From a virus, in the IMG/VR virus record IMGVR_UViG_3300038701_002786, positions 1-64,000 of that record: a DNA stretch of 64,000 nucleotides. The stretch is one strand, 5' to 3'. Below are positions 1-64,000 of the stretch, piece by piece (position 1 is the first letter of the stretch; each line of letters opens with the position of its first letter). The position numbers and the translations under genes are program-made. The notes under the pieces are model-generated. The model made no database searches. It worked only from the letters and a program-made list of their open reading frames with translations, and had not been told where the DNA came from.

Positions 1-12
1 GCGCTATCGGCA

Positions 13-576
13 ATGGATTGGGTTGGCATCATTGGTGCAATCGCCAGCCTTTTGGCTGGCCTGATTGGATTGCCGTTGCTTGTCGTCAAGAAGCGCGCCG
101 AGCGAGAAAAGATGTTGCTCGGCGTCAATTTGGACCAACAAGAGCACAATCAAAAGATGGAAATGGCCCAATTTGAAGTCAAGGTGCACCGCGCCGAAAT
201 GGAGGCGGTCGACTCTGCACTTGATGAGAAGCAGGCGCTCAAAATTCTCAAAGAACAGGTCGAAGATTTGAAGGTCGACCTTGAGACGCAACGCCGTGAG
301 ATGAATGAACTGAAAGAAAAGATGGATGTTATGTTGGAGGAAAACACATCTTTGCGAGAAGAGAACGTCCGACTGGAGACACGTCTTGAGTACATCCTGA
401 AAGAAAACGAGCGCTTGCGAAAGGAAGTCAACTCGTTGAGCAAGGATGCGTACAAGTACAAGTCCAGGGTCAAATCACTCAAACACCGTCTTGAGGAGAA
501 TCAACATCAATTTGAGGAAGTTCAAGATTCACTCGAAGACCTTCACGCCAAGCGCGAGACCAATCATGACGATTGA
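13..576 (+). CDS. membrane-anchored coiled-coil protein, spanin-like
   Basis: The 187-residue product begins with a hydrophobic helix (residues about 5-25, rich in Gly, Ile, Ala and Leu) followed by KKR. The rest is highly charged and coiled-coil-like, with Glu/Lys heptad patterns to the C-terminus. This topology (N-terminal anchor, long periplasmic coiled coil) is that of inner-membrane spanins or of phage membrane coiled-coil proteins. The gene overlaps the next by 11 bases. The reading frame is open to the left edge, so the true start could lie upstream of the window. Function is inferred from topology and from the overlapping membrane genes downstream only. Confidence 0.6.
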   Translation: MDWVGIIGAIASLLAGLIGLPLLVVKKRAEREKMLLGVNLDQQEHNQKMEMAQFEVKVHRAEMEAVDSALDEKQALKILKEQVEDLKVDLETQRREMNELKEKMDVMLEENTSLREENVRLETRLEYILKENERLRKEVNSLSKDAYKYKSRVKSLKHRLEENQHQFEEVQDSLEDLHAKRETNHDD

Positions 577-913
577 AATCACTATTCTGGCGATCGTGCT
601 TTTGGTGGTGCTTGCGTGCGCGCTGATGCACCCAAGAGTGCAAGCGTGTGTACCAGCCAGGGCACGAGCGGTGTTTGGTCTGATCTTTGGTGGATTGTTG
701 CTGTGGTGGGGGACTCGAAAGAAGAACCCGACACCATCAATTCAACGCAAGAAAGAACCAAGTCCAACCCCACACTTTCAGACATCCACACCAGAGGAAA
801 TTCATGAAGAATCACAGCGCATTCAAGATGATCATATGCGCGCTGGTCCTGATGACGACATTGGTGCCCGGCTTGACCGTTGGGCAAACGATGAAGACAG
901 TCAAGACATGTAA
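566..913 (+). CDS. small membrane protein with two hydrophobic segments
   Basis: I chose the ATG at 566, which overlaps the end of the preceding gene; an in-frame ATG at 446 lies deep inside that gene. The 115-residue product has hydrophobic segments at about 5-20 and 33-48 and then a hydrophilic Pro/Glu/Asp-rich tail. Two short membrane segments and a position between coiled-coil membrane genes would fit a holin or another lysis component, but no family is recognised. The next gene starts inside it, out of frame, 110 bases before its stop. Confidence 0.6.
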   Translation: MTIEITILAIVLLVVLACALMHPRVQACVPARARAVFGLIFGGLLLWWGTRKKNPTPSIQRKKEPSPTPHFQTSTPEEIHEESQRIQDDHMRAGPDDDIGARLDRWANDEDSQDM

Positions 914-1262
914 GCGAGGCACCCGTGTGCACATCGCGTGCAAGACGGCCATCAAATGTGAGCAGTCGGTCGGCAAGGTTGCCAAGTTCGACGACGCCAT
1001 CAAGGAAAGAGACAAGGCACGCCAAGATCGAGACAACGCCGACGGTATGCTGATGGAGAGCAGGCGGCATGTGGTCAAAGGCCAGGAACTGTGCGCTCAA
1101 AAGGATACCAAAATCATGGCGTTGACCATCGAAAACAAGACGCTCAAAAAAGAACGCGATGATCAGTTGTCGCCGTTGGTTGCCGGTGCTGTTGGCGCGG
1201 GGGTGGCGCTGTTGCTTCGATGGGCGGTTGTTGAATTGATTTTTAGCGGAGCGAAGTCATGA
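804..1262 (+). CDS. exported coiled-coil protein with C-terminal membrane segment, nested start
   Basis: The start at 804 has a good ribosome site (GAGG, 6 bases before ATG) and lies inside the preceding gene in another frame, an arrangement typical of Rz/Rz1 spanin pairs. The 152-residue product has an N-terminal signal-like hydrophobic segment (about 8-26), a cysteine-containing, charged and coiled-coil-like centre, and a Gly/Ala/Leu-rich membrane segment near the C-terminus (about 125-145). A signal at one end and an anchor at the other recalls unimolecular spanins, but I see no clear lipobox. Its stop overlaps the ATG of the phosphoesterase (ATGA). Confidence 0.6.
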   Translation: MKNHSAFKMIICALVLMTTLVPGLTVGQTMKTVKTCKRGTRVHIACKTAIKCEQSVGKVAKFDDAIKERDKARQDRDNADGMLMESRRHVVKGQELCAQKDTKIMALTIENKTLKKERDDQLSPLVAGAVGAGVALLLRWAVVELIFSGAKS

Positions 1263-2767
1263 GTTGCCAAACAGGTCCAGACCAAATCAAGCAAGCGTTC
1301 AAGGACCATCCCGAATGGTTGCAGTTGTCACACCGAGAAGTCGCGCGCCGTATGGTTGAATACGGATACAGCGAGCGCTCTCATGAAGCATTGCGCAAAG
1401 CGATCGATCGACTGGTCGCGAGCAATGAAATATCAAAGGACGTGCCTTCGGAGCAGCCAGAGCAATCGGCGTCACCGGAGCAACCCACATCCGAAGAGAT
1501 CGACAAGGATGCACTGATCGCACAGGGCGTCCAGCAGCTCCAAGAGCGGTACTTCTATAACGAGTTTCAGGATAAATATGTCATACTCGAAGGGTATGCC
1601 AGCGGCAGTGTGATTGAGGGTGAGCGGATTCGCACTATTCAAAAACAATATGCCAACATGGGCGATGGCGCATCAGTCAATGAGATATGCCGTGAACATG
1701 GTTGGACACCGGACTTTTTCAACGGTGTGCGCCGTGCACTTGGTATGACACACAGTTCATTGCCGCTGACACACGAAGAGGTTGCCTCGACGATCGGAGA
1801 TCCAGAGGCCGAAGCGCGTGCAGCTCAAAATCTGGTGATGATGCAGAGCAACAAGCTGTATCGCAAGATGCAACGCCAGATGTGGAAGCATACGGAGAAG
1901 CAAGCGCAATGGGCTGAAGAGTTCAAGGCGCGTCGCATTGATCCGTTTGCGAAGATGGTCGCGAACAATCCAGCGCGCCGAAAGGTGTTCAAGATCGGCG
2001 GCATCGATGAAGGTCATCATCTGCTGTGCACCGCAAGTGATGTCCACGTGGGTGCCAGATCCGTCGATGGTCGAGGGTTGTCCGATACAAGGGAGCGGTT
2101 GATTGGTTCGACACATACGCTTGTTGAACGCGCCGCGCCATACGGTCGACCCGATGGTGTGACAGTGCTCTACAACGGCGACTTCTTTCACGTCGACAAC
2201 CCAAAAGGGGAGACCTCCGCAGGCACCCCACAGGATCTCGCGTGCTCTCCAGATGAAGCCATCAGGTTTGGGATTGACCTTGCGATTGAGCAAATCGACT
2301 TGTTGCGCTCACTTGGTCATGTGACCGTCTATGTGACACGCGGCAACCATGACAACAACACATCGTACATGCTCGGTCTGCTGCTCGGCTTTGCGTATCA
2401 AAATGTTGACGATGTGACCATCATAGAGCAGACCTTTAACCCATGGTACATCACGATGATCGGCGGTGCGATGTGCTACTTTGAGCATGGCGATGGTCCA
2501 AAGCAAAAAGACATCGTGGAGATCATGGCAACGCACGAGCCTCAAATGTGGGCGAAGTGCCCGTATAAGTACGCGTTCACCGGACATCTTCATCATGAAC
2601 GTTCATGGGATAAAGGCATCCTTCATCGCCAGTTGAGATCGCTGGCTTTGCCCGATCGATGGCACAACAAAAACGGATACAACTTGGCGAAGAAAGGTGT
2701 TGAAGCATTTGCCTTTGCACCAGACGGCGAACTGATGGCCGAATTTCGCGCGACACTCTTGAGGTAA
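1259..2767 (+). CDS. calcineurin-like metallophosphoesterase
   Basis: This 502-residue protein has the metal-binding motifs of the calcineurin-like phosphoesterase superfamily in order: DVHVG near residue 260, NGDFFH near 305, RGNHD near 360 and GHLHH near 441. The first 200 residues look like DNA-binding or winged-helix material (HREVARRM and SVNEICREHGWTPDFF), as in several phage phosphoesterases of unknown substrate. It starts by ATGA overlap with the preceding membrane gene and is followed after 2 bases by a lipoprotein gene, so it belongs to the same unit. The family is clear; the substrate (nucleic acid, cyclic nucleotide or phosphoprotein) cannot be told. Confidence 0.9.
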   Translation: MSCQTGPDQIKQAFKDHPEWLQLSHREVARRMVEYGYSERSHEALRKAIDRLVASNEISKDVPSEQPEQSASPEQPTSEEIDKDALIAQGVQQLQERYFYNEFQDKYVILEGYASGSVIEGERIRTIQKQYANMGDGASVNEICREHGWTPDFFNGVRRALGMTHSSLPLTHEEVASTIGDPEAEARAAQNLVMMQSNKLYRKMQRQMWKHTEKQAQWAEEFKARRIDPFAKMVANNPARRKVFKIGGIDEGHHLLCTASDVHVGARSVDGRGLSDTRERLIGSTHTLVERAAPYGRPDGVTVLYNGDFFHVDNPKGETSAGTPQDLACSPDEAIRFGIDLAIEQIDLLRSLGHVTVYVTRGNHDNNTSYMLGLLLGFAYQNVDDVTIIEQTFNPWYITMIGGAMCYFEHGDGPKQKDIVEIMATHEPQMWAKCPYKYAFTGHLHHERSWDKGILHRQLRSLALPDRWHNKNGYNLAKKGVEAFAFAPDGELMAEFRATLLR

Positions 2768-2769
2768 AC

Positions 2770-3318
2770 ATGTTGGGATGGTTCATGCGGGCGGCCCTGG
2801 TGGTCGTCCTTTTTTTGTGCCTTGGGTGTGGTGATGAACCATGGACACAGGGTCAGGTGGTCGGAGAATATGAGGGTGTTGATGTCACCTACGATGGATA
2901 CATCCATGGGATGAAAATGTTGTGTGTGCCCGATTGCCCCGATCGCGTGATGCTCGATCGTCGAGTGTCATCGATCAAAGCGATGTTTACAGCACACAGC
3001 AAAAACCCAAAGATGGTACGTCGCGCGCTTCAAGGATGGAATCTTGCGTTTGTCAAACGTCGTCAATTCCTGTTCGGTCGAGAATTTTACGGCTCAACCA
3101 ATTACGGTGCACGCCAAATCATGATCGTGATGTCGTTTGAATGCGGTCATCCTCCTGGCATGTGTCCGGGGGTGATTGATTGGGAAGTTGGCCTTGCGAT
3201 CTTGACGGCCCTTGAGCCTCATCTTTCAGGGGAGTACGCCAAGCTCGAATATAGAAAGAAACACGGTTTAATCCACAGCAAAGACGCGCTGGATGAAATC
3301 AACAAAAGACGAAAGTAA
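2770..3318 (+). CDS. predicted lipoprotein
   Basis: The 182-residue product starts with a signal peptide whose lipobox is LGCG (cysteine at about residue 19), so it is probably lipid-anchored. The mature part has four further cysteines in CVPDC and CGHPPGMC contexts and no domain that I recognise. It follows the phosphoesterase directly and the unit ends at the terminator just downstream. A surface or periplasmic role, for example exclusion or lysis timing, is possible but unsupported. Confidence 0.6.
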   Translation: MLGWFMRAALVVVLFLCLGCGDEPWTQGQVVGEYEGVDVTYDGYIHGMKMLCVPDCPDRVMLDRRVSSIKAMFTAHSKNPKMVRRALQGWNLAFVKRRQFLFGREFYGSTNYGARQIMIVMSFECGHPPGMCPGVIDWEVGLAILTALEPHLSGEYAKLEYRKKHGLIHSKDALDEINKRRK

Positions 3319-3357
3319 AAGCCCCGTGGTGATCGCAATGATCACCACGGGGCTTTT
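3317..3357. terminator. strong intrinsic terminator between convergent genes
   Basis: An 18-bp perfect stem with GCCCCGTGGTGATC in one arm and a 5-base loop is followed by a T-run on the + strand and flanked by A residues on the other side. It separates the lipoprotein gene from the leftward gene at 3362 and probably serves both. Confidence 0.9.
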
Positions 3358-3361
3358 TTTG

Positions 3362-3598
3362 TCAGTATCCTATGCCTCCAAATGCCGTACCGTTGTTTAA
3401 AGAACGATTATGTCGGTTGCATTTTTCGATTGCGCTCTTTAGCGTGCCTTTGTGTTGAATCCATGTTTGATGACCATCTTGGCCCCTTGTGTATATGGCG
3501 AAAAAGGTTCCATCCATTTTGATGATTTTGTAAACACCCTGGCTGGTGTCGCTGCGTCTGGTTGTTGGTGATGTTTTGATGAATTTAATTGCGTCCAT
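3362..3598 (-). CDS. small protein of unknown function
   Basis: The start at 3598 lies behind the shared leader (CACACACCCAAGAGG, then GCATCACGT and ATG). The longer frame merely translates that leader. The 78-residue product is basic, with a central beta-rich stretch (YKIIKMDGTFFAIYTRG) and no recognised domain. It is the first of the genes driven by the nine-copy promoter module. Confidence 0.6.
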   Translation of the reverse strand: MDAIKFIKTSPTTRRSDTSQGVYKIIKMDGTFFAIYTRGQDGHQTWIQHKGTLKSAIEKCNRHNRSLNNGTAFGGIGY

Positions 3599-3708
3599 AC
3601 GTGATGCCTCTTGGGTGTGTGAAGTAAGCGTCGTTGCCTCTTCCATGGTCTAGTTATCTCACAGGTGAATCGTTATTTCAACCATCTTTTTGACAAATAT
3701 GCAAAAAG
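3599..3708 (-). promoter_or_regulatory. shared promoter/operator/hairpin leader, copy 1
   Basis: Reading leftward: an inverted repeat CTTTTTG-N9-CAAAAAG (3686-3708), -35 TTGAAA, a 17-base spacer, -10 GATAAC (3653-3658), a hairpin GAAGAGGC-AACGAC-GCTTACTTC (3621-3643) with one bulged A, then the ribosome site AAGAGG. This is the most diverged copy. Its hairpin stem uses different bases from copies 2, 4, 6 and 7 but still pairs. Confidence 0.75.
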
Positions 3709-3880
3709 TTCGATAGCGTCGCATGTTGAGTGACAATCTCGTTTGTTTTGAGTAGCTTATGTTTTTTGGATTGAAAATTATGAAGGGGGTATTTTCCACG
3801 AAAGCGAGACATTTTTGCCACACCTTCACAGAAACACCTAGCATGCACACACGTGCACACATTGACCCGATCGTGCGCAC
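3709..3880. other. AT-rich intergenic stretch with no gene seen
   Basis: No reading frame with a ribosome site is seen between the promoter copy at 3708 and the terminator at 3881. A leftward frame crossing it lacks a start site and overlaps real features, so I leave it out. Confidence 0.4.
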
Positions 3881-3909
3881 AAAAAAAGGGAGGGGTAACG
3901 CCCCTCCCT
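3881..3909 (-). terminator. intrinsic terminator
   Basis: On the minus strand a 9-bp stem AGGGAGGGG/CCCCTCCCT with a 5-base loop is followed by seven T residues. It closes the leftward gene at 3918. A closely similar hairpin lies at 6581. Confidence 0.9.
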
Positions 3910-3917
3910 GTGTTGCC

Positions 3918-4175
3918 TCATTTTGCGAATGAAAGGAACGCGCCCTCATTGGTTGAGTCGACATCAGCAAACCTTGCTTGCTTGGCTTTGATGAGTCCCG
4001 ATACATAGTGTTCGATCGAGTTGTATTCAGAGTTGCTGCACTCTTTGATTTCCAGCCTAAGCCCTTTGTATTCAGGGTTGTCAACAACTGACCGGATGAT
4101 TGAGATGCCTTCACTGAAGGTTTTAGCGACAATTTCAGCGAAACCGGGGAAATCTTTTGAGATAGGGAAAGTCAT
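3918..4175 (-). CDS. small protein of unknown function
   Basis: The start at 4175 follows the shared leader (AAGAGGTAACACAC, then ATG); upstream in-frame residues merely translate that leader. The 85-residue product is mixed alpha/beta with no recognised domain. It is a single-gene unit with its own promoter copy and terminator. Confidence 0.65.
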   Translation of the reverse strand: MTFPISKDFPGFAEIVAKTFSEGISIIRSVVDNPEYKGLRLEIKECSNSEYNSIEHYVSGLIKAKQARFADVDSTNEGAFLSFAK

Positions 4176-4286
4176 GTGTGTTACCTCTTGGGTGTGTGGG
4201 GTAGGCTGTATTGCCTCCCTGATGTCAACCATACTGACAGAACATTTAAATTGAGTCAATAGGTATTTTGTCGATTAGGCAAAATA
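4176..4286 (-). promoter_or_regulatory. shared promoter/operator/hairpin leader, copy 2
   Basis: Leftward: TATTTTG-N9-CAAAATA (4264-4286), -35 TTGACT (4254-4259), 17 bases, -10 CAGTAT (4231-4236), hairpin GGGAGGC-AATACA-GCCTACCC with a bulged A, then CACACACCCAAGAGGTAAC and ATG. It lies back to back with copy 3. Confidence 0.85.
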
Positions 4287-4333
4287 AATGTAATTACCTC
4301 GACAAAGCACAATAAAACCAACGACTTGTATTC

Positions 4334-4448
4334 TGTTTTAAAAATAAACAAAATAACCCTTGATTTATGTGGTGGCCTGATCAATAATACAAGACATCAA
4401 AGGGACACGGCATACAGCTCAAGTCCACACACCCAAGAGGTAACACAT
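4334..4448 (+). promoter_or_regulatory. shared promoter/operator/hairpin leader, copy 3
   Basis: A CAAAATA half-site (4349-4355) has a weak left arm. -35 TTGATT (4360-4365) and -10 AATAAT (4383-4388) are 17 bases apart. The hairpin is a variant: GGAC (4403-4406) pairs with GTCC (4423-4426) around an inner GGC/GCT stem. The ribosome site is AAGAGGTAAC. Confidence 0.8.
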
Positions 4449-4697
4449 ATGAACGACGGACAATGGCAACAATGGCAAGAGTTTCAACGTGATGCAGCAC
4501 CAGAGCACAGAGAGTTGCGCCGCTCCAATAGAACGGCCCGAAAAGAACACAAGTGCGCCAACTGCGGGTGCGCCATCATGCCTGGGCAAGTCTATATCGA
4601 CATTGCCTACATTGAGGATATGGACTTCTACACTCACAAAGAACACGAAAATTGCCCCGAAGAGGGTGCATTCTTCCTTGGCTATATTCCATTTTGA
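4449..4697 (+). CDS. small putative zinc-binding protein
   Basis: The start at 4449 follows the shared leader. The 82-residue product has a Gln/Trp-rich N-terminus, then a basic stretch and CANCGCAI with a later HKEHENC, which could form a single zinc site. Its stop overlaps the start of the next gene (TGATG), so the two are translationally coupled and share promoter copy 3. Confidence 0.6.
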   Translation: MNDGQWQQWQEFQRDAAPEHRELRRSNRTARKEHKCANCGCAIMPGQVYIDIAYIEDMDFYTHKEHENCPEEGAFFLGYIPF

Positions 4698-5113
4698 TGA
4701 TTGAAGAGATTGAAAACGCAAGGCACACACTCTCCGCAAGGCAAGTGTGTGCCTTTATGTGCGCGCTGAATGTCGATGTGGCGCGTTGTGCGGCGTTGTT
4801 GGGTGTGAACATCAGGACGATCAACGCTTGGCGTACACGTGGTGTCTCTGGCCCTGGCGCGATCGTGTTGTCGGCTTGCGTCAACGATCTGGCATCATAT
4901 GAGCTAAATGATCCGCGCAATCATGAACCGCTCGGCACATGGCGCGGTGTGTCGCTTGACTGTGCCGTGGCGTCTTATCTGGCGTTTAATGGCTATGACG
5001 GGCGCACATTGAAGATGCAGGGGGATCGACTGCTTATCTCTAAAAACGCCCCCCTTGAGCGCAACGTGTTGCTCTGGTGTGTTGATCTGGATGATCAGCC
5101 CGGCATCATATGA
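4697..5113 (+). CDS. HTH-like protein, paralogue of the gene at 8465
   Basis: The 138-residue product has a helix-turn-helix-like N-terminal half (CAALLGVNIRTINAWRTRG, about 35-53), then VSGP. A second block, DCAVASYLAF, NGYDGRTLKM and GDRL, is also present nearly unchanged in the protein at 8465. DNA binding is inferred from the HTH pattern; the second block is of unknown function. It is coupled to the preceding zinc protein and ends convergently, overlapping the gene at 5095 by 19 bases. Confidence 0.65.
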   Translation: MIEEIENARHTLSARQVCAFMCALNVDVARCAALLGVNIRTINAWRTRGVSGPGAIVLSACVNDLASYELNDPRNHEPLGTWRGVSLDCAVASYLAFNGYDGRTLKMQGDRLLISKNAPLERNVLLWCVDLDDQPGII

Positions 5114-5346
5114 GTGAACGCTTTGATATGTCGCTTCCATGATTTGGGGTACAGCTCGACCATTGCTTGCTTTGGATCGATCTTTTCGCCTTGTTTGATA
5201 TACGAATTGAGCAATTTGGTTCGCTTTTTAATCTGTTCAAGCGCTTCATCACCAGGCGCGCACTGCATGATTTGACGATATGCAATGTCGAGTTGCCGTG
5301 ATTCTGTCTTGAGATAGTCAATGATTGCGCTTTGAAGATTGTTCAT
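5095..5346 (-). CDS. small helical protein of unknown function
   Basis: The 83-residue product is almost entirely helical and charged (for example DEALEQIKKRTKLLNSYIKQ), with no recognised domain. The start at 5346 is fixed by the shared leader with AAGAGGTAAC. Its 3' end overlaps the convergent HTH gene by 19 bases. Confidence 0.6.
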   Translation of the reverse strand: MNNLQSAIIDYLKTESRQLDIAYRQIMQCAPGDEALEQIKKRTKLLNSYIKQGEKIDPKQAMVELYPKSWKRHIKAFTHMMPG

Positions 5347-5455
5347 GTGTTACCTCTTGGGTGTGCGGGGTAGGCTGTATTGCCTCCCTGATGTCAACCA
5401 TACTGACACAGAATCAACCCGTGGTCAATAGGCATTTTATCGATTCAGCAAAATA
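5347..5455 (-). promoter_or_regulatory. shared promoter/operator/hairpin leader, copy 4
   Basis: Leftward: CATTTTA-N9-CAAAATA (5433-5455), -35 TTGACC (5423-5428), 17 bases, -10 CAGTAT (5400-5405), hairpin GGGAGGC-AATACA-GCCTACCC with a bulged A, AAGAGGTAAC and ATG. It is back to back with copy 5. Confidence 0.85.
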
Positions 5456-5501
5456 AGCACCGCGTATGATGAAAAAGCTCTAAATATCAACACTTTAAAC
5501 T

Positions 5502-5617
5502 CTATTTTAAAAATAAACAAAATAACCCTTGACCAGAATCAAATCCTGATCAATAATACAAGACATCAAAGGGATACAGCACATCGCTCAAGCCCACACA
5601 CCCAAGAGGTAACACAC
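5502..5617 (+). promoter_or_regulatory. shared promoter/operator/hairpin leader, copy 5
   Basis: CTATTTT-N9-CAAAATA (5502-5524), -35 TTGACC (5529-5534), 17 bases, -10 AATAAT (5552-5557). The variant hairpin is GGG-AGC-ACATC-GCT-CCC (5571-5595) with an internal loop, followed by AAGAGGTAAC and ATG at 5618. Confidence 0.85.
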
Positions 5618-5842
5618 ATGAATGCAATTTACGGACACATCAATATCACCGCAGAAATCACCCACATGACCCCCATGGGACGCACTGAAACCGTCTCTAT
5701 TGAGTTGCAAGACGAAGAGGCATGGATGGCATTCGATGCACTCAACGACAGCGACACGAACGAAATGGTGCTGAAGCAAGACGATGTCTGGGGGATCTGT
5801 GAGCAGTTCAACGCAACTCAAGTCTACATCACGAGTTGCTGA
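5618..5842 (+). CDS. small acidic protein of unknown function
   Basis: The 74-residue product is acidic, with a probable beta-rich N-terminus and a helical centre (DEEAWMAFDALNDSDTNEM). No domain is recognised. It is a single-gene unit between promoter copy 5 and a terminator 5 bases after its stop. Confidence 0.65.
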   Translation: MNAIYGHINITAEITHMTPMGRTETVSIELQDEEAWMAFDALNDSDTNEMVLKQDDVWGICEQFNATQVYITSC

Positions 5843-5847
5843 ACTTT

Positions 5848-5870
5848 AACGGGGGTGCTAAACCCCCGTT
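5848..5870 (+). terminator. intrinsic terminator
   Basis: A 9-bp stem AACGGGGGT/ACCCCCGTT with a 5-base loop is followed by TTCT, just after the stop of the small gene at 5618. Confidence 0.8.
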
Positions 5871-5888
5871 TTCTATATGGAAATAAAG

Positions 5889-5998
5889 TATTTTGCCGAT
5901 TAGACAAAAACATCTTGACCGGAACGTAAGTCTGATCAATAATACAAGACATCAGGGAGGCAATACAGCCTACCCTACACGCCCAAGAGGTAACACAC
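5889..5998 (+). promoter_or_regulatory. shared promoter/operator/hairpin leader, copy 6
   Basis: TATTTTG-N9-CAAAAAC (5889-5911), -35 TTGACC (5915-5920), 17 bases, -10 AATAAT (5938-5943), hairpin GGGAGGC-AATACA-GCCTACCC (5955-5975) with a bulged A, AAGAGGTAAC and ATG at 5999. Confidence 0.85.
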
Positions 5999-6571
5999 AT
6001 GACCAAGTTCAACTCCAACACCATCAAATCATTCTTCATTCAATTCGACGACAACGCATTCAGCGCGTACCACTCGTTCTTCTCTGCTCACATGGGATAC
6101 ACCCCTAACGTACACTGGCCATGCGAACACAACGCCATTCAGGCTGCATTTGAGGCGCACGGTTGGCAATATTCCCAAGAGAGTACGATCGAAGCGCTCA
6201 AAACCTTCTCAAAGCGCTTTTCGAGGAAAATCAAGCAAGCTGTGGGCAGCAAAAGGATCGAGGATAAGATCCTGTGGCACGCGAAAACCCCTGACAGCCA
6301 GGACATCTATCGATTCTTTCTGGAGATCGGCCCACAGCCTGTGGGGATCTACAAGGCAATGCTTGAAATGTACGTCTACCCTGGCGCAAACCCTACCTAC
6401 TCAGGAGACGCTGAGAGCATTTGTAAGGCAATGCAAGCGCTTGGGTGGACTAAGGGTGTAGAGGAGACCACCGAAGCGCTTAGGGGCTTCATCTCGTACT
6501 ACAAAGAGAGCTTCAAACACGCTGAACCCTGCATGAAAGTTCGGTTGATGGATGCCAAACGCGCAGCATAA
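5999..6571 (+). CDS. protein with an internal tandem duplication, unknown function
   Basis: The 190-residue product seems to hold two related blocks of about 70 residues. Both contain a Tyr/Phe-rich helix, then a small-residue turn, A-F/M-x-A-x-GW and TxEAL followed by an aromatic/basic helix (roughly residues 15-85 and 105-180). No family is recognised. It forms its own unit with promoter copy 6 and a terminator. Confidence 0.65.
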   Translation: MTKFNSNTIKSFFIQFDDNAFSAYHSFFSAHMGYTPNVHWPCEHNAIQAAFEAHGWQYSQESTIEALKTFSKRFSRKIKQAVGSKRIEDKILWHAKTPDSQDIYRFFLEIGPQPVGIYKAMLEMYVYPGANPTYSGDAESICKAMQALGWTKGVEETTEALRGFISYYKESFKHAEPCMKVRLMDAKRAA

Positions 6572-6580
6572 CGAAAGTAA

Positions 6581-6607
6581 AAAGGGAGGGGGTAACGCCC
6601 CTCCTTT
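6581..6607 (+). terminator. intrinsic terminator
   Basis: A GGGAGGGG/CCCCTCC hairpin with flanking AAA and TTT follows the gene at 5999. It closely resembles the hairpin at 3881, suggesting that the whole cassette (promoter, gene, terminator) was duplicated. Confidence 0.75.
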
Positions 6608-6734
6608 GGAATATCCCTTGAGGCTTCGTGGCTGGCGTTCTAATCGATTACGTCCAGTCGCGCGAGGTAGGGTTAAGCTTCTTTCGCGCTGGCCCTCCAG
6701 CGTTGTCTGGAGCTTGTTTTCGTTCGCGCTGATT
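6608..6734. other. non-coding spacer with two short hairpins
   Basis: No gene is seen. Two inverted repeats can be read: CCAG/CGCGA pairing with TCGCGCTGG around 6653-6694, and CTCCAG-N6-CTGGAG just after it. The region may hold a small RNA, or the remains of a deleted cassette. Confidence 0.35.
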
Positions 6735-6845
6735 TATTTTGCCTAATCGACAAAATACCTATTGACCGTAACCTGATTTTGTGTAAGTATGGTTGACATC
6801 AGGGAGGCAATACAGCCTACCCCGCACACCCAAGAGGTAACACAC
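6735..6845 (+). promoter_or_regulatory. shared promoter/operator/hairpin leader, copy 7
   Basis: TATTTTG-N9-CAAAATA (6735-6757), -35 TTGACC (6762-6767), 17 bases, -10 AAGTAT (6785-6790), hairpin GGGAGGC-AATACA-GCCTACCC (6802-6822) with a bulged A, AAGAGGTAAC and ATG at 6846. The operator arms are perfect. Confidence 0.88.
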
Positions 6846-7592
6846 ATGACCATTCCATCAAACATTATCGGACAGCTTCGTGAAACCATGCCATATGGCG
6901 AAGAATCCTTTTTTGAGGGCACCTACCCCGATCACACGATTGAAGCGCTTGAAGAGTACGTGAAGGCGTATGGATACATCGTAGATGTGTATAAGGGTGG
7001 ATTGTCTCTTCGTCGATCAAACGTGTGGGATATTGCGCCAACCCACTGCCTGTGCTGTGGACGGCCCCTCACCGACAGCACTTCAGTCGATGCCGGGATC
7101 GGCCCGGTATGCCGAAAGAAATACAATTACGAAGACGCACCAGTGTTGGATGCGCCAACTATCGAACAGCTCAAGCAATTGGATTTCATGGGGTACACTT
7201 TTGAGAGCCAAATCAAAGATTCGCGTAAAGCGGCGAACAACTTGGTTCGCTACTACGCCGTGATCGCACACCAGGGACGCAAGCGCGATCAACAGATCCA
7301 AATCATTAACGTGTTGTATATGATGGGATTGAGCGTGTTGGCTGATAAAATATCCGATCGGTTGGTGGATGGCCCATCGATCGAAATTAAAGGCACCTTG
7401 CTTTTTATCGAAGCCAGGTATGATCAATTGTGGGTTGATGCGATAAAGGGCATCAACGGTCGCAAGTTCGACGCGAAGACCAAGACGTGGTCAGTACCCC
7501 TTACGCAGAAACAAAGCCTCTGGAGCGTGATTAAGGCGCACTTTAAGGGGTGTGTCGGCAAGGGGCCAAAGGGTGTGTTTGTTGTGGCATGA
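6846..7592 (+). CDS. DUF6011-type zinc-ribbon protein with a HARP-like C-terminus
   Basis: The 248-residue product contains CLCCGRPL and GIGPVCRKK (about residues 62-95), the four-cysteine pattern of DUF6011, which is common in phage and plasmid proteins and often fused to nucleic-acid enzymes. Its C-terminus (about 195-245) has IEARYDQ, then IKGINGRKFDAKTKTWSVPL, resembling the HARP module of annealing helicases. An ATP-independent nucleic-acid-binding role is inferred. The start at 6846 is set by promoter copy 7; an upstream in-frame ATG at 6789 only translates the leader. A terminator follows at 7597. Confidence 0.8.
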   Translation: MTIPSNIIGQLRETMPYGEESFFEGTYPDHTIEALEEYVKAYGYIVDVYKGGLSLRRSNVWDIAPTHCLCCGRPLTDSTSVDAGIGPVCRKKYNYEDAPVLDAPTIEQLKQLDFMGYTFESQIKDSRKAANNLVRYYAVIAHQGRKRDQQIQIINVLYMMGLSVLADKISDRLVDGPSIEIKGTLLFIEARYDQLWVDAIKGINGRKFDAKTKTWSVPLTQKQSLWSVIKAHFKGCVGKGPKGVFVVA

Positions 7593-7596
7593 ATTG

Positions 7597-7627
7597 AAAG
7601 AGCTGGCGAAATACCCGCCAGCTCTTT
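7597..7627 (+). terminator. intrinsic terminator
   Basis: An 11-bp stem AAAGAGCTGGC/GCCAGCTCTTT is followed by TTAT right after the DUF6011 gene. Confidence 0.9.
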
Positions 7628-7736
7628 TATTTTACCAAATCGACAAAATACACCTTGACCGAAACGTAAGACTGATCAATGATACAAGACATCAGGGAGG
7701 CAATGAAGTCTACCCCACACACCCAAGAGGTAACAC
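7628..7736 (+). promoter_or_regulatory. shared promoter/operator/hairpin leader, copy 8
   Basis: TATTTTA-N9-CAAAATA (7628-7650), -35 TTGACC (7655-7660), 17 bases, -10 AATGAT (7678-7683), hairpin GGGAGGC-AATGAA-GTCTACCC in which a G-C pair is replaced by G-U, then AAGAGGTAAC and ATG. Confidence 0.85.
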
Positions 7737-8027
7737 ATGAACGTATTCGTAAAGCCACACCAGGACCAGAAAGTCATCCGCAAGGCGCTCGTTGAATTGT
7801 GCAAAAAAAGGGGCGTCCACGGTTGGGGACCGCAAATCAATATCACCATGGAACTTGGTGTTGACGCACCTGTCATTGAGTGCAAATCAAAGCATGTAGA
7901 GCGTTTTACGCCCGGTGAGGTCATCAGGATAGGGGTATACACCTATGAAGTGTGTAAATTTTCTTATCGTACATGGCGAGAGGATATGTCTTGCGGATTC
8001 GTGCATATAAAGCGGATCGCTGTATAG
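7737..8027 (+). CDS. small protein of unknown function
   Basis: The 96-residue product looks beta-rich in its second half (FTPGEVIRIGVYTYEVCKF), perhaps a small barrel, with a helical N-terminus. No family is recognised. The start is fixed by promoter copy 8. Confidence 0.65.
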   Translation: MNVFVKPHQDQKVIRKALVELCKKRGVHGWGPQINITMELGVDAPVIECKSKHVERFTPGEVIRIGVYTYEVCKFSYRTWREDMSCGFVHIKRIAV

Positions 8028-8028
8028 T

Positions 8029-8145
8029 GATGTTTTTTTGCGAATCGTAAAAAAACATCTTGACCACGATTCAATCCTGTGAGATAACTGCTTTATCGAA
8101 AGGGAGGGGCATCACGCCCTACCCCACACACCCAAGAGGCACCAC
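8029..8145 (+). promoter_or_regulatory. shared promoter/operator/hairpin leader, copy 9
   Basis: The inverted repeat is extended: GATGTTTTTTT-N9-AAAAAAACATC (8029-8059). -35 TTGACC (8060-8065), 17 bases, -10 GATAAC (8083-8088), hairpin GGGAGGGGC-ATCAC-GCCCTACCC (8102-8124), AAGAGGCACC and ATG. The extended repeat may also terminate the preceding gene. Confidence 0.82.
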
Positions 8146-8418
8146 ATGGACGCATTTACCCCCGAACAAAACGCCACCATCGCCCAGATCGTTGACTACA
8201 TCGACGAATCCGTCATGCCTGACGGCGCGCAAGATTTCATGGGCTGGTTGGTCGACGCCGCCGATCACCAACGTGTTGGCGCAACGCGCAGCGCGCTTGA
8301 GCGCAAGGAGTATCGCGCAGCTCTCGGGGCGGCACTTCAAGTGGAGCACCCTGATATTCGCGAAGCGATGATGATTCAAGTGCAGGATATGATCGCAAAG
8401 AAACTTGGCGACTTTTGA
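8146..8418 (+). CDS. small helical protein of unknown function
   Basis: The 90-residue product is predicted helical throughout and acidic at its N-terminus, with no recognised domain. It is the last gene behind a copy of the shared leader. A GC-rich hairpin separates it from the HTH gene at 8465. Confidence 0.65.
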   Translation: MDAFTPEQNATIAQIVDYIDESVMPDGAQDFMGWLVDAADHQRVGATRSALERKEYRAALGAALQVEHPDIREAMMIQVQDMIAKKLGDF

Positions 8419-8431
8419 ACAAACCTACACA

Positions 8432-8451
8432 CGGCGCGGGTTTTCGCGCCG
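8432..8451 (+). terminator. weak hairpin, possible attenuator
   Basis: A 7-bp stem CGGCGCG/CGCGCCG with a GGTTTT loop lies between two genes and lacks a clear T-run after it. It may attenuate transcription into the gene at 8465. Confidence 0.45.
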
Positions 8452-8464
8452 ATTGAGATAAGCA

Positions 8465-9196
8465 ATGACTGACGAAAAAGAAAAAATGATGACCGGACGT
8501 GAAGTGTGCAGCTCCATGGCTGCCTTGAACCGAAGCGCTGCACAATTCGGCGATGATATGGCCGTACACGAACACACGGTCAACGTATGGCGCATGAATG
8601 GTGTCTCTGGCCCTGCTGCGTTGTTGATTCAAGATAAGATCGATGCGTTGAACACGTACAAGATCATTGAACCCAAAACCGACGAGGACTTGGGCGACTG
8701 GCCAGGAATCAACGCAGATTGTGCGGTTGCGTCGTATCTGGCGTTTTCGGGTTATGACGGGCGCACATTGAAGATGGATGGCGATCGGCTCAACATTGCC
8801 GCCGGGTCTGGCTTGGAGACAGAGATCGCCAAGTGGATGCCTCGTGATTGGATTCGAGTGTTTCATGGTGTTCGTCACAAAAGCCGAAATTTCATGCGCA
8901 TCGAACATGATTCGCTGATTATGGATGAAATGTTTGGCGAGCGCACCACCGAAGCGACGTTGCGAGACTGGACGGTCTGCATCGCATATGCGGTTTGGCC
9001 ATCGGGTGATCGTCGACGCGCAAAGTATTTTGAGCTTGTGCCCTCCGATGAATACCAGGAGCGTATTCACCTGGGTGAAGATTGGTGGATCGAGGGATAC
9101 TTTGATGTTGTGGTCAACGAAAACCATCAGCGTCGAGCAAATGAGGCATACAAAGTGCGCAAGCATGAAGTGCGCGCGATGATTGTTGAAGAATAA
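8465..9196 (+). CDS. HTH-like protein, longer paralogue of the gene at 4697
   Basis: The 243-residue product shares with the 4697 protein an HTH-like N-terminus (AVHEHTVNVWRMNGVSGP, about 38-55) and the block DCAVASYLAF, SGYDGRTLKM and GDRL (about 85-115). A C-terminal half absent from the paralogue follows, with IRVFHGVRH, FMRIEHDSLIMDEM and Trp-rich segments. A DNA-binding regulator is the most likely reading, with the C-terminal function unknown. It is probably transcribed from promoter copy 9 through the hairpin at 8432. Confidence 0.65.
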   Translation: MTDEKEKMMTGREVCSSMAALNRSAAQFGDDMAVHEHTVNVWRMNGVSGPAALLIQDKIDALNTYKIIEPKTDEDLGDWPGINADCAVASYLAFSGYDGRTLKMDGDRLNIAAGSGLETEIAKWMPRDWIRVFHGVRHKSRNFMRIEHDSLIMDEMFGERTTEATLRDWTVCIAYAVWPSGDRRRAKYFELVPSDEYQERIHLGEDWWIEGYFDVVVNENHQRRANEAYKVRKHEVRAMIVEE

Positions 9197-9213
9197 GAAA
9201 AGGGAGGTGGGTA

Positions 9214-9651
9214 ATGGGTTATAATGTGTATATTGGCGAATTGAAATCACTTTGCAATTACTATGAGAACGATGAATCTTGGGAGTATGTGCCCCAAATT
9301 GAGGTAGTTTGCGGAAAGGAGGCAGGTGCACCTCATGACCCGAAGGGTCGAAAAACATACGACAACTACACCACACCATCAGGTCGGCAATGGCGATGGT
9401 TTTGCGAAATGATGGGTGATTCATTCCACACAATGATAGCGAATGAACTAATGAACGACTCTGAATATGCTCTGCTTGATGAAAGCCATCTGGCGATTGC
9501 CGAAAAAGCTCAAAAAGATTACAGAACAGCACACGAAACTGTTGATCCAGAGGACGATCATTTTTGGAACCAGCAAAGAATCGGCTGGTTGGTCTGGTGG
9601 TTTGATTGGTCCCTTTCTAACTGCGATGTTCCCGCTATTGTCATAACATGA
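9214..9651 (+). CDS. conserved phage-type protein of unknown function
   Basis: A strong ribosome site (AAGGGAGG, 8 bases before ATG) supports the start. The 145-residue product is rich in Tyr and Trp, with WRWFCEMM near residue 68 and WNQQRIGWLVWWFDW near the C-terminus. I recognise no domain. Confidence 0.65.
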   Translation: MGYNVYIGELKSLCNYYENDESWEYVPQIEVVCGKEAGAPHDPKGRKTYDNYTTPSGRQWRWFCEMMGDSFHTMIANELMNDSEYALLDESHLAIAEKAQKDYRTAHETVDPEDDHFWNQQRIGWLVWWFDWSLSNCDVPAIVIT

Positions 9652-9721
9652 AACCGCTCTCAAACCTATCCACAAGCAACACGTCAACAAGACAACAAGA
9701 CAACACACCCAGAGGTGACTG

Positions 9722-9949
9722 ATGAACATTGAACAACTCAAGAACAAGCCCTCCGCACACATCAACGCGCAAACCCCTATTTGGGTTCAAGCGCATTGGT
9801 TGGCTGAAGACCAGGCGCGCTCGCTCGCTGAACACTTCATAGCGTTGACTGTGCGACCAATCACCCCGTCAGTTTCGATGGAGTTTGCGATGGTGCCATA
9901 CCCGCAAGACGACTCGATCGATTTTGAGTGCGAAGAGGTCGCGCAATGA
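9722..9949 (+). CDS. small protein of unknown function
   Basis: The start follows ACACACCCAGAGGTGACTG and ATG, a fragment of the shared leader without its promoter or hairpin. The 75-residue product has no recognised domain. Its stop overlaps the start of the next gene (ATGA). Confidence 0.6.
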   Translation: MNIEQLKNKPSAHINAQTPIWVQAHWLAEDQARSLAEHFIALTVRPITPSVSMEFAMVPYPQDDSIDFECEEVAQ

Positions 9950-10842
9950 ACCACTTGAGCACACCAGAGCTTTGCGCGCTGCGAATGGTACGGCGCGCCA
10001 ACATCATCACCACACGAAATCTTGCATCAATGTTCAGGATCAGCTCATTAGAGTTGCATCAGATCATGACGCAAGAGGTGTTTCCGTATGACGGTCTTGG
10101 TCCGATGAACACAACGTGGCGTCTCGACATTAAGCGCCTTAACATCGACACAAGACGCGCGCTTGTGGCGTGGATGTACGGCCAGACACGCGAGGACGGC
10201 TATCACATGTCTACTCGAAACATTGCATCCATGTTCGGCATCGACAAGCGCACTGTGAAAAATGATCTTGATGCAATGAATGTGACCACTCGCTCACAGG
10301 GCAACGCGCACCCGATTCGAGAACAGCTCACATATGAAGCCATGGTTGCACTGAGGAAATCGAAGACCATGCAAGAGATTGCTGACTCACATCGTGTGAG
10401 CCTTCGCCTGGTTGAGCAGATTTGGACTGATGTCAATCACGAGCGACCCATCAACATTCTCTCAACACCATGGGTTCCGGTGATCGATGCTGATGGCACC
10501 ACGCACACGATTCGCGTTGTGGAGTTGGCAAACGAACGATGGATAGAGATCAACACTGGTCATGCGGTCACAGATATGGCGGTGCGATTGTTTCTCATTG
10601 GTCTGATGCAAAGTGTTGTCGGCAAGGTGTCGCGCCGACCAAATGCAGTGCAGTTCCAAAGTATCTTGAGTGATGCGCAAGACGCCTTTTTCCTGACCGG
10701 CAAAGACGCTCTGTTTTTGCAATCTGCCATCGAAGCCAGCACATTGAAGCCTCCACATGAGTTGCTACCATGGACAGCATCAGGTAACACATTGACGCGC
10801 AACGCGGACATATTCAACGAACGACAACCTTACCGCACGTAG
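9946..10842 (+). CDS. multi-HTH DNA-binding protein
   Basis: The 298-residue product (start at 9946 by ATGA overlap, preferred over an upstream in-frame ATG) carries three helix-turn-helix-like segments: ITTRNLASMFRISSLELHQI near residue 20, MSTRNIASMFGIDKRTVKND near 85 and TMQEIADSHRVSLRLVEQIW near 135. The C-terminal part is helical and without a recognised fold. The pattern fits a phage transcriptional regulator; its target is not visible. Confidence 0.7.
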   Translation: MNHLSTPELCALRMVRRANIITTRNLASMFRISSLELHQIMTQEVFPYDGLGPMNTTWRLDIKRLNIDTRRALVAWMYGQTREDGYHMSTRNIASMFGIDKRTVKNDLDAMNVTTRSQGNAHPIREQLTYEAMVALRKSKTMQEIADSHRVSLRLVEQIWTDVNHERPINILSTPWVPVIDADGTTHTIRVVELANERWIEINTGHAVTDMAVRLFLIGLMQSVVGKVSRRPNAVQFQSILSDAQDAFFLTGKDALFLQSAIEASTLKPPHELLPWTASGNTLTRNADIFNERQPYRT

Positions 10843-10845
10843 AGT

Positions 10846-11613
10846 GTGTCACAAGCCATCGTTGGACTGATCACCGCACAACAATTTTCATGGTGCAAGG
10901 GCCGTGGTCATTATGCCAACATGTTCGCGCGTAAGGTGTTTGCGTATGAGCAAGGTGAGGGGTTGTGGGATACGCTTTGGCGCAATGCTGGCGATGGTTC
11001 ACATTCAGGTTATCCATGGATGGATCATGGCGAGGTCAACCCTTGGTGGTTGATGCCGTTGAAGATCAGGTTGCATTGGGATGGTGTGCAATGCACAGGG
11101 TTCTACACCGAAGTTGATGGCATACGTTATGACAGTGAAATCAATCACCCGCTGGCGCTTGATTTGAATGCCCAGGAGGATAACATCTCGATGGATCTAA
11201 GGATTCGAGCATCACTTGGCGATCGTGCATCAGAGCAAACACGAGTCTTCGGCATCCACTGGAACAAAGCAAAAATGGTTGGCGTGTTTCATCGCACATT
11301 GCAACCGCTTGAAGACATCGAAGAGATCGAACACATCAGGCGTCATCTGTATCTTGCGATGCGTCGCGTGATGTGTGAAGCCCCGAGCAGTACACGGCCA
11401 ATTGTTTGGACGCCTCGCGAAGAGAAGGTTCAATCCTATGGTGTTGTGTTACACGAAGCGGAGCGCATGTTCTTGGATCGCATCATTGAAGATCACCAAC
11501 GCAATAAAACGCGACAGCAACACGCGCTGGATGTCTTCGATCTCAAGGCTCAATCAGATAACCCACGAACCGAGTTTTTTGCTCGTTGTCATTTGGTTTC
11601 ATCGCTGTCCTGA
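10846..11613 (+). CDS. protein of unknown function
   Basis: The frame opens with GTG at 10846, 3 bases after the preceding stop. The ribosome site is weak, so the start is uncertain. The 255-residue product is rich in Trp and His (WCKGRGHYANMF, GYPWMDHGEVNPWW) and ends in a long charged helical part. It overlaps the convergent XRE repressor gene by 25 bases. Confidence 0.6.
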   Translation: MSQAIVGLITAQQFSWCKGRGHYANMFARKVFAYEQGEGLWDTLWRNAGDGSHSGYPWMDHGEVNPWWLMPLKIRLHWDGVQCTGFYTEVDGIRYDSEINHPLALDLNAQEDNISMDLRIRASLGDRASEQTRVFGIHWNKAKMVGVFHRTLQPLEDIEEIEHIRRHLYLAMRRVMCEAPSSTRPIVWTPREEKVQSYGVVLHEAERMFLDRIIEDHQRNKTRQQHALDVFDLKAQSDNPRTEFFARCHLVSSLS

Positions 11614-11840
11614 ACACGCGTTGCCTTGAGTTGAATCAGGGGTGGAAACATTGAACCGGGTTCGATGTCCAGCGCAACGGCGAACACACAAATCAATTCA
11701 TATCCTGGCGAAACCTTGGGTGTTGGGCCAATATAATCGTTTAGTGATTGAGGACTCATACCAACTTTTTTAGCGAGCAAGGCTTTGGTCCAGCCCAGAG
11801 CTTTTCTTCTTTTTTCGACGGTTTTTATAAATTCAGACAC
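11589..11840 (-). CDS. XRE (Cro/CI-type) transcriptional repressor
   Basis: The 83-residue product is a single helix-turn-helix domain: a helix with VEKRRKALGW, the HTH TKALLAKKVGMSPQSLNDYI (about 18-37), then VSPGYELICVFAVALDI. There is no peptidase or dimerisation domain. It is read away from a promoter region with two AAGGTA-N2-TACCTT-type operators (11889-11939), which it most likely binds, controlling itself and the rightward small membrane genes. Confidence 0.85.
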   Translation of the reverse strand: MSEFIKTVEKRRKALGWTKALLAKKVGMSPQSLNDYIGPTPKVSPGYELICVFAVALDIEPGSMFPPLIQLKATRVQDSDETK

Positions 11841-11888
11841 GGTATCTCCTTGGTTTCGACCTGAATATAAGCGCCCTACAACCCAAAG

Positions 11889-11939
11889 TAAAGTATTTAC
11901 CTTAGAGCGCTTGACAATATAAGGTAAATACCTTATATT
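11889..11939 (+). promoter_or_regulatory. near-consensus promoter with two operators
   Basis: -35 TTGACA (11911-11916), an exact 17-base spacer and -10 TATATT (11934-11939) give an almost ideal sigma70 promoter. The spacer and the edge of the -10 contain the palindrome AAGGTA-AA-TACCTT (11921-11934). A second, slightly imperfect copy (11890-11903) overlaps the likely leftward promoter of the XRE gene (TTGTCA-16-TACTTT on the minus strand). The layout is a classical divergent repressor/operator switch. Confidence 0.85.
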
Positions 11940-12007
11940 CTAATCATGGACGGGGGGACATCATGACGCGAGACGGAAATCTCGCCATAACCCAAAGAGG
12001 TAAGCCC

Positions 12008-12205
12008 ATGTTGGATAAACAAGGGAAAAAGCCAAACCAACTCGTGAAGGTTGACTCGAAGCCCCGGCTTCGTATCCGACTGAAACAGTTGGGGGCCACC
12101 CTCAGCGCTCTTGGAGCTGTCTTACAGCTCGCAGGAGCGCCGGGGGGCTTGGTCCTCACTCTAATCGGCGCAGTTCTGACGCTCGCAGCCGCAACAGTGA
12201 GATAA
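12008..12205 (+). CDS. small membrane protein
   Basis: I take the ATG at 12008, preceded by CCCAAAGAGGTAAGCCC, which resembles the shared leader's ribosome site; an in-frame ATG at 11963 is an alternative. The 65-residue product has a basic N-terminus and a Gly/Ala/Leu-rich hydrophobic half (about 33-62), probably two short membrane helices. It is the first gene behind the XRE-controlled promoter, so it is likely repressed in the resident state. Confidence 0.6.
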   Translation: MLDKQGKKPNQLVKVDSKPRLRIRLKQLGATLSALGAVLQLAGAPGGLVLTLIGAVLTLAAATVR

Positions 12206-12211
12206 GGCTTG

Positions 12212-12233
12212 GGGGAGGGGTAAAACCCTCCCC
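12212..12233 (+). terminator. intrinsic terminator or attenuator
   Basis: An 8-bp stem GGGGAGGG/CCCTCCCC followed by TCTTTCC lies between the two small membrane-protein genes. Confidence 0.7.
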
Positions 12234-12255
12234 TCTTTCCTCTAGGAGATTATAG

Positions 12256-12420
12256 ATGAACAGACAGCAAATTGAAAATGTCTTGTTGGTTGTTGCACTC
12301 ACATCGGCAATAAGCGCGCTCTTGCTTGGTCAAGGTCACACTGCCTTTGCGACAATCATGTGTTTTGCTACTGCCTTGGCGTGCCTGGGCATCTACCTTT
12401 TGCCGGAACATGAAGATTGA
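12256..12420 (+). CDS. very small membrane protein (54 residues)
   Basis: ATG at 12256 follows TAGGAGATTATAG, a good ribosome site. The product reads MNRQQIENVLLVVALTSAIS onward, with two hydrophobic helices (about 8-26 and 30-47) and the tail LLPEHED. A terminator starts 2 bases after the stop. Small two-helix membrane proteins behind a phage repressor can be holins, toxins or exclusion proteins; nothing in the sequence decides between these. Confidence 0.6.
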   Translation: MNRQQIENVLLVVALTSAISALLLGQGHTAFATIMCFATALACLGIYLLPEHED

Positions 12421-12421
12421 C

Positions 12422-12455
12422 GAAGAGGCCTCGATCGCACGATCGAGGCCTCTTC
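12422..12455. terminator. strong bidirectional terminator
   Basis: A perfect 16-bp stem (GAAGAGGCCTCGATCG and its complement) with a 2-base loop separates the rightward small membrane gene from the end of the leftward operon. ACTTTACT follows on the + strand. Confidence 0.85.
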
Positions 12456-12458
12456 ACT

Positions 12459-12638
12459 TTACTGATCGATGAAATCATTCAATTGCTCTTCAACCTCCCT
12501 GCGGTCAATGCGTCGTCGAATTACGTTGGTTCGTCGGCGCACCATTGATTTTACGGCCCGCGCGTATCTTTTGGATTCAACCTTCGTCCATTTCAAATCT
12601 GATGCCATGCGCAACAACTGCCGCCGATTCACTCGCAT
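12459..12638 (-). CDS. small very basic protein
   Basis: This 59-residue frame starts at 12638 inside the end of the upstream gene (10-base overlap). It is rich in Arg and Lys (SKRYARAVKSMVRRRTNVI) with a short acidic tail. The composition suggests nucleic-acid binding. It is the last gene of the leftward operon before the terminator. Confidence 0.5.
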   Translation of the reverse strand: MRVNRRQLLRMASDLKWTKVESKRYARAVKSMVRRRTNVIRRRIDRREVEEQLNDFIDQ

Positions 12639-13159
12639 GGTCGCGCCTCAATGATGTGCTCAAGGCATTCCAGAATCTCTTTCTTGAGCTTTGTGTGTGA
12701 GTGTTGGTTCGTCGTCCATCGTCCACCGTCTACCTCCAACCATGTGCATGGAGAGTGTGAACCGTTTGATGTTGGGTTGCCCCAGTGTAAATCAATCCTC
12801 ATCTGGCGCGTGTTGCGTTCCAGCTCTTTGGGCTTGCCATCATGGCTCACATCAACTTCAACACGCGACAAGACAAATGGCGAATCATGAACGCGTGTTT
12901 TGAATGTGACCACATTATTTGTGCCGTGCCACATTTCCTCCAACACCTCAACGTCATGACTCGCCCAATGTGCCTTGAGTGCATCGACTGAACTGAATAC
13001 GCCGTGTGCGCGCCTTCCGTAATGCGAGGTCAACATCCACACGTATTGAGGTTTGCGTACCGCGTTGCTTGTGTGCTGGTCCTGGCGCAACACACCGCAC
13101 TTGCCGCACACCTGCGCAACACCATAGCCGCCACATATCGGGCACCATAACTCTTTCAT
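12629..13159 (-). CDS. protein with N-terminal zinc ribbon
   Basis: The 176-residue product begins with CPICGGYG and CGKCG (about residues 6-22), a zinc ribbon of the rubredoxin or DnaJ type. A Trp/His-rich body without a recognised domain follows. It is translationally coupled to the small basic gene downstream. Confidence 0.65.
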   Translation of the reverse strand: MKELWCPICGGYGVAQVCGKCGVLRQDQHTSNAVRKPQYVWMLTSHYGRRAHGVFSSVDALKAHWASHDVEVLEEMWHGTNNVVTFKTRVHDSPFVLSRVEVDVSHDGKPKELERNTRQMRIDLHWGNPTSNGSHSPCTWLEVDGGRWTTNQHSHTKLKKEILECLEHIIEARPCE

Positions 13160-13207
13160 TTCAACTCCATTTTGTTCATCATCGCCTGATATGTTTGACC
13201 TGTACTG

Positions 13208-13513
13208 TCACGTCTCGATCTCAACGCACAACCCATAGATTGCACCGAATGAAATCCATCCATTGACGTGGCCCTTGTTGTTGCTGATTTGAAACCGCCC
13301 ATCAGGACCAACAGCGCTGATTTTGTGGAGATACTGACGACCGTTGACTTTGCACAACACAATGTCTCCCTTGTTCAGTTCATCCTCAACACAAGGCCGA
13401 ACAGTCACGAGTTGGCCGCTCTCGATCCTAGGTTGCATGGAGTGGCCACGGGGCCGAAACTTCACCGTCTCACCGTTGCTCAACTTCTCGATGTGGTATG
13501 TTGCCCAACTCAT
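13208..13513 (-). CDS. S24 (LexA/UmuD-like) peptidase domain protein without HTH
   Basis: The 101-residue product contains RGHSMQPRI with the catalytic serine at residue 25, GDIVL near 49, and YLHKI with the presumed catalytic lysine at 64, then a G-R-F-x-I-x-N-K/N-x-x-G stretch. This is the Ser/Lys peptidase fold of LexA, UmuD and phage repressors. It starts directly with this fold, so it has no DNA-binding domain and no obvious N-terminal cleavage loop. It could act in trans, as a co-protease, decoy or maturation factor. It overlaps its upstream neighbour by ATGA. Confidence 0.8.
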   Translation of the reverse strand: MSWATYHIEKLSNGETVKFRPRGHSMQPRIESGQLVTVRPCVEDELNKGDIVLCKVNGRQYLHKISAVGPDGRFQISNNKGHVNGWISFGAIYGLCVEIET

Positions 13514-14211
13514 ATGATACCCCGCTTTTTCAGTGTAGCTTCCACCATCATTTGACGATGTGATTTTTTCAACTCACTCTGCACTGGGCTGTGATGTTCT
13601 TTGTTGTATTCTACCCATGCATCGAAGACCCATTTAACGTCGTTGGCCACGATGATAGTTTCTAACGCATAAGCGCGCTCTTTGCCGACAGAAAACATTG
13701 GAAGCGCCCGAAGTGTTGGCAATTTTTCCGAATGCACATGACCACTCATAAGGCGTGCTGGCGATGATTGCTCGGCATAGTCAGACCAATGTTGTAGAAC
13801 ATCGTTGATACACTGCATCCATTGACGTTGTGTCAGTCGATGATTGTACAGTTGTTCATCAATCAACGCGAACAAACGCTCGCTCGCTGGTCGTCGCACA
13901 TGCTCCAACAGCCACGACTGATACAAGTGCCACGATCGATCACCATCAAACTCAACAAGCACATCTGGCGATGGAAACATGTGTGCTTTGATGCCACCAA
14001 ACGGGGAGAGCAAGACCGGATTGAGTCGATGCTCTGCGCCGTCCGAAAACCAAATAGGGATGTATTGTTCGTGATCCCACAAGTACCGAAGCACCACATC
14101 GATTTCTTCACTATGGCCAGCAAAGCATGTCATGACCTTGTTGATTGCCTTCTTCGCTTCATTGCCATCGAGCGCACAAGCGCTCCTGAGCATACCCCAC
14201 GGGATAGTCAT
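13510..14211 (-). CDS. protein of unknown function
   Basis: The 233-residue product is helical with many Trp and His residues and a basic C-terminus (LKKSHRQMMVEATLKKRGII). I recognise no domain. It is coupled by ATGA to the S24 peptidase gene, so the two are probably co-translated. Confidence 0.55.
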   Translation of the reverse strand: MTIPWGMLRSACALDGNEAKKAINKVMTCFAGHSEEIDVVLRYLWDHEQYIPIWFSDGAEHRLNPVLLSPFGGIKAHMFPSPDVLVEFDGDRSWHLYQSWLLEHVRRPASERLFALIDEQLYNHRLTQRQWMQCINDVLQHWSDYAEQSSPARLMSGHVHSEKLPTLRALPMFSVGKERAYALETIIVANDVKWVFDAWVEYNKEHHSPVQSELKKSHRQMMVEATLKKRGII

Positions 14212-14246
14212 GGTTCAAAACCTCTCACGCTTCTTTCTCCGTTGTA

Positions 14247-14840
14247 TTATTCATAGACCATAAACATCGAAACATAGTGCCACGCGCAATCTTGCGCCCC
14301 AATGACCCACACCTCTCGCTCATTTTCTTCGTGTTGGCTGTGAAGCTCAGCATCACGAGTACAATAATGCTCGCGTGCTTGCTCAAGCGATGCAAACAAA
14401 CCTCCGAATGTACCCGCCTTATGGTCACAGTGAATCTCAGACTGGACCATCACAACACATACAGGCGCGACAATTGCGGATGGTTCCATGGCACCAAACG
14501 AAAACATACACCGGCCATCCGTGTTGATGACTTGAACCTTCGTGCCCTGGTTGTACCAGTGCGCAGGATCGAGGTGGAATTGACTATCGTGAATGATGAT
14601 GCCGCATTTGGGTTGTTTGATGGCGCGATCGGGCGCAACTGGCCCTGGTTTGTCGAATATGCCTTCAACCTCATATCGAACACGCAGCATACCATGATGG
14701 TCAATGCGCTCAACCACACAAGGGTGCAGCATCGCCAATCGTCGCTGTCTGCGCTCCAAGAGTCCAAGGTGTAGAGACTCACCTATAAACGGGTTTTCCC
14801 ACACCATCACCACGTCACCAACTTCAAATACTTCTGGCAA
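14247..14840 (-). CDS. protein of unknown function with a small barrel-like N-terminus
   Basis: The 197-residue product opens with VFEVGDVVMVWENP and, after a basic stretch, LRVRYEVEG, the pattern of a small SH3/KOW-like barrel seen in several proteins of this operon. The rest is unassigned, with CTRDAELHSQHEEN near the C-terminus. Confidence 0.55.
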   Translation of the reverse strand: MPEVFEVGDVVMVWENPFIGESLHLGLLERRQRRLAMLHPCVVERIDHHGMLRVRYEVEGIFDKPGPVAPDRAIKQPKCGIIIHDSQFHLDPAHWYNQGTKVQVINTDGRCMFSFGAMEPSAIVAPVCVVMVQSEIHCDHKAGTFGGLFASLEQAREHYCTRDAELHSQHEENEREVWVIGAQDCAWHYVSMFMVYE

Positions 14841-14849
14841 AACACACTC

Positions 14850-15272
14850 CTACTGTTCAAATCCATTGTCACGAAACCAGTGCGGCAAATGATACCGGCG
14901 CGGCTCTTCCTCTTGCCACTTTACCTTTGATGTCACCGCAATGAGCGTCAGTGAGGCACTGCTTCCCGCCTTGGCGAAAGACCAAAGCCCCTCAAAACCG
15001 TTCTCGCGCGAGCGGAACACACCCGATTCTTGTTGCAGTGCAACCATGAGCTGATGTGGAAACCGGCCCTTATGATCGATTGGTAGATTCTGGCCACGCG
15101 GGTCGATGAACAACTGCGCATCGTCCGTGTACTGGATTATACCATGAAACACAGGCACATGCGTCAAGTTATGTACGTCAAATCTGTACGAATCATCGTT
15201 GCATGGTTTGCCAAAATACAGTGTATTGGCGCTCCAGTTGACCTTGCGTCGACCTCTTAAAAATAACGTCAT
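14850..15272 (-). CDS. protein of unknown function
   Basis: The 140-residue product appears beta-rich (HVPVFHGIIQYTDDAQLFIDP) with no recognised family. Its start overlaps the stop of the sce7726-like gene by 4 bases. Confidence 0.55.
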   Translation of the reverse strand: MTLFLRGRRKVNWSANTLYFGKPCNDDSYRFDVHNLTHVPVFHGIIQYTDDAQLFIDPRGQNLPIDHKGRFPHQLMVALQQESGVFRSRENGFEGLWSFAKAGSSASLTLIAVTSKVKWQEEEPRRYHLPHWFRDNGFEQ

Positions 15273-16138
15273 AGAGGAATCCGTGTGTGTGTTACTTCAG
15301 ACTGAAGAATGCTCGCCAATCGATCCAGCTGCTTGAGCTTGAACCGAGAAGACAAAAGCAAAGACCAGAGCGATGGCACGCTGCCAAATCGGCCTCCTGG
15401 ATGCGGTGTTTGAAACCGTACCTTCAGTGCTTGCGTGAAATACGCTTGAGCAACCTCAACAGGCAAGGCTTCAAACAACTCCTGACACTTGCGCCACAGA
15501 CTCGACTGTCTTGAGGCGGGTAGTTCGCCGAAATGGTCTTGTATCACATGCTGGTATTCAGCCTTACGCAGACACGAGAAAATGCACCAGTTTTGCGTGT
15601 TTGCCGTATTGTCTTGCGCATCCCTATGCATATCAAGGCTCATATCGTCGCACAACTCAATGATACCGACATGGTCGGGTGCCCGCTCAAACGCCTCGAT
15701 GAGCTTCGATTTTGGCACCACAAGGTTGACCTTGCCAAATACCTTCGAGTAGTCCGCCAATTGGCAGTCAAGGCGATCAAAGGAGTCGTATTCAGATTTG
15801 ATCTCATATGCAACTGTCGTATCACCGACCATCACCACATCAGCAATAGAAGTGAGCGCTCTGAACTCTTGGGTATATGCTGAATCAGCGTGTTGAGATT
15901 GCATGCGGCAAAACTCAAGTGCCAGCGTGTTCTTGTACACGTATTCACCACGCCAGGTGGCATGAAGATAGGCATAACAACTTTCAAACACATCACCCCA
16001 TGCCTCGCCGTCGAGCCAGCCAACTTCCAAACCATCAAGGAAGCGAATCACCAACTTGCTCGAACCAGTCGCAGCAAGTTCTATGAGAACCTTTTTCGAA
16101 AACATGGAGTTTATGAGTTTAAGTTGGCTCGCGTCCAT
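15269..16138 (-). CDS. sce7726-family protein
   Basis: I use the ATG at 16138, immediately after the stop of the DUF3307 gene; an upstream in-frame ATG at 16198 overlaps that gene. The 289-residue product has the sce7726 signature DVVMVGDTTVAYEIKSEYD followed by SFDRLDCQLADYSKVFGKVNLVV (about 95-140). This resembles a PD-(D/E)XK nuclease core: D, then E-x-K, then a helix with Q-x-x-x-Y. The family is named after a Sorangium protein and is widespread in phages and genomic islands. A nuclease or DNA-repair role is inferred, not shown. Confidence 0.8.
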   Translation of the reverse strand: MDASQLKLINSMFSKKVLIELAATGSSKLVIRFLDGLEVGWLDGEAWGDVFESCYAYLHATWRGEYVYKNTLALEFCRMQSQHADSAYTQEFRALTSIADVVMVGDTTVAYEIKSEYDSFDRLDCQLADYSKVFGKVNLVVPKSKLIEAFERAPDHVGIIELCDDMSLDMHRDAQDNTANTQNWCIFSCLRKAEYQHVIQDHFGELPASRQSSLWRKCQELFEALPVEVAQAYFTQALKVRFQTPHPGGRFGSVPSLWSLLLSSRFKLKQLDRLASILQSEVTHTRIPL

Positions 16139-16140
16139 AC

Positions 16141-16551
16141 TCACAACCACCAGGGCAAAGAAATTTGAGTGTAAAAGACCATAGCCAAAAATGAGCAAAA
16201 CAAGTGAATAGAGTTATCCACAACAATCACCGACCACGGCGACATGTGCTCTTTAAACCCATGCTGGCCAAACAGTTTCATCCAAACCGTTGCCAACCTG
16301 TAGCGATCCATCAACACGTGGGTCACAAACACAAACACAAGACCGATCAGCCCAAAAGGACGGGGCGATGCGACCAATCCCACAACTGCCACGCACAAGG
16401 TGTAAATAAGACAATGCACAAGGCAATTCAGCAAACCACGCGTTGCTAAGAGACTTTCGCCGTCTTTGACGGTTTTATGCTGCGCCATCCAATCATTTTG
16501 AAACAAGTAATCGCCCATCATATGAGCCACAATCAACAACCCCATATCCAT
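16141..16551 (-). CDS. DUF3307-family membrane protein
   Basis: Starting at the ATG at 16551 (GAGGGTTAAAAGT upstream), the 136-residue product has the DUF3307 N-terminal motif H-x-x-G-D-Y-L-F-Q-x-D-W-M-A. About four hydrophobic segments follow, with an HVLMDRYR motif between the second and third. It is an integral membrane protein of unknown function, known from phages and bacteria. It sits 2 bases before the sce7726 gene. Confidence 0.8.
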   Translation of the reverse strand: MDMGLLIVAHMMGDYLFQNDWMAQHKTVKDGESLLATRGLLNCLVHCLIYTLCVAVVGLVASPRPFGLIGLVFVFVTHVLMDRYRLATVWMKLFGQHGFKEHMSPWSVIVVDNSIHLFCSFLAMVFYTQISLPWWL

Positions 16552-16555
16552 ACTT

Positions 16556-16768
16556 TTAACCCTCATAGCTTCCCGTGTAATCAACGGGGTTCATTTGTCC
16601 TAGCCTTATGGCCAATTCCTGCTCGGCTTGTGTGAGAAAGGATTCCCACGACTCCAACACGCCAGCATAGAGACCTTCCGTGTGACGTAACGCAATGACG
16701 CGACGCTTCGTCGACTTCATGAGTTTTTCAACTCGCGTATCTGTCATGTGTTCCAATCGACGCTTCAT
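16556..16768 (-). CDS. small helical protein of unknown function
   Basis: The start at 16768 overlaps the upstream stop (ATGA). The 70-residue product has a basic N-terminal half (VEKLMKSTKRRVIALRHTEG) and an amphipathic helix (FLTQAEQELAIRLG). No domain is recognised. Confidence 0.55.
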   Translation of the reverse strand: MKRRLEHMTDTRVEKLMKSTKRRVIALRHTEGLYAGVLESWESFLTQAEQELAIRLGQMNPVDYTGSYEG

Positions 16769-17292
16769 ATTAAATGTGTAGTCCACAGTGAGCACGGGCG
16801 ACAAAGTACACCATTACCAACAGCATAAGGGTCTTCGCACCGCATACACCATTTTGGTGGTGAATCTGAACGTTCCCAATGGTCGATAACATACTGAACC
16901 GCCATCAATTCCACATGTTCTGTGTGCATGATTTTAGCACAATGCCATGCTCTTTTGTACTCACCACGCGCGACCCGTTCGCGCACATCACCAAAGGCTT
17001 TCATGTCATGTTCTTCGTTCTCAATGCGAAGCAAAGTCTGTTGCTTCAATTCCTTTTCAATGCGCTCCGCTTGGATGAACTTGAGGTATGCGCATTGCCA
17101 TTTATAGGCCCGCCATACGATTGGCCCGTAATGTAGCATCGCCAGCGAGTACAGCGCGAAGAGCAGTGACCATGACAACCAAATATCCAAGACCAAAATC
17201 AGAACCAACAACACAATTTGCTCGTATGATTTGCGCATTATATATGGCGATTTTGTATAGAGATACGCCATTACCATGACCAGCTTTTTCAT
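16765..17292 (-). CDS. membrane protein with C-terminal zinc ribbon
   Basis: The 175-residue product has a hydrophobic hairpin at about residues 25-58, a charged coiled-coil-like middle (RIEKELKQQTLLRIENEEHD) and a C-terminal CMRCEDPYAVGNGVLCRPC zinc-ribbon motif. This gives a membrane-anchored, cytoplasmic zinc protein. Both ends overlap neighbours by ATGA, so it lies within a coupled operon. Confidence 0.6.
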   Translation of the reverse strand: MKKLVMVMAYLYTKSPYIMRKSYEQIVLLVLILVLDIWLSWSLLFALYSLAMLHYGPIVWRAYKWQCAYLKFIQAERIEKELKQQTLLRIENEEHDMKAFGDVRERVARGEYKRAWHCAKIMHTEHVELMAVQYVIDHWERSDSPPKWCMRCEDPYAVGNGVLCRPCSLWTTHLI

Positions 17293-17486
17293 ATCGTATG
17301 ACCATCTTTACGTGACCGATTCCAGATCGCGCGAGCATAACTCACGACCTCCGCAGTGTTCATGCGCTCAACTTGTAACCATGACACCACTGTATTGACC
17401 TGGCGCTTGTTCATGTCGGTTTCGTGTAACAGTATGATCTTTGCTTCACCGGCCTTTGGTTTGATGTCTTTAACCGGTGGACTCAT
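17289..17486 (-). CDS. small basic protein of unknown function
   Basis: The start at 17486 overlaps the stop of the upstream DnaJ-like zinc gene (ATGA). The 65-residue product looks like a small helical domain (TDMNKRQVNTVVSWLQVERM), possibly a short HTH, but this is weak. Confidence 0.5.
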   Translation of the reverse strand: MSPPVKDIKPKAGEAKIILLHETDMNKRQVNTVVSWLQVERMNTAEVVSYARAIWNRSRKDGHTI

Positions 17487-17854
17487 TGCTTGCCCGTGCC
17501 TTCGCACAAGTCACATGTATCTTTGACCACCCCGAAAAGCCAACCACGCGGATCATCGCGCATTGTCGTCCCCGAACCATTGCACTGCTCACATTGTGTT
17601 TGCATATGATGAAATTCGACCTCGACCATATACACATAAAAGCTCATGGCATCTGGGTCTTCCTCTTCACCTCCACGGTCATACACAATGTGAAACAGAA
17701 ATGGTTCATCGGATGAACCGCGTATTTTTTGGACATATGCACCATCGCTTTCATATCTGCGTCGCAATGCTTTGGGGCTTTCGTATACACCATCAATCGC
17801 ACCGTTTTCATCAACTGATTCATCGCCATAGAAGCCCGCCCAAACATTAATCAT
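17483..17854 (-). CDS. protein with C-terminal DnaJ-type zinc finger
   Basis: The 123-residue product ends with CEQCNGSGT, then 15 residues and CDLCEGTG, the paired CxxCxGxG motif of the DnaJ central zinc finger. The N-terminal part is acidic and unassigned. A protein-binding role is inferred from the motif. A similar finger occurs in the 35801 gene. Confidence 0.65.
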   Translation of the reverse strand: MINVWAGFYGDESVDENGAIDGVYESPKALRRRYESDGAYVQKIRGSSDEPFLFHIVYDRGGEEEDPDAMSFYVYMVEVEFHHMQTQCEQCNGSGTTMRDDPRGWLFGVVKDTCDLCEGTGKQ

Positions 17855-18252
17855 GGCTCATCTCCTGACTGTGTCGATTCATCGATCGAAAAGTTTGCTC
17901 GCACATACCAACCACCTTCGTCATAACCGCCAGCAGTAATACATAGCCCAAGAACCAACCCAGTGCCTTCAAGATCGAGCTTGAGCCAGGACTTGAACAT
18001 TTCCATGTCCAAATCATCTATATGGCCCTCATCTTGATGACCGCTCAAATCCGCGACCACTGACCATTGCGTATCGTGCGGTCTTTCGTTGATGCGTTCG
18101 ATGGCCTTTTTGCGCATCTTTTGGTACGCGCATGAGGTCGTGTGCTTGACTCTTTCTTGCTTTTTCTTCTCCGCTTCGCGTGCTTGAGCCGCCAGTTGAC
18201 GACGTTTTTCTTGAAGTTGAGCGACTGTTGGGAATTGTGTCGTGTCTGACAT
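17851..18252 (-). CDS. FPT-family protein, paralogue 1 of 3
   Basis: Starting at the ATG at 18252, the 133-residue product opens with a TQFPTVAQLQEKRRQL helix and a charged coil. It ends with a beta-rich domain with GTGLVLGLCITAGGYD and a Trp/Tyr pair. The next two upstream genes start with the same F-P-T-x-x-x-L element and have the same helix-then-beta plan, so the three seem to be old tandem duplicates. The function is unknown. Confidence 0.6.
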   Translation of the reverse strand: MSDTTQFPTVAQLQEKRRQLAAQAREAEKKKQERVKHTTSCAYQKMRKKAIERINERPHDTQWSVVADLSGHQDEGHIDDLDMEMFKSWLKLDLEGTGLVLGLCITAGGYDEGGWYVRANFSIDESTQSGDEP

Positions 18253-18253
18253 T

Positions 18254-18640
18254 TCAACCTCTTGTTGGTCTTGGTTTTGAACCCTTTCTATCGATGCGAG
18301 AAAATCCACAACTGATTGACCAGCGAGGACCGTCAAGGAGTTCAAAAATTTGAAACTCCATACCTGTTTCTTTGATTTTATCCTGTACATTTGACTGAAT
18401 AATGTCTCTGTCAACAAGCTCAGCTTTGAGGTTATATGGGGCATCGACAATCACTCTGAGAGACCACTTGCTGTTGTCAAAACGGTCTCGAATACACTTC
18501 GCTGCCTCTTCCAAAATTTGTTCACACGCAACATCGTGCATCTTAAAGCGAGCCTCTTCTCGAAGCTTATCTTCTTCAGCTTCCATCTGTGCCTTCTTTT
18601 CTAACATTTGGTCGAGTTCTTTTGTTGTCGGAAAATCCAT
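18254..18640 (-). CDS. FPT-family protein, paralogue 2 of 3
   Basis: The start at 18640 has GGAGG 5 bases upstream. The 128-residue product begins MDFPTTKELDQMLEKKAQ, continues as a charged helix and ends with a beta-rich domain (MEFQIFELLDGPRWSISCG). It is related to its neighbours in the first 15 residues and in overall plan. Confidence 0.6.
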   Translation of the reverse strand: MDFPTTKELDQMLEKKAQMEAEEDKLREEARFKMHDVACEQILEEAAKCIRDRFDNSKWSLRVIVDAPYNLKAELVDRDIIQSNVQDKIKETGMEFQIFELLDGPRWSISCGFSRIDRKGSKPRPTRG

Positions 18641-18672
18641 TGGTTCCTCCATGGATGTAGGTTATCTATCGT

Positions 18673-18987
18673 TCACTCGAATCGTTGCGGGTTGTGTATG
18701 ATAGGCATCAATGCCACCTCGATCATCGGACTCTCCCTCGGATCTCCGCTATCGTAAGACAGTTCTTTGTATTGTACCCTCCATTGGTATTCTTCGAGCA
18801 ACCGAACCACTGTTGGCATAAGGCGCATATTCGATGCGTGGACATGAACCACATGTGATCTATTATGGGGGTTCTTTGTGGCCTCACGAATCAATGAGGT
18901 TTTGATTTGCTCAATGACCTCACGCGCAAGCTTAATTTGCTTCGGTTCAACCAATTCGTTCAATTCACCTGGTGTTGGGAAGTTCAT
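18673..18987 (-). CDS. FPT-family protein, paralogue 3 of 3
   Basis: The start at 18987 is preceded by AAGGACGGTGAA and overlaps the end of the upstream gene. The 104-residue product begins MNFPTPGELNELVEPKQIKL, then a helix, then beta strands (YQWRVQYKELSYDSG). It is the shortest of the three tandem paralogues. Confidence 0.6.
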   Translation of the reverse strand: MNFPTPGELNELVEPKQIKLAREVIEQIKTSLIREATKNPHNRSHVVHVHASNMRLMPTVVRLLEEYQWRVQYKELSYDSGDPRESPMIEVALMPIIHNPQRFE

Positions 18988-19358
18988 TTCACCGTCCTTT
19001 TGTTTTTGTAGTTTTCGATCTGCTTGTTGATATATGTGGCGTCTGGATACATTGGTCGTTGAAGTTGCCGAGCGCCATGCCGATACCCGGCTGTACGCCG
19101 AAAGCCCAACGCATATTGCTTGATTTGCCAAATGACCACATTTTCGCGGCGGTTTGCGCTGTACGGTTGCTCGTGCGTCACATGGTGCCACACCTGTCTT
19201 GCGACTTCATAAAAAACGGGAGCATTCACGCCATCAGGCTCTTGCATGGCCACGCGAACACATTCGCGCAACAGCCAATCCAACTTGCCCATCGCAAAAC
19301 CCTCAACACACACGCATTTCTCTTCTTCGATTATAGCAAAATCCGTGCACTTTTGCAT
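18984..19358 (-). CDS. protein of unknown function
   Basis: I use the ATG at 19358, 4 bases after the preceding stop. The 124-residue product is helical, with a short acidic/cysteine stretch (IIEEEKCVCVEG) and a Lys/Arg-rich end. It overlaps the downstream FPT gene by ATGA. Confidence 0.5.
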   Translation of the reverse strand: MQKCTDFAIIEEEKCVCVEGFAMGKLDWLLRECVRVAMQEPDGVNAPVFYEVARQVWHHVTHEQPYSANRRENVVIWQIKQYALGFRRTAGYRHGARQLQRPMYPDATYINKQIENYKNKRTVK

Positions 19359-19362
19359 GGCC

Positions 19363-20202
19363 TTATGCTTCCCAAGCGCGCAAATCGAGTTCTTGTTGTT
19401 CATATCCGACCAACTCCTTACCAGTTGATGTCACAGCGTAGTATCTTGGCGCTGTGCGTGAGCTGCGCGCACAACTTGCATCATAGTTCAGACCAACCAA
19501 TAGACCGGCCATGGCCATCTGCTGTGTGTGTGTCCATACAGGATCAATGCTGGGCACCACGATGAGATTTCGATAACTGTCTTCTGTGCGATTCATTCCC
19601 AAGGCATGGCGAAGTAGTTCAAGATGAACCCCCTCGACATCCATGGGATCACCTGTACATCTCATGTTGGCCTTGATGCGCTTACTGGTAGAACGACGCC
19701 ACCTTTGAGCCGCATTGCAGGAAGACTGGTAACGCCATTGCCGAGTGTTCTGCCACAGCGCATCATCAATTGCAGGCATTCGCCAACCCAACGACATGGC
19801 ATCACAAACAAACGATGCGTAGTGCTGTCTTTCTGGTAATTGCCACACCTCACGCTGTGCGCGCTCAAGGTGCTTGAGATATTCGACGCCGTACAGAATC
19901 GCGTGTGAAACACCCATCCATTTTTCGTAGAAATAAAATGTCTCCTTGCAACGCTCTTCTGCGCTCAATGAAGGCCACAAAACCCTGCCCACGGCAGCGC
20001 GTACAGCACGAAACGTGCAAGGTGCATACAACTCAAACCGATGAAGTTCATCGCGAAAACTCTCCCACGATGCTTGCTCTTTGAACAGGTAGCGCACCAG
20101 CGTCATGTGATCCCATGGTAAGTCAGGGTCAACATCAATCTCTGTCAACGACTGCAATTGTTGCTGATCTTCTGATGGTCGAAACTGCAAGATGTTGTCC
20201 AT
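19363..20202 (-). CDS. protein with C-terminal LG-N-RN winged domain
   Basis: The start at 20202 follows AAGGGTGAAACG. The 279-residue product has an acidic N-terminus and a helical middle. Its C-terminal domain of about 90 residues has LLRHALGMN, SYRNLIVV, AGLLVG and YYAVTSTGKELVG. The same domain forms the whole of the 23466 protein and the C-terminus of the 27930 protein. The pattern looks like a winged helix common in phages. DNA binding is inferred. Confidence 0.65.
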   Translation of the reverse strand: MDNILQFRPSEDQQQLQSLTEIDVDPDLPWDHMTLVRYLFKEQASWESFRDELHRFELYAPCTFRAVRAAVGRVLWPSLSAEERCKETFYFYEKWMGVSHAILYGVEYLKHLERAQREVWQLPERQHYASFVCDAMSLGWRMPAIDDALWQNTRQWRYQSSCNAAQRWRRSTSKRIKANMRCTGDPMDVEGVHLELLRHALGMNRTEDSYRNLIVVPSIDPVWTHTQQMAMAGLLVGLNYDASCARSSRTAPRYYAVTSTGKELVGYEQQELDLRAWEA

Positions 20203-20206
20203 CGTT

Positions 20207-20446
20207 TCACCCTTCTTTGTATCGTTTGTCATACAGGGGCAGGCACTCGCCGCAACAGTCACTACGGTATAGTTTTCGCTCTTCATCATCACACTGATTA
20301 CACAGCAACAACATTCGCGTGCACCCGCACTTAAGTTCGATAAGCGTATCGATCATCGGCTGGTTGCAGCCATGGCAATCATAAACGATATGTCGCCTTG
20401 GTCGATAGATTTCCAGCGCAATGGTTCCTTTTGCTTGCTCACTCAT
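20207..20446 (-). CDS. zinc miniprotein, family member 1
   Basis: The 79-residue product has CHGC, then a spacer, CGCTRMLLLCNQC and CGEC: the pattern C-x2-C, C-G-C, C-x2-C, C-x2-C. The proteins at 20896, 21502 and 22858 have the same order of motifs and similar spacings, so these four genes form one family. Eight or nine cysteines suggest two zinc sites. The function is unknown. Confidence 0.65.
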   Translation of the reverse strand: MSEQAKGTIALEIYRPRRHIVYDCHGCNQPMIDTLIELKCGCTRMLLLCNQCDDEERKLYRSDCCGECLPLYDKRYKEG

Positions 20447-20455
20447 GATTTTGCT

Positions 20456-20815
20456 TCAATTGTTTCGTTTTCGATCTGCCCATTCCTTAAACCCTTCCGG
20501 CAAGGGCCGCCTGTTTTTCTCCGCCCACTCTCTCATTCGTCGGCGGTAAAGAGCGGATTGTTCATATTGCTTTTGCGCGTTTCGGCCACATTCAAACCAG
20601 GGGTATTGGTCACCCCGTGGCCGCCAACTGTATTGACAACCGTAGCAGGTAGCCGTGAACTTTCCGGTGTGTTCAACGTCATCACCATTAATACCGATAC
20701 CGTCTTCTGTTTGCGTATAAGTGAAGACGCCTATCAAGTGCTCATCAATTCTAATATGAGTCGATTTGCATTTCGGGCATTTCTTCGGCTTCCATTTCTG
20801 TGATTTTTCACCCAA
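20456..20815 (-). CDS. zinc-ribbon protein
   Basis: I place the start at a TTG at 20815, with AGAGG 6 bases upstream. The next in-frame ATG (20974 or earlier) would overlap the preceding gene by about 80 bases or more. The 119-residue product starts with KCPKCKSTHIRI and later has CYGCQYSW, a four-cysteine ribbon, then a basic tail (RRRMREWAEKNRRPLPEGF). The start is uncertain; the coding region from 20815 is likely real. Confidence 0.55.
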   Translation of the reverse strand: MGEKSQKWKPKKCPKCKSTHIRIDEHLIGVFTYTQTEDGIGINGDDVEHTGKFTATCYGCQYSWRPRGDQYPWFECGRNAQKQYEQSALYRRRMREWAEKNRRPLPEGFKEWADRKRNN

Positions 20816-20895
20816 AACGAACCTCTTTGATTGTATAGGTCTAAATAGCGATAAATGGGTACTATCATTAGTTAGACCTGATTTACTGCTCAATC

Positions 20896-21123
20896 CTAAC
20901 CGTTCACTTTCAATACGGTTTGATGTTCTTTTCGTCTCTTTTCTGTAGCAATCCTTCGATCGACGCTGAAGCATTCCACGCATCGAGGTTTCATCCTCGA
21001 CATGCACTCAAACATCACGACGTTGCACTTCGGACACGCGGTGCTTTTTTGGCACCCACACGCGTATGGCTTGAACTCTTCCATGGTGCCACACTTGAGA
21101 CAGGCTGGCGATTTGTTGTTCAT
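20896..21123 (-). CDS. zinc miniprotein, family member 2
   Basis: The start at 21123 follows GGAAGCGGGCG. The 75-residue product has CLKC, CGCQKSTACPKC and CVEC in the family order, followed by a basic tail (RRIATEKRRKEHQ). Among the four members it has the most positively charged end. Confidence 0.6.
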   Translation of the reverse strand: MNNKSPACLKCGTMEEFKPYACGCQKSTACPKCNVVMFECMSRMKPRCVECFSVDRRIATEKRRKEHQTVLKVNG

Positions 21124-21133
21124 CGCCCGCTTC

Positions 21134-21427
21134 CTATCGCAATTCCAACAGATCGCGATCCAGCGCAACAAACGCATCCTCTATCGCGATCTCGCAATCC
21201 CACCCAATGTCGCGCGCAGAATTAATAGCCCTGCGCCACAACACATCCGTACCTTGCGTGCCCCTGTGCAACACCCACTCATGGCCGATGTGAGACAACG
21301 TGGCAACCACGACGCCACCGTGGATATAAGCGCAGCCATCCACCCCATGGTGTTCAATGTGCACGCATTCGCCGGTTTTTGATTTGATTTTGCTCACGTC
21401 ATTCATCCCGTCCATCGCTTCCTCCAT
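21134..21427 (-). CDS. small protein of unknown function
   Basis: The 97-residue product (start at 21427, or at one of the in-frame ATGs shortly after it) appears beta-rich in the middle (VDGCAYIHGGVVVATLSHIG) and helical at the end. No family is recognised. Confidence 0.5.
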   Translation of the reverse strand: MEEAMDGMNDVSKIKSKTGECVHIEHHGVDGCAYIHGGVVVATLSHIGHEWVLHRGTQGTDVLWRRAINSARDIGWDCEIAIEDAFVALDRDLLELR

Positions 21428-21501
21428 TTCTCATCACAACAAAACCAGTTTACGAACATGGGCAATGCCACACCATTGGCAGAAAGGCAGTGCGAACTTG
21501 T

Positions 21502-21714
21502 TCATCGGCATACTCCACACCATCGAACACCATCCTTTTCGCGATGATGAGTCATTGCACATTTTTGGCACATCTTCAGCCTTTTCACACAACCACACTC
21601 AAATCGACGTGTTGTGTTCACAATCCACTTGCGCGCATAACACCATTGGCAGCATTGCCTCAAATATTTGGGTGCAACCTGCTGCGTATCGATCGGTTTA
21701 GTTGCACCGCTCAC
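21502..21714 (-). CDS. zinc miniprotein, family member 3
   Basis: The 70-residue product has CCQWC, CGCVKRLKMCQKC and CGVC in the family order. It overlaps the end of the upstream gene (ATGA), which indicates coupling. Confidence 0.65.
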   Translation of the reverse strand: MSGATKPIDTQQVAPKYLRQCCQWCYARKWIVNTTRRFECGCVKRLKMCQKCAMTHHREKDGVRWCGVCR

Positions 21715-22484
21715 AAATGCCCCAATCTAATCTTAGTCTGCTTCAGTGCTTGAGAGATTTCAATCCTGTCAGTTGCATAAAAACACCTTACAGTCTCCGC
21801 TTTTGCGGTGCTTTGAATAGCCCCATACCTTTCGACATCCAAAACAATCATTTCCCATGCGTGTTCATCCATACTCCAATCTTGGCATGCGCATGATTCA
21901 ACGCATTCGCACGATTCATGTTTTTCAATAACATCCTCAAAGTAACTTTCATCAGAATCGCCCGCGTAAGGTCGACACAGAGGCAATCTGAACGATGTTT
22001 CAATACTGATTGTAGGACTAGCTCCCCAGGAATCTCCCCAGGAACACGGACTGCGCCGCAACTCAATTGCAGCAAAAATTGCCAAAAACTCAACTACCAA
22101 TAACCATTCACATTCATAACCAGCGTCCAAAATACGTTGATGGAGTTCGTTGGCCGCGCTACACATCCACCATACGACATCGCCTGCATTTGAATGGTCG
22201 TTGTCGCACAGGTTTAGCGAGGCCATAGAGTACCGCATCCAGTGCTCTCTATGTTCATTGGATGCCAAAAGGACGATGCAAACCACAGCGGCAATCTTGA
22301 ACCATTGGTCCTGCTGCACATCAACCAACGCATCATGCAGATAACCAAAACCATCCGGCTTCATCCACGGACACTTTGCAAACAACCATGGCTGATACTT
22401 GCCAGCAAGCCTAGGATAGATACCAAGCATACGGTGGTAATCACCAGACTCGACATCGCTTCTTATTTCTCCGAAATCACTCAT
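21711..22484 (-). CDS. DFGE-start protein, paralogue of 24810
   Basis: The 257-residue product opens with MSDFGEIRSDVESG; the 24810 protein opens with VVDFGELRSACHQ. Both then run through a helical, Trp-rich body. A cluster ESCECVESCACQD lies near residue 200. The shared start suggests a common ancestor. No domain is recognised. Confidence 0.55.
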   Translation of the reverse strand: MSDFGEIRSDVESGDYHRMLGIYPRLAGKYQPWLFAKCPWMKPDGFGYLHDALVDVQQDQWFKIAAVVCIVLLASNEHREHWMRYSMASLNLCDNDHSNAGDVVWWMCSAANELHQRILDAGYECEWLLVVEFLAIFAAIELRRSPCSWGDSWGASPTISIETSFRLPLCRPYAGDSDESYFEDVIEKHESCECVESCACQDWSMDEHAWEMIVLDVERYGAIQSTAKAETVRCFYATDRIEISQALKQTKIRLGHL

Positions 22485-22487
22485 TGA

Positions 22488-22868
22488 TTATACCATATTT
22501 GAAGGATCTTCGTATGCCCAATCAATCCATTTTTTCAAATCAGCAACGGCACATAGCAACGTTCCAATCACATAGATGCGCATGAAAATCTGTTCAGCAC
22601 ACTCATGTACATAGACCTCAATCACTTCCTCAAACAGATCAACTTGTATAAAGCGCCTACCATCAGAACTGACCCACTCAAGAGTTACACCACACCCAAT
22701 GGGATACACATTAGGATACGGCCTTGCGTTGCAGGTGAGCGGCAACATCTCAAGCGAGCGTCTAATAGCAAATGGAGACACTGCGCCCGCATCATAGTAC
22801 CAACCATCTTTCAACCCATAGAACCCCTTGAGCCTCTTTTCCACTTCTTGGTTCATCTCAATACTCAT
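22488..22868 (-). CDS. conserved protein with W-D/P-x-P/G-x-L-x-W pattern
   Basis: I use the ATG at 22868, overlapping the upstream stop by 11 bases. The 126-residue product has LKDGWYYDAGAVSP, then a helix, then PNVYPIGCGVTLEW and FIQVDLFEEVIEVYV. This order recalls widespread hypothetical proteins of the type W-D-G-x-G-A, P-x-V-x-P, G-x-x-L-E-W. The function is unknown. Confidence 0.55.
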   Translation of the reverse strand: MSIEMNQEVEKRLKGFYGLKDGWYYDAGAVSPFAIRRSLEMLPLTCNARPYPNVYPIGCGVTLEWVSSDGRRFIQVDLFEEVIEVYVHECAEQIFMRIYVIGTLLCAVADLKKWIDWAYEDPSNMV

Positions 22869-23073
22869 CAGCACCACGCGTCCATTTCTCCGCACAGTCT
22901 TCACAAAACCCATACTGATGGATGCCGCCAAACTCACTTACACAATAAGAACAGATCAACATTCGTCTGGAGCAACCACATTCATATGTGATGCGACGAA
23001 TCGTTGCGGTGCTGATGCAAAACTCACACGTGGATGACGACGCTTCTGATTCATGCTCTTCAAAATCAGCCAT
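22858..23073 (-). CDS. zinc miniprotein, family member 4
   Basis: The start at 23073 has AGGAAGG upstream and overlaps the preceding stop. The 71-residue product has an acidic start, then CEFC, CGCSRRMLICSYC and CEDC in the family order. Confidence 0.65.
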   Translation of the reverse strand: MADFEEHESEASSSTCEFCISTATIRRITYECGCSRRMLICSYCVSEFGGIHQYGFCEDCAEKWTRGADEY

Positions 23074-23464
23074 CTTGCCTTCCTGTCCACTCGATAATTT
23101 CCCACGGAAAGTCATCGGATGATGGGTTCATCGACAAATCACCAGGACCATTGATAAAATCCAAATTGTGTTTGTTATTATACTTGAACAACGTTTCTAC
23201 ACGACACACCACGTATCGCATCAATTTGCACATTTCTTCGACGCCACCAAGCGAACCACTTGTTTCAAGAAATCCCCTTGGGTCGCTCCACACAAACCCT
23301 TCATCGTAGTGACCACGGAACTCAAACATCAAATCCCAACCAAAACCCTGTACAGTAGATATTGCATAGTCAACACAATATACACTCCCGCTTTGGCCAT
23401 CTTCATTGATAACAATTCTGTAATCACTCCTATCAATTCGACATACCAAGCTTTCTTCTGCCAT
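23066..23464 (-). CDS. protein of unknown function
   Basis: I use the ATG at 23464, right behind the upstream stop and with GGAG upstream. The 132-residue product is beta-rich at the start (YRIVINEDGQSGSVYCVDYA) and helical later. No family is recognised. Confidence 0.5.
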   Translation of the reverse strand: MAEESLVCRIDRSDYRIVINEDGQSGSVYCVDYAISTVQGFGWDLMFEFRGHYDEGFVWSDPRGFLETSGSLGGVEEMCKLMRYVVCRVETLFKYNNKHNLDFINGPGDLSMNPSSDDFPWEIIEWTGRQDG

Positions 23465-23465
23465 C

Positions 23466-23714
23466 TCACTTCTCCTCATGCAATGCCGGAGCACCAACCA
23501 ACTCGCGCCCCTCGGGGGTTGCTCGCCAAATTGCACTGCCACCAAAAAACGATGAACTCTTCACCCTCAATGCCACCAATCCAGACTCTTGCATCTCAAG
23601 CATCAAAGGTTCATCTTCTGGGCACACGAAAATATTACGCCACCCTGGGCGCTCTGTATTCATGCCGAGCATATGGTTGAGCCTGTCGATATGTTCTTTA
23701 TTTGCATCTGCCAT
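23466..23714 (-). CDS. stand-alone LG-N-RN winged domain protein
   Basis: The 82-residue product consists of the domain alone: HIDRLNHMLGMN, GWRNIFVC, MQESGLVALRV and WRATPEGRELVG. It matches the C-termini of the 19363 and 27930 proteins. The start at 23714 follows TGGAGCACAC. A small winged-helix DNA- or RNA-binding role is inferred. Confidence 0.65.
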   Translation of the reverse strand: MADANKEHIDRLNHMLGMNTERPGWRNIFVCPEDEPLMLEMQESGLVALRVKSSSFFGGSAIWRATPEGRELVGAPALHEEK

Positions 23715-23726
23715 GTGTGCTCCATT

Positions 23727-24554
23727 TCACGCCACGTTGTTGTACGGCACATATTCGGGTTGCTCGATCGACGTTGGGTATGACAACCCACCATCGATGC
23801 GATGTTTTTTGTCCAGCGACCACACATAACAGTGGTTGCCGGGATGTTTGAACTTCCTCGCACCGATCGTGGCCAACGCGTGCTTGATATAATCGACCCG
23901 GTTGCCACCACCATACTCCGGTGCGCCAAGTTGCTCCAGCGCAACACGAGCGGCATCAGCGCCAGATTCATCGTTGCGAAACTTTGAGAGCATCCTGGGC
24001 GAGATGACGCGCCCATCAGGGGTGATACAGTGGGTGCGTGATGCACTTCGACCGAGATACAGCGCATTGTGCGCTTTGTAGATGGTGCCTACATGTCCGG
24101 GCAGGATAACCTTGCCATCGTGTGTGTGTCGCATCATCGGATCACTGTACGCCATGATCGCGCGCCAGCCCTTGTGTGACTTGACCAGGTCGAATGCTCG
24201 TTTGAGGAACCATGTCTCTGCATTATAGCCAACCTCATCCAATAAGACAAATCGACCAAGCTCCGCAGATTCATCCGCGCCAAGGCCCGTCCATTTGGGC
24301 AACACGCGGTTGTTCATCGGCATCGAGAAGACAGCACACCCAACAAGGCGACCGTGCTGATACAAACCAACGCGAGCGCGCGCAGCTGGATAAGAGCCGC
24401 TGTAGTGATGAGTGGCGATGAAGTCACGCGCCGTGGTGTCATCGTCGATAAGCACGGCTTCCAGCGTGGATGTGTCGACCACATGGCGAGGCTTCACCCA
24501 TCGGCTTTTGCCCTCATTCCAGCGCTGTGACTCATTCCATAGGCTAAGTTGCAT
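23727..24554 (-). CDS. Mom-like DNA-modification acyltransferase (GNAT fold)
   Basis: I use the ATG at 24554. The 275-residue product has HHYSGSYPAARARVGLY, then GRLVGCAVFSMP, ESAELGRFVLLDEVGYNAETWFL and MAYSDPMM. This order matches the GNAT-like core of the phage Mu Mom family, which adds a methylcarbamoyl group to adenine and blocks restriction. An extra C-terminal part of about 80 residues includes YGGGNRVDYI and YVWSLDKKHRI. The modification of adenine in this phage is an inference from the family. Confidence 0.7.
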   Translation of the reverse strand: MQLSLWNESQRWNEGKSRWVKPRHVVDTSTLEAVLIDDDTTARDFIATHHYSGSYPAARARVGLYQHGRLVGCAVFSMPMNNRVLPKWTGLGADESAELGRFVLLDEVGYNAETWFLKRAFDLVKSHKGWRAIMAYSDPMMRHTHDGKVILPGHVGTIYKAHNALYLGRSASRTHCITPDGRVISPRMLSKFRNDESGADAARVALEQLGAPEYGGGNRVDYIKHALATIGARKFKHPGNHCYVWSLDKKHRIDGGLSYPTSIEQPEYVPYNNVA

Positions 24555-24561
24555 TGTATCC

Positions 24562-24813
24562 TCAATAGTTCTTATCAACCGCTTTGATCCAAAAATAAAA
24601 ATGGCGAGGGACCGATTCATTGATAATTTTCGATTCATTGATGATTTTCAATGTGCACGCACGAGGCAACATATGGTCCATCATGTACACATACTTGTCG
24701 TACTGCTCTTGCTTGGTCTTGGCTTGCTTTATGCGCTGACTGATACGCACGACACACACACAATCCCATTCACCACAAACATTGCAATCACACGGCAAAC
24801 TGATAGCGTTCAT
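24562..24813 (-). CDS. small cysteine-containing protein
   Basis: The 83-residue product has CDCNVCGEWDCVC at the N-terminus, a possible zinc knuckle. The rest is helical and basic, with a local repeat KIINES-KIINES. It overlaps its upstream neighbour by ATGA. Confidence 0.5.
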   Translation of the reverse strand: MNAISLPCDCNVCGEWDCVCVVRISQRIKQAKTKQEQYDKYVYMMDHMLPRACTLKIINESKIINESVPRHFYFWIKAVDKNY

Positions 24814-25550
24814 GGGTTCGCCTCGATGCGTTGCATCTGTTTGTGGTGGATGTAAAACGTGGTGTATAGCGCTCGACAGTAGGCATCCTTATATCCTTCA
24901 CAACTCAATCCATCCAAACACACAGTCAATAAGCGTTGTGATTCTCTCGGCGTCCACTCCATGTGGATAGGTGATGCTCTTGGGCCTTCGTACAACACAA
25001 AGCCCCCAACCATATTGACACTTGCAAATACAAACATCCCCCTCTGGTTATTAAGCACTCTCGGGTCCGGCATAAGACCACTGGCAACAGAAACAACATC
25101 CTTAAATCCCGCACTCTCAAGATGTGGGCATGGCTTTCTATCCAAAATTGAAGGTGTTTTACCCTCTAAAGTCGGGGGTGAAATACCCTCACTCCATGTG
25201 GAGGGTTTTCGTATTTTGGTGCCGTGCATCCTCACCATCATGGGCAAACAATGATCAAGCAACCAACGGTTGCGGGTATTGCAGTCGCAATCGTGAGAGT
25301 GCCAACCTTGGTCCCGTATGATCGATGTCAATGCTGCAACCGATCCACGTACATCCAAATCCATGCGGTGCATGACGTAGATGTATTGCCTGTGAAGACG
25401 GTCGGGCATCGAAATGCCCTTTGTGTCTTTGATGTATTGCCACACTTCATCAGCCAAAGGCTTGTCTCGATCCACCCGAGCCAACCACTGAAATAAGCCA
25501 CCAAGACCTTGCTGATGGCAAGCGCTTCTAAGTTCGCCAAAATCAACCAC
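24810..25550 (-). CDS. DFGE-start protein, paralogue of 21711
   Basis: A GTG at 25550 has GGAGG 6 bases upstream and gives the start VVDFGELRSA, which aligns with the ATG start of the 21711 paralogue. I therefore prefer it to the ATG at 25568. The 246-residue product is helical in the first half and beta-rich near the end (FVFASVNMVGGFVLYEGPR). No domain is recognised. Confidence 0.55.
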   Translation of the reverse strand: MVDFGELRSACHQQGLGGLFQWLARVDRDKPLADEVWQYIKDTKGISMPDRLHRQYIYVMHRMDLDVRGSVAALTSIIRDQGWHSHDCDCNTRNRWLLDHCLPMMVRMHGTKIRKPSTWSEGISPPTLEGKTPSILDRKPCPHLESAGFKDVVSVASGLMPDPRVLNNQRGMFVFASVNMVGGFVLYEGPRASPIHMEWTPRESQRLLTVCLDGLSCEGYKDAYCRALYTTFYIHHKQMQRIEANP

Positions 25551-26163
25551 ACTCAACCTCCACGCCATCCACCATCAAAGTCGACTTCATCACAGTCACA
25601 TCTCGATCCTTAATCACCACAGTGAGCGCTGTATTGAGTCGTTGGATCTCATGTATTGCAGATGACTCAAAATACTCAGCCATTTGCGCCTTGAGCGCTT
25701 CATCCTCACAGGATTCAACGATCAATGATGCAGTTTCCCATCTGTGGAGTTGGACGGCTTCACGAAGCGCGCCAAATTCACCGTGCTCTTCAACACACTG
25801 CATATCCATGCGTCGCAAAACCTCTTGACTGAACCTCACCCAATAATGACGCACTGTAGCCTTGTCTACACCCTTGCGTGATGGGACGATTTTCCTCGTC
25901 ATTTTGTTGATGTAAAATGACCTCTCATAAGGCAATTCAATTGGCGCAAATCGCTCATCAGACAGGTTGAGGTATCGATAGAAATATTGTTCTTGAGAGT
26001 TTCTGGGGGCATCAACGCGCTCCACCAAATACACATCGCCATCAATGACAAAGCGTTGCTGACTCTCTTTCATCTCTTGCAGTTCATGGCCCGACACCCC
26101 GAGCCGCTGCGCAACTGTGGTTGCCTTCATTGGCCTGGAGCGCTCTGCTTTTTCATCATTCAC
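25543..26163 (-). CDS. protein of unknown function with possible HTH
   Basis: The 206-residue product has ATTVAQRLGVSGHELQEMKE (about 14-33), which may be a helix-turn-helix, followed by beta strands (FVIDGDVYLVERV) and a helical C-terminal half. It overlaps the GTG start of the next gene by 8 bases. Confidence 0.5.
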   Translation of the reverse strand: MNDEKAERSRPMKATTVAQRLGVSGHELQEMKESQQRFVIDGDVYLVERVDAPRNSQEQYFYRYLNLSDERFAPIELPYERSFYINKMTRKIVPSRKGVDKATVRHYWVRFSQEVLRRMDMQCVEEHGEFGALREAVQLHRWETASLIVESCEDEALKAQMAEYFESSAIHEIQRLNTALTVVIKDRDVTVMKSTLMVDGVEVECG

Positions 26164-26178
26164 AACACACCCTCTTAT

Positions 26179-26382
26179 TCAACAAAACAGTCCGTCAATA
26201 TAAAGTTGTAACGCCATGATGCGCGTAAGCTCTCGAAACGCCAGATTTGGCTTCGAGCTTCTGGACACATGCCAAATCAACCACTTTCGCTTAACAGTCA
26301 GCCCGATGTTGACCTTCGCCATAGATGGTGAAGCACACAACGCTCGGTGTCGCATTTGTTTTTTCACGTCTTCACTGAGCAT
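26179..26382 (-). CDS. small basic protein
   Basis: The start at 26382 overlaps the upstream zinc gene by 11 bases. The 67-residue product is basic (VKKQMRHRALCASPSMAKVN), with no recognised domain. Confidence 0.45.
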   Translation of the reverse strand: MLSEDVKKQMRHRALCASPSMAKVNIGLTVKRKWLIWHVSRSSKPNLAFRELTRIMALQLYIDGLFC

Positions 26383-26608
26383 TGGTCTCCTCACATTTGG
26401 TACACATCACCAACGAGTCATCGCCAGCGGTGTCAAACCACTCTCCGCACACTTCACAATGCTTCGCTTCACCACCGAGGATCGCGTGAGCGAGTGGATG
26501 AAGGTAAATCTCGGCATCTTCACGACATGTTGTGCACGTTGTCAGCCCATCATCACCGTCGCCCTCAGACCTTGGCACAAGGCGCTCACAACACCCACAC
26601 ACACTCAT
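26372..26608 (-). CDS. small double zinc-ribbon protein
   Basis: I use the ATG at 26608, preceded by CAGGGTGAAACA as in the 20202 start; an in-frame ATG at 26629 is the alternative. The 78-residue product has CGCC, CTTC, CEVCGEWF and CTKC, so two four-cysteine sites. It is not of the CGC-type miniprotein family. Confidence 0.55.
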   Translation of the reverse strand: MSVCGCCERLVPRSEGDGDDGLTTCTTCREDAEIYLHPLAHAILGGEAKHCEVCGEWFDTAGDDSLVMCTKCEETNAQ

Positions 26609-26632
26609 TGTTTCACCCTGCTCTGGCATGGC

Positions 26633-27190
26633 TTAAAACTCACTGGACGCAATGTAAGCCGTAGATACCAAATCCTCCACAAGCGAAAGCGCAAGGTGTA
26701 CAGGACGCCCGTTTTCATCGTGGAATTGAAAATCTTTGATGTCTTGAGGGGTCAATCGCTCGACACTGACTGGTTCAATATCCATTTCTGCCATGGTTGC
26801 GCCAATTGCTCGCTCAACTACCTTGACCGCCAGATTGGGATCGTCCGCCCACACCCAGTGGTATGCCCCATCATCAACGCGGTAGATTTTGAGTTGTTGC
26901 ATGAGACGATTGAGTCTCTTGTTGCTCAACTCATCATGAGTCAACAGCAAAGACATTTCCTTGGCAATTTCCTCTCGAAGCCAGTGCTGGTTTACATCCA
27001 GTTCTTCGACAGGAACACCCAACTCTTCACCAGGGCCACACTTGCCTTTGTGTGTGCATACATCATCGGCAAACATGAACCTGTTCCACTCATTCCAGAT
27101 CGGTTCCCCGCATGATTCACAAATGCTAATGTACTCACGATCGCGCAACTCAACTTCTCGCTCAATCTCTTGTTTGTCCATCCTATCCAT
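26633..27190 (-). CDS. IYR-DDG domain protein with zinc motif, paralogue of 29784
   Basis: The 185-residue product has CESCGEP and later CTHKGKC near the N-terminus. It then has LKIYRVDDGAYHWVWAD, a helix with A-x-x-x-IG, and VERLTPQDIKDF. The second half closely follows the 29784 protein, which carries a membrane segment in place of the zinc site. It has no assigned function. Confidence 0.6.
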   Translation of the reverse strand: MDRMDKQEIEREVELRDREYISICESCGEPIWNEWNRFMFADDVCTHKGKCGPGEELGVPVEELDVNQHWLREEIAKEMSLLLTHDELSNKRLNRLMQQLKIYRVDDGAYHWVWADDPNLAVKVVERAIGATMAEMDIEPVSVERLTPQDIKDFQFHDENGRPVHLALSLVEDLVSTAYIASSEF

Positions 27191-27267
27191 AGTCTTTTCT
27201 CACTGTGTTTGTTGTTTTATTCACTGTGCTTCGCACCGACGAAGCTCTCTTTCGATGCCTACGCCGT

Positions 27268-27915
27268 TCACCATTCACTCCATTCATCAAAACACTCATC
27301 CAAAAATTCATCATGGTGCCCATCACCAGTTGGCGTGTCTTCCGGTTCGGGCACATCGGTCCAAGTGACATTCAGAACCAATGACTCACCTGTGCAGGGC
27401 GTGCGTCCTCCGTGCGAGGATCGAATCACATCACCATCTTTACTCGGCTCTGACATCACGCTGAAGTCACTGTCATGCTCGTCACCGCACGCGGGGCAAT
27501 TGTGATAGTAAAAGCACATTTGGTCGAACACATGGTCAGGGTTACCGTCATACCAATCCCATTCCTTAGTCAGTTCGTGTGTGTGTTGCTCACCCTCATA
27601 ATACATGAAGCCTCGCGTCAGTTTCGTCTTTGGCCGTGGGTTTTTGAGCATCAGGACTTCCTCACACTCCCAAAACAAATGACAACCGCTAAACACCTTG
27701 CCGGTGGTCTCACACTCGGTCAAACCCACCACAATTGAATCACACATTGCCACAGCGACGATCTGGCCTTCGATCTGGAACCAGATGCGATCACCCCGTC
27801 GAAACCCCTTCGGTGCATATTGCAACGTCCAGAACGCAAATCCATCGCCTTTGAGCTTGTCTTCCAGTGTGTGCTTGGCTTGTGCCTTTGGTACAGCAAT
27901 CAGTATATCAGTCAC
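27268..27915 (-). CDS. protein with PUA/ASCH-like N-terminal domain
   Basis: A GTG start at 27915 with CAGGAG 5 bases upstream follows the preceding stop directly; the ATG at 27972 would overlap that gene. The 215-residue product has FAFWTLQYAPKGFRRGDRIW and FQIEGQIVAVAMCDSIVVG, resembling ASCH or EVE-type RNA/modified-base-binding folds. A CPACGDEHD motif and an acidic tail follow. The fold call is tentative. Confidence 0.5.
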   Translation of the reverse strand: MTDILIAVPKAQAKHTLEDKLKGDGFAFWTLQYAPKGFRRGDRIWFQIEGQIVAVAMCDSIVVGLTECETTGKVFSGCHLFWECEEVLMLKNPRPKTKLTRGFMYYEGEQHTHELTKEWDWYDGNPDHVFDQMCFYYHNCPACGDEHDSDFSVMSEPSKDGDVIRSSHGGRTPCTGESLVLNVTWTDVPEPEDTPTGDGHHDEFLDECFDEWSEW

Positions 27916-27929
27916 AGGTTCTCCTGGGT

Positions 27930-28448
27930 TTACTTCCGTGCAAATTCGCGTCCACATTCGGTCACTGACCAAATCTCCGCATCCGTTGTTTCTCGATCCT
28001 CATGACGCAGCATCAAACCCCATGCAGCAAGTTCATGTACAAACCTTTGGGTCTTTTGCCTGGGACCAGTGGTGTAATTGTTGCGATATGACTCGCCCTC
28101 CCCCGCAGTGTTAAGGCCCAGAGCATGGCGAAGAATAGCGAGATGCTGCATGGTCACTTCATCAAAAGAGGTGATGTCCAACTCATTGTCGATGACCAGG
28201 CGCACAACAACATGTTCGATATTTTCAACCACAAACGGATAGTTAGGATCATCAGGCTCTTCAAGCAACACATCAGTCAAATGACCCAACCGCACATCAG
28301 CGCGCAAACTCAAAGAAGGCTCAATGCTCTCAAGCTCATATCCAGCCAGTTCAACAGCTTCCTTCAGCGCGCCCTGTCTGGTTGTTGAATCACATTCCCA
28401 GAAGTATTCGTCATCGGTACTACAGCACCATTTAATTCCATCGGTCAT
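27930..28448 (-). CDS. protein with C-terminal LG-N-RN winged domain
   Basis: The 172-residue product has an N-terminal acidic part and then LAILRHALGLN, SYRNNYTTG, AAWGLMLRHED and WSVTECGREF, the domain shared with 19363 and 23466. It is the first gene after the TGTAAAC palindrome at 28460, with AGGAATAGACA before the ATG. Confidence 0.65.
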   Translation of the reverse strand: MTDGIKWCCSTDDEYFWECDSTTRQGALKEAVELAGYELESIEPSLSLRADVRLGHLTDVLLEEPDDPNYPFVVENIEHVVVRLVIDNELDITSFDEVTMQHLAILRHALGLNTAGEGESYRNNYTTGPRQKTQRFVHELAAWGLMLRHEDRETTDAEIWSVTECGREFARK

Positions 28449-28459
28449 TGTCTATTCCT

Positions 28460-28478
28460 GCTGTAAACTGTTTACAGC
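28460..28478. promoter_or_regulatory. TGTAAAC palindrome, copy 1
   Basis: The palindrome GCTGTAAAC-T-GTTTACAGC has perfect 9-bp arms. It lies 11 bases upstream of the start codon of the leftward gene at 28448, right before its ribosome site. Three related copies are at 31727, 38866 and 47337. Confidence 0.75.
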
Positions 28479-28486
28479 TTCTCTTG

Positions 28487-29431
28487 TTAACTAAAGTTTA
28501 GATTTACGACACAAGGGTCCAAAATCACGGGCTCTTTACATTCAACAGACATCTGCTCCGGCAAAGGAACCGATGGCAATTTGGTTCCAATTGGTTGACG
28601 TAACAACTCGGTCAATACATGTTCACATGCCTGCAAAACATCACGCCAAACCGCTCTTTCGACTGCATCAGTTGTTAGCACAGGATCATATGCGGTCCAT
28701 TCAGCGACACCAATGTTGTCCATTTTCCAGAAACCTAAAACTACAGGGTACGGAGTCGTTGGTCGCGATAGTTCCGCGCACACCCCAAAACTACTTGATA
28801 CAGCAGAATTACCGTGATGATCGCGACCCTCAACAACCAAGTTTAAGACGAACGCCTCAGCGGCCTGTTCATGTTCAATGACATAACGCCGGTGTGCAGC
28901 AATTGGCGCTCCGTGGAGCACGCCATTACCACCAAGGGTCTGATGGTAAAAACCGACGTTATATTGGCTAATGTGATCCCACTTTAAAAAGTCAATATCT
29001 TTGCCCTGTCGCCAACAATACTGAGCTGCGCGTATCAACATGGAAACATCTGAAAACCAACAAAACAACCGGGTCAAAACAACCAACGCATCAAAACGGT
29101 CCAGCACATGCCAGTGGGCACACTCGCGGGGCAAGGCATTGTCCTGGTGTGTGTAACTCGTTATATGACATGGTATTCTTGGTTCATTAGCGCACAATTC
29201 AAAAGACAGACAAAAACCCCAATAGCCGATACCACCAATATGAATAATCTCTTCAACAACCAGTGAATCTGCAACATACGGGAAGCATTTATCCAAAAAC
29301 CAATCCCAATCGTCGAGTTCAAAGTTGCACTGACACAACACCGCAGACAAACTTTGTACGGTCTTCAACTTGTTGTTCGCATTGGCCCAACTACGGACCT
29401 CTGCCATCAAATGTAGTTTGGCTAAACTCAT
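28487..29431 (-). CDS. protein of unknown function
   Basis: I use the ATG at 29431, overlapping the upstream stop (ATGA). The 314-residue product is rich in Trp, Cys and His (DDWDWFLDKCFPYVADS; LTRLFCWFSDVSMLIRAAQY). No domain is recognised. Confidence 0.55.
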   Translation of the reverse strand: MSLAKLHLMAEVRSWANANNKLKTVQSLSAVLCQCNFELDDWDWFLDKCFPYVADSLVVEEIIHIGGIGYWGFCLSFELCANEPRIPCHITSYTHQDNALPRECAHWHVLDRFDALVVLTRLFCWFSDVSMLIRAAQYCWRQGKDIDFLKWDHISQYNVGFYHQTLGGNGVLHGAPIAAHRRYVIEHEQAAEAFVLNLVVEGRDHHGNSAVSSSFGVCAELSRPTTPYPVVLGFWKMDNIGVAEWTAYDPVLTTDAVERAVWRDVLQACEHVLTELLRQPIGTKLPSVPLPEQMSVECKEPVILDPCVVNLNFS

Positions 29432-29682
29432 TCTGTTTTCGCTGAGCGAGAGCTCACAACAAACGAAACGGTGAAGTCCCAATTAATTTCAATTGGCTGA
29501 AAACAAGAATCGCAGGTCGTCTTCAGTGAACATGTATTGTAGCGCAACACATCCTCCAAGCACTCCGTAATGTGGCCGCAATGCGGACACATGAACATAT
29601 CGTCAGACGACGTTGCACCATCTTCTTGGATGTGCACGTCGTGTGTTTTGGCAATCGCTTCTAATTCAATCTTCGTTTTCAT
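29428..29682 (-). CDS. zinc-ribbon protein
   Basis: Using the ATG at 29682, the 84-residue product has CPHCGH and, 25 residues on, CDSCFQPI, a four-cysteine zinc ribbon. The last part looks beta-rich (INWDFTVSFVV). Confidence 0.6.
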   Translation of the reverse strand: MKTKIELEAIAKTHDVHIQEDGATSSDDMFMCPHCGHITECLEDVLRYNTCSLKTTCDSCFQPIEINWDFTVSFVVSSRSAKTE

Positions 29683-29783
29683 GAACACATCCACCAATAT
29701 AAGGAACACACCAGTTCCTGAGACACAAGTAAGACACCAAAGACTTCCAATACAGAATGAAACTCAGTCAAAACAAACATTAC

Positions 29784-30377
29784 TCACCATGAACTTGAGC
29801 AGATATAAAGCCAAATAGCGCCGCAACGAGCCACTTGAAATGCACAAGGGACAGATTGTCTTGTCAACGCATCGATCGAACTGAATTCAACAACTTCATC
29901 TGGAGTAAGTTGATAGACCTCATCAGAATATTCGACATCCGCCATATACCCAATAGATGAATCAAGACACATGCGCGCCATTGTTTCATTTTCGGCCCAC
30001 ACCCAATGATATTCGCCATCATCGAAACGGTAAATGTTTAGAGCTCTGGTCAAGCGTCGATATTCATTTCTCGAATGTTGTTCGCGTTGGGTCAACTTGA
30101 TCAGTTCGGTCAATAATGCGTCACGTATTTGCACCTGAGACATAGCCTCGGACAACCCGCCTACGTGGCCATCAACCATATCCAACTCTCCACCATTACC
30201 CTGAGCCAACGATAATTGGCCATCTTGTGTACTGGAGGGTTTAGATATTTCAGCAATGGGATGTTCATTTTCTTTTGCGACACCAACTGCATCAATTCGC
30301 GCCTGCAAACGTTCAACAAACGCCGTCAAGCTCATGAAAATCAACATACACACCGTGAAAAGCATAAATTCACTCAT
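29784..30377 (-). CDS. membrane-anchored IYR-DDG domain protein, paralogue of 26633
   Basis: The 197-residue product begins with a membrane segment (FMLFTVCMLIFMSLTAFV). After a Gly/Ser/Gln-rich linker it has LNIYRFDDGEYHWVWAE, a helix ending SSIGYM, and VYQLTPDEVVEF, as in the 26633 protein. It overlaps the upstream gene by ATGA. Confidence 0.6.
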   Translation of the reverse strand: MSEFMLFTVCMLIFMSLTAFVERLQARIDAVGVAKENEHPIAEISKPSSTQDGQLSLAQGNGGELDMVDGHVGGLSEAMSQVQIRDALLTELIKLTQREQHSRNEYRRLTRALNIYRFDDGEYHWVWAENETMARMCLDSSIGYMADVEYSDEVYQLTPDEVVEFSSIDALTRQSVPCAFQVARCGAIWLYICSSSW

Positions 30378-31063
30378 TGCTCATTATCCTCATTGGAGTT
30401 CACCAAGTGCCAGGATTTCGACTCAACATCAATGTGCACAACAACCGATTCAACTATTGGCCCATCAGGAACGAATGGGTGTGACCACTCATGACCTCGC
30501 GCCATACAATATCCGTCGATCACATCGCCGATCAGCTCAGACAACTCGTTCAGATCGGCACCATGCCACACTGCATCTAAATCATCATCCTGCTGCCAGT
30601 CCGCATATGCAGACCACGCTTTTTCGAGCATCGACTTGATCTCACTTGCCGCAAGACAATCCCCTGTGCGCGCTGGTTTGGTCATGCGAACTTCGAGTTC
30701 ATAGCGCTGCTCAGTCCATCCGCGCTCCAAAACACGATTAACATACGCGTCGATAGCACCCATACGCGATGCGGCAAAACCCCATTCATATCCAGCATCA
30801 GTCACACACAGCATAGGCTTTACGCCCCATACTCGACGTTGAATATCAAGATGACGCTCAACGCTCTCAAAATGTGCCCATGCAAGGCTAGCGAGCCTCA
30901 CAAGAAGGCTCTGACGCCTTTGATGGTGGCGAACATGAAGCACTTCTGTGCATTGACGTAACAAGCCCGCCCAACCATGCGGACCCAGTTGGTCATCGTG
31001 CTCCTGGCTGTACTTCTGACGGGATTTGTACTTGGAAATAATCAGCGCGGTGAGAAATTTCAT
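30374..31063 (-). CDS. protein of unknown function
   Basis: The start has GAGGG 7 bases upstream. The 229-residue product is mainly helical, with a central CVTDAGYEWGFAASRMGAI segment and a beta-rich end (VESVVVHIDVES). No family is recognised. Confidence 0.55.
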   Translation of the reverse strand: MKFLTALIISKYKSRQKYSQEHDDQLGPHGWAGLLRQCTEVLHVRHHQRRQSLLVRLASLAWAHFESVERHLDIQRRVWGVKPMLCVTDAGYEWGFAASRMGAIDAYVNRVLERGWTEQRYELEVRMTKPARTGDCLAASEIKSMLEKAWSAYADWQQDDDLDAVWHGADLNELSELIGDVIDGYCMARGHEWSHPFVPDGPIVESVVVHIDVESKSWHLVNSNEDNEQ

Positions 31064-31125
31064 GGTTGGACCCTCTTTGTTGAATCCATTTGCATAGAAT
31101 GTTCAGTTACTTTACAGAATTATTG

Positions 31126-31155
31126 TTATCGGCTGTTATGTTATCGGCTGTTATG
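31126..31155. repeat. 15-bp tandem direct repeat
   Basis: TTATCGGCTGTTATG occurs twice in a row (31126-31140 and 31141-31155). The second copy runs into the stop codon of the gene at 31151. It is probably a recent duplication. Confidence 0.8.
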
Positions 31156-31711
31156 TCTTGGCGAGTTTTCCGCCAGGACAAAGGGTTTTGCTCAACAGAA
31201 ACAAAACCTGTTCGAACTTTTGATTGATGTTGTCATTGGGATTGACACCATTTGCTCTCAGTACTGCATCGAAACGCCTACCAAATTGCAGAAAACCATT
31301 CCGAGCAATCAATGCACGTTGCAACGTCTGGCGCACCAGTCTGAAGTCCGATTGCGTCGTCCAGCCCAAATCCTTGTACAGCAATTTCAATTGATGACAG
31401 GCCTCTTCGTACTGCGTCTTTGATGCAGCAATATCTCGACATGCCTGTGTGAATTGAGTTGAATCAGTCGATTCTGGCAAACCCAACGCTCGAAGTGACT
31501 CAATCCAAACCTGTTGAATATCACCATGTCGAATGACAGATGATTCCATCCGGAAATACTTGTCATTTAACTCAACAGATCGAATTTTCAGTGCAACCGT
31601 CTCCGCGCCTTGCCTGGAGAGCAAGACCAACCCCTGCTCGAAGCCTTGGACTTCGTAAACAAAGTCTGTGCGTCTGCTTCGATAGATATCACCGATTGAA
31701 ATATCAGTCAT
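31151..31711 (-). CDS. protein with small barrel-like N-terminus and helical C-terminus
   Basis: I use the ATG at 31711, with GGAG 8 bases upstream. The 186-residue product starts MTDISIGDIYRSRRTDFVYEV, a strand-rich element similar to starts in the 34419, 35424 and 31792 proteins, then becomes helical. It is the first gene behind the operator/promoter at 31768-31796 and the TGTAAAC palindrome at 31727. Confidence 0.6.
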   Translation of the reverse strand: MTDISIGDIYRSRRTDFVYEVQGFEQGLVLLSRQGAETVALKIRSVELNDKYFRMESSVIRHGDIQQVWIESLRALGLPESTDSTQFTQACRDIAASKTQYEEACHQLKLLYKDLGWTTQSDFRLVRQTLQRALIARNGFLQFGRRFDAVLRANGVNPNDNINQKFEQVLFLLSKTLCPGGKLAKT

Positions 31712-31726
31712 CACATTCACTCCGCA

Positions 31727-31746
31727 GGTGTAAACAGTTTACACCT
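31727..31746. promoter_or_regulatory. TGTAAAC palindrome, copy 2
   Basis: GGTGTAAA-CAGT-TTTACACC has 8-bp arms around 4 bases, one base longer in the centre than the other copies. It lies between the promoter at 31768-31796 and the ribosome site of the leftward gene at 31711. Confidence 0.7.
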
Positions 31747-31763
31747 AGTTTGTTTTGTATAAA

Positions 31764-31796
31764 ATGAGTCTACATTTAAGACTCATTGTTTTCAAT
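31764..31796 (-). promoter_or_regulatory. promoter containing the 25-bp AATGAGTC operator
   Basis: Leftward: -35 TTGAAA (31791-31796), exactly 17 bases, -10 TAGACT (31768-31773). The palindrome AATGAGTCT-N7-AGACTCATT (31764-31788) fills the spacer and covers the -10, so a bound protein would block RNA polymerase. Confidence 0.8.
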
Positions 31797-32502
31797 AGTG
31801 TTTTTGTTTTTCTTCAGATGGAAAAAGATTCTGGATTTGCTTCAACCGGTCACGCATAGATCTGAGTTCTCGGACCAAAGACACTTCCATCATCGCACGT
31901 TGGTCGACATTCGTTTCATCCTTGATGATCTGGATTGCTTTCATCCACAAACGGTTGTTGGTGGCAACGCGAAAATGCTCCAGTGAAGACATGTTTTGTG
32001 TGTGTGACTGAACAATGGGATGCCGTTGGCAAAAATCATTGAGTTCCCTCATGAACACAATCTTGTCGCATGTATCCATCTCATCTGTGTACCTCCGAAC
32101 ATCCCATTGAGCAGCGGTATCAACTTCGTCCTCTTCCACTTCCTTCAAATAAGCGATTCGACTGGCGTTGAGTTTTTCAAGACATTCCGGTCCATCATCA
32201 ACGCCTTCGACATAAAGACCCATGATACGCTCTGGCCCATCTCTTTGAAGCAGATCGCGCGAATCCCACCAGCCATGCAACTTATAAAGTTCCACAGGCC
32301 GATTAATGTACGAGACCAAGGGCATGTATAACGTCCCATTCGGTCGAAATGAAATAGAACTTCGCGAAGTACGCATGATGCCAGTTGGAGTAATTCTGGT
32401 GATTTGAATTGGATATCCACCCCGAACCCAATCAATAAACACCCAAACCACATCACCCGGTCGAATCTCCAACATATTGCCAGTGCGTTTATCTACTGAC
32501 AT
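31792..32502 (-). CDS. protein of unknown function with barrel-like N-terminus
   Basis: The start at 32502 has AAGGA 6 bases upstream. The 236-residue product opens with MLEIRPGDVVWVFIDW and PIQITRITPTGIMRTSRSS, resembling a small barrel, followed by an acidic helical part and a basic C-terminal helix. It is the last gene of its unit before the operator at 31764. Confidence 0.55.
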   Translation of the reverse strand: MSVDKRTGNMLEIRPGDVVWVFIDWVRGGYPIQITRITPTGIMRTSRSSISFRPNGTLYMPLVSYINRPVELYKLHGWWDSRDLLQRDGPERIMGLYVEGVDDGPECLEKLNASRIAYLKEVEEDEVDTAAQWDVRRYTDEMDTCDKIVFMRELNDFCQRHPIVQSHTQNMSSLEHFRVATNNRLWMKAIQIIKDETNVDQRAMMEVSLVRELRSMRDRLKQIQNLFPSEEKQKHY

Positions 32503-32956
32503 GACTTATCCTTTTTTTTGTACCCAACACGTCGAGTAGATCTGAAACTCTTTGTGCAATTTGGCCCATACTCCATTCCGTCCAGTTTTCGTACAATCCG
32601 CGACTCAATCTTCCCGTGTTGGTGTATCCAAACTCCGTTGAAATTTGACATTCATGGAGATGAAGCATCAACGTGAAATCGTCTATCCTGTATACAGCAA
32701 TAAGCCCATGATTGGGTCCGCGCTTGAAGTACGGTATTGTCGCATTCATTTTTGAAATGCCCACAATAATTGCTCGCGAATCAGAATTGGCCAAATCAAG
32801 GTTTTCCAAGAATGAATCGAGTCGTTCCAATGCATCTGGAAAACCAATAGGGTTGCACTTCACACAACGCAATTCATCTTGGATGATCAAGTTGTCTGAG
32901 CTAGAAAACCCACAAATAGTACATTCGTGGTCATCGATGTAAAACGGTTCAATCAC
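32489..32956 (-). CDS. protein with N-terminal zinc ribbon
   Basis: A GTG at 32956 with GGGAGG 5 bases upstream overlaps the stop of the methyltransferase gene (GTGA), so I take it as the start. The 155-residue product has CTICGFSSSDNLIIQDELRC and VKCNP near the N-terminus, a four-cysteine ribbon. The rest is unassigned. Confidence 0.6.
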   Translation of the reverse strand: MIEPFYIDDHECTICGFSSSDNLIIQDELRCVKCNPIGFPDALERLDSFLENLDLANSDSRAIIVGISKMNATIPYFKRGPNHGLIAVYRIDDFTLMLHLHECQISTEFGYTNTGRLSRGLYENWTEWSMGQIAQRVSDLLDVLGTKKRISHVSR

Positions 32957-34437
32957 ATCAACCTCCCGACTTGTTGGTCGACCCAAACGTTGCTCGCGCT
33001 CATCAAAAACTTGGCATTATCTGAAGCATCCAGTGTTCGCAACATCTCGTGCGCAATCGCTTCTGCCGAATCAGGAGGCACAGCGTTACCAATTCGTTTG
33101 ACCCAATCCTGTTTGTTATTGCCACACAAGTCGACATCGGTGGGTAACGACTGGAGCGCCGCCAATTCCATGGGCGTCAATGGCCGATGCCACGTTCCGT
33201 CCAGCGCCCTGATAACCATCAACGAACGCTTGTGTGGGTTACTGAAATCCATCGCAGGACCGATGAGCACCACACCATCGTCAGCACGTACAAGGTGATG
33301 AGTGGGCTCGGGCCATCGACGTGCATCTGCAACTGAAACAGCACTATTGTCATGAGATGCAGCTGCGACAATCGTTCCAATATGTTCAGACCAACCAACT
33401 ACACCATAAGCGCCCGCTCTTGGCTTGCATGTAATCCTTGGGTCCGCTGTGTTTTGTCCATGGTAGGAGTTCGCACACGCAATGATCGTGTTCTGCGCCG
33501 AGTCCCAACCACTGACGCCCAATGCCCCTGCCTGTTGTTGATAGGCAATGCGAGGATCTGCAATTTGCATCCCGGTATTTTGAATACTAGCCCAGGCGAT
33601 GATGGCATGTACTTGCTCATCCCATCCCGTAACACCAAATCCCTCTTGTAACGCACAGGTGTATCGGGGATCGAGGGATTCTTCAGTTTCGATCACTGTC
33701 ACCCTCTCTGGCAAATCGCGCCAATCACCCCCAGCGGGGATCAAAGCAAGCCTCAGCCAATTCATCGGTGAAAGTTGTGTCAGAACATGCAACCGGTTGC
33801 CACTATCATCCCACGGGCCAGGCACAGGATGATGGCCAATCACATCACCAACGCCCTTCATTGCCCTCCTGGGGGGTTCGTAGAGGTACTCTGGTGTACT
33901 CGCCATGTGGCGCGCCACACCGAGGAATCTGCGCCGATTCTGAGCCAACCCGCCAAGTTCTCCGCAGTTGTGTGTGGATTGACGCCACGCATACCCATAG
34001 TTGGCCATTAACAACTTGATCTCTTCGAGCCACTTACGACCACGAGACAAGATCTTCGGCACGTTTTCCATAATGATCAGTCTTGGTGGGTTGTCAGGCC
34101 ACGCCTCAAGAGCCAGCCATATCCCCCGTTCGGCCCATGCGCACATTTCGACATACTTGTCTGTTTTGGCCAAGGCTTCGGGCAGACAACCTGAGAAGCC
34201 CTTACATGGAGGACTTGTAAAGACAACATCAGGCGCTTGCTCTCCGAAAATTCGGACGAGGTCTTGGGGCTGCGCTGTACCCAAGTCCAACACATGAGCC
34301 TCATGGCCCGTAATGCGCTTGTAATCAGCAACAGCTGATGGATCAAAATCGATCCCTACAGTGTCGAACCCGGCCCGAGCAAAACCCAACGAACCGCCAC
34401 CCAGGCCACAAAACAAACTCAAGCAGCGCCGTTGCAT
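32953..34437 (-). CDS. C5-cytosine DNA methyltransferase with repeat-rich recognition region
   Basis: The 494-residue product shows the motifs of m5C methyltransferases in order: LSLFCGLGGGSLGF (motif I, SAM binding), TSPPCKGFSG (motif IV, catalytic Cys near 79), IIMENVP (motif VI), QNRRRFLGVA (motif VIII) and RIGNAVPP (motif X). Between VIII and X lies a long recognition region with three imperfect repeats of about 37 residues, each ending in ADPR and containing G-V-x-G-W. It would methylate phage DNA against host restriction or alter gene expression. No partner nuclease is seen next to it. Confidence 0.92.
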   Translation of the reverse strand: MQRRCLSLFCGLGGGSLGFARAGFDTVGIDFDPSAVADYKRITGHEAHVLDLGTAQPQDLVRIFGEQAPDVVFTSPPCKGFSGCLPEALAKTDKYVEMCAWAERGIWLALEAWPDNPPRLIIMENVPKILSRGRKWLEEIKLLMANYGYAWRQSTHNCGELGGLAQNRRRFLGVARHMASTPEYLYEPPRRAMKGVGDVIGHHPVPGPWDDSGNRLHVLTQLSPMNWLRLALIPAGGDWRDLPERVTVIETEESLDPRYTCALQEGFGVTGWDEQVHAIIAWASIQNTGMQIADPRIAYQQQAGALGVSGWDSAQNTIIACANSYHGQNTADPRITCKPRAGAYGVVGWSEHIGTIVAAASHDNSAVSVADARRWPEPTHHLVRADDGVVLIGPAMDFSNPHKRSLMVIRALDGTWHRPLTPMELAALQSLPTDVDLCGNNKQDWVKRIGNAVPPDSAEAIAHEMLRTLDASDNAKFLMSASNVWVDQQVGRLM

Positions 34438-35414
34438 GTGAACTCCTGAAGCAAACCTTTGACTGTTTCGTAGCGAATTTCTGCATCATGCAATTTGCTT
34501 TCGAGGCGTTCTTTTTCTATGAGCAAGGAAGCGTATTGATGCAAACGATCGCATACCGACATGGTTACAATGTCCAGAGACTTCTCGTCCAAATGACCAA
34601 CTTTGGCGATTTTTTCGAGATACACCGCCCAACCACCAACAGCCTCCACTGCGGCTTTGACATTCGTTGTGCCGGTCAAATTCAACAAAACGCTCAAGGC
34701 TTCACTTGCCTCTCGAATCAACTTTTTCTTTTTCAACTTCGGTACGCCGAATGACTCAGATAAACGCTGCCATTGCTTACGATATGTATCATTGGATGCT
34801 TTGAGTGCCTTGACCTCATCAACCAATTGTTTGTCAGATTCAGCACATTGAAGGATGTGAGCGAGTTGCTTCCGTAGAACTCCATTTGGACGCAGCACGT
34901 CCAAAGCCAATCTTGGCGGCACAAGAGTAACAAACGTTTGGCCCATCTTTATTACGCTCAATTTGAGTCGCACAATGTTCATGGCAGCATGAGGATGAAG
35001 GCCCAAAGCGATTTTGATTTCGCAAAGGTCAGCCTCCTGTTGACGTGCACTTTTCTCAACCTCCCGAACCTGTTCTTTGTACTCGTCACGTTTACCGATG
35101 ACTTCTTTGGCTTTTCTCACCAACCCCTCCCTCAGTGCAACTGTCCCAAGAGCACTAGCCACATCAGAGAGACACTCCTCTGACTTGCAAAGCTCAACAG
35201 CCAGGTCTCCAAGGCGCTCGTGAATACGGGGCACATCAGGTTCACGCGTCCAATCGTTTGTCACTGGAAACCACTGTTTACCTTCAATTTCCTTGGCATA
35301 AAAAATCAATTCGTCGCCATCATTATGATACGCAACCACCTCGTACAAGGCGGTATCCTTAGAGCTTTCTGGTCGGCGGAGAACATCTCCAATTCTTGGT
35401 GTTCGTTCAAGCAT
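34419..35414 (-). CDS. long coiled-coil protein with small N-terminal barrel
   Basis: The 331-residue product starts with RIGDVLRRP and ALYEVVAYHNDGDELIFYAK (barrel-like), then is almost entirely helical and charged, with a KKKK segment near 225. It overlaps the methyltransferase start by 19 bases. The function is unknown; it resembles its 31151 neighbour in plan. Confidence 0.6.
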   Translation of the reverse strand: MLERTPRIGDVLRRPESSKDTALYEVVAYHNDGDELIFYAKEIEGKQWFPVTNDWTREPDVPRIHERLGDLAVELCKSEECLSDVASALGTVALREGLVRKAKEVIGKRDEYKEQVREVEKSARQQEADLCEIKIALGLHPHAAMNIVRLKLSVIKMGQTFVTLVPPRLALDVLRPNGVLRKQLAHILQCAESDKQLVDEVKALKASNDTYRKQWQRLSESFGVPKLKKKKLIREASEALSVLLNLTGTTNVKAAVEAVGGWAVYLEKIAKVGHLDEKSLDIVTMSVCDRLHQYASLLIEKERLESKLHDAEIRYETVKGLLQEFTCNGAA

Positions 35415-35423
35415 AGTCTGGTC

Positions 35424-35771
35424 CTATTGATTTTGAGATTTGATGGCTTTGATTGCATAATTGACGATAGAAAACGGACTTTGAAAGCGACTATAGGGCA
35501 CAACTTTTTTCAAACGCTTGTATGCCATTCTAATGAAAAAAGAACCTTTAGACCCATTAGCCTTCAGCGCTTGATTCGCCAATGTCTCTGCGTTGTGTAC
35601 CAATCGTTCTTGCACCCAGTTTTCGCCAACTATACGAACTCTGAATGTGTCTTGAGAAATCAGAACATACTCGATTTCATCCTTTTGATTTTTGCTTCGA
35701 TGAACGATCTCGAAGCGCTCAAGATTATCACCAACGAAAACATCGCCAGGTAAAAAAATTTGAGGTTTCAA
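35424..35771 (-). CDS. small protein with barrel-like N-terminus
   Basis: The 115-residue product begins IFLPGDVFVGDNLERFEIVH and EYVLISQDTFRVRIV, then a basic helical tail. Its N-terminus has the same style as the 34419 and 31151 starts. Confidence 0.55.
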   Translation of the reverse strand: MKPQIFLPGDVFVGDNLERFEIVHRSKNQKDEIEYVLISQDTFRVRIVGENWVQERLVHNAETLANQALKANGSKGSFFIRMAYKRLKKVVPYSRFQSPFSIVNYAIKAIKSQNQ

Positions 35772-35800
35772 TGTATTAGCCTTGTTGTAAGTTTTATGGT

Positions 35801-36004
35801 CTAGCCTTCAAACTTCTGGCCGCCAAAAAACTTGGCAGCCAGAGCCATATCACTATCACTGGGGTGGATTGGCTCAAGCTCAACAAAGCCAGAGATCTTG
35901 CGAGCCTCTTCTGGTGTCAACGCGCCAGAACCTTCACATGTGTCGCAGTCACTTTGCGCCACAAAGCCCTGCCCATTGCAATGTTTGCATACGACAAAAT
36001 CCAT
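35801..36004 (-). CDS. small DnaJ-type zinc-finger protein
   Basis: I use the ATG at 36004 with AGGAG upstream. The 67-residue product begins MDFVVCKHCNGQGFV and, 7 residues later, CDTCEGSG, a CxxCxGxG pair. It is the first gene behind the long palindromic promoter at 36062. Confidence 0.6.
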   Translation of the reverse strand: MDFVVCKHCNGQGFVAQSDCDTCEGSGALTPEEARKISGFVELEPIHPSDSDMALAAKFFGGQKFEG

Positions 36005-36061
36005 GGGTGTCTCCTGTGGTATTGGACCCAATTTTGTACAAGATCAACATCTTGTGTGTGT

Positions 36062-36102
36062 TTGATGACAATGAGTCTATATATAAAACTCATTGTCATC
36101 AA
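36062..36102 (-). promoter_or_regulatory. promoter containing the AATGAGT operator with extended arms
   Basis: A 41-bp inverted repeat has 15-bp perfect arms (TTGATGACAATGAGT and its complement). Leftward it contains -35 TTGATG (36097-36102), 17 bases and -10 TAGACT (36074-36079), the same geometry as at 31764 and 54387. Confidence 0.8.
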
Positions 36103-36242
36103 GTCCAATATTTTGACTTTTCAACCCTGAAGCCATTCAAACAATAAAATAACGAGCAACGCCGCGAACAAATAGAACGCGGCGTTGCTCGTCGTGGGCA
36201 CCTTATCACCAAGGTGCAAACTTCCTGCTATTTGATACGCCA
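36103..36242 (-). terminator. terminator region of nrdJ
   Basis: A 15-bp perfect stem ACGAGCAACGCCGCG with an 11-base loop (36152-36192) is followed on the minus strand by TTATTTTATTGTTT. A second 7-bp hairpin (36198-36217) lies between it and the stop of nrdJ. No gene is seen in this interval. Confidence 0.85.
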
Positions 36243-38846
36243 TCAACCACATCCAGTACTTGCCCCACAATCATGGCACAAATAACAGGAACCGCTGGGA
36301 TAGGCCTGGCCACCACAGTTGGAGCACGACTGCATCGGCATCCCCACCTTTGCGGCAATAGTTCCCAAATTCGACACCTCCCGATGGGTGATGATACCAT
36401 CGGCTTTGTCGCCATCTCCCTTGGCGGTCAAAAAGGTGTTTTCAAGCCACTGAGCTACGAAATCAACAATTGAGGTGCAACTCTTGATCTCGCTATCCAC
36501 AATAAACCCTGAAGGCTCAAAGCGCTGAAACCGAGACTTTTCAACGATTGTTTGCAGTGGAACGCCATACTGCAACGCCAGCGAAACCATCTGGGACCAT
36601 TGATCCGCAAAACCTGATATCATGCTGCCTTGCTTCGAGAGCGTGATAAAGATCTCACCAGGAGTACCATCTTCATACAAACCAACATGGATGTAGCCCT
36701 CATGACCTTGAATATCAAACTTTTTCCGTATCGATCTTGTTTGGTTAGGTAACTTGCGTCTTGTTGGCACTTGCTCCCAAACAAGAGATATCACAGCCCC
36801 AGCGGCTCCTTTGATGTTGTCGAGTTCCTTTTTGACAACAGATTCGCCACCTTGATCTTCAAACTCCTCTAAGAGTTCCAGAGGCTGAGAGCCTTTGGAC
36901 CCATTCCGATACAGCGCAAGGCACTTGATGCCACTTTCCCAGGCATATAAAATGGCTTCTTTGATGTCTGCACGAGTAGCTGTTGTGGGCATGTTGATGG
37001 TTTTGCTGATTGCGCCTGAAACGAACGGTTGAAGTGCTGCCATCATATCAATATGGGCACGCCAACTTAAACAACGCTCTGACCCGAATGATGTATCAAA
37101 CACACTCAGATGCTCTTCAGATAAATACGGAGCCCCAACAACATGACCATGTTGCAACACGTAGCCAGCAATTGCCTCACGTTCGTCTTCGGGATACCCC
37201 AAGGCTTCCAGCCCCTTTTCAAAGACATGACACACGATCTTCTCATGGCCACCACCAACGAGTGTTTTCATTGTCACCAAACCGAGAGCAGGTTCGGCAC
37301 CTGTTGTATCACAATCCATCATGAAACTAATCGTGCCAGTCGGCGCGATAACCGTCATCTGCGCATTGCGAAGCATTGGATCTTGTTGATAGTCACCCAA
37401 AACTGCCACCCATGTCTTATGCAACAAATCTTGAGAATTCAACGCCTCAGACACCTCAAAGTGCTGTGACAGGATTCTTTCAACGTGTCCGCTGTTGTTT
37501 TGATAAGCGCCAAAAGAGCCAAGTTCTTTAGCCAAGTCATACGATGTGCTATATGCAAAACAGTGTATGTACGACATGAGTTTTTGGCCAAGACATCTTC
37601 CCTGTTCGCTGTCATATGGAACGCCCATCGACATCAACAGCGCTCCTAGGTTTGTCATACCCAGCCCAATTGTCCGATAACGTTTAGTTGTTTTGCCGAT
37701 TTGTTCCGTTGGATAATCAGCCATATCAACCAAAATATCTTGCATCACAAAAATATCGCGCACCTGACTATACAATTGCATACCATTTTCATACGTACCA
37801 TTGTCCAACAAATTACGCCAAAATATGGCATTCAAACTGGCCAGATTACATGCAGTATTGTTCAAAAAGAGGTATTCACTGCAGGGGTTCGAGGCATCAA
37901 TGTTACCGTCGGAAGCGCAGGTGTGCCATCGATTGATCGTGTCAGTAAATTGGACTCCAGGGTCACCACAAACCCAACACGCATCGGCGACCTCATCAAG
38001 CAAATATTGTGACTCCATCTGTTTATCCGTATATCGGATTGAGTGGTTGGCATTCTGAAAGTTGATCGAGTCGTATGCAGAATGCTCTTCAACAAATGAG
38101 TTCGAATACCCCTGACGCATCAACGCTTGGGCTTTCTTTTCCTCGATAGCTTTGCATTCGATAAATTCTTTGGCATCAGGATGCGAGGCGTCCAGGCAAA
38201 CCATTTTGGCGGCTCGACGTTTTTTGCCGCCACTTTTGATGGCGCCAGCGCTTGCATCAAATGCTCGCATGAACGAAACCACACCACTGGCACACCCACC
38301 ACCTGAGATGGGCGCTCCCTTGTGCCTGATATTGGACAGGTTGACCCCTGCACCACTGCCTTGCTTAAAGATAAACATCTCATCTCGTTGCAATTGACAG
38401 ATCGACTCCAGCGAATCTTCGACTTCATTGATAAAGCAAGCCGATGCTTGCTGAACCTTTTCCGGCGTCCCAATGTTAAACCAAACAGGTGAGTTAAACG
38501 CCCATTTTTGCTCCAACAGCGAACGAATCGTGCGCTCTCGAAACGACACACCATTCCTTTCCTCAAAGAACGATTGATACCCATTGGCACTGCCGTATTC
38601 CATGATCGCGTCGATGACCCGTTCAAAAACCTGGACGATGCTGTGTTCGCGCTCTTCTGTCTCCAACTGACCCCAAAAATATCGGGAGGCACAAATATTG
38701 ACAGCACGCTGGGACCAAGATGCGGGAAACAGCACGTCATCTTGTTCAAACGTGATTTGGCCAGTGGTATGATCTTTGATTTCCGCTCGGCGCAGTGCCA
38801 TTGGCACACCATAGGCGGTTTCCACTTGAATTGTGTCGATGCCCAT
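36243..38846 (-). CDS. nrdJ: class II (B12-dependent) ribonucleotide reductase
   Basis: The 867-residue product follows adenosylcobalamin-dependent ribonucleotide reductases: FNSPVWFNIG, ASACFINEVEDSLESI, FKQGSGAGVNLSNIR, then NPCSEYLFLNNTACNLASLN (radical-site region near 318) and VIAPTGTISFMMDCDTTG. The C-terminus has the redox/zinc pattern CSNCGGQAYPSGSCYLCHDC. It makes deoxynucleotides for phage replication without needing an activase partner. The start at 38846 has GGAG upstream. A TGTAAAC palindrome and a degenerate AATGAGTC operator lie just upstream, suggesting regulation. Confidence 0.95.
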   Translation of the reverse strand: MGIDTIQVETAYGVPMALRRAEIKDHTTGQITFEQDDVLFPASWSQRAVNICASRYFWGQLETEEREHSIVQVFERVIDAIMEYGSANGYQSFFEERNGVSFRERTIRSLLEQKWAFNSPVWFNIGTPEKVQQASACFINEVEDSLESICQLQRDEMFIFKQGSGAGVNLSNIRHKGAPISGGGCASGVVSFMRAFDASAGAIKSGGKKRRAAKMVCLDASHPDAKEFIECKAIEEKKAQALMRQGYSNSFVEEHSAYDSINFQNANHSIRYTDKQMESQYLLDEVADACWVCGDPGVQFTDTINRWHTCASDGNIDASNPCSEYLFLNNTACNLASLNAIFWRNLLDNGTYENGMQLYSQVRDIFVMQDILVDMADYPTEQIGKTTKRYRTIGLGMTNLGALLMSMGVPYDSEQGRCLGQKLMSYIHCFAYSTSYDLAKELGSFGAYQNNSGHVERILSQHFEVSEALNSQDLLHKTWVAVLGDYQQDPMLRNAQMTVIAPTGTISFMMDCDTTGAEPALGLVTMKTLVGGGHEKIVCHVFEKGLEALGYPEDEREAIAGYVLQHGHVVGAPYLSEEHLSVFDTSFGSERCLSWRAHIDMMAALQPFVSGAISKTINMPTTATRADIKEAILYAWESGIKCLALYRNGSKGSQPLELLEEFEDQGGESVVKKELDNIKGAAGAVISLVWEQVPTRRKLPNQTRSIRKKFDIQGHEGYIHVGLYEDGTPGEIFITLSKQGSMISGFADQWSQMVSLALQYGVPLQTIVEKSRFQRFEPSGFIVDSEIKSCTSIVDFVAQWLENTFLTAKGDGDKADGIITHREVSNLGTIAAKVGMPMQSCSNCGGQAYPSGSCYLCHDCGASTGCG

Positions 38847-38865
38847 ATCGACTCCTATTTTTTAA

Positions 38866-38884
38866 GGTGTAAACAGTTTACAGG
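38866..38884. promoter_or_regulatory. TGTAAAC palindrome, copy 3
   Basis: GGTGTAAAC-A-GTTTACAGG lies 20 bases upstream of the nrdJ start, just before its ribosome site. The central TGTAAAC/GTTTACA arms are perfect. Confidence 0.7.
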
Positions 38885-38943
38885 ACAAAACACTCAGTGC
38901 CAGATCTGACTCAACGATGTTTTGCTCTAAGTATTGAAACCAT

Positions 38944-38966
38944 ATGATTCCACATTTGAGACTCAT
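38944..38966. promoter_or_regulatory. degenerate AATGAGTC operator
   Basis: ATGATTC-N7-GAGACTCAT keeps one perfect half (AGACTCAT) and one weak half. It overlaps the stop of the DUF5131 gene by 4 bases and lies upstream of nrdJ. I see no good -35 at the expected place, so it may act as a binding site only. Confidence 0.5.
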
Positions 38967-39871
38967 TTGAAAGGGAATTCGTGCCGACGCAAATGTATGG
39001 GTATACAGCCAGAACCATTTCCTTGTTGCCCTATCGTCTTTGCATAAACGCTGCCCATTTGCTTTGTAAAACATGCAACACCGTGTTGCTCACAGTCAGT
39101 GACTATCTGTTCCATCCACTCAACTTCCATCGGACGCGCACCCTTTTGAGATTCACCACCGACAATAACCCAGTCAAGTGCAGGCAACCCGTTGGTATAG
39201 GGATTAAGTGCTGAGTAAGGAGTCCCGTTGGAGGTAGCAACACCAAGCAAATCCACAGGCCCAATCAAAGGTTCACATGAAACAAACCGTGTGTGTGCAG
39301 GACAGTGTAACAATGCCTCAATCCGATGGGTGGCCTTTTGGTCCTCCACGCTTGTACCCAACCAGATATTTTGCCCAAATGAATCAACCAAAGAAGGATG
39401 GAGTTTAGGTGCTTTGAAACCGGAGATGCCACGAGCAAACGCCCAACACAATTCAACCATCGAAAGATCACTTTGAGCACACAGGTCGTCGAGCCAGCAA
39501 TAGAACTGCAATGCACGAAATGGTCGCTTCGTCAGCACCTGAAAGGTATGTCGAGGTGCCGCGCACATGATTCCATAAACAGCTGCAATCTGCTCAAACT
39601 CAAAAACTTCAAAAAACAAATCACTCATTGAGTTTACGAAAATCTTTTGCGGCGCCTTGCGGGTGAGCGGTTCATGTAATTTCGATTCAACAAACAAACC
39701 ATTTCCTGTCCATTTCCCATTTTCAGTCATGCCCTGGAATGGACCTGATTCATGGTTAAATCGACTCGCTGTTTTCTCGGCGTAACAGTTGACACATCCC
39801 TGAGAAACGCGCCGACAACCCCTCATTGGGTTCCATGTCGAATCGGTCCATTCAATTTTTGTTTTTTGCAT
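38963..39871 (-). CDS. DUF5131 (phage Gp37/Gp68) family protein
   Basis: I use the ATG at 39871 (MQKTKIEWTDSTWNPMRGC). The 302-residue product shows the family features: EWTDSTWNP, GCVNCYAE, IFVNSMSDLF, FQVLTKRP, NIWLGTSVEDQ, RFVSCEPLIGP and WVIVGGESQKGARP. The family resembles radical-SAM-like proteins and is common in phages. Its biochemical function is not established. It lies upstream of nrdJ and probably shares its transcript. Confidence 0.92.
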   Translation of the reverse strand: MQKTKIEWTDSTWNPMRGCRRVSQGCVNCYAEKTASRFNHESGPFQGMTENGKWTGNGLFVESKLHEPLTRKAPQKIFVNSMSDLFFEVFEFEQIAAVYGIMCAAPRHTFQVLTKRPFRALQFYCWLDDLCAQSDLSMVELCWAFARGISGFKAPKLHPSLVDSFGQNIWLGTSVEDQKATHRIEALLHCPAHTRFVSCEPLIGPVDLLGVATSNGTPYSALNPYTNGLPALDWVIVGGESQKGARPMEVEWMEQIVTDCEQHGVACFTKQMGSVYAKTIGQQGNGSGCIPIHLRRHEFPFK

Positions 39872-40214
39872 AGAAATCTCCTTCTTTTGGTTGTTATCGG
39901 GCAACCCCAAAAAATGTTGCGCGTAAAACATCAGCATGCGTTAGGCAATCTTTTGTTTGCCAATGCGCTGGTTTGTAAGTTTTTTGGTTTTTCTGTCTGG
40001 CTTGGATGTATTTGAACAAAGTCTTAAACTTTGTTCAAGGGTATTTTCACCAATCTTCTTGATCAAGGCTATCTATTAGATTTATGATCGGAAAATGATC
40101 TAAGATGTAAATATGTTCAGTATATATAAGCATGCAAGCAATGAAAACGAAATGAACTTTGAACAATTCATATGATTCGTGCCATGCTATGCACACTCAA
40201 CGGAGATATTATCC
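39872..40214. promoter_or_regulatory. divergent control region of the partition operon
   Basis: No gene is seen in 343 bases. The region holds an 11-bp-arm inverted repeat (TTGAACAAAGT, 5-base loop, ACTTTGTTCAA; 40012-40038) and a third CTTTGAACAA half-site near 40157. A possible rightward promoter is TTGATC-18-TATGAT (40059-40088). It faces DUF5131 on one side and HTH-ParA-ParB on the other. The repeats could be a centromere (parS) or operators. Confidence 0.6.
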
Positions 40215-40502
40215 ATGGATTGGAACGCTCAAATTGAACCATTGACCCACGTGGAACGTCAAACAATCATTGATGCCATTCTTGCTTTTTGTCGCGCACA
40301 CAATTTGACTGATGCAGCAATAGCTCAAGCTGTTGACCTGTCAAAAGCGTCGATCTCAACGGCGAGAAACAGCAAGAAGCCCTCGCAAACGACGATCATT
40401 AAACTGTGTCAATTGTTCGAAATACGGTTTGCCTCCACTGTGGCGTGGTATCGCTGGTACGAAGCATACAAGGACGTTATTGGAACCGAGCCTGAATTAT
40501 GA
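40215..40502 (+). CDS. HTH regulator of the partition operon
   Basis: I use the ATG at 40215 (an in-frame ATG at 40179 is upstream); GGAGATATTATCC precedes it. The 95-residue product has a helix-turn-helix (DAAIAQAVDLSKASISTARN, about 36-55) followed by QTTIIKLCQLFEIRFAS, an XRE-like pattern. It overlaps parA by 4 bases. Autoregulation of the operon through the TTTGAACAA repeats is inferred. Confidence 0.75.
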   Translation: MDWNAQIEPLTHVERQTIIDAILAFCRAHNLTDAAIAQAVDLSKASISTARNSKKPSQTTIIKLCQLFEIRFASTVAWYRWYEAYKDVIGTEPEL

Positions 40503-41296
40503 CCAAAGAAGCTATTGTAATCACCATTGCCACTCAAAAGGGCGGGGTTGGCAAAACTACCGCAGCTGTCAATATTGCACACGGTTTTGTGCTCCAAGGC
40601 AAGTCAGTGTTGTTGGTTGACCTCGACAGTCAGGGCAACGCTACATTCTATTACGGAGTCGATGACCACAGGCATGGGAAAGACCTCCATGAGGCAATTA
40701 TTTGGGAGGAATTGGGTTTTGAAGATGAACCGCCACCAACATCACCAAGGATCGTCCAAACTGATTTTGGCGTCGACATCATGCCTGGTGGTGCATTTCT
40801 TGCCAAAACAGAAGCCCACCTGCATTCAATGCAATTTAACGCCCAGCAACTCGATCTGATTATCGAAAGAGAGTCGTTGCGCGAAAAATATGATTACATC
40901 ATCTTCGATACAGCTCCATCACTCGGGCCAATGACTTTCAATGCCTTTGTAGCCTCTGACCGCGTGATCATCGCGATCAATTGCGATGCCGCCAGTATCC
41001 TCGGGATGAAGCAAACCATGCGAACGATGAAGAGGGCCAAAGATGCAATGAATCAAAGCCTGAGTCTCTGGGGGATTTTACCCTCCGAATATGACGTGAG
41101 GAACAATCTGGATGTGCAAATCCTGGAGCAAGTACAAGCCTCATACCCCAACCACGTGTTGCCCCTGATCAGAAAAAACATTAAGGTGAGAGAATCTGTA
41201 TCGTTCCAAATGCCTGTTGTGGCCTATGACAAGAATTGTTCTGGCGCGCAGGACTATACAGCCCTTACCAAACATCTGCACGACATGGAGCAATAA
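40499..41296 (+). CDS. parA: ParA-type partition ATPase
   Basis: The 265-residue product has the deviant Walker A KGGVGKTT (about 14-21), VLLVDLDSQGNAT (Walker A'), then YDYIIFDTAPSLG (Walker B). This is the ParA/Soj family that positions plasmids and chromosomes. It is coupled to the HTH gene upstream and lies 0 bases from parB. In phage genomes it indicates a plasmid-like prophage state. Confidence 0.95.
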   Translation: MTKEAIVITIATQKGGVGKTTAAVNIAHGFVLQGKSVLLVDLDSQGNATFYYGVDDHRHGKDLHEAIIWEELGFEDEPPPTSPRIVQTDFGVDIMPGGAFLAKTEAHLHSMQFNAQQLDLIIERESLREKYDYIIFDTAPSLGPMTFNAFVASDRVIIAINCDAASILGMKQTMRTMKRAKDAMNQSLSLWGILPSEYDVRNNLDVQILEQVQASYPNHVLPLIRKNIKVRESVSFQMPVVAYDKNCSGAQDYTALTKHLHDMEQ

Positions 41297-42505
41297 ATGG
41301 CGACACGCAAAATTCGTAAAGCCACCCCTGACAACTTCGTTTCCTCAACTGAGGAGACGGATGAAGTTTTTGACGCGATCACTGGCACACCCAAAGGCGA
41401 AGTGTTCAAGGAAGAACCTCTCGCACTGCACACATTAACTATGAGCAGCTTAACCCAACCCCGTGTACAGTTGCGACAGGATGTTATTGATGATTACGCT
41501 GGCAAGATGCACAAAGAACGAGGGCGTACAGGTTGGGTGATTAACCCAATGACGAAGAAACGATGGGAACCGATCGTTGTGTTCACCGATGGCGACAGTT
41601 TCTGGCTGGCTGATGGATACCATCGAGTTAAAGCAGCTCAAAAACGTGGCCTGCAATTGTTCCAAGCCAAATTCAGAAAAGGAACCAAATTTGATGCTTT
41701 TAAATTTTCATTGAGCGTCAATGAAAACCACGGGCTCAAAAGGTCAAAGGGCGATCAAGCGCATATTGCCCGCAAAGCATTGCTCGACCCACATCTGCGT
41801 CGGCTCTCCAGCAGAGAATTGGGCGACCTCACGTTGATGTCGCACACCTATATTTTAAAAATCAAAAAACAAATGATCGCCGATGGACTCATTCCTGACG
41901 ATGAGACTGTCAAGGGTGGAGACGGCAAAATTTACCCTGCAACAGTCCCCCAGGAACCGACACAGCCAATGGTGCGCAAAGCCGGTAGCAAAGAACTCCC
42001 TGGGGCAACTGAAGAACCCAGGGTGCAAAAGATTGATAGTTCTGGGGGCGATGAAGGCATCGTTGAAGTAAACGTCGAAGAACAGGAAATCGAGTCGACA
42101 AGAACATGGCGCGAAGAACTGGAGACTGTTGCTGATAATATCATCAGTTTTGATGAAGCCGATGATACGCACTGGGCGGTTGAATGCGCAATTGTCGTAC
42201 CGAAAGAAGATAAACAATGGTCCTGGGCGATCGAACATGGCACCAAACTGGAAGGGGCAGATGCGATTTTGCTCATTCCCATGCCACCAAGTCATCTGTT
42301 GTTGGATTTCATGTTGCGTGTAGATCGAGAACAACGAATGAACAACGCGTACAGCCATGTCCATTATTGTATCGTGGGACGCGAAAGTTGGCTGGTGTTG
42401 TCCAAGACAGATATAGACGGCGCCAAGTTTTATGCAGATTTTGATGATCTATTGGCTGCCGTGGGGATAGCGGCCTATCGAACTGTGGAGATAAGAACGA
42501 AATGA
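41297..42505 (+). CDS. parB: ParB-like partition protein
   Basis: The 402-residue product starts right after the parA stop. An N-terminal ParB/Srx-like part has WEPIVVFTDGDSFWLADGYHR (about 93-113) and RKGTKFDAFKFSLSVNENHG; the helical part that follows has LSSRELGDLTLMSHTYILKI, a plausible HTH. A long acidic linker and an unassigned C-terminal domain of about 130 residues follow. Centromere binding is inferred from family and position. Confidence 0.85.
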   Translation: MATRKIRKATPDNFVSSTEETDEVFDAITGTPKGEVFKEEPLALHTLTMSSLTQPRVQLRQDVIDDYAGKMHKERGRTGWVINPMTKKRWEPIVVFTDGDSFWLADGYHRVKAAQKRGLQLFQAKFRKGTKFDAFKFSLSVNENHGLKRSKGDQAHIARKALLDPHLRRLSSRELGDLTLMSHTYILKIKKQMIADGLIPDDETVKGGDGKIYPATVPQEPTQPMVRKAGSKELPGATEEPRVQKIDSSGGDEGIVEVNVEEQEIESTRTWREELETVADNIISFDEADDTHWAVECAIVVPKEDKQWSWAIEHGTKLEGADAILLIPMPPSHLLLDFMLRVDREQRMNNAYSHVHYCIVGRESWLVLSKTDIDGAKFYADFDDLLAAVGIAAYRTVEIRTK

Positions 42506-42516
42506 TGGAGATATTC

Positions 42517-42948
42517 ATGGATGACAAGAAAAAAGAATCGCCATTGGGAGTTGGTTATGCTTCCAATGACGATTCCGGTAAAACCTACGTTTTGCGTGCC
42601 TCAGACGATATCCTAAAGCAATGGTATCGTCAAGTTATAACTGATCTGAGCCTAAGTGGGCATGCGGGCCGGATTTTGATCGCATGGAGCGTAGTTTCAA
42701 TGCACGATGATGGTACGATAAGACCAATACATCCCGATTTTTATGACAACTTCAATAAAAACGGGGAGTTAACACAGCCCGGTGCAATCAACATAACAAA
42801 GAGCACCTACTACAATTATCTCAAAGAAGCCCGAGACTCAAAACACGTTCGGAAAATTGGCGAATTCGATGTAGAGTTGTCTCGCTTTGATCAGAAGACC
42901 GACACTAAATCATATGATATCTACGAATTGGTTTTGTTCGGCGAATAG
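42517..42948 (+). CDS. protein of unknown function between parB and the initiator
   Basis: I use the ATG at 42517 (GGAG 6 bases upstream). The 143-residue product is basic in the middle, with a segment NITKSTYYNYLKEARDSKHV that could be a recognition helix. A role in replication or copy-number control is suggested only by its place between partition and initiator genes. Confidence 0.55.
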   Translation: MDDKKKESPLGVGYASNDDSGKTYVLRASDDILKQWYRQVITDLSLSGHAGRILIAWSVVSMHDDGTIRPIHPDFYDNFNKNGELTQPGAINITKSTYYNYLKEARDSKHVRKIGEFDVELSRFDQKTDTKSYDIYELVLFGE

Positions 42949-43011
42949 ATCCGCAACCACTCGATGGGCTGGTTACCTATCGATTTCATTTCACTATAGG
43001 AAAAACTTACG

Positions 43012-44565
43012 ATGCGTAAAATCAACATGTCGCGATGGAATCGCGAAATGCTCAGGGACATGTCCTTGAGTCCTGCACAGTCACGTGTGTGCCTTTCGAT
43101 CTTTGGCGTATGCGATCTAGATGATGGCACTCATTGGTGCTCGTATGACACATGGGCAGGCGCTCAAAATCAAGCGTCAAAGGCTGTAATCAAACGTCAC
43201 ATTCGCGATGCACCAGTACGTCGCTGGCTGGAGCGCGTTTTGTTATACGAGGATGGGAACCGAAAGCACTTTCTCTATGTATGCTTGTTCCCTAATGAAG
43301 ACCGTGCAGAAGTGTTCCAATCCCTTTTCTCGAAAAAAGGTTGGAACTACCACAAGACCCAAAAATATTGGTTTTGCATCAATCCCATTGACGTTCAACA
43401 CGTAGTTCTGGCAAGGCTCTCTGATACTCCAGCATATCGAGATTGGACGACTCCATATAAGAGCCACACAGCCCCGGGGATCGATATGACCCCCGGGGAG
43501 AACCCCGAGGTCCATATCGATCCCCGGGAAAATAAAGAGGATGAAAATCAATCACTTACGCCGGGGATCGATATGGACCTCGGCGTGCAAAATCCGCCAA
43601 ATCCCGGGGATCAAAACGATCCCCTATCTTTGTTAAAAGAACAAGAAAGTAATAGTGTGTGTGTAGAGTATATAGAAGATCGATGTACGGACACACACAC
43701 TCAAAATTCTTTTTCTTGTTCTCTGAACGAAAACAATCAATGTATTCAGACCGAACCCCTACAGGAAGATGGGGTCTTGCTGGATTGGTTGCTCAAATCA
43801 TCGAATCTTGAGCAAGCGGAGGCAGAGCAACTGTTGGAACCATTGTTGAGATCTTATCGAGGTCTCAACCAAATGACATATCGCAAACGTTTGGCCGAGA
43901 TTTTCAACGGAAAAACGTTGGACCAACAGGGAATCGTCAATCGACTCCAGGTCCATATGACATCTGCAGGCGTAACAAAACTGGATGAAGAGCAGGCGAA
44001 TTCATTGCTGACAGGGACATTTTTGTATCTCAATTTGGGCGAACAATGGTCAGTGCACTGCAACGTTGACAATGTCCAAGCCAAGAAAGTGCTGAAAACG
44101 ATTCCACAGTTGGCTGCTTGTATCCAAATGGTCGACAGTTGGCGAGCCTTTGGCAGTTGGGTTGCAATCCGAAACGAGTTGTACGGCCAATTGTCTGGCC
44201 AATGTGCCAAAATGCCTTGGACCAAGCAAAACTTCAATATTGCTGAAAACTTTGGCAAGGTTTGGTCTTGGATGAGCGTAGATTTTGGGAACAAACAAAC
44301 GGCTAGGCGAGAAGAACATGGGGTAGACTCAGTTCCAACTCGAACGAGTGAGCAAATTGAAAATATTTTGTCGCGATTTGTTCCGATGGACAGAGCCACA
44401 GCATCTGGAGCCCGCATGATGTCGATCCCTGCCACTCATCCGTTGCCCCAGCAATATTGGTTGCTGGGGATGGAGGACCGCGTTTTGGGGCGACTGAATG
44501 CCGAAGAGGCGCGTTTAATTGGCTGGGTTGGTTCGATTCCGGCAAAACTCAATGAGGCAGCATAA
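43012..44565 (+). CDS. putative replication initiator with origin iterons inside the gene
   Basis: The 517-residue product has an N-terminal DNA-binding-like part (MSLSPAQSRVCLSIFGVCDL onward). A Pro/Gly/Asp-rich low-complexity linker (about 155-225) is encoded by the iterons at 43474-43624, and a helical C-terminal part follows. It lies directly upstream of dnaB and primase. Gene order, domain plan and internal repeats match the lambda O arrangement, where the origin lies within the initiator gene. No sequence similarity to O is claimed. Confidence 0.65.
   Translation: MRKINMSRWNREMLRDMSLSPAQSRVCLSIFGVCDLDDGTHWCSYDTWAGAQNQASKAVIKRHIRDAPVRRWLERVLLYEDGNRKHFLYVCLFPNEDRAEVFQSLFSKKGWNYHKTQKYWFCINPIDVQHVVLARLSDTPAYRDWTTPYKSHTAPGIDMTPGENPEVHIDPRENKEDENQSLTPGIDMDLGVQNPPNPGDQNDPLSLLKEQESNSVCVEYIEDRCTDTHTQNSFSCSLNENNQCIQTEPLQEDGVLLDWLLKSSNLEQAEAEQLLEPLLRSYRGLNQMTYRKRLAEIFNGKTLDQQGIVNRLQVHMTSAGVTKLDEEQANSLLTGTFLYLNLGEQWSVHCNVDNVQAKKVLKTIPQLAACIQMVDSWRAFGSWVAIRNELYGQLSGQCAKMPWTKQNFNIAENFGKVWSWMSVDFGNKQTARREEHGVDSVPTRTSEQIENILSRFVPMDRATASGARMMSIPATHPLPQQYWLLGMEDRVLGRLNAEEARLIGWVGSIPAKLNEAA
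43474..43624. repeat. iterons, candidate replication origin
   Basis: A 23-bp unit, CCGGGGATCGATATG followed by GACCTCGG, occurs at 43561-43583, exactly again in inverted orientation at 43505-43527, and with two differences (one inside ATATGG-ACC) at 43474-43496. A fourth, partial element GGGGATC-N5-GATCCCC lies at 43606-43624. An A-rich stretch (AAAATAAAGAGGATGAAAATC) lies between copies 2 and 3. The block lies inside the initiator gene. Confidence 0.75.
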
Positions 44566-46157
44566 TGGAACCAATGGAATTGAGCTTTAAAGATCTGACA
44601 ACGCAACTCCTTGATAAAACCAAATATTCAAAACAACGCCCGGCATCGTTGGAGGCGGAAATTCGTCTCATCACGTGTTGTTTGGCGGATAACATTCGAT
44701 ACGATTCATTGTCTGGCCGCATCCGCGCGGAGCATTTTTATTATGTCGGTTTGCGCCACGTGTGGGATGCAATTGGCGAATTGTTGTCGGGCATGGAATT
44801 GAACATACGAGACAATGACACCCGCCAGGACATCAGCCCGTTTATGCTCAAGGGGCATTTGAAGAAGATGGGGCGTTGGCAATTTATCGAGTTGGAACTT
44901 CAAGAGTATGAAATTGTTTCCTCTGTTGAGGATATCTTCAACTACGACAAGGACGGTGAGCCGACTCATTACGCTAAAATGATTGTTGAGTGTTGGCGCC
45001 TTCGCACCCTGAATGAGTGCGCTGAACTGATGTCTCGAATGATCGCGGAGGGGCGAGATAGCAAAGATGTAGCAAGGGTCATGGGCAATGCAATGACATT
45101 AACATCCAAAAACCAAGCAGGGGACGATGCAGCTTCGCCAGCAATGGTGGCCGCAATAACAAAGAAGGAAATTTACGATGAGCTTGATGGTGATGGCTAC
45201 AGTATCTGCGTTGAGATGCAACAAACAGTTCTGAACGCAGCGTTCTGTGGTGCGTTAAGATTTCGCGAGTGTTCCATGTGTTGCGGTTTGACTGGCCATG
45301 GCAAGACTTCTACAGCGCTTGCGGTTATTCAGGAAGCGTCTCGGATTGGGGCTATGACTTTGATGTTCTTCGCTGAAGGGTCTATCCGAGATATGGTCAT
45401 TCGATCGTTGGTCGCGCGGTTTAGCCACCGTGATGAAAATCGGCAACTTCGTCGGGAGTATCCGTTGCTGAATCCAAAATGGCTAGAGAGTCCAAGTTTG
45501 GTGCCGGAGCGACATCGACCTGCGTTTAAAGAACAATTGGACCGAGCGCTGGATTGGTATGCTGAAGAGTCCGGCTTGTATCTCAAACAGGACATCAATC
45601 TCGTTGCTGAAGATATTCAACGATATATTCAGATGCGACGAGCGATGGAGCCCAAGCGTCCGATGGTGGTCATTGTTGACTATGCTCAATATTGTTCAGT
45701 TGAAGACCCATTCGTTCGTGGCGAAACCGAAAACATCTCTGGTGCGGTGAAGCTTCTTAGCGCATGCGCAGCCAATTACGATTGTGCCATGATCATCTTG
45801 GCCCAACACAATGAAGTTGATGACCAGATGCCCTATGCGTGTCCCCGCCCCAATGATGTTCGGCAGAGCAAAGACCTGCATAAGGTGCCAGCTAACTTTA
45901 CGACGGTACACAAACCCTACGATGGTCATAGTTCGTCGCACCTGAACTCATTGGTGGTCTTTGACGTGGGTAAAAATCGCAAGGGGAAGCAGTATTATGT
46001 GATGGCGACGATCGATTACGAGACAGGGGCGTATGGGTGGTTTGATGGCGAATTGGATGCACAGGATATTGCCAAGATCGGATTGCAACATCGAAAACGC
46101 CTGTACTCTCACAACTGGCGTGAGTTTATCAATGGGCCACCAGAGCAGGACTCATGA
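44565..46157 (+). CDS. dnaB: replicative DNA helicase, DnaB family
   Basis: The 530-residue product has a DnaB-like N-terminal domain (ASLEAEIRLITCCLADN; HFYYVGLRHVWDAI) and a RecA-like core with Walker A GLTGHGKTS near 243, Walker B VVIVDYAQ near 368 and an IILAQHNEV segment. It unwinds DNA at the fork. ATG overlaps the initiator stop (TAATG) and its end overlaps the primase start (ATGA). Confidence 0.93.
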   Translation: MEPMELSFKDLTTQLLDKTKYSKQRPASLEAEIRLITCCLADNIRYDSLSGRIRAEHFYYVGLRHVWDAIGELLSGMELNIRDNDTRQDISPFMLKGHLKKMGRWQFIELELQEYEIVSSVEDIFNYDKDGEPTHYAKMIVECWRLRTLNECAELMSRMIAEGRDSKDVARVMGNAMTLTSKNQAGDDAASPAMVAAITKKEIYDELDGDGYSICVEMQQTVLNAAFCGALRFRECSMCCGLTGHGKTSTALAVIQEASRIGAMTLMFFAEGSIRDMVIRSLVARFSHRDENRQLRREYPLLNPKWLESPSLVPERHRPAFKEQLDRALDWYAEESGLYLKQDINLVAEDIQRYIQMRRAMEPKRPMVVIVDYAQYCSVEDPFVRGETENISGAVKLLSACAANYDCAMIILAQHNEVDDQMPYACPRPNDVRQSKDLHKVPANFTTVHKPYDGHSSSHLNSLVVFDVGKNRKGKQYYVMATIDYETGAYGWFDGELDAQDIAKIGLQHRKRLYSHNWREFINGPPEQDS

Positions 46158-47344
46158 ACGATTTAACCAAGACTGAATTGAGCAATCAGGTGAAGGCGCT
46201 CGATACTCGCGATGTTGCTGAATGGTTGGGATTGCGCAAACACAGACAAAAACACAAGTGGGGCTGTCCATCGTGCGGAATTGATGGTGATGGCGAAGGC
46301 GACAATCTCAATATTAACGTTGATTCAAAAGGGCCAGGCGCACGTTGTTGGGCATGTGATGCGGTGTTTTCTAATCAGGATCTTGCAATGCATGTGCATG
46401 GCATTGATTTTATGGATGCAACCATGACTATTGCTGATGCGTTTGGCATGCAATATCCAGAGGTTTGGCGCGAGACGTTTGTGCCAAAGCAACTGCCAAA
46501 GGCGACGCCCCGTGTCCACCAGCGTTCAGAGAAACAAGTGCGCGAGGAACCGGATGCTGAAACTGTTGAGCGTTTGTGGTCAAGTCGTCAACAGGTGTTG
46601 GAGCATATGTATTTTGGATGTGAATTGGGTGAACGAGCCAGTGACTATTTGGTAAGCCGCAATCTCGATCCAGGCATGTGCTCGCAATACTCCGGGCTTG
46701 TGAGTGTCGAGAATATCGAACAATGGCAGGCTTTGGCGCGTGAATTTGACAACGACCAGTTGAGCGTTGCTGGTTTGAAGAAGTTGCACTGGTCCAATGT
46801 GTATCCATTTGATGCGCCCTTTTTGGTGTTTCCCTACCTGAATGAACAAGGGCAATTGAATGCGATGCGGTTTGGGGGATTTGCTGAAGGTCGAAAAGAG
46901 GGGCGCCCGAAATATATTGGCCAGGTCTTTGGATGGAATGTACCACAGTACCCATTTGGACTTTCGATGGCCAGTTTTGCAAGGGAGCATGGTCGTGTGT
47001 TGTTTGTCGTTGAAGGGGAGGTCAATACTCTCTCGGTAGCTCAGGTAGGCGAGTGTTGCATCGGTGGATGTGGTGCTGGCAGTTGGTTGAAGGACTGGGG
47101 CAAATATCTTAAAGGGGTACAAGTGGTTGTGCTCGTTGATCCAGACAAGGCTGGGTTGATGTTTGCCAAGAGTGTTTTGGAGTCGATGTTGGAGCATTGC
47201 CCTGAATATATCGAAACGAGGTTCAAGGCGTTTGACTTCCCGCGACCTGGAGGCAAATCCTTGGACGCGAATGATTTATTACAAGATGGTCGATTGGTCG
47301 AAGCGCTGGCCCACTTCAAGCAAAGGTTGGTGTTTGAGGTGTAA
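46154..47344 (+). CDS. DNA primase (zinc finger plus TOPRIM)
   Basis: The 396-residue product has an N-terminal zinc-binding motif (CPSCGIDG and CWACDAVF, about 36-75). A TOPRIM core follows: VLFVVEGEVNTL near 283, GCGAGSW near 307 and VVLVDPDKAGL near 325. It makes RNA primers with DnaB. The zinc-TOPRIM order is that of bacterial DnaG/phage T7-type primases. The stop lies inside the TGTAAAC palindrome at 47337. Confidence 0.9.
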   Translation: MNDLTKTELSNQVKALDTRDVAEWLGLRKHRQKHKWGCPSCGIDGDGEGDNLNINVDSKGPGARCWACDAVFSNQDLAMHVHGIDFMDATMTIADAFGMQYPEVWRETFVPKQLPKATPRVHQRSEKQVREEPDAETVERLWSSRQQVLEHMYFGCELGERASDYLVSRNLDPGMCSQYSGLVSVENIEQWQALAREFDNDQLSVAGLKKLHWSNVYPFDAPFLVFPYLNEQGQLNAMRFGGFAEGRKEGRPKYIGQVFGWNVPQYPFGLSMASFAREHGRVLFVVEGEVNTLSVAQVGECCIGGCGAGSWLKDWGKYLKGVQVVVLVDPDKAGLMFAKSVLESMLEHCPEYIETRFKAFDFPRPGGKSLDANDLLQDGRLVEALAHFKQRLVFEV

Positions 47345-47357
47345 ACTGTTTACACCT
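47337..47357. promoter_or_regulatory. TGTAAAC palindrome, copy 4
   Basis: AGGTGTAAAC-T-GTTTACACCT has perfect 10-bp arms and contains the primase stop codon. It lies upstream of the promoter/operator at 47384-47433. Confidence 0.75.
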
Positions 47358-47383
47358 TCAATTGATAAAAAGTGATAAATGCC

Positions 47384-47433
47384 TTGCGTGTGTGTGTGGA
47401 CATGTTTATCATGAGTTTACATTTGAGACTCAT
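47384..47433 (+). promoter_or_regulatory. promoter with AATGAGTC-type operator over the start site
   Basis: -35 TTGCGT (47384-47389), 17 bases, -10 TATCAT (47407-47412). The palindrome ATGAGT-N11-ACTCAT (47411-47433) begins within the -10 and covers the presumed start of transcription. It drives the helicase gene. Confidence 0.65.
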
Positions 47434-47443
47434 AGAGAAATTC

Positions 47444-48712
47444 ATGCAACTGACTCAAGATCAACAACACGCTGTTGAGCAGGCACATCGTTTCATTCGA
47501 TCCGATGAACAGGCTTTTGGCATCTACGGTGCAGCTGGAACAGGTAAGTCAACGGTAATCCAACGCGTCGTCGACTATCTGCTCAAGCAAAAACAAGAGG
47601 TGTACCTCTGTGCGCCGACACACAAGGCCGTGTCTGTGTTATCGGAAAAGGCACAGGAAGCGGGCCTGAGTGTGTGTACGGAAACGGTGCATAGCATGTT
47701 GAACATGATTTGTTGTCAGGATGATGACAAGGGCGAAGAGTACTTCGCGCCAAATAAGGGCTTCGATGCACCTATCTCTAATGCTGATTGGATCATCATC
47801 GATGAATGTTCGATGCTCGATAGTTTTATTTGGTCGAAAGTCTTGGAGGAAAGTCATCTCAACAAAGTTCGTCTTTTTGTGATGGGCGATAAGTTTCAGT
47901 TACCTCCAGTCCAAGAGTCAACTTCTCCAGCGTTTGAAGTCAATGGAGTTGAGTTGCTAGAGGTGGTTAGGCATACGGGTTATTTGGCGTCTCAAGTGAT
48001 ACAGATTCGAGAGCATATCAATGACCGGAATCCCCCTCTCGCCGCCAATGGTACGGACCCATATGGCGAGGTATTGAATATGACCAAGCCACAGTGGAGA
48101 GACCGATTCTTGGATGATTTGCGGGCTGGCAAAGATGTTATCGCGCTGGCGTGGCGGAACAAAACTGTCAACGCGATCAACGATTACATCCGCGGCAAAC
48201 TCCACGGTGAGGATGCGCCACCATTTTTGCCGGGCGAACCCATTGTGTTTAACTCGCCATACGAACATCCCGAGCTTGAGCGGATGTATCGAAACTCAGA
48301 GAGGCTAGAGATCCTCACTGCAGAATGGACGCAATACAAGTCAACACCTTGCTGGCGCCTTCAACTCAGTGGTGATTGTGATGAGTCGGAAGATGACTCT
48401 TATGTGTACGCGCTGGCACCTGACCAGGAGGCCTATTATCGCGAACAGTGCGATCGTCGCCACAAGATGTACCGGGAATCAGTGAGGCATGGTCGTCAGG
48501 CCGCTAAGAATGCCGCAAAGTTGTACTGGGAGTACAAGAAAGCATTTGCTTTTGTCCGCGTAGACTACGCCACTACCGTGCATAAGAGTCAGGGGTCAAC
48601 CTATGATGCTGTGTATGTTCATCAAACAGATATCCTTGGGGCCAAGCGCGATCGTTCACGGTTGTTGTATGTGGCGTATTCAAGGGCGCGAAATGGATTG
48701 TATTTGATATGA
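47444..48712 (+). CDS. SF1 helicase, Dda/RecD-like
   Basis: I use the ATG at 47444; the in-frame ATG at 47372 would place the operator inside the gene. The 422-residue product has GIYGAAGTGKST (Walker A, about 28-39), APTHKAV (motif Ia), WIIIDECSM (Walker B), GDKFQLPPV (motif III) and, near the end, DYATTVHKSQGST and LLYVAYSRAR (motifs V and VI). It likely acts in recombination or fork restart. It overlaps the next gene by ATGA. Confidence 0.92.
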   Translation: MQLTQDQQHAVEQAHRFIRSDEQAFGIYGAAGTGKSTVIQRVVDYLLKQKQEVYLCAPTHKAVSVLSEKAQEAGLSVCTETVHSMLNMICCQDDDKGEEYFAPNKGFDAPISNADWIIIDECSMLDSFIWSKVLEESHLNKVRLFVMGDKFQLPPVQESTSPAFEVNGVELLEVVRHTGYLASQVIQIREHINDRNPPLAANGTDPYGEVLNMTKPQWRDRFLDDLRAGKDVIALAWRNKTVNAINDYIRGKLHGEDAPPFLPGEPIVFNSPYEHPELERMYRNSERLEILTAEWTQYKSTPCWRLQLSGDCDESEDDSYVYALAPDQEAYYREQCDRRHKMYRESVRHGRQAAKNAAKLYWEYKKAFAFVRVDYATTVHKSQGSTYDAVYVHQTDILGAKRDRSRLLYVAYSRARNGLYLI

Positions 48713-49071
48713 ATTTTCAAACGTTTGGATTGGATTTGGATTTTGCAACGCTCGCGACCTTGCTTCAGTTTTTCAAGGAATCAAAGCAGGCGCCGACAAG
48801 GAAGTCATTGACGACATTCTTCCATCAGCAGGCTCAAGCAAAAAACCGTAAGTTTCGTTCGATCGCGTTTGGTGATCGACTGTGGCAAAAGTGCTTGGCG
48901 TTTGACTACCTTTGTGAGGCTTGGAAGGCATATCATTATCCATGGAAAACCTATACTTATGAGCGAAAACCCATCATCGAATTGGTGCGAATGAGGCCAG
49001 AGGAGCGCGCGTGCTGGGCCTTATCGAATCGACAGATGATGGATTATGAAGAATTTGGAGTGTTAACATGA
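48709..49071 (+). CDS. protein of unknown function
   Basis: The 120-residue product is helical and basic in the middle (SKQAPTRKSLTTFFHQQAQA; KNRKFRS). It is coupled to the helicase gene upstream and to the next gene (ATGA overlaps). The function is unknown. Confidence 0.6.
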   Translation: MNFQTFGLDLDFATLATLLQFFKESKQAPTRKSLTTFFHQQAQAKNRKFRSIAFGDRLWQKCLAFDYLCEAWKAYHYPWKTYTYERKPIIELVRMRPEERACWALSNRQMMDYEEFGVLT

Positions 49072-49388
49072 ACATTGTTGTGAATGTCTCGGATGAGAAG
49101 ATGTATCGTGTGGTGGACGTTTGTGGCGATGAGTCAGTGTGGCCATTGCCTGCGGCGCCAAAACATACAAAACCAGGTGATCGGATTCATTTTGTTCATG
49201 GCAATGTATTGTTAGGCAGCGCCGAAATTCTCAGGATTGAACTTGATACGAAGAGAGCGTACTTGCCATGGAACGAACCGCCAGTGAATGTAATCTGGTC
49301 CGTCAGTTCGTATGAGAAAGCGAAAGTGATTCAACGGGGTGTACCTGCAAATGGTTTTGCATACATGAGTCCACCCAGCGGAATATAG
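49068..49388 (+). CDS. protein of unknown function, beta-rich
   Basis: The 106-residue product has MNIVVNVSDEKMYRVVDVCG, KPGDRIHFVHGNVLLGSAEI and RAYLPW. It is probably a small beta fold, perhaps a barrel of the OB/PUA type. It is the last coupled gene of the helicase operon before the structured non-coding interval. Confidence 0.55.
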   Translation: MNIVVNVSDEKMYRVVDVCGDESVWPLPAAPKHTKPGDRIHFVHGNVLLGSAEILRIELDTKRAYLPWNEPPVNVIWSVSSYEKAKVIQRGVPANGFAYMSPPSGI

Positions 49389-49395
49389 AGCCCAC

Positions 49396-49528
49396 CTGCC
49401 CCTCATCCTCAAGAGGGGCAGCCAGGCGATGATGTTTTTGACCCACCTTTTGAGGAACATCATGTGCTGGCACGCCGATCTGCATATTGGGCAGAGACCT
49501 TATTGGGTTCTGAGGTTCGATCCCTCAG
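49396..49528 (+). ncRNA. candidate structured RNA ending in a T-loop hairpin
   Basis: Four hairpins lie in 133 non-coding bases: CTGCCCCTC/GAGGGGCAG (49396-49421), ATGATGTT/AACATCAT (49429-49463), TCTGC-ATATTGG-GCAGA (49479-49495) and CTGAGG-TTCGATC... closing with CCTCAG (49510-49528). The last has the TTCGATC loop of a tRNA T-arm. The parts do not add up to a normal tRNA: there is no 7-bp acceptor with regular D-arm spacing and no CCA. It could be a tRNA-like element, a decayed tRNA or a regulatory RNA. Confidence 0.4.
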
Positions 49529-49555
49529 CGGTGTTTATTTGCAAAAGGAGCGTTC

Positions 49556-49750
49556 GTGGAACGACAAATTTTTAGAAACGATGAGTGTGTGTGGTTCAAG
49601 CGTGACGGCGACGTTTTCGTTGGATGCGTGCGTGACCGGCAGGGTGACCATTATGCCATTGAGAGTGCCATCGGCATTTTTGTCATTCATCACACGCATC
49701 TTTTCAAGCTGCACAAAGGGCGAGAGCCTCGCATGGAGAAAGTGAAGTGA
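49556..49750 (+). CDS. small protein of unknown function
   Basis: The GTG start at 49556 has AAAGGAG 5 bases upstream. The 64-residue product is beta-rich (RNDECVWFKRDGDVFVGCVR; AIGIFVIHHTHLFKL), possibly a small SH3-like barrel. It is followed by GTG-overlap coupling to the MazG-like gene. Confidence 0.6.
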   Translation: MERQIFRNDECVWFKRDGDVFVGCVRDRQGDHYAIESAIGIFVIHHTHLFKLHKGREPRMEKVK

Positions 49751-50811
49751 ACAACGACAGATTTCGAGGCGCCTTGGCGAAAATGGATAAGCACGATGTG
49801 CCCGTGGGAGAATACAAGACATGTCTTATCAACGATGAACAACCTGAATGGGGAGTTTTGGTTTATAGCCGTGGCGCATCTTTAACCGTTTTGACTGAAG
49901 TGGCGGAGCTTGTTCCTGATGGTCGACTTCTTCCTGGGTTGGGCCATCCATACGATGCGTTGTTTGTGGTTGTTGGGTTGGAGCATATTGATTCAGTTAC
50001 TGCTCATGTCGAGCAAGAGGTGGCCAAACTGTTTCCCGATGACCCTCGGTCACAATGGGCTTATGGTGGAAACGTGGGGAGATCGTCGTTGGCATTGTTT
50101 AATTGCATAATGCAGTTGCAGCATTCGACTCTCGGTGACGATGATGCACCGAACGATGCCGCTGACTTTGGTCGGTGTCTTCGGATGCTCGAACAAACAG
50201 GTCTATCCATCAAGGATGCCAAATTTGTCGGCTTCAAATGGTCAGTTCTTCTGTCGATGTGGCCAGTGCTTACTCAAATGTATAGACGAGAGCAGTTTGG
50301 ACAACTTGGGGCTGTGCTGAGGGAACCTGACTGTGTTGCCAAGTATCGAGACAACCACTTCAGTTTTGAGTTTGAATTCGATTCGTTTGCTGCTGACCAT
50401 CATGAGCTGATGGTCAAACAAGGCTTCCATTCAACGGAGATGCCCGAGGATGCTTACGATAAGGCCATCTCTATGTGCTACATTGCCCACGACCAGTCAG
50501 TAGATTTGGAAATAGCCCGAGGCGCGAAAGAGACTGAGTGCAACTGGCTCAACATCAGTGAATTGGATGACGCAACGGTCGAACGCCGACGAGCAATTGG
50601 CAAATTTGCGTTGATTCACTCAGAGGTGTCTGAGGCATTCGAGGCATATGTGCGTTCAGGAGAGTCTCAGGAACTTGCCGAAGAGATGGCGGACATCATT
50701 CTTCGGGTGATGGACCTGAGTTCATCGATGAACTTGCCGTTGTCCAAAGCGTTGACGTCCAAAATGGAAAAGAACCACAACAGGCCATACAAACATGGCA
50801 AGGAGTTTTAA
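49747..50811 (+). CDS. protein with C-terminal MazG-like pyrophosphohydrolase domain
   Basis: The 354-residue product starts at GTG 49747. Its last 90 residues match MazG-like nucleoside triphosphate pyrophosphohydrolases: IHSEVSEAFEAYV, then EELADIIL-like EEMADIILRVMDL, and a KxxxNxxRPYKHG end. The E-x-x-E and E-x-x-D metal ligands are present. The N-terminal 250 residues are unassigned. It may clean non-canonical dNTPs or affect host alarmone signalling. It overlaps tmk by one base. Confidence 0.75.
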   Translation: MNNDRFRGALAKMDKHDVPVGEYKTCLINDEQPEWGVLVYSRGASLTVLTEVAELVPDGRLLPGLGHPYDALFVVVGLEHIDSVTAHVEQEVAKLFPDDPRSQWAYGGNVGRSSLALFNCIMQLQHSTLGDDDAPNDAADFGRCLRMLEQTGLSIKDAKFVGFKWSVLLSMWPVLTQMYRREQFGQLGAVLREPDCVAKYRDNHFSFEFEFDSFAADHHELMVKQGFHSTEMPEDAYDKAISMCYIAHDQSVDLEIARGAKETECNWLNISELDDATVERRRAIGKFALIHSEVSEAFEAYVRSGESQELAEEMADIILRVMDLSSSMNLPLSKALTSKMEKNHNRPYKHGKEF

Positions 50812-51485
50812 TGCTTATTGTATTTGAAGGTGTCGATGGTTCAGGTACAACCACTCAGGCCCGGATGCTTGCGGAAGCGCTCAAGGAGAAGGGCTTTGAA
50901 GTTCATCAGACACAACAACCCTCAAGTGGACCAATTGGTGCTATGATTCGCGACATTCTCAAAGGGGAGGTGATTGAGGATTTACAACATGGCTATGACA
51001 AGGATGGTGACAAAAAGGTTTTGGCATTGTTGTTTGCAGCTGATCGTTTGCATCATTGGCACACAGAGATCGTGCCGCATCTTAAACAGAAGCATATCGT
51101 GATTTGTGACAGATACATTCAGTCGAGCTTGGCCTACCAGGCCAGCGAAAACACCTATGGGTGGGTTCTTGGACTGAACGCGCACGTTGGAACATCTGAC
51201 ATTACCATATTCTTGGATGTTGATGTTGATACTGCCATGTCAAGGATTATGCAGCGTCCAAATGTGGACTTTGTAGAGAATGAAGAGTTTCTCACCTCTG
51301 TGATCGAGCAGTATCAACAGATCTTTGAGTCGTCTTATGGTCCTTTGGGTAAGGCCGAAGAAACCCTTGTGATTGACGGCGCTGCTGATGCTCAAAGCAT
51401 TCATCGTAGGGTGCTTAAGTTCTGCATGAAGAACAGAGTATACAAGGATGTCTTCGGTTCATCGGCTTCGAGCCAAGAAGCGTGA
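50811..51485 (+). CDS. tmk: thymidylate kinase
   Basis: The 224-residue product has the dTMP-kinase plan: FEGVDGSGTTTQ P-loop (about 5-16), the QPSSGPIGAMIRDIL segment, the DRYIQSSLAYQ motif and the DVDVDTAMSRI segment. The usual P-loop lysine (GSGKTT) is replaced by threonine (GSGTTT). It would convert dTMP made by the ThyA encoded at 61941 to dTDP. Confidence 0.9.
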   Translation: MLIVFEGVDGSGTTTQARMLAEALKEKGFEVHQTQQPSSGPIGAMIRDILKGEVIEDLQHGYDKDGDKKVLALLFAADRLHHWHTEIVPHLKQKHIVICDRYIQSSLAYQASENTYGWVLGLNAHVGTSDITIFLDVDVDTAMSRIMQRPNVDFVENEEFLTSVIEQYQQIFESSYGPLGKAEETLVIDGAADAQSIHRRVLKFCMKNRVYKDVFGSSASSQEA

Positions 51486-51736
51486 GAATGGCCATGAGAC
51501 CACACCTTATGTTTATATCCCCTTCAGACGCTGAGGCTTTGCACGCGAAACCAAAGCGCTTCAAACGCGCGCACTGTCATGAAGCGGGCATGTTTGTTGT
51601 ATGTGTATACACACGTGATGGTGATGGGTTGACCTTATATAAAGCGTACAGGGTTGTGAAAGTAAACAAAGACCATGTGACCGTAGTCAACGATCGGAAT
51701 GACCGTCGAGCCTATGGCCACAAGCGTTTCAAGTGA
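51482..51736 (+). CDS. small basic protein of unknown function
   Basis: The frame can start at GTG 51482 (overlapping the tmk stop) or at ATG 51488 or 51494. The 80-84-residue product is basic, beta-rich in the second half (YRVVKVNKDHVTVVNDRNDR). No family is recognised. Confidence 0.5.
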   Translation: MRMAMRPHLMFISPSDAEALHAKPKRFKRAHCHEAGMFVVCVYTRDGDGLTLYKAYRVVKVNKDHVTVVNDRNDRRAYGHKRFK

Positions 51737-51742
51737 GCTTGT

Positions 51743-51955
51743 ATGTCCAAGGGTGCACCAGAGCCGCAATGTGAAGAGCCGCAGACAATTGGGTTCATCC
51801 CGCTTGGGCGTTTGCACTGGCCTGGTGAATGGTCAGTGCACCCAGTGCTTCCTCCTGACGAGAGCCAAGGGACTTCTTATCAAAAAGGGGTATACCCAAA
51901 CGATCAATTGGATGCGGTAGTCCAGGTCGTGGATTTGCTTTTGAGTGAAGAATGA
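51743..51955 (+). CDS. small acidic protein of unknown function
   Basis: The 70-residue product is rich in Pro and Glu with no recognised domain. It overlaps the next gene (ATGA). Confidence 0.5.
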   Translation: MSKGAPEPQCEEPQTIGFIPLGRLHWPGEWSVHPVLPPDESQGTSYQKGVYPNDQLDAVVQVVDLLLSEE

Positions 51956-52809
51956 ACCAGATACAATTCAACGAAATTCTATCCACTGAGTTGGTCGTAC
52001 ACAACAAGCGTTGTGCACATGACTTGTACATTGGCAGGGCAGTGGGGGAACTCAAGGCATCAAAATGGGCCAATCTTGCAAGACTCAGGAAACAACATCT
52101 TCCATGGGAGCGGCTTTTTTGTTTGTTGCAGTTTGCGATGCACATGTGGCGCTCTAATTTGCTCGCTGACGTGTTTGAACTAAAGGGTCTTGCCTTGGGG
52201 TGTTGGTGCTCCCCGAAGTCTTGTCACGGACATATCCTTTACGATTTGTCAGTATCTGAGCATCCTAAGAGGCGTCTTCAGCAATGGATACGTTTTCTGG
52301 CATCCGAACTGCTTGCTGATGTTGACTTTGAATTGACTCAGGTCTGGTTGTCATCAGTTGGTTTGGATGGGCGCCCACATATTGTTGATGCCCAATGGCA
52401 CGGTGTGATGGCATCAAATATACTACAAACCCCGCTGGAACCGTATCGCATCGAAGGTGGCCAAGACCCCACGTACATGTGCGATCTGTTGACTTATCAC
52501 CATAAGCCAGGAGACGAGGCACCATTGCTCAAGTCTCTTCTAGATTCCAAGCAATGGTGTCTTTGGTACGAGAAGGATGAGCATACTGTTTTCTATGGGG
52601 TTCGTCTTTCGACATTGTCTTGGCTTTTGCTTGTGAAGAAACAGTGGTTGGGTGGCTCGATGGAATGCACATGGCAGTGTCGATGCTCAAATACATTCAC
52701 TGCCCGTTGGGATGGTGCCAACGTAAAGTGTCCTCAGTGCAAGTTCGTTCACCAGAGCACTCATCTAAAAAGACAACTCCAAAGAAGGCTCAAGACTTTC
52801 GATACCTAA
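51952..52809 (+). CDS. DUF4326-domain protein with C-terminal zinc ribbon
   Basis: The 285-residue product opens with a DUF4326 domain: VVHNKRCAHDLYIGRAVGEL, then LKGLALGCWCSPKSCHGHIL (about residues 79-98), a cysteine/histidine motif typical of that phage family. A middle part of unknown fold and a CRCSNTF-...-CPQCKF zinc ribbon at the C-terminus follow. The function is unknown. Confidence 0.8.
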   Translation: MNQIQFNEILSTELVVHNKRCAHDLYIGRAVGELKASKWANLARLRKQHLPWERLFCLLQFAMHMWRSNLLADVFELKGLALGCWCSPKSCHGHILYDLSVSEHPKRRLQQWIRFLASELLADVDFELTQVWLSSVGLDGRPHIVDAQWHGVMASNILQTPLEPYRIEGGQDPTYMCDLLTYHHKPGDEAPLLKSLLDSKQWCLWYEKDEHTVFYGVRLSTLSWLLLVKKQWLGGSMECTWQCRCSNTFTARWDGANVKCPQCKFVHQSTHLKRQLQRRLKTFDT

Positions 52810-52984
52810 AGAGGTCACGATAAGTTGGCTTTGGTTTGAAACCAGGGGTTGGCTTTATGGCGGTGAAGTGGGCTCAGGATGAGATCCAAAAGGGATCGAC
52901 GTTACCGAGGTTCAAATGGTGAAGGAGTGGCTCAGGCAGTTGAGATTTTATTTTAAAAAGTAGTGTGTGTGTTTTGGATAAACA
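52810..52984. other. non-coding spacer with no feature seen
   Basis: I see no gene, terminator or operator in this stretch. It ends in a GT-rich run before the next gene. Confidence 0.4.
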
Positions 52985-53410
52985 ATGTGGTTTGAATGTA
53001 CAGATGCGTGGGGGAACCCGCTGAAGTGTGAAACAACTCCAGATAGGGCGGTCTTTCTCCAGTTGTTGTGGGAAGATATTTACGATCAGCGCGTAGGTTT
53101 TGATGATTTTGTCGACCAAGCACTTGGAGATATGAATCCATGGCTGGGTGGTGGAGAGATCAGCGGACTGGAGCGAAGTCATCCAGCCATGGATGTGGTC
53201 ATGGGCATGGTGGAACATAAGTTGATGCGGACTCAGCAACGTTTGGCTGGCCAGGCTATTTATGATGTGACGTTGGCTGATGCTGGTAGACATTTGGGTG
53301 TTAGTCCGCAGCTCGTTCTTCAATACATCAAAAGGGGCAAACTTGATGGGATGAAAACCTATTGGGGATGGCGAGTTTCAGCCAAGGCGTTGGGGACCGA
53401 AAGAAAATAG
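52985..53410 (+). CDS. putative MerR/excisionase-type HTH protein
   Basis: The 141-residue product has a C-terminal segment TLADAGRHLGVSPQLVLQYI then KRGKLDGMKTYWGWRVSAKAL (about 95-137), the helix-turn-helix-plus-wing form of MerR/excisionase-like proteins. The N-terminal part is helical and acidic. It lies directly upstream of the operator at 53439 and could act on it; this is a guess. Confidence 0.65.
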   Translation: MWFECTDAWGNPLKCETTPDRAVFLQLLWEDIYDQRVGFDDFVDQALGDMNPWLGGGEISGLERSHPAMDVVMGMVEHKLMRTQQRLAGQAIYDVTLADAGRHLGVSPQLVLQYIKRGKLDGMKTYWGWRVSAKALGTERK

Positions 53411-53438
53411 GCCTTTGAACAAAAAACCGCTGGCAATG

Positions 53439-53463
53439 AATGAGTCTTAAATGTAAACTCATT
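53439..53463 (+). promoter_or_regulatory. AATGAGTC operator upstream of the YqaJ gene
   Basis: AATGAGTCT-N7-AAACTCATT (one mismatch between arms) lies 36 bases upstream of the exonuclease start. A candidate -35 TTGAAC (53415-53420) lies at the proper distance from a weak -10 that overlaps the operator. Confidence 0.7.
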
Positions 53464-53499
53464 GGCACAACAAATAGGAAAACAGCGAGGATATACAAT

Positions 53500-54390
53500 A
53501 TGTACCGTATCTTAGGTAAGGCTGCCGATCATCAACAGTGGTTGGAGATGAGGCGTAAAGGCATCGGCGGTTCGGATGCTTCAGCTATTTTGGGTTGCAA
53601 TCCGTTTTCTTCGCATCTCCAAGTTTGGCAGGAGAAACGTTCCACAAGTGTCCCTGTACCGCAAGACACTCCGTATACTCGGTTTGGCTCTTTGGCGGAG
53701 GATTATATTTTAGGGCGTTTGAATGAGCGATACGATGAACTCATTGTAGAGGGCGCTTCACTGGGAACTTTGCAAAGCAAAGCACGACCATGGCAATTGG
53801 CCAACGTGGATGGGAAAGTCCATGAGCAACCAATTGGATTGGAGATCAAAACATGTGACCTATCATCTGCCGAGTGGTGGTCTAATGGTGTTCCTGATTA
53901 TTATTACGCCCAGGTGCAGCACTACATGTCAGTGACGGGTTGGCCGGTCTTTCATGTGTGGCTTATGGTTTGCCCAATGAGCCGCGATAGCGCACTCCAG
54001 ATGTTCGATGAGTTTATCTTGCCGAGTGAGTTTATGGCGAAGTTGGTCGAGGTGAGTGAATTGAGGCAGTTTGTTGTAGATCGGCATGACGACTTCATTT
54101 GCCAACTGAATAGAGCGGAACTCAAATTTTGGGAGTCTGTTTCTGGTGGGTTGACGCCACCAACGCCTCCTAAATGCGTAGATATGCGTTCTGATGATGA
54201 ATTCAAGGGATTGGTTTCATTGTTTATGGCATCGCGCAAACAAGAGCGTGCGCATCGTGACGCAAGAAAGTCTCATCAGGACCAAATCATCAGTTCTCTT
54301 GGGGGCGCCACTAAAGCCTACTTGCCAGATGGTCAGTTAAGTGTCCGCGATGGTGATTGGGGCAAATATATCCAGATCTACAAGTATTGA
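53500..54390 (+). CDS. YqaJ-family phage exonuclease/recombinase
   Basis: I use the ATG at 53500 (GAGG upstream); the in-frame ATG at 53440 lies inside the operator. The 296-residue product has the YqaJ/lambda-Exo-like core: WLEMRRKGIGGSDASAILG, RFGSLAEDYIL (Glu), NVDGKV (Asp), GLEIKTCD (E-x-K) and YYAQVQHYMSVTG. It would resect DNA for homologous recombination. Operators flank it on both sides. Confidence 0.88.
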   Translation: MYRILGKAADHQQWLEMRRKGIGGSDASAILGCNPFSSHLQVWQEKRSTSVPVPQDTPYTRFGSLAEDYILGRLNERYDELIVEGASLGTLQSKARPWQLANVDGKVHEQPIGLEIKTCDLSSAEWWSNGVPDYYYAQVQHYMSVTGWPVFHVWLMVCPMSRDSALQMFDEFILPSEFMAKLVEVSELRQFVVDRHDDFICQLNRAELKFWESVSGGLTPPTPPKCVDMRSDDEFKGLVSLFMASRKQERAHRDARKSHQDQIISSLGGATKAYLPDGQLSVRDGDWGKYIQIYKY

Positions 54391-54419
54391 CCCTAATGAG
54401 TCTTAAATGTAGACTCATT
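54387..54419 (+). promoter_or_regulatory. promoter containing the AATGAGTC operator
   Basis: -35 TTGACC (54387-54392, overlapping the YqaJ stop), 17 bases, -10 TAGACT (54410-54415). The perfect palindrome AATGAGTCT-N7-AGACTCATT (54395-54419) lies between and over the -10. It reads rightward into a region without a gene of normal size. Confidence 0.8.
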
Positions 54420-54680
54420 CAGGACTGAAGCTTTTCTTAGAAGAGGGCGATTGAACGCCCGTTTATTACTTCAGGCGGAGGACAGAACCATGTGACTCCT
54501 TGATTGTTCGGAACCGGGCTTGTTCGATGCCCAATGCCATGTGAAAGGCGATTGTATGATTTATCTGAAACCATTTATCGAGGGCCAAACAATGAAGCGA
54601 TAATAACAAATTTGCCGGGTGCCCGGCGCATAACAATTTAGGAGCAAGGCCCACTCGAAATCGAGTGGGCCTTGCTTGTT
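54420..54680 (+). ncRNA. candidate regulated small RNA (about 260 nt)
   Basis: The promoter at 54387 would start transcription near 54422, and a strong intrinsic terminator ends it at about 54680. The interval contains hairpins at 54445-54460 (GGGCG/CGCCC) and 54614-54627 (GCCGGG/CCCGGC). Only very short frames are present, the best being 54556-54603 (15 residues, starting MIYLKPF, with AAAGG upstream). It is either a small RNA or a leader with a tiny peptide. Confidence 0.45.
54644..54675 (+). terminator. strong intrinsic terminator
   Basis: A 15-bp perfect stem (GCAAGGCCCACTCGA and its complement) with a 2-base loop is followed by TTGTT. It separates the candidate RNA from the lipoprotein gene. 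Confidence 0.88.
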
Positions 54681-54735
54681 GTAGTTGCGTTTAATTGGTA
54701 TCAATGCATCAAACTATGAGATAACGAGGTGTAAA

Positions 54736-55545
54736 ATGAAACGTATGTGTGTTGTGTTCTTTGTTTTGTTGGGTGCGTGTTCAGCAGGGACTGACTCGCC
54801 TATGCGGGGGCCAGACATCCCTGTGGCTTTGGACATGGTTGATATGTCCTCAGATCAACCATCGAATCCGGTTGACATGTTGGATATGGTGTCTGATGCA
54901 GATAGCGATATACCAGATGTCGATATGGTTCGCTCTGAAGGGTTTGGTGCGATCAGTGGCCAGTGCGATGTTTTGGGCGTAGAACTAACAGCTGCTTCAG
55001 GGGTTTTGCGCGTTAATTCTATAGATTTTGGGGACGACCCGTATGACGATGAGGACAAGGATCTTTTGACGATGGGTGGTCAGGAAATCATCGATGATGG
55101 CAATGCTGGTGGGTCGTCTGTGTTGAGTGAGGTTTTTTCGTTCGAAGTGCTTCAGCGCTGTGAAGGAGCGACACTGTTGAAAACAGAGACAGAGATCGAA
55201 TACAAAATGCAGGGTAAGATTACTGATCTACTGGTGCAAATTGATGGCGTGAAAATTGGCGTGAGTGTGACTCGGGCCGTTAAGTTCCCGCGAGACCAGG
55301 TGACAATGTTCGAATATTCACGCGCGCGTACTTTACTGGAGAAGAAGTTGGGCGATGTCTTGCTCAGCAGTGCCAATGTAGCAATGGGCGACTTATGGTC
55401 AAAGCAGATATTGCACGTATTGGCATACGATCGACAACATGCCGATGTCATCCAGGATGCCTATAATGACATCGGCGTTGACTTGACTGCGGATACCATT
55501 GTTCTGGTAACCATTACTGATGGGCAGGATGAGTTCATCTATTAG
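54736..55545 (+). CDS. lipoprotein with Asp/Met-rich linker
   Basis: I use the ATG at 54736 (GAGG upstream). The 269-residue product has a signal peptide with lipobox LGAC, then a linker of about 45 residues rich in Asp, Met, Val and Pro (PVALDMVDMSSDQPS). A globular part follows with paired strands (LVQIDGVKIGVSVTRAVKFP). Such acidic linkers after the lipobox are frequent in Myxococcota/Bradymonadota surface lipoproteins. The function is unknown; surface display or receptor masking is possible. Confidence 0.65.
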   Translation: MKRMCVVFFVLLGACSAGTDSPMRGPDIPVALDMVDMSSDQPSNPVDMLDMVSDADSDIPDVDMVRSEGFGAISGQCDVLGVELTAASGVLRVNSIDFGDDPYDDEDKDLLTMGGQEIIDDGNAGGSSVLSEVFSFEVLQRCEGATLLKTETEIEYKMQGKITDLLVQIDGVKIGVSVTRAVKFPRDQVTMFEYSRARTLLEKKLGDVLLSSANVAMGDLWSKQILHVLAYDRQHADVIQDAYNDIGVDLTADTIVLVTITDGQDEFIY

Positions 55546-55550
55546 ATTCA

Positions 55551-57431
55551 TTACCAAAGGACAACTGGTTGGTCTGCCGGTTCGTTTGTTTCGTCGCCCA
55601 AGGCTTCCAGGGTTGAAACTGGGATGCCTAACCCCAAGCCTCCGTAAGAGTTACTGCCCCAGCAGTACACATTGCCATCTTCTACGAGCGCGCATGTTCT
55701 GTAGAACCCAGCTTCAACCTGAACAACTTTTCCCGGCAGCAGCACTGGAAAGGTGGGGTTTCGAGTGCCGGTTGTGTTGCCAAGGCCCAGTGCCCCATTG
55801 AAATTGTTGCCCCAGCAATACACTCGGCCCGCGAGATCGATTGCGCATGTGTGTTGATAGCCCGCTGACACATCTACAGCACCAAATTGGAGCGGTACTT
55901 CAATTGGCGGCATTTCAGCTGGCCCATCACCAATGTCATTGTTGTTTCCAATGCCAAGTTGTCCAAATTCATTTCTTCCCCAACACTGGACTTTGTCATT
56001 GTTGGTGATGATGCATGTATGTTCATATCCTGCATCAATGGTTTTTGCATTGCTGATACTGATTTGGCCCGTGATGGGTTTGTTGGATAAGCCTATATTG
56101 TCTTGGTGGCCCAGGCCGAGTTCGCCAAACTCGTTTCTGCCCCAACACGTAACATCGCCTGAATTGAATAGAACACACGCATGTTCATCGCCGACTGCCA
56201 ATTCTTTGACATTGCTGGCGAGTACGTTGGGTTGTAGCGGATAATCTTCAGCGTTTCTACCTAGGGTCGGGGTATCTTGGTTGAGTCCTAGTTGTCCATA
56301 TTGATTGGAGCCCCAACATGTGACTTGGCCTGTTGTCAAAAGGGCGCACGTAAATAGTTCGCCTTGTTGGACATCTGTTACTGTGGTCGTCAGTTCAACA
56401 GTTTCAAAGACATCGGAGGTTGAGTCTCCAATTGCTTGCTCACCGTTGACGACGCCTGCTTTGGCTAGTGTATTGGCACCCCAACAGACTGCCTTATCAT
56501 CAGGTGTTACTGCACATGTATTGGCTCCTGTAGATTGGCCCATTCTTTTGCCAAAAACTTTAGCGCTCTTGAGCGGTACGCTCGCCGGAGACTCTCCTTG
56601 TGGGGTAGTGTTCAGCAGAGCAAGTTGACCGGAGTTGTTGCTGCCCCAACACCTTAGTTTGGTGTTGTTCAGGCGTGCGCAGATATGATTGAGGCCCATT
56701 GCGATTTCAATGGCAGCCAGCCTCCATCCTGCGACGTATTCAGTGATGTATGCGTCTTGACCAGGATGTTGAGTGATTTGGGCTCGGTATAGACGTTGTT
56801 CCCCATTTGGAAGCGCAGTAATGTCGGTGGTTGAGGTCAATAACTGCCATTGGTTGCCATTGTCTGAATATTCAAATGATATAGCCATATTGGTTTCAAG
56901 GCGCCCTTCAATCACGTCACTGGTCAGCCCAGGTCGGTCGAACGTGTCGATCGCTCGGACCACATATTGGTGTTTTTTTGGCTCGATGACTTGGATGTTA
57001 TCAAGTCCAATTGCAACATGAGCTCTATATTCACCTTTGGACGCCTTAACCGTTGCTGTTTGAATTGTGCCCAGGTTAGCGTTTTGATCTTTGTATATTG
57101 TATCCAAGCCAAGATCGAGCCATGTGCCGTTGAGACAATCAGGAGAAGCGTCTTTGCAAATTTGATACTTAGTTGCCCCAGGAATTCCGCGCCATGTCAG
57201 TTGTATATGGCTTGTTGTGGCCTCAAGCTCAACGACAGGCGCTTGGAGCGTAGATGGCAATGTGTCTGCGTCCACATCCGATGTGATGTCATTGGCGGCG
57301 TCAGATGGCATATCGACGGCATCAATCATGTCGATTCTTACATCCCACTCCTCATTGTAGTTGTTGGGGTTCTCAAACAAAGTGCAGCCAGACACCAGTA
57401 GAAATAAAATACCAATTGTAAAAAGCTTCAT
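55551..57431 (-). CDS. RCC1-repeat surface lipoprotein
   Basis: I use the ATG at 57431. The 626-residue product has a signal peptide with lipobox SGC, an acidic linker (IDAVDMPSDAANDITSDVDA), a region like a fibronectin type III fold (about 65-165), then about seven RCC1 repeats of the form H-x-C-A-L/I-x-x-x-G-x-V-x-C-W-G-x-N-x-x-G-Q-L-G. RCC1 repeats fold into a beta-propeller used for binding. It is the last gene of the kinase operon and would be an exposed binding protein. Confidence 0.85.
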   Translation of the reverse strand: MKLFTIGILFLLVSGCTLFENPNNYNEEWDVRIDMIDAVDMPSDAANDITSDVDADTLPSTLQAPVVELEATTSHIQLTWRGIPGATKYQICKDASPDCLNGTWLDLGLDTIYKDQNANLGTIQTATVKASKGEYRAHVAIGLDNIQVIEPKKHQYVVRAIDTFDRPGLTSDVIEGRLETNMAISFEYSDNGNQWQLLTSTTDITALPNGEQRLYRAQITQHPGQDAYITEYVAGWRLAAIEIAMGLNHICARLNNTKLRCWGSNNSGQLALLNTTPQGESPASVPLKSAKVFGKRMGQSTGANTCAVTPDDKAVCWGANTLAKAGVVNGEQAIGDSTSDVFETVELTTTVTDVQQGELFTCALLTTGQVTCWGSNQYGQLGLNQDTPTLGRNAEDYPLQPNVLASNVKELAVGDEHACVLFNSGDVTCWGRNEFGELGLGHQDNIGLSNKPITGQISISNAKTIDAGYEHTCIITNNDKVQCWGRNEFGQLGIGNNNDIGDGPAEMPPIEVPLQFGAVDVSAGYQHTCAIDLAGRVYCWGNNFNGALGLGNTTGTRNPTFPVLLPGKVVQVEAGFYRTCALVEDGNVYCWGSNSYGGLGLGIPVSTLEALGDETNEPADQPVVLW

Positions 57432-57433
57432 AT

Positions 57434-58216
57434 TCACCACCTTGTAATGAATTGTAATGATGTAGGGGTAGCACGTATGGCGACTGAGGTTTCTACAGTC
57501 AACAGATCAGCACTCAACAATAAAACACCACCCACGCCGAACAAGATAGTGCCACCAAGGGCTGTTCGACCACGCCACTGAGCGTTATTGAGTAGCGTTG
57601 CATTGCGTTCGAATTCTGTGGATGAGCGAGAGCTATTAGTTTTTTTCAAGTATTGTTCGACCTCGTTGAGTTCTCGATTCAACCAAAACCCACTCAATAC
57701 ACCGAATCCGATAGACACTATGCCAAGATAACCTGTTGTGCTCATGCGAGATTGCATAGTTTTTGGGCCATGGTTGGTGATAGATACATTTTGTCCAGCG
57801 CAGACGCCTTGCGCGTTTTGACACCTGTTGTCGTTGGTTTGGTTTGTGTTACTGGTTACATTGGGTTTTGTGGGCGCAGTGGTTTGGTCCGAGCCTAGGA
57901 GTTGACGGGCTCGTTTTACACGGGCAGCGCGTTCGGGTGATAGTTTAGTTTGATCGACGAGACCACAAACACGGCGTGCGTCGGTATCGCGTTTGGCATC
58001 GATGAGCATCATACACCATGAGTAGGCCACGATAGGGCGAGGCGTTGACTTCCATGTGCGCTCGAACAACACATCAGATGAGTTGTACTGGCCATCGCGA
58101 GCCTTTTGAAGTGCTTGTTCATATGTTGTGTCTTTCGCCACTGCCAAGGATGGCCAGAGCATCATAATGGCGATGAGCCATCGTATGCTTCTGTTTTTGA
58201 TTTTGTATTGTTCCAT
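57434..58216 (-). CDS. exported TPR-like protein with membrane segments
   Basis: The 260-residue product has a signal peptide (about 12-27, SLAVAKD), a short helical repeat part (YEQALQKARDGQYNSSDVLF; ARRVCGLVDQTKLSPERAAR), a Thr/Asn-rich linker and two hydrophobic segments near the C-terminus (about 165-182 and 222-240). Its start lies inside the kinase gene by 55 bases, so translation may be coupled. Confidence 0.6.
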   Translation of the reverse strand: MEQYKIKNRSIRWLIAIMMLWPSLAVAKDTTYEQALQKARDGQYNSSDVLFERTWKSTPRPIVAYSWCMMLIDAKRDTDARRVCGLVDQTKLSPERAARVKRARQLLGSDQTTAPTKPNVTSNTNQTNDNRCQNAQGVCAGQNVSITNHGPKTMQSRMSTTGYLGIVSIGFGVLSGFWLNRELNEVEQYLKKTNSSRSSTEFERNATLLNNAQWRGRTALGGTILFGVGGVLLLSADLLTVETSVAIRATPTSLQFITRW

Positions 58217-59418
58217 TTTAACTTGTTTCCCATTTTAAGTTTTGACGAATTTTGTCTTTTTTTAATTTCTATTGCAAATCGAAGAGTGTGAGCGCTAACC
58301 AAGTCGGCGCGGATATTCGCCTGTGAGTTTGGGTCGCCGTTGAAAGTGAGTTGGGAGTTGTTGACGCTCCGTTTGATTGAAATAATGTGTGCGTGTGTTT
58401 TCGATTGATTATAGATTCTTGTTGCTATCGAGCCTGCTGAGATTTTGCCATTCAGGTTGTTAAGATTTGTTTGGTAGTCAGGCTCCTTTGGTTGATTTTG
58501 TTCACGTTCGTGAATCTCCAAAATCATCAATGCAGTGACCCAGCCAACCACAACCACAAAGGCAATTGTCATTGAAGTGCCCCGATGTTGTTTAGGCACC
58601 ACGATCGGCTTTATCTCTGTTGGTTTCTCAAGCGAATTGAGCAATTGCTTTGAGTTGGCTGCTCGTTCAAAGAGAACTTTTTTCAGCATTAAATTAATGG
58701 CGGATTCTAATTGAGGGTCATGGAGATTAACCTCAAGGGATGGTCCATTGTAGAGATTTGACAGAAATCGCTTGGCCACTGAGTTTTTATGCATCTCCAA
58801 TGTGGCGCCTTTGCACAGCCAGTAGCAAACCATGCCCAGGCTATACAAATCTGATTGGTGCGTGAGCTTGGTTGGGTCGATGTGTTCAGGGGATGAGCAG
58901 TCCAAGGTGCCCAGTGTTGTTTCATCGGTCGTCAACGGTTGTTGATTTCGCCCCCAAGAAGAAGAGCCAAAATCAATAAGAACGGGCCGCGTGATGTTGT
59001 TATCGCTGAGCATGATATTGCCGAGGGATATGTCACGGTGCAAAACCCCATGTTCCTTCAAGGACTGGAGCACCCCGAGCATTGATGTCAAAAAAGATTT
59101 CAGTTGAAGTTCTGTAATCACGTTACCGGATTCAAGCCATTCCCATACACTACAGCCTTCAACGTAATTCGTTACAATGTGTAGTTTGTCGTCTTTATGG
59201 ATAACATCCATAAACCGCAGCATTTGTCCGTTGAGACCTTGTAGTTTTGACAACACCTCAATTTCGCGTTTGGCACGAGCCCGTTTCGTTTCGTTTGAAT
59301 TGAAGTCAATTGTTTTTATAGCAACCAGACGACCTTCATCGTCTGATGCTCGCCAGATTTCACCGTTGGCGCCATGACCGATGCTTTCGTGTATCATGTA
59401 TGGACCAAGGCGATTCAT
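58162..59418 (-). CDS. Hanks-type Ser/Thr protein kinase with membrane anchor
   Basis: The 418-residue product has a full kinase domain: G-loop GHGANGEIW (about 14-22), AIK, HRDISLGNIML catalytic loop near 128, DFGSSS near 147 and GTLDCSSPEH (activation-segment end, near APE). A membrane segment (MTIAFVVVVGWVTALMILEI, about 281-300) follows, then an extracytoplasmic part of about 115 residues. The plan is that of PknB-type receptor kinases. It is coupled to the small gene upstream by ATGA. This is unusual cargo for a phage. Confidence 0.9.
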   Translation of the reverse strand: MNRLGPYMIHESIGHGANGEIWRASDDEGRLVAIKTIDFNSNETKRARAKREIEVLSKLQGLNGQMLRFMDVIHKDDKLHIVTNYVEGCSVWEWLESGNVITELQLKSFLTSMLGVLQSLKEHGVLHRDISLGNIMLSDNNITRPVLIDFGSSSWGRNQQPLTTDETTLGTLDCSSPEHIDPTKLTHQSDLYSLGMVCYWLCKGATLEMHKNSVAKRFLSNLYNGPSLEVNLHDPQLESAINLMLKKVLFERAANSKQLLNSLEKPTEIKPIVVPKQHRGTSMTIAFVVVVGWVTALMILEIHEREQNQPKEPDYQTNLNNLNGKISAGSIATRIYNQSKTHAHIISIKRSVNNSQLTFNGDPNSQANIRADLVSAHTLRFAIEIKKRQNSSKLKMGNKLKWNNTKSKTEAYDGSSPL

Positions 59419-59774
59419 CGCTGCACTCGTCGCCTTGTAATGGGAGCACCTGATTCGGCCATGTAAGATAAGGCTCCACCATAGTACAGAGTAGTGCGCC
59501 TGACTCCGAATAGAGGAGCCAGTTGGTCCAGCAACTTTATGTCGTCGAGTTCGACATAAAAGTGCATGTAGTTATCAAAGATGCTTTCGATCCCTTCTTT
59601 TGTTGAAAAAGGATGCCAGTATTCGTCTTCAACCTTTTGGTTGATGTGAGCAATTACTTCTTTCGAGAACTGTTTAGAGTCGTCACCGAAGTGTTTGCTT
59701 ATGTAGTCATCGAGTTGTTGTTGTTCGTTTGGTGGGACTTTGATTTTAAGGGACGATGAGTATGATTTTCCCAT
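59415..59774 (-). CDS. small DNA-binding-like protein heading the kinase operon
   Basis: The 119-residue product starts with SSSLKIKVPPNEQQQLDDYI and FSKEVIAHINQKVEDEYW, which looks like a ribbon-helix-helix strand and two helices. A C-terminal part with LFGVRRTTLYYGGALSYM follows. The start has AAAGGA upstream. It faces the operator-rich region at 59841-59943 and may be its repressor. The RHH assignment is tentative. Confidence 0.5.
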   Translation of the reverse strand: MGKSYSSSLKIKVPPNEQQQLDDYISKHFGDDSKQFSKEVIAHINQKVEDEYWHPFSTKEGIESIFDNYMHFYVELDDIKLLDQLAPLFGVRRTTLYYGGALSYMAESGAPITRRRVQR

Positions 59775-59840
59775 GATGTGGTCCTTTGAGTTCGATTGTG
59801 CAAGTTGATCTGTTTATGACGGATCGACGCAATATTTGCA

Positions 59841-59943
59841 ACAGTTTCTTGGAAAACTTTTCTTGTACAATTTTGACTGGAAAAAGTTTCTTGGAAAAGT
59901 TTTCCAAGAAACTGTTGACTGGAAAACTTTTCTAAACTAGTCT
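59841..59943. promoter_or_regulatory. operator cluster and promoter of the sliding-clamp gene
   Basis: A 29-bp perfect palindrome with arms AGTTTCTTGGAAAA (59885-59913) is flanked by TTGGAAAACTTTTC (59849-59862) and GGAAAACTTTTC (59921-59932). TTGACTGGAAAA occurs twice (59873 and 59915). A possible promoter is TTGACT (59915-59920), 17 bases, TAGTCT. Its spacer contains an operator. The region lies between the leftward kinase operon and rightward dnaN. Confidence 0.75.
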
Positions 59944-59970
59944 CCTAATCAATCGCACAGGAGACCGTCA

Positions 59971-61071
59971 ATGAAAGTGACCGCGCAAAATATGTTTGAA
60001 GCGTTAACACGTGTTCAACACGCCATTTTTCACAAAAATGGGCGCGTCCTTTTGTTTGAACAGAATGGGCAAACCTTTGTATTTGCAAGCAATAATGATT
60101 GGAACGCAAAGTGCTTTGCTCAGGTGTTGACCCCTGTACAAGCATACGCCGAAGAGGGGGAGTGTTATGTTGTGCCAGCTGGGGACTTCAGGGCAACTAT
60201 CAAGATGATTGAGGGCGAAGTCGAACTCAGTGGGAACGGGCCGCATGTTGAGGTGAGTCACGGGCAGGGGACTCATTTTCGGTTTTTGGGTCTCGCTGAA
60301 GAAAGCAGACTTTTGGTTGATTCCTCGAAGAGCATGATTCGGGTTGATGAGCCAATTGCTTCTTTGAAGATGGATGGTGAGAACTTCGTTAAGTCATTGA
60401 AGTTGGCATCAGTTCGTGCTCAAGACGCCGATTTTCCTGTGCAAATCCTATCCAAAAATTCAGCCATTCGTTTTTGTGGTTTAACACGACGACAGGTGTC
60501 AATTGTTTACACCACTGGTCAGGTAGACGGTGTCATTCGTATTCCTCAAACATATTTGAGGGCTATTGAATCGTTTGTTGATACAAGCAAACAAGTTTCC
60601 GTGGTGATGTCAGAATCATACGTCAAAATCACACAAGAACAGTCAGTTTTAACGATTGGGGTCGAGGCAGACCCATTCCCTCAAGTTGAACAAGTGCTCA
60701 GCGCTTTGGAGCGCAATTCAGTATCTTGTCTTGTTCGCAAAGTTGAGGCGGTCAGAGCATTGGAACTTATCCGTCAAGGCGTGCCCCCCAAGATACCAGC
60801 GTTCAAAATTGGTTTTGATGGTGAAGAGCTTCGCCTGGTCGCACCGGATTTGAACGGCAGAATTGTGGTTGAAACACCTCTAAGTTGTACCAACCTCATT
60901 GGCAGTGTCCAATGGTCTACGATGAGATTGCAGCAACCTTTTGTTGCTAATGCGCTCAAAAACATACCAACCAGCAACGTTAAGTTGTTGTTTCCAGATA
61001 ATAAATTAGAGCCTTTGATTATTCAATCCGACGATGGGCTTGTTAGTCAGATCGTCGCACCGATGAGATGA
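59971..61071 (+). CDS. dnaN: DNA polymerase sliding clamp (DnaN-like)
   Basis: The 366-residue product has the length and three-part plan of bacterial beta clamps and ends with the typical P-L-I-I-Q-S-D-D-G, then QIVAPMR pattern. Within it YLRAIESFVDTSKQVSVVMS and FVANALKNIPTSNVKLLF match the start of clamp domains. AGGAG lies upstream. It would tether a polymerase, which is not in this window. Confidence 0.85.
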   Translation: MKVTAQNMFEALTRVQHAIFHKNGRVLLFEQNGQTFVFASNNDWNAKCFAQVLTPVQAYAEEGECYVVPAGDFRATIKMIEGEVELSGNGPHVEVSHGQGTHFRFLGLAEESRLLVDSSKSMIRVDEPIASLKMDGENFVKSLKLASVRAQDADFPVQILSKNSAIRFCGLTRRQVSIVYTTGQVDGVIRIPQTYLRAIESFVDTSKQVSVVMSESYVKITQEQSVLTIGVEADPFPQVEQVLSALERNSVSCLVRKVEAVRALELIRQGVPPKIPAFKIGFDGEELRLVAPDLNGRIVVETPLSCTNLIGSVQWSTMRLQQPFVANALKNIPTSNVKLLFPDNKLEPLIIQSDDGLVSQIVAPMR

Positions 61072-61075
61072 ATTT

Positions 61076-61345
61076 ATGCAGCGTATTGGTACAGGGCGTA
61101 AGCACGCTCGGCGTCAGAAAAACAAAGTCGAACGTGGTACTTTGGTGAAACTCAACAAAAAAGAGTTGCCCCTTAGAAGGGTTCGTTATCAAAACAATGG
61201 AGGGGTGCCCTTGGCGCTCATGCCATCTTTCTCTCGTTGGGAGTTTCTCGTCCATATGCTTGACCATCAGGCGATTTTGCGGCGGCGAAGAATGGATCGT
61301 GAACACAATGGCCTTTGGTCCAAACGGTACGGTAACGTGCGATGA
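61076..61345 (+). CDS. small very basic protein
   Basis: The 89-residue product has about a quarter Arg and Lys (GTGRKHARRQKNKVERGTL; LRRRRMDREHNGLWSKRYG). It resembles DNA- or RNA-binding proteins without a recognised family. It overlaps the next gene (ATGA). Confidence 0.55.
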   Translation: MQRIGTGRKHARRQKNKVERGTLVKLNKKELPLRRVRYQNNGGVPLALMPSFSRWEFLVHMLDHQAILRRRRMDREHNGLWSKRYGNVR

Positions 61346-61944
61346 AAAAGATACAGTCAGTTAAGTTTTCAGGTTTTGCCCTGCTCAATGAACCTCGCCG
61401 TCGGCATGGTCAGCCAACAGTATTGTCCGTCGATCCCATGACTGGCGCACGCCAGATGCGGGATGAGATCGTGTCGTTCAATGCGTTGCCACCAACAGTC
61501 AAGTCGATTGTCATTGAGCCAGGTCAGGCGGTTTTAGCTGTTTGTGATTTGCAGGCGCAGTTTGCAAATGATGAATGTGGTCAGATTCTGCTCGGACATC
61601 AAGCAGGTGCAAACGGGTTGGTTGCATCGACCGTGGCTATCGCACCTGGAAGTTCCTTTGATAAGGACAACCCATTGTGTGTGTGTTTGCGTAACTGTGG
61701 TTCTTCTCGACTGCATCTGGGGGTTGAAAGCACCTATGTGCAAATGTGGACTGAAGCTTGCGTTAGTATGGGACCGTCGAAGACTTTGAGTCGGCAACGT
61801 TTGAGTGAGTTGAGAGCGCTTGTGGGCAACATGGAGTTACATCTCCAACCCAATCTCCCCATACAAATGACGGATACTGACATCGCACTGAACAATCTTG
61901 AGTTATTGAAGTCGGTTCTCGCTGACTTGGAGGATGAACAATGA
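61342..61944 (+). CDS. possible dUTPase/dCTP-deaminase-fold protein
   Basis: In the 200-residue product, SIVIEPGQAVLAVCDLQAQF, then GQILLGHQAGANGLVASTVA, APGSSFDKDNP, LCVCLRNCGSSRLHLGVEST and YVQMW follow the order of strands in the trimeric dUTPase/dCTP deaminase fold. A helical C-terminal part follows. The key catalytic motifs are not clear. It is coupled to thyA, which makes a nucleotide role plausible. Confidence 0.45.
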   Translation: MKKIQSVKFSGFALLNEPRRRHGQPTVLSVDPMTGARQMRDEIVSFNALPPTVKSIVIEPGQAVLAVCDLQAQFANDECGQILLGHQAGANGLVASTVAIAPGSSFDKDNPLCVCLRNCGSSRLHLGVESTYVQMWTEACVSMGPSKTLSRQRLSELRALVGNMELHLQPNLPIQMTDTDIALNNLELLKSVLADLEDEQ

Positions 61945-62933
61945 AAGCCTATCAAGACTTGATTCGACACGTTTTGACCAATGGTTGCGAAAAAGAGGGC
62001 CGAAATGGCGGCACTATTTCGGCCTTTGGAGCAGAGATGAAGTTCAATTTGCAAGATGGGTTTCCGATTGTCACGACCAAGGCGATCTTCTTTGGCAAGA
62101 TGCTTGATGAGTTGCTCGCATTTTGTCGTGGCCATATCTATCTGGATGAATTTGGCAGCGCTCGTTCATTCTGGGCACCATTCGCCGATGAACACGGATG
62201 CCTTGGCCCTATCTACGGTTACCAGTGGCGAAGAGGGAAATGGGCGACTGGAGACAATGAGGGCGGCCATAAGGTCGTGGAAATTGACCAACTCAAGCAG
62301 GTGATTGAAAATATCATCGCACACCCATATTCACGTCGACACATTGTGACGTCGTGGAACCCCGGTCAAAACGACGAAATGGGTTTGCCCCCTTGTCACT
62401 CGTTTTTCCAGTTTAATGTGCGCCCCGCGATTAGTTTTATTAATGACGAGCGTCAGATTGCGACCACTCGTGTGTATTTGAATGCGTTGAAGAACCTTAT
62501 GGGCGAAGAGGAGTTCATGGCATTCTACGATGGATGTGCTGGTCCTGGTGGTCAACTGTCTGCCTTGGCCATTGCCGAAGGTGTTCGTGAACGTGGTCTT
62601 CCTGACAAGTTTTTGAGTTGTAAGATGTATCAGCGTTCAGCTGATGTCTTTTTGGGTGTGCCGTATAATATCTCGTCTTATGCAACTTTGACGCATATGG
62701 TCGCGCAGGTGACAAACTGTTTGCCAGGTACGTTGTATCATTCGTTGGGCGATTCGCATTTGTATGACGAACATATCAACCAAGCGCTCGACATCCTGGA
62801 CCGAGACCCTCATCCATTGCCAACATTAAGGCTGGATCGTTCCGTCAAAGATATTGACGAGTTTGAATCAACTCATTTTCATTTGGAAAATTATACCTCT
62901 GAACCGTTTATGCCCGCACCGTTGATCGCGTGA
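61941..62933 (+). CDS. thyA: thymidylate synthase
   Basis: The 330-residue product has FGAEMKFNLQDGFPIVTTK, the folate region GPIYGYQWR, YSRRHIVTSWNP, LPPCHSFFQF (catalytic Cys near 152), QRSADVFLGVPYNISSYA and HLYDEHINQ in the family order. Between FFQF and QRSADVF there is an insertion of about 50-60 residues (ISFINDERQIATTRVYLNAL onward). It makes dTMP from dUMP and methylene-tetrahydrofolate. It overlaps both neighbours by a few bases. Confidence 0.92.
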   Translation: MKAYQDLIRHVLTNGCEKEGRNGGTISAFGAEMKFNLQDGFPIVTTKAIFFGKMLDELLAFCRGHIYLDEFGSARSFWAPFADEHGCLGPIYGYQWRRGKWATGDNEGGHKVVEIDQLKQVIENIIAHPYSRRHIVTSWNPGQNDEMGLPPCHSFFQFNVRPAISFINDERQIATTRVYLNALKNLMGEEEFMAFYDGCAGPGGQLSALAIAEGVRERGLPDKFLSCKMYQRSADVFLGVPYNISSYATLTHMVAQVTNCLPGTLYHSLGDSHLYDEHINQALDILDRDPHPLPTLRLDRSVKDIDEFESTHFHLENYTSEPFMPAPLIA

Positions 62934-63124
62934 AGCAACTCGAACCTGAGACGCTCAAAGCAATTGCGATAATTCGTTGGATAACACGCCCAGGCCAACT
63001 GACTTATCGTGGCGTTCGCATTTATCGATGGCATGGCTTCACCTACGGGGTGTGGCACAATAGGACTATGCGAACTTACAGCACTTTTTACGGCGCACGT
63101 TGTGCCATAGATGGAATATCGTGA
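62930..63124 (+). CDS. small basic protein of unknown function
   Basis: The GTG start overlaps the thyA stop (GTGA). The 64-residue product is rich in Arg, Trp and Tyr (YRGVRIYRWHGFTYGVWHN). No family is recognised. Confidence 0.5.
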   Translation: MKQLEPETLKAIAIIRWITRPGQLTYRGVRIYRWHGFTYGVWHNRTMRTYSTFYGARCAIDGIS

Positions 63125-63552
63125 AGAATTTGGATGAAAAAGAAGTGATCGAAAGCGCAAAGCGTTGCGCAAAGCGATATGAGCACGCCAAACTTGGTGA
63201 TTCGACGTGTCCGCATCCCAAGTTGTTGCCCATGGTCTTGCTTAAAGCGAAACAAGAATGTTTTGAAGCGGCCCGAAATCTTGAGTCATTGACATGGGAA
63301 TGCCTTGAAACCGTTCGGAAGTTGCAAAACCAAGATAACGAGCGTTTGTTGAAGGCTGAACGTGATTCGTTGAAAAATGCAGCAATCCGATATTTTGACC
63401 GAGCAAAGCGGTATCGTGCAGTCTTGGAGGGCCAGGTGTTGCCGGTCTTGGGGATTGAAGTGATTCGATACAAATGGCCCAAGATTCGCGTTCAAAACGT
63501 GTTGACGGCCAAAATCCCAAACAAATCCATGAACAATCAATACAGGATTTGA
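63121..63552 (+). CDS. helical protein of unknown function
   Basis: I use the GTG at 63121, which overlaps the preceding stop (GTGA). The 143-residue product is mostly charged helix (IESAKRCAKRYEHAKLGDST; AERDSLKNAAIRYFDRAKRY). The C-terminus is basic. Confidence 0.5.
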   Translation: MKNLDEKEVIESAKRCAKRYEHAKLGDSTCPHPKLLPMVLLKAKQECFEAARNLESLTWECLETVRKLQNQDNERLLKAERDSLKNAAIRYFDRAKRYRAVLEGQVLPVLGIEVIRYKWPKIRVQNVLTAKIPNKSMNNQYRI

Positions 63553-63554
63553 AA

Positions 63555-64000
63555 ATGGAACGCGTAGTTATTGAGTCGCCCTTTGGCAGCGATGATGATG
63601 AGATCATTCGGCGAAATATTTTGTATGCTCGTCTTTGTCTAAATACAGTGTTGCACAAAGGACATGCTTGTTTTGCCTCGCACCTATTGTTCACCCAGCG
63701 ATTGGTTCTTAATGACAATGTGCCAGAGGAGCGTGCGTTGGGTATCACTGCAGGACTTGAGGTTGTACGTGATTTTGAGGCGACTTATGTGTTCTCCGAT
63801 TTTGGTGTTACACCAGGTATGCAAGAAGGCATTGATGCTGCTCATCAGTGCGGTCGAAGGGTTGAAGAGTATCGTTTGTTCCAAGTAGACTGTGCCCATG
63901 TCAAAACAGCTGAAGAACTCTGGCAGATGGTCAAGATTTACTATGATGATGCTGAACTCTGGCACGATATGCTCTTTGACGAAAAAGATGACATGTTGTT
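63555..64000 (+). CDS. DUF7768-like protein, truncated by the window edge
   Basis: ATG at 63555 lies 2 bases after the preceding stop. The first 148 residues contain VVIESPFGSDDDE, RRNILYARLCLNTVLHKGHA, CFASHLLFTQRLVLNDNVPE and ERALGITAGLEV. This order is seen in phage proteins of the DUF7768 type, thought to have a nucleoside deoxyribosyltransferase-like fold. The frame runs off the right edge. Confidence 0.65.
   Translation, partial: MERVVIESPFGSDDDEIIRRNILYARLCLNTVLHKGHACFASHLLFTQRLVLNDNVPEERALGITAGLEVVRDFEATYVFSDFGVTPGMQEGIDAAHQCGRRVEEYRLFQVDCAHVKTAEELWQMVKIYYDDAELWHDMLFDEKDDML

Follow-up and report, generated by a model that had tools for sequence, protein, structure and literature searches.

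Nine copies of an operator-promoter-hairpin leader ahead of small phage genes resemble the CUP leaders of IncN plasmids

Between 3.6 and 8.1 kb of the window analysed here (64,000 nucleotides, positions 1 to 64,000 of the 81,498-bp IMG/VR virus record IMGVR_UViG_3300038701_002786), nine small genes on both strands are each preceded by a copy of one leader, and none of these leaders lies elsewhere in the 81.5-kb record (Table 1). Its parts run in the order operator, -35, 17-bp spacer, -10, hairpin, CACACCC, AAGAGG and ATG. The putative operator is a 23-bp palindrome lying upstream of the -35, about 86-115 bp before the ATG, with its centre near -51 and 16 bp before the -35. A preliminary description had reported nine such modules with an exact 17-base spacer in front of unrelated genes, and in this it was right: the distance from TTGA.. 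to the -10 is exact in nine of nine leaders, and the nine proteins lack mutual similarity (blastp, nothing below E 0.3). Its inverted repeat, TATTTTG-N9-CAAAATA, is present in all nine in some form, but only two copies have it exactly and the others are variants; the site is more fully described as an 11-1-11 palindrome, TATTTTGyCkA-w-TmGrCAAAATA. Longer A/T runs mark u9 and u1, where both arms are altered together, the core of u6 is apparently flipped, and the centre is A-rich in u3 and u5. The sequence AAGAGGTAAC is exact in seven of the nine leaders (u1 has AAGAGGCATC and u9 AAGAGGCACC), judged by consensus u2, u4 and u7 have a weak -10 (CAGTAT or AAGTAT), with TG one base ahead of it, and likeness among the leaders extends a few bases beyond the ATG, as ATGGACGCA in u1 and u9 and as ATGAC or ATGAA in the rest.

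Table 1. Leaders, terminators and candidate regulator genes of the island (positions are those of the window).
Feature	Position	Strand	Gene behind leader	ATG	Operator	-35	-10	Hairpin	Remarks
Leader u1	3599-3711	-	3362-3598, 78 aa	3598	3686-3708 (CTTTTTGCATA-T-TTGTCAAAAAG)	TTGAAA 3676-3681	GATAAC 3653-3658	3622-3647	hairpin followed by AAGAGGCATCACGT-ATG
Leader u2	4176-4289	-	3918-4175, 85 aa	4175	4264-4286	TTGACT 4254-4259	CAGTAT 4231-4236	4199-4224	
Leader u3	4330-4448	+	4449-4697, 82 aa	4449	about 4334-4355	TTGATT 4360-4365	AATAAT 4383-4388	about 4403-4426 (variant)	divergent from u2
Leader u4	5347-5458	-	5095-5346, 83 aa	5346	5433-5455	TTGACC 5423-5428	CAGTAT 5400-5405	5368-5393	
Leader u5	5499-5617	+	5618-5842, 74 aa	5618	about 5503-5524	TTGACC 5529-5534	AATAAT 5552-5557	about 5571-5595 (variant)	divergent from u4
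Leader u6	5885-5998	+	5999-6571, 190 aa	5999	5889-5911 (flipped)	TTGACC 5915-5920	AATAAT 5938-5943	5950-5975	
Leader u7	6732-6845	+	6846-7592, 248 aa	6846	6735-6757	TTGACC 6762-6767	AAGTAT 6785-6790	6797-6822	DUF6011 domain
Leader u8	7625-7736	+	7737-8027, 96 aa	7737	7628-7650	TTGACC 7655-7660	AATGAT 7678-7683	7690-7715	
Leader u9	8030-8145	+	8146-8418, 90 aa	8146	8033-8055 (TTTTTTTGCGA-A-TCGTAAAAAAA)	TTGACC 8060-8065	GATAAC 8083-8088	about 8102-8124	arm bases matching 10/11
Terminator	3887-3909	-							behind u2 gene
Terminator	5848-5870	+							behind u5 gene, directly ahead of leader u6
Terminator-like hairpin	7598-7629	+							behind u7 gene; T-run joins u8 operator
Candidate island regulator	4697-5113	+							second gene of unit u3; HTH-like N-terminus (weak)
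Candidate regulator	8465-9196	+							downstream of u9 gene; 243 aa, paralogue of 4697-5113

Searching the whole 81,498-bp record for CACACACCCAAGAGGTAACA with up to three mismatches gave nine matches, which are the nine leaders, and the reversed pattern gave 0 matches in the same record. In the position-matrix scan that the preliminary description had proposed, a 59-bp matrix of operator and promoter scored the nine leaders at 37-69 bits against 5 bits for the next site in the record, and a ribosome-site matrix scored them at 31-40 against 9.8 bits; both matrices were trained on these same leaders, so it is the gap to the next site that counts. Assembly error was rejected as the source of the repeat, since genes and spacers differ between copies, as were stoperator-type sites, because the palindromes sit exactly at promoters in fixed register.

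Where chance gives 0.40, the nine leaders have a mean pairwise identity of 0.45 in the sequence preceding the operator and of 0.50 in the promoter spacer, as against 0.70 in the operator, 0.69 in the -10, 0.71 in the hairpin and 0.87 in the ribosome site, a pattern that is also apparent by eye in the u2/u3 and u4/u5 copies. With identity near chance in the first two stretches and high in the others, operator, -10, hairpin and ribosome site each look selected. The earlier view that the operator moves together with promoter, hairpin and ribosome site as a single module is supported. A hairpin of varied sequence folds in each of the nine leaders, and in seven of them no more than 7% of shuffles are equally stable. 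Rfam holds no family near the cut-off in the island or in four comparison loci; a known riboswitch, having no Rfam match, was rejected.

The preliminary description had likened the arrangement to the start-associated sequences (SAS) of mycobacteriophages. That these are the nearest analogue is not supported, nor is the idea that one repeated unit of promoter, operator, hairpin and ribosome site is without precedent: the CUP (conserved upstream) leaders of IncN plasmids are closer, have nearly the same build and share the hairpin sequence. The CUP regulon of pKM101/R46 is repressed by ArdK (Delver and Belogurov 1997, as cited in PMC5371602 and PMC6289460), which in IncN and IncW plasmids binds beside the -35 of such promoters (PMC9723621; PMC5371602). 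Its leader is written as TTGACT-N17-GATAAT-TAAATCATC-GGGAGGCAATACCGCC, and the IncN-type plasmid NZ_CP158436, which encodes ArdB, ArdR, CcgD and CcgAII, carries seven CUP leaders built as TTGACT-N17-GATAAT-TAAATCATC-GGGAGGCAAYACCGCC. In both systems multiple copies of one leader (nine here, seven on NZ_CP158436) stand ahead of unrelated small genes, with a TTGAC -35, a 17-bp spacer, a (G/A)ATAAT -10, a CATC followed by a GGGAGGCAAyAC(C/A)GCC hairpin, then a ribosome site, and with a regulator site adjoining the -35. A matrix built from the window alone ranks the seven CUP leaders of that plasmid first (22.7-25.3 vs 12.5 bits), and a matrix built only from external sites, in other phages and plasmids, places u2, u4, u6 and u7 above every other site in the record (26.7 vs 12.5 bits). 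The phage island nevertheless fails as a member of CUP proper, because the record has no ArdK/KorA homologue and its palindrome is centred at -51, whereas the CUP operator is a direct repeat around the -35 (PMC9723621). The record also lacks any homologue of IncN genes, its leaders lie on both strands whereas those of NZ_CP158436 all have one orientation, and the sequence from hairpin to ATG differs.

At least six other phage lineages have the same hairpin ahead of small genes, behind a -10-like site; its bearers are Dhillonvirus, Vequintavirinae, Eneladusvirus, Xuquatrovirus, Aeromonas phages and two kinds of Vibrio phage. Among plasmids, 829 records match, of which 776 are conjugative. The external matches run to about 16-26 bases and were retrieved by searching for the hairpin itself, so only their position, and not their similarity, constitutes independent evidence. 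Across elements the shared hairpin covaries, with 85.7% of cells paired compared with at most 55.6% when slid and two-sided change in four of seven pairs. It looks like a common means by which invading DNA elements coordinate groups of accessory genes. A serious, if minority, possibility is that it represents convergence on a simple 5' stabiliser reached many times: G-rich 5' stems are a widespread solution, found also in T7 gene 10 transcripts, and u3, u5, u9 and u1 attain a similar shape through different sequence. The CUP-like sequence is full in u2, u4, u6 and u7 and partial in u8 and u1; the hairpins of u3, u5 and u9 match it in shape only. Against convergence, unrelated elements share the loop AAyAC(A/C) and the CATC ahead of it along with the stem, while the stems themselves vary with compensation, and the match in one Vibrio phage group reaches from the -10 as far as the ribosome site (49 bases, 82%, E 0.008). 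We tentatively entertain the alternative that the CATC-GGGAGGC-AAyAC(A/C)-GCC... hairpin, at the start of early transcripts, is one undescribed, horizontally exchanged RNA leader serving many unrelated phages as well as IncN plasmids, whose loop might be read by a host factor and which might give any invading element strong expression of accessory genes, including anti-defence genes, on entry.

Other repeated phage elements share some of these traits. Cluster K mycobacteriophages have 11-19 SAS copies, each next to the start codon of a non-structural gene. About half of the copies are preceded by an inverted repeat, the ESAS, whose two 17-bp arms and 4-13 bp spacer directly adjoin the SAS, which lies at the ribosome site; an mRNA hairpin was considered poorly supported by the authors (PMC3203893). 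The leaders of the window, unlike ESAS, have operator, promoter and hairpin as separate in-line parts. The SAS GGGATAGGAGCCC, 3-7 bp before the start codon, is absent from the nine leaders; the AAGAGGTAAC they carry is not the same as the 13-bp SAS, and in place of 17-bp inverted repeats just upstream of an SAS they have the palindrome upstream of the -35. The SPBRE elements of prophage SPbeta, bound by MrpR through a 15-bp motif, likewise place one short operator at many phage promoters, ahead of genes mostly of unknown function and under one phage regulator (as we infer here), but for that system neither a leader RNA nor a ribosome site common to the promoters is described (PMC10516654).

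In T4-type phages, PeSL promoter-stem-loop cassettes have reportedly been described by Arbiol 2010 and Comeau 2014. Their stem-loops are terminators. Like the present leaders they tie strong early sigma-70 promoters to stem-loops, are repeated among small accessory genes and are implicated in gene shuffling (as represented in PMC4503421). The repeated stem-loop here, unlike theirs, forms the 5' end of the predicted transcript; terminators adjoin several leaders, their sequences lying outside the repeat itself, and a terminator and the 5' hairpin occur together in the T4-like Vibrio phage D507.

Between u2 and u3, and again between u4 and u5, lie divergent intergenic regions that are copies of each other, flanked on both sides by different genes, and u6 and u8 are mosaics in which a -10 block like that of u3/u5 is joined to a hairpin like that of u2/u4/u7. 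This suggests the copy-and-insert mode of gene gain proposed earlier, although a tree without recombination may also fit. It is unlikely that a role as recombination points is the main reason the leaders are kept, which would make them PeSL-like mobile cassettes that shuffle accessory genes, with shared regulation secondary. The copied regions and the u6 and u8 mosaics, the terminators beside several leaders, the restriction of the island to a small-gene region, and the proposal that CUP repeats mediate rearrangement in IncN2 plasmids (PMC5371602) all favour it, but recombination needs plain identity, which here is lost in the promoter spacer and kept in the functional elements, and the comparison here covers one genome. 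Searches of viral_contigs, phages and genomes gave no close relative of the phage; the identity of TerL to known phages reaches 37% at most, the DnaB-like helicase, phosphoesterase, terminase and HTH paralogues have no relative in viral_contigs or genomes, and the DUF6011 protein has two distant ones. In a 437-kb phage (L010) the homologue of the u7 product stands behind another kind of repeated leader and has no hairpin match. The leader 17-mer is absent from viral_contigs, and its matches in genomes are only single and scattered, away from any leader context, and the operator core, tried in viral_contigs, gave 18 isolated sites where TTGAC is not at the right distance.

A regulon under one regulator, as the preliminary description envisaged, is implied by the conservation pattern; the regulator itself was not found. 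Paired arm changes in u1 and u9 and the flipped core of u6 fit a dimer site, and one dimeric regulator would act on all nine putative operators. The second gene of unit u3 encodes a product 47% identical over 116 aa to that of the candidate gene downstream of the u9 gene, for which no database relative was found and whose predicted structure has a pLDDT of 35. Neither the PF16509 profile nor phmmer with ArdK found a KorA/ArdK homologue in the 81.5-kb, incomplete record, nor, beyond the island, does the operator recur near any HTH gene of the record. A tape-measure reading frame runs off the end of the record, which is a fragment, and the regulator gene may therefore fall in the missing part of the genome. 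An operator at -51 is unusual for simple repression and for class I/II activation alike; repression appears more likely than activation for the nine units because the -35 and the spacing are near consensus. Rather improbable is the reading of the A/T-rich palindrome as an UP element for the alpha subunits of RNA polymerase, leaving nine promoters strong and constitutive on infection: proximal UP sites lie at about -46 to -40, where the proximal arm (CAAAATA) also falls, and A/T tracts are kept in nine of nine copies, but an UP element would need neither the non-A/T core (GyCkA-w-TmGrC) kept in most copies nor the paired arm changes and the one flipped core.

Our preferred reading, to which we give a probability of roughly 0.6, is a CUP-like phage regulon of nine stand-alone cassettes of small accessory genes, under one dimeric regulator (probably a repressor) and with a stabilising 5' hairpin. 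Each leader would place a 23-bp palindromic operator, centred about 51 bp before the start point, ahead of a sigma-70 promoter with a 17-bp spacer. The transcript would begin near (A)CATCA and fold at once into the stem-loop GGGAGGC-AATACA-GCCTACCC or variants of it, beyond which a CA-rich, largely unstructured stretch would lead to the GAGG ribosome site; the most likely role of the 5' hairpin is to shield the 5' end of the mRNA and to leave the ribosome site accessible. By binding the operators the regulator would switch all units together, and its repression would be relieved when naked DNA enters a cell, the cassettes probably being used at that time, as early genes.

The leader contributes a piece, shared in sequence and structure, that ties together three kinds of system described separately so far: the CUP regulons of plasmids, the early promoter cassettes of phages and their start-associated repeats. 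Should the hairpin prove to be a real RNA element, it would serve as a tag in searches for early genes of the entry phase, among which plasmid leading regions have anti-restriction genes, and many small phage genes of unknown function behind it could be picked out and tested.

All nine leaders (u1-u9) that the preliminary description placed between 3.6 and 8.1 kb were found at predicted gene starts, each running from an operator through a -35, spacer, -10, hairpin and ribosome site to an ATG. The ribosome-site motif has nine matches across the whole 81,498-bp record, every one of them within this leader island, and matrices place 20-30 bits between the nine leaders and any other site in the record. 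The claimed exact spacer of 17 bases between TTGA.. and the -10 holds in 9 of 9 copies, and the promoters fall into three types (u2/u4/u7, u3/u5/u6/u8 and u1/u9). The genes behind the leaders had been called unrelated, and their nine proteins indeed lack mutual similarity; most have no family match, the exception being a DUF6011 domain in the 248-aa product of the u7 gene.

Diverged leader copies can be compared with one another in the manner of related species, and the footprint that emerges follows the proposed elements. Mean identity outside them is near chance (0.45 upstream and 0.50 in the promoter spacer, for a chance level of 0.40), and inside them reaches 0.70 in the operator, 0.69 in the -10, 0.71 in the hairpin and 0.87 in the ribosome site. 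The same contrast appears between u2/u3 and u4/u5, divergent regions that are copies of each other: their 17-bp spacers and inter-operator gap are scrambled, and the remainder is almost identical. The operator, best described as half-sites in an 11-1-11 arrangement, might be read as an UP element; its arms are altered in concert in u1 and u9, and u6 has its core flipped, changes which argue instead for a site bound by a dimeric protein. A second palindrome, AGTTTCTTGGAAAAGTTTTCCAAGAAACT, lies far from the island; its operator-then--35 layout is like that of the island operators, but its sequence is different.

A stem-loop is predicted a few bases from the 5' end of the transcripts of all nine leaders, in folds that leave CACACACCCAAGAGGTAAC mostly unpaired, and its shape is kept by four sequence versions. 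In a covariation set of 18 sequences, 85.7% of stem cells are paired, against at most 55.6% when the stem is slid, and 4 of 7 stem pairs carry two-sided changes. Between 0 and 2 of 500 shuffles attained the observed covariation values, a control weakened by the relatedness of the sequences. A covariance model recovers u1, u2, u4, u6, u7 and u8 in the record, some of which were model input, together with two further matches, the better of which (E 0.08) is a terminator. Two terminator hairpins in the window, GGGAGGGGTAACGCCCCTCC, are similar to the leader hairpins, most of all to that of u9. Rfam scans of the island and four comparison loci found no such hairpin family.

Related leaders occur in other phages. 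A distant blastn search with leader u7 returned a single group of matches, the T4-like Vibrio phages, where the matching region is an intergenic leader with -10, hairpin, CCCAAGAGG and ATG all aligned with u7; in these phages an early leader (GAGTATAATGGTTGTCATTGGGGCAA...) stands in six to seven copies ahead of small genes, and the phage matched by u7 has six related leaders of its own. Hairpin searches matched Dhillonvirus, Acinetobacter phage ABPH49, Henunavirus, Eneladusvirus, Xuquatrovirus and further phages. In every annotated region inspected the hairpin sits directly after a -10-like site and has a small open reading frame within some 20-45 bases on its 3' side, a context that was not part of the search query. 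A few weak matches inside genes, for example one at E 2 within a tail gene of a T7-like Aeromonas phage, were set aside as chance. A different leader, GGTAACAAGAGGTGTACG, recurs in the 437-kb phage L010: allowing up to 2 mismatches gives 7 sites and allowing up to 3 gives 13, spread over both strands, against 0 in the control. One of these sites stands ahead of a homologue of the u7 gene.

The window is the opening 64 kb of the record, and its genes include those for a DNA methylase, class II ribonucleotide reductase, DnaB-like helicase, primase, terminase, portal and major head protein. This content, with a tape-measure protein gene of which only the start is present before the record ends, indicates a tailed phage and an incomplete record; searches of viral_contigs, phages and genomes found no near relative. 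Elsewhere in the window are an RCC1-repeat protein and a Ser/Thr protein kinase near each other, rare among phages, and an S24-type peptidase domain of 101 aa that stands alone, with no DNA-binding part attached. In a 304-aa protein, HTH-like stretches are followed by a segment, residues 176-299, that resembles the N-terminal region of Cse1/Cas8e; the Pfam match has E 1.2e-10, the NCBIfam match (E 1.3e-9) falls under the NCBIfam cut-off, and PDB gave no match. The product is possibly a Cascade-subunit mimic, and hence a candidate anti-CRISPR.

Coordinates of features in the window and in other phages
Feature	Sequence	Position	Strand	Remark
Candidate regulator	window	4697-5113		behind u3; paralogue of 8465-9196
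Candidate regulator	window	8465-9196		behind u9; paralogue of 4697-5113
Terminator hairpins	window	3882-3909, 6579-6604		GGGAGGGGTAACGCCCCTCC
Covariance-model match	window	3887-3913		terminator
Cse1/Cas8e-like protein	window	9928-10842	+	
S24-type peptidase domain	window	13208-13513	-	
RCC1-repeat protein and Ser/Thr kinase	window	55551-57440, 58162-59418	-	
Second palindrome	window	59885-59914	+	immediately 5' of TTGACT; upstream of gene 59971
Early leader copies	Vibrio phage L038 / OZ195724	19644-19745, 80298, 84588, 105174, 119297		
Repeated leader	phage L010	9885-9931, 8797-8843, 11418-11464		GGTAACAAGAGGTGTACG

The hairpin is also carried by plasmids. Almost all of its sites in E. coli genomes (811 of 817) lie on plasmids, and the median is 4 per genome. 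The plasmid examined encodes ArdB, ArdR, CcgD, CcgAII and StbABC, a gene set that marks it as of IncN type. Its hairpin sites are its 'conserved upstream' (CUP) leaders, elements described together with their repressor ArdK (PMC5371602, PMC6289460, PMC9723621). Reciprocal matrices, built from the phage window or from external phages and plasmids, each rank the leaders of the other side top.

If a single regulator governs the island, repression is favoured over activation, since the -35 and its spacing are near consensus and ArdK is itself a repressor; the candidates for this role are the paralogues 4697-5113 and 8465-9196, behind u3 and u9, and two HTH_3 proteins. The copied divergent regions and the mosaic leaders of u6 and u8 hint at the copy-and-insert mode of gene gain proposed earlier.

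Searches of the 81.5-kb record, itself incomplete, found no ArdK or KorA, and the island's operator differs from that of CUP in type and position. On these grounds we call the island CUP-like, outside CUP proper: it would work as a CUP regulon does, the leader hairpin being common to both.
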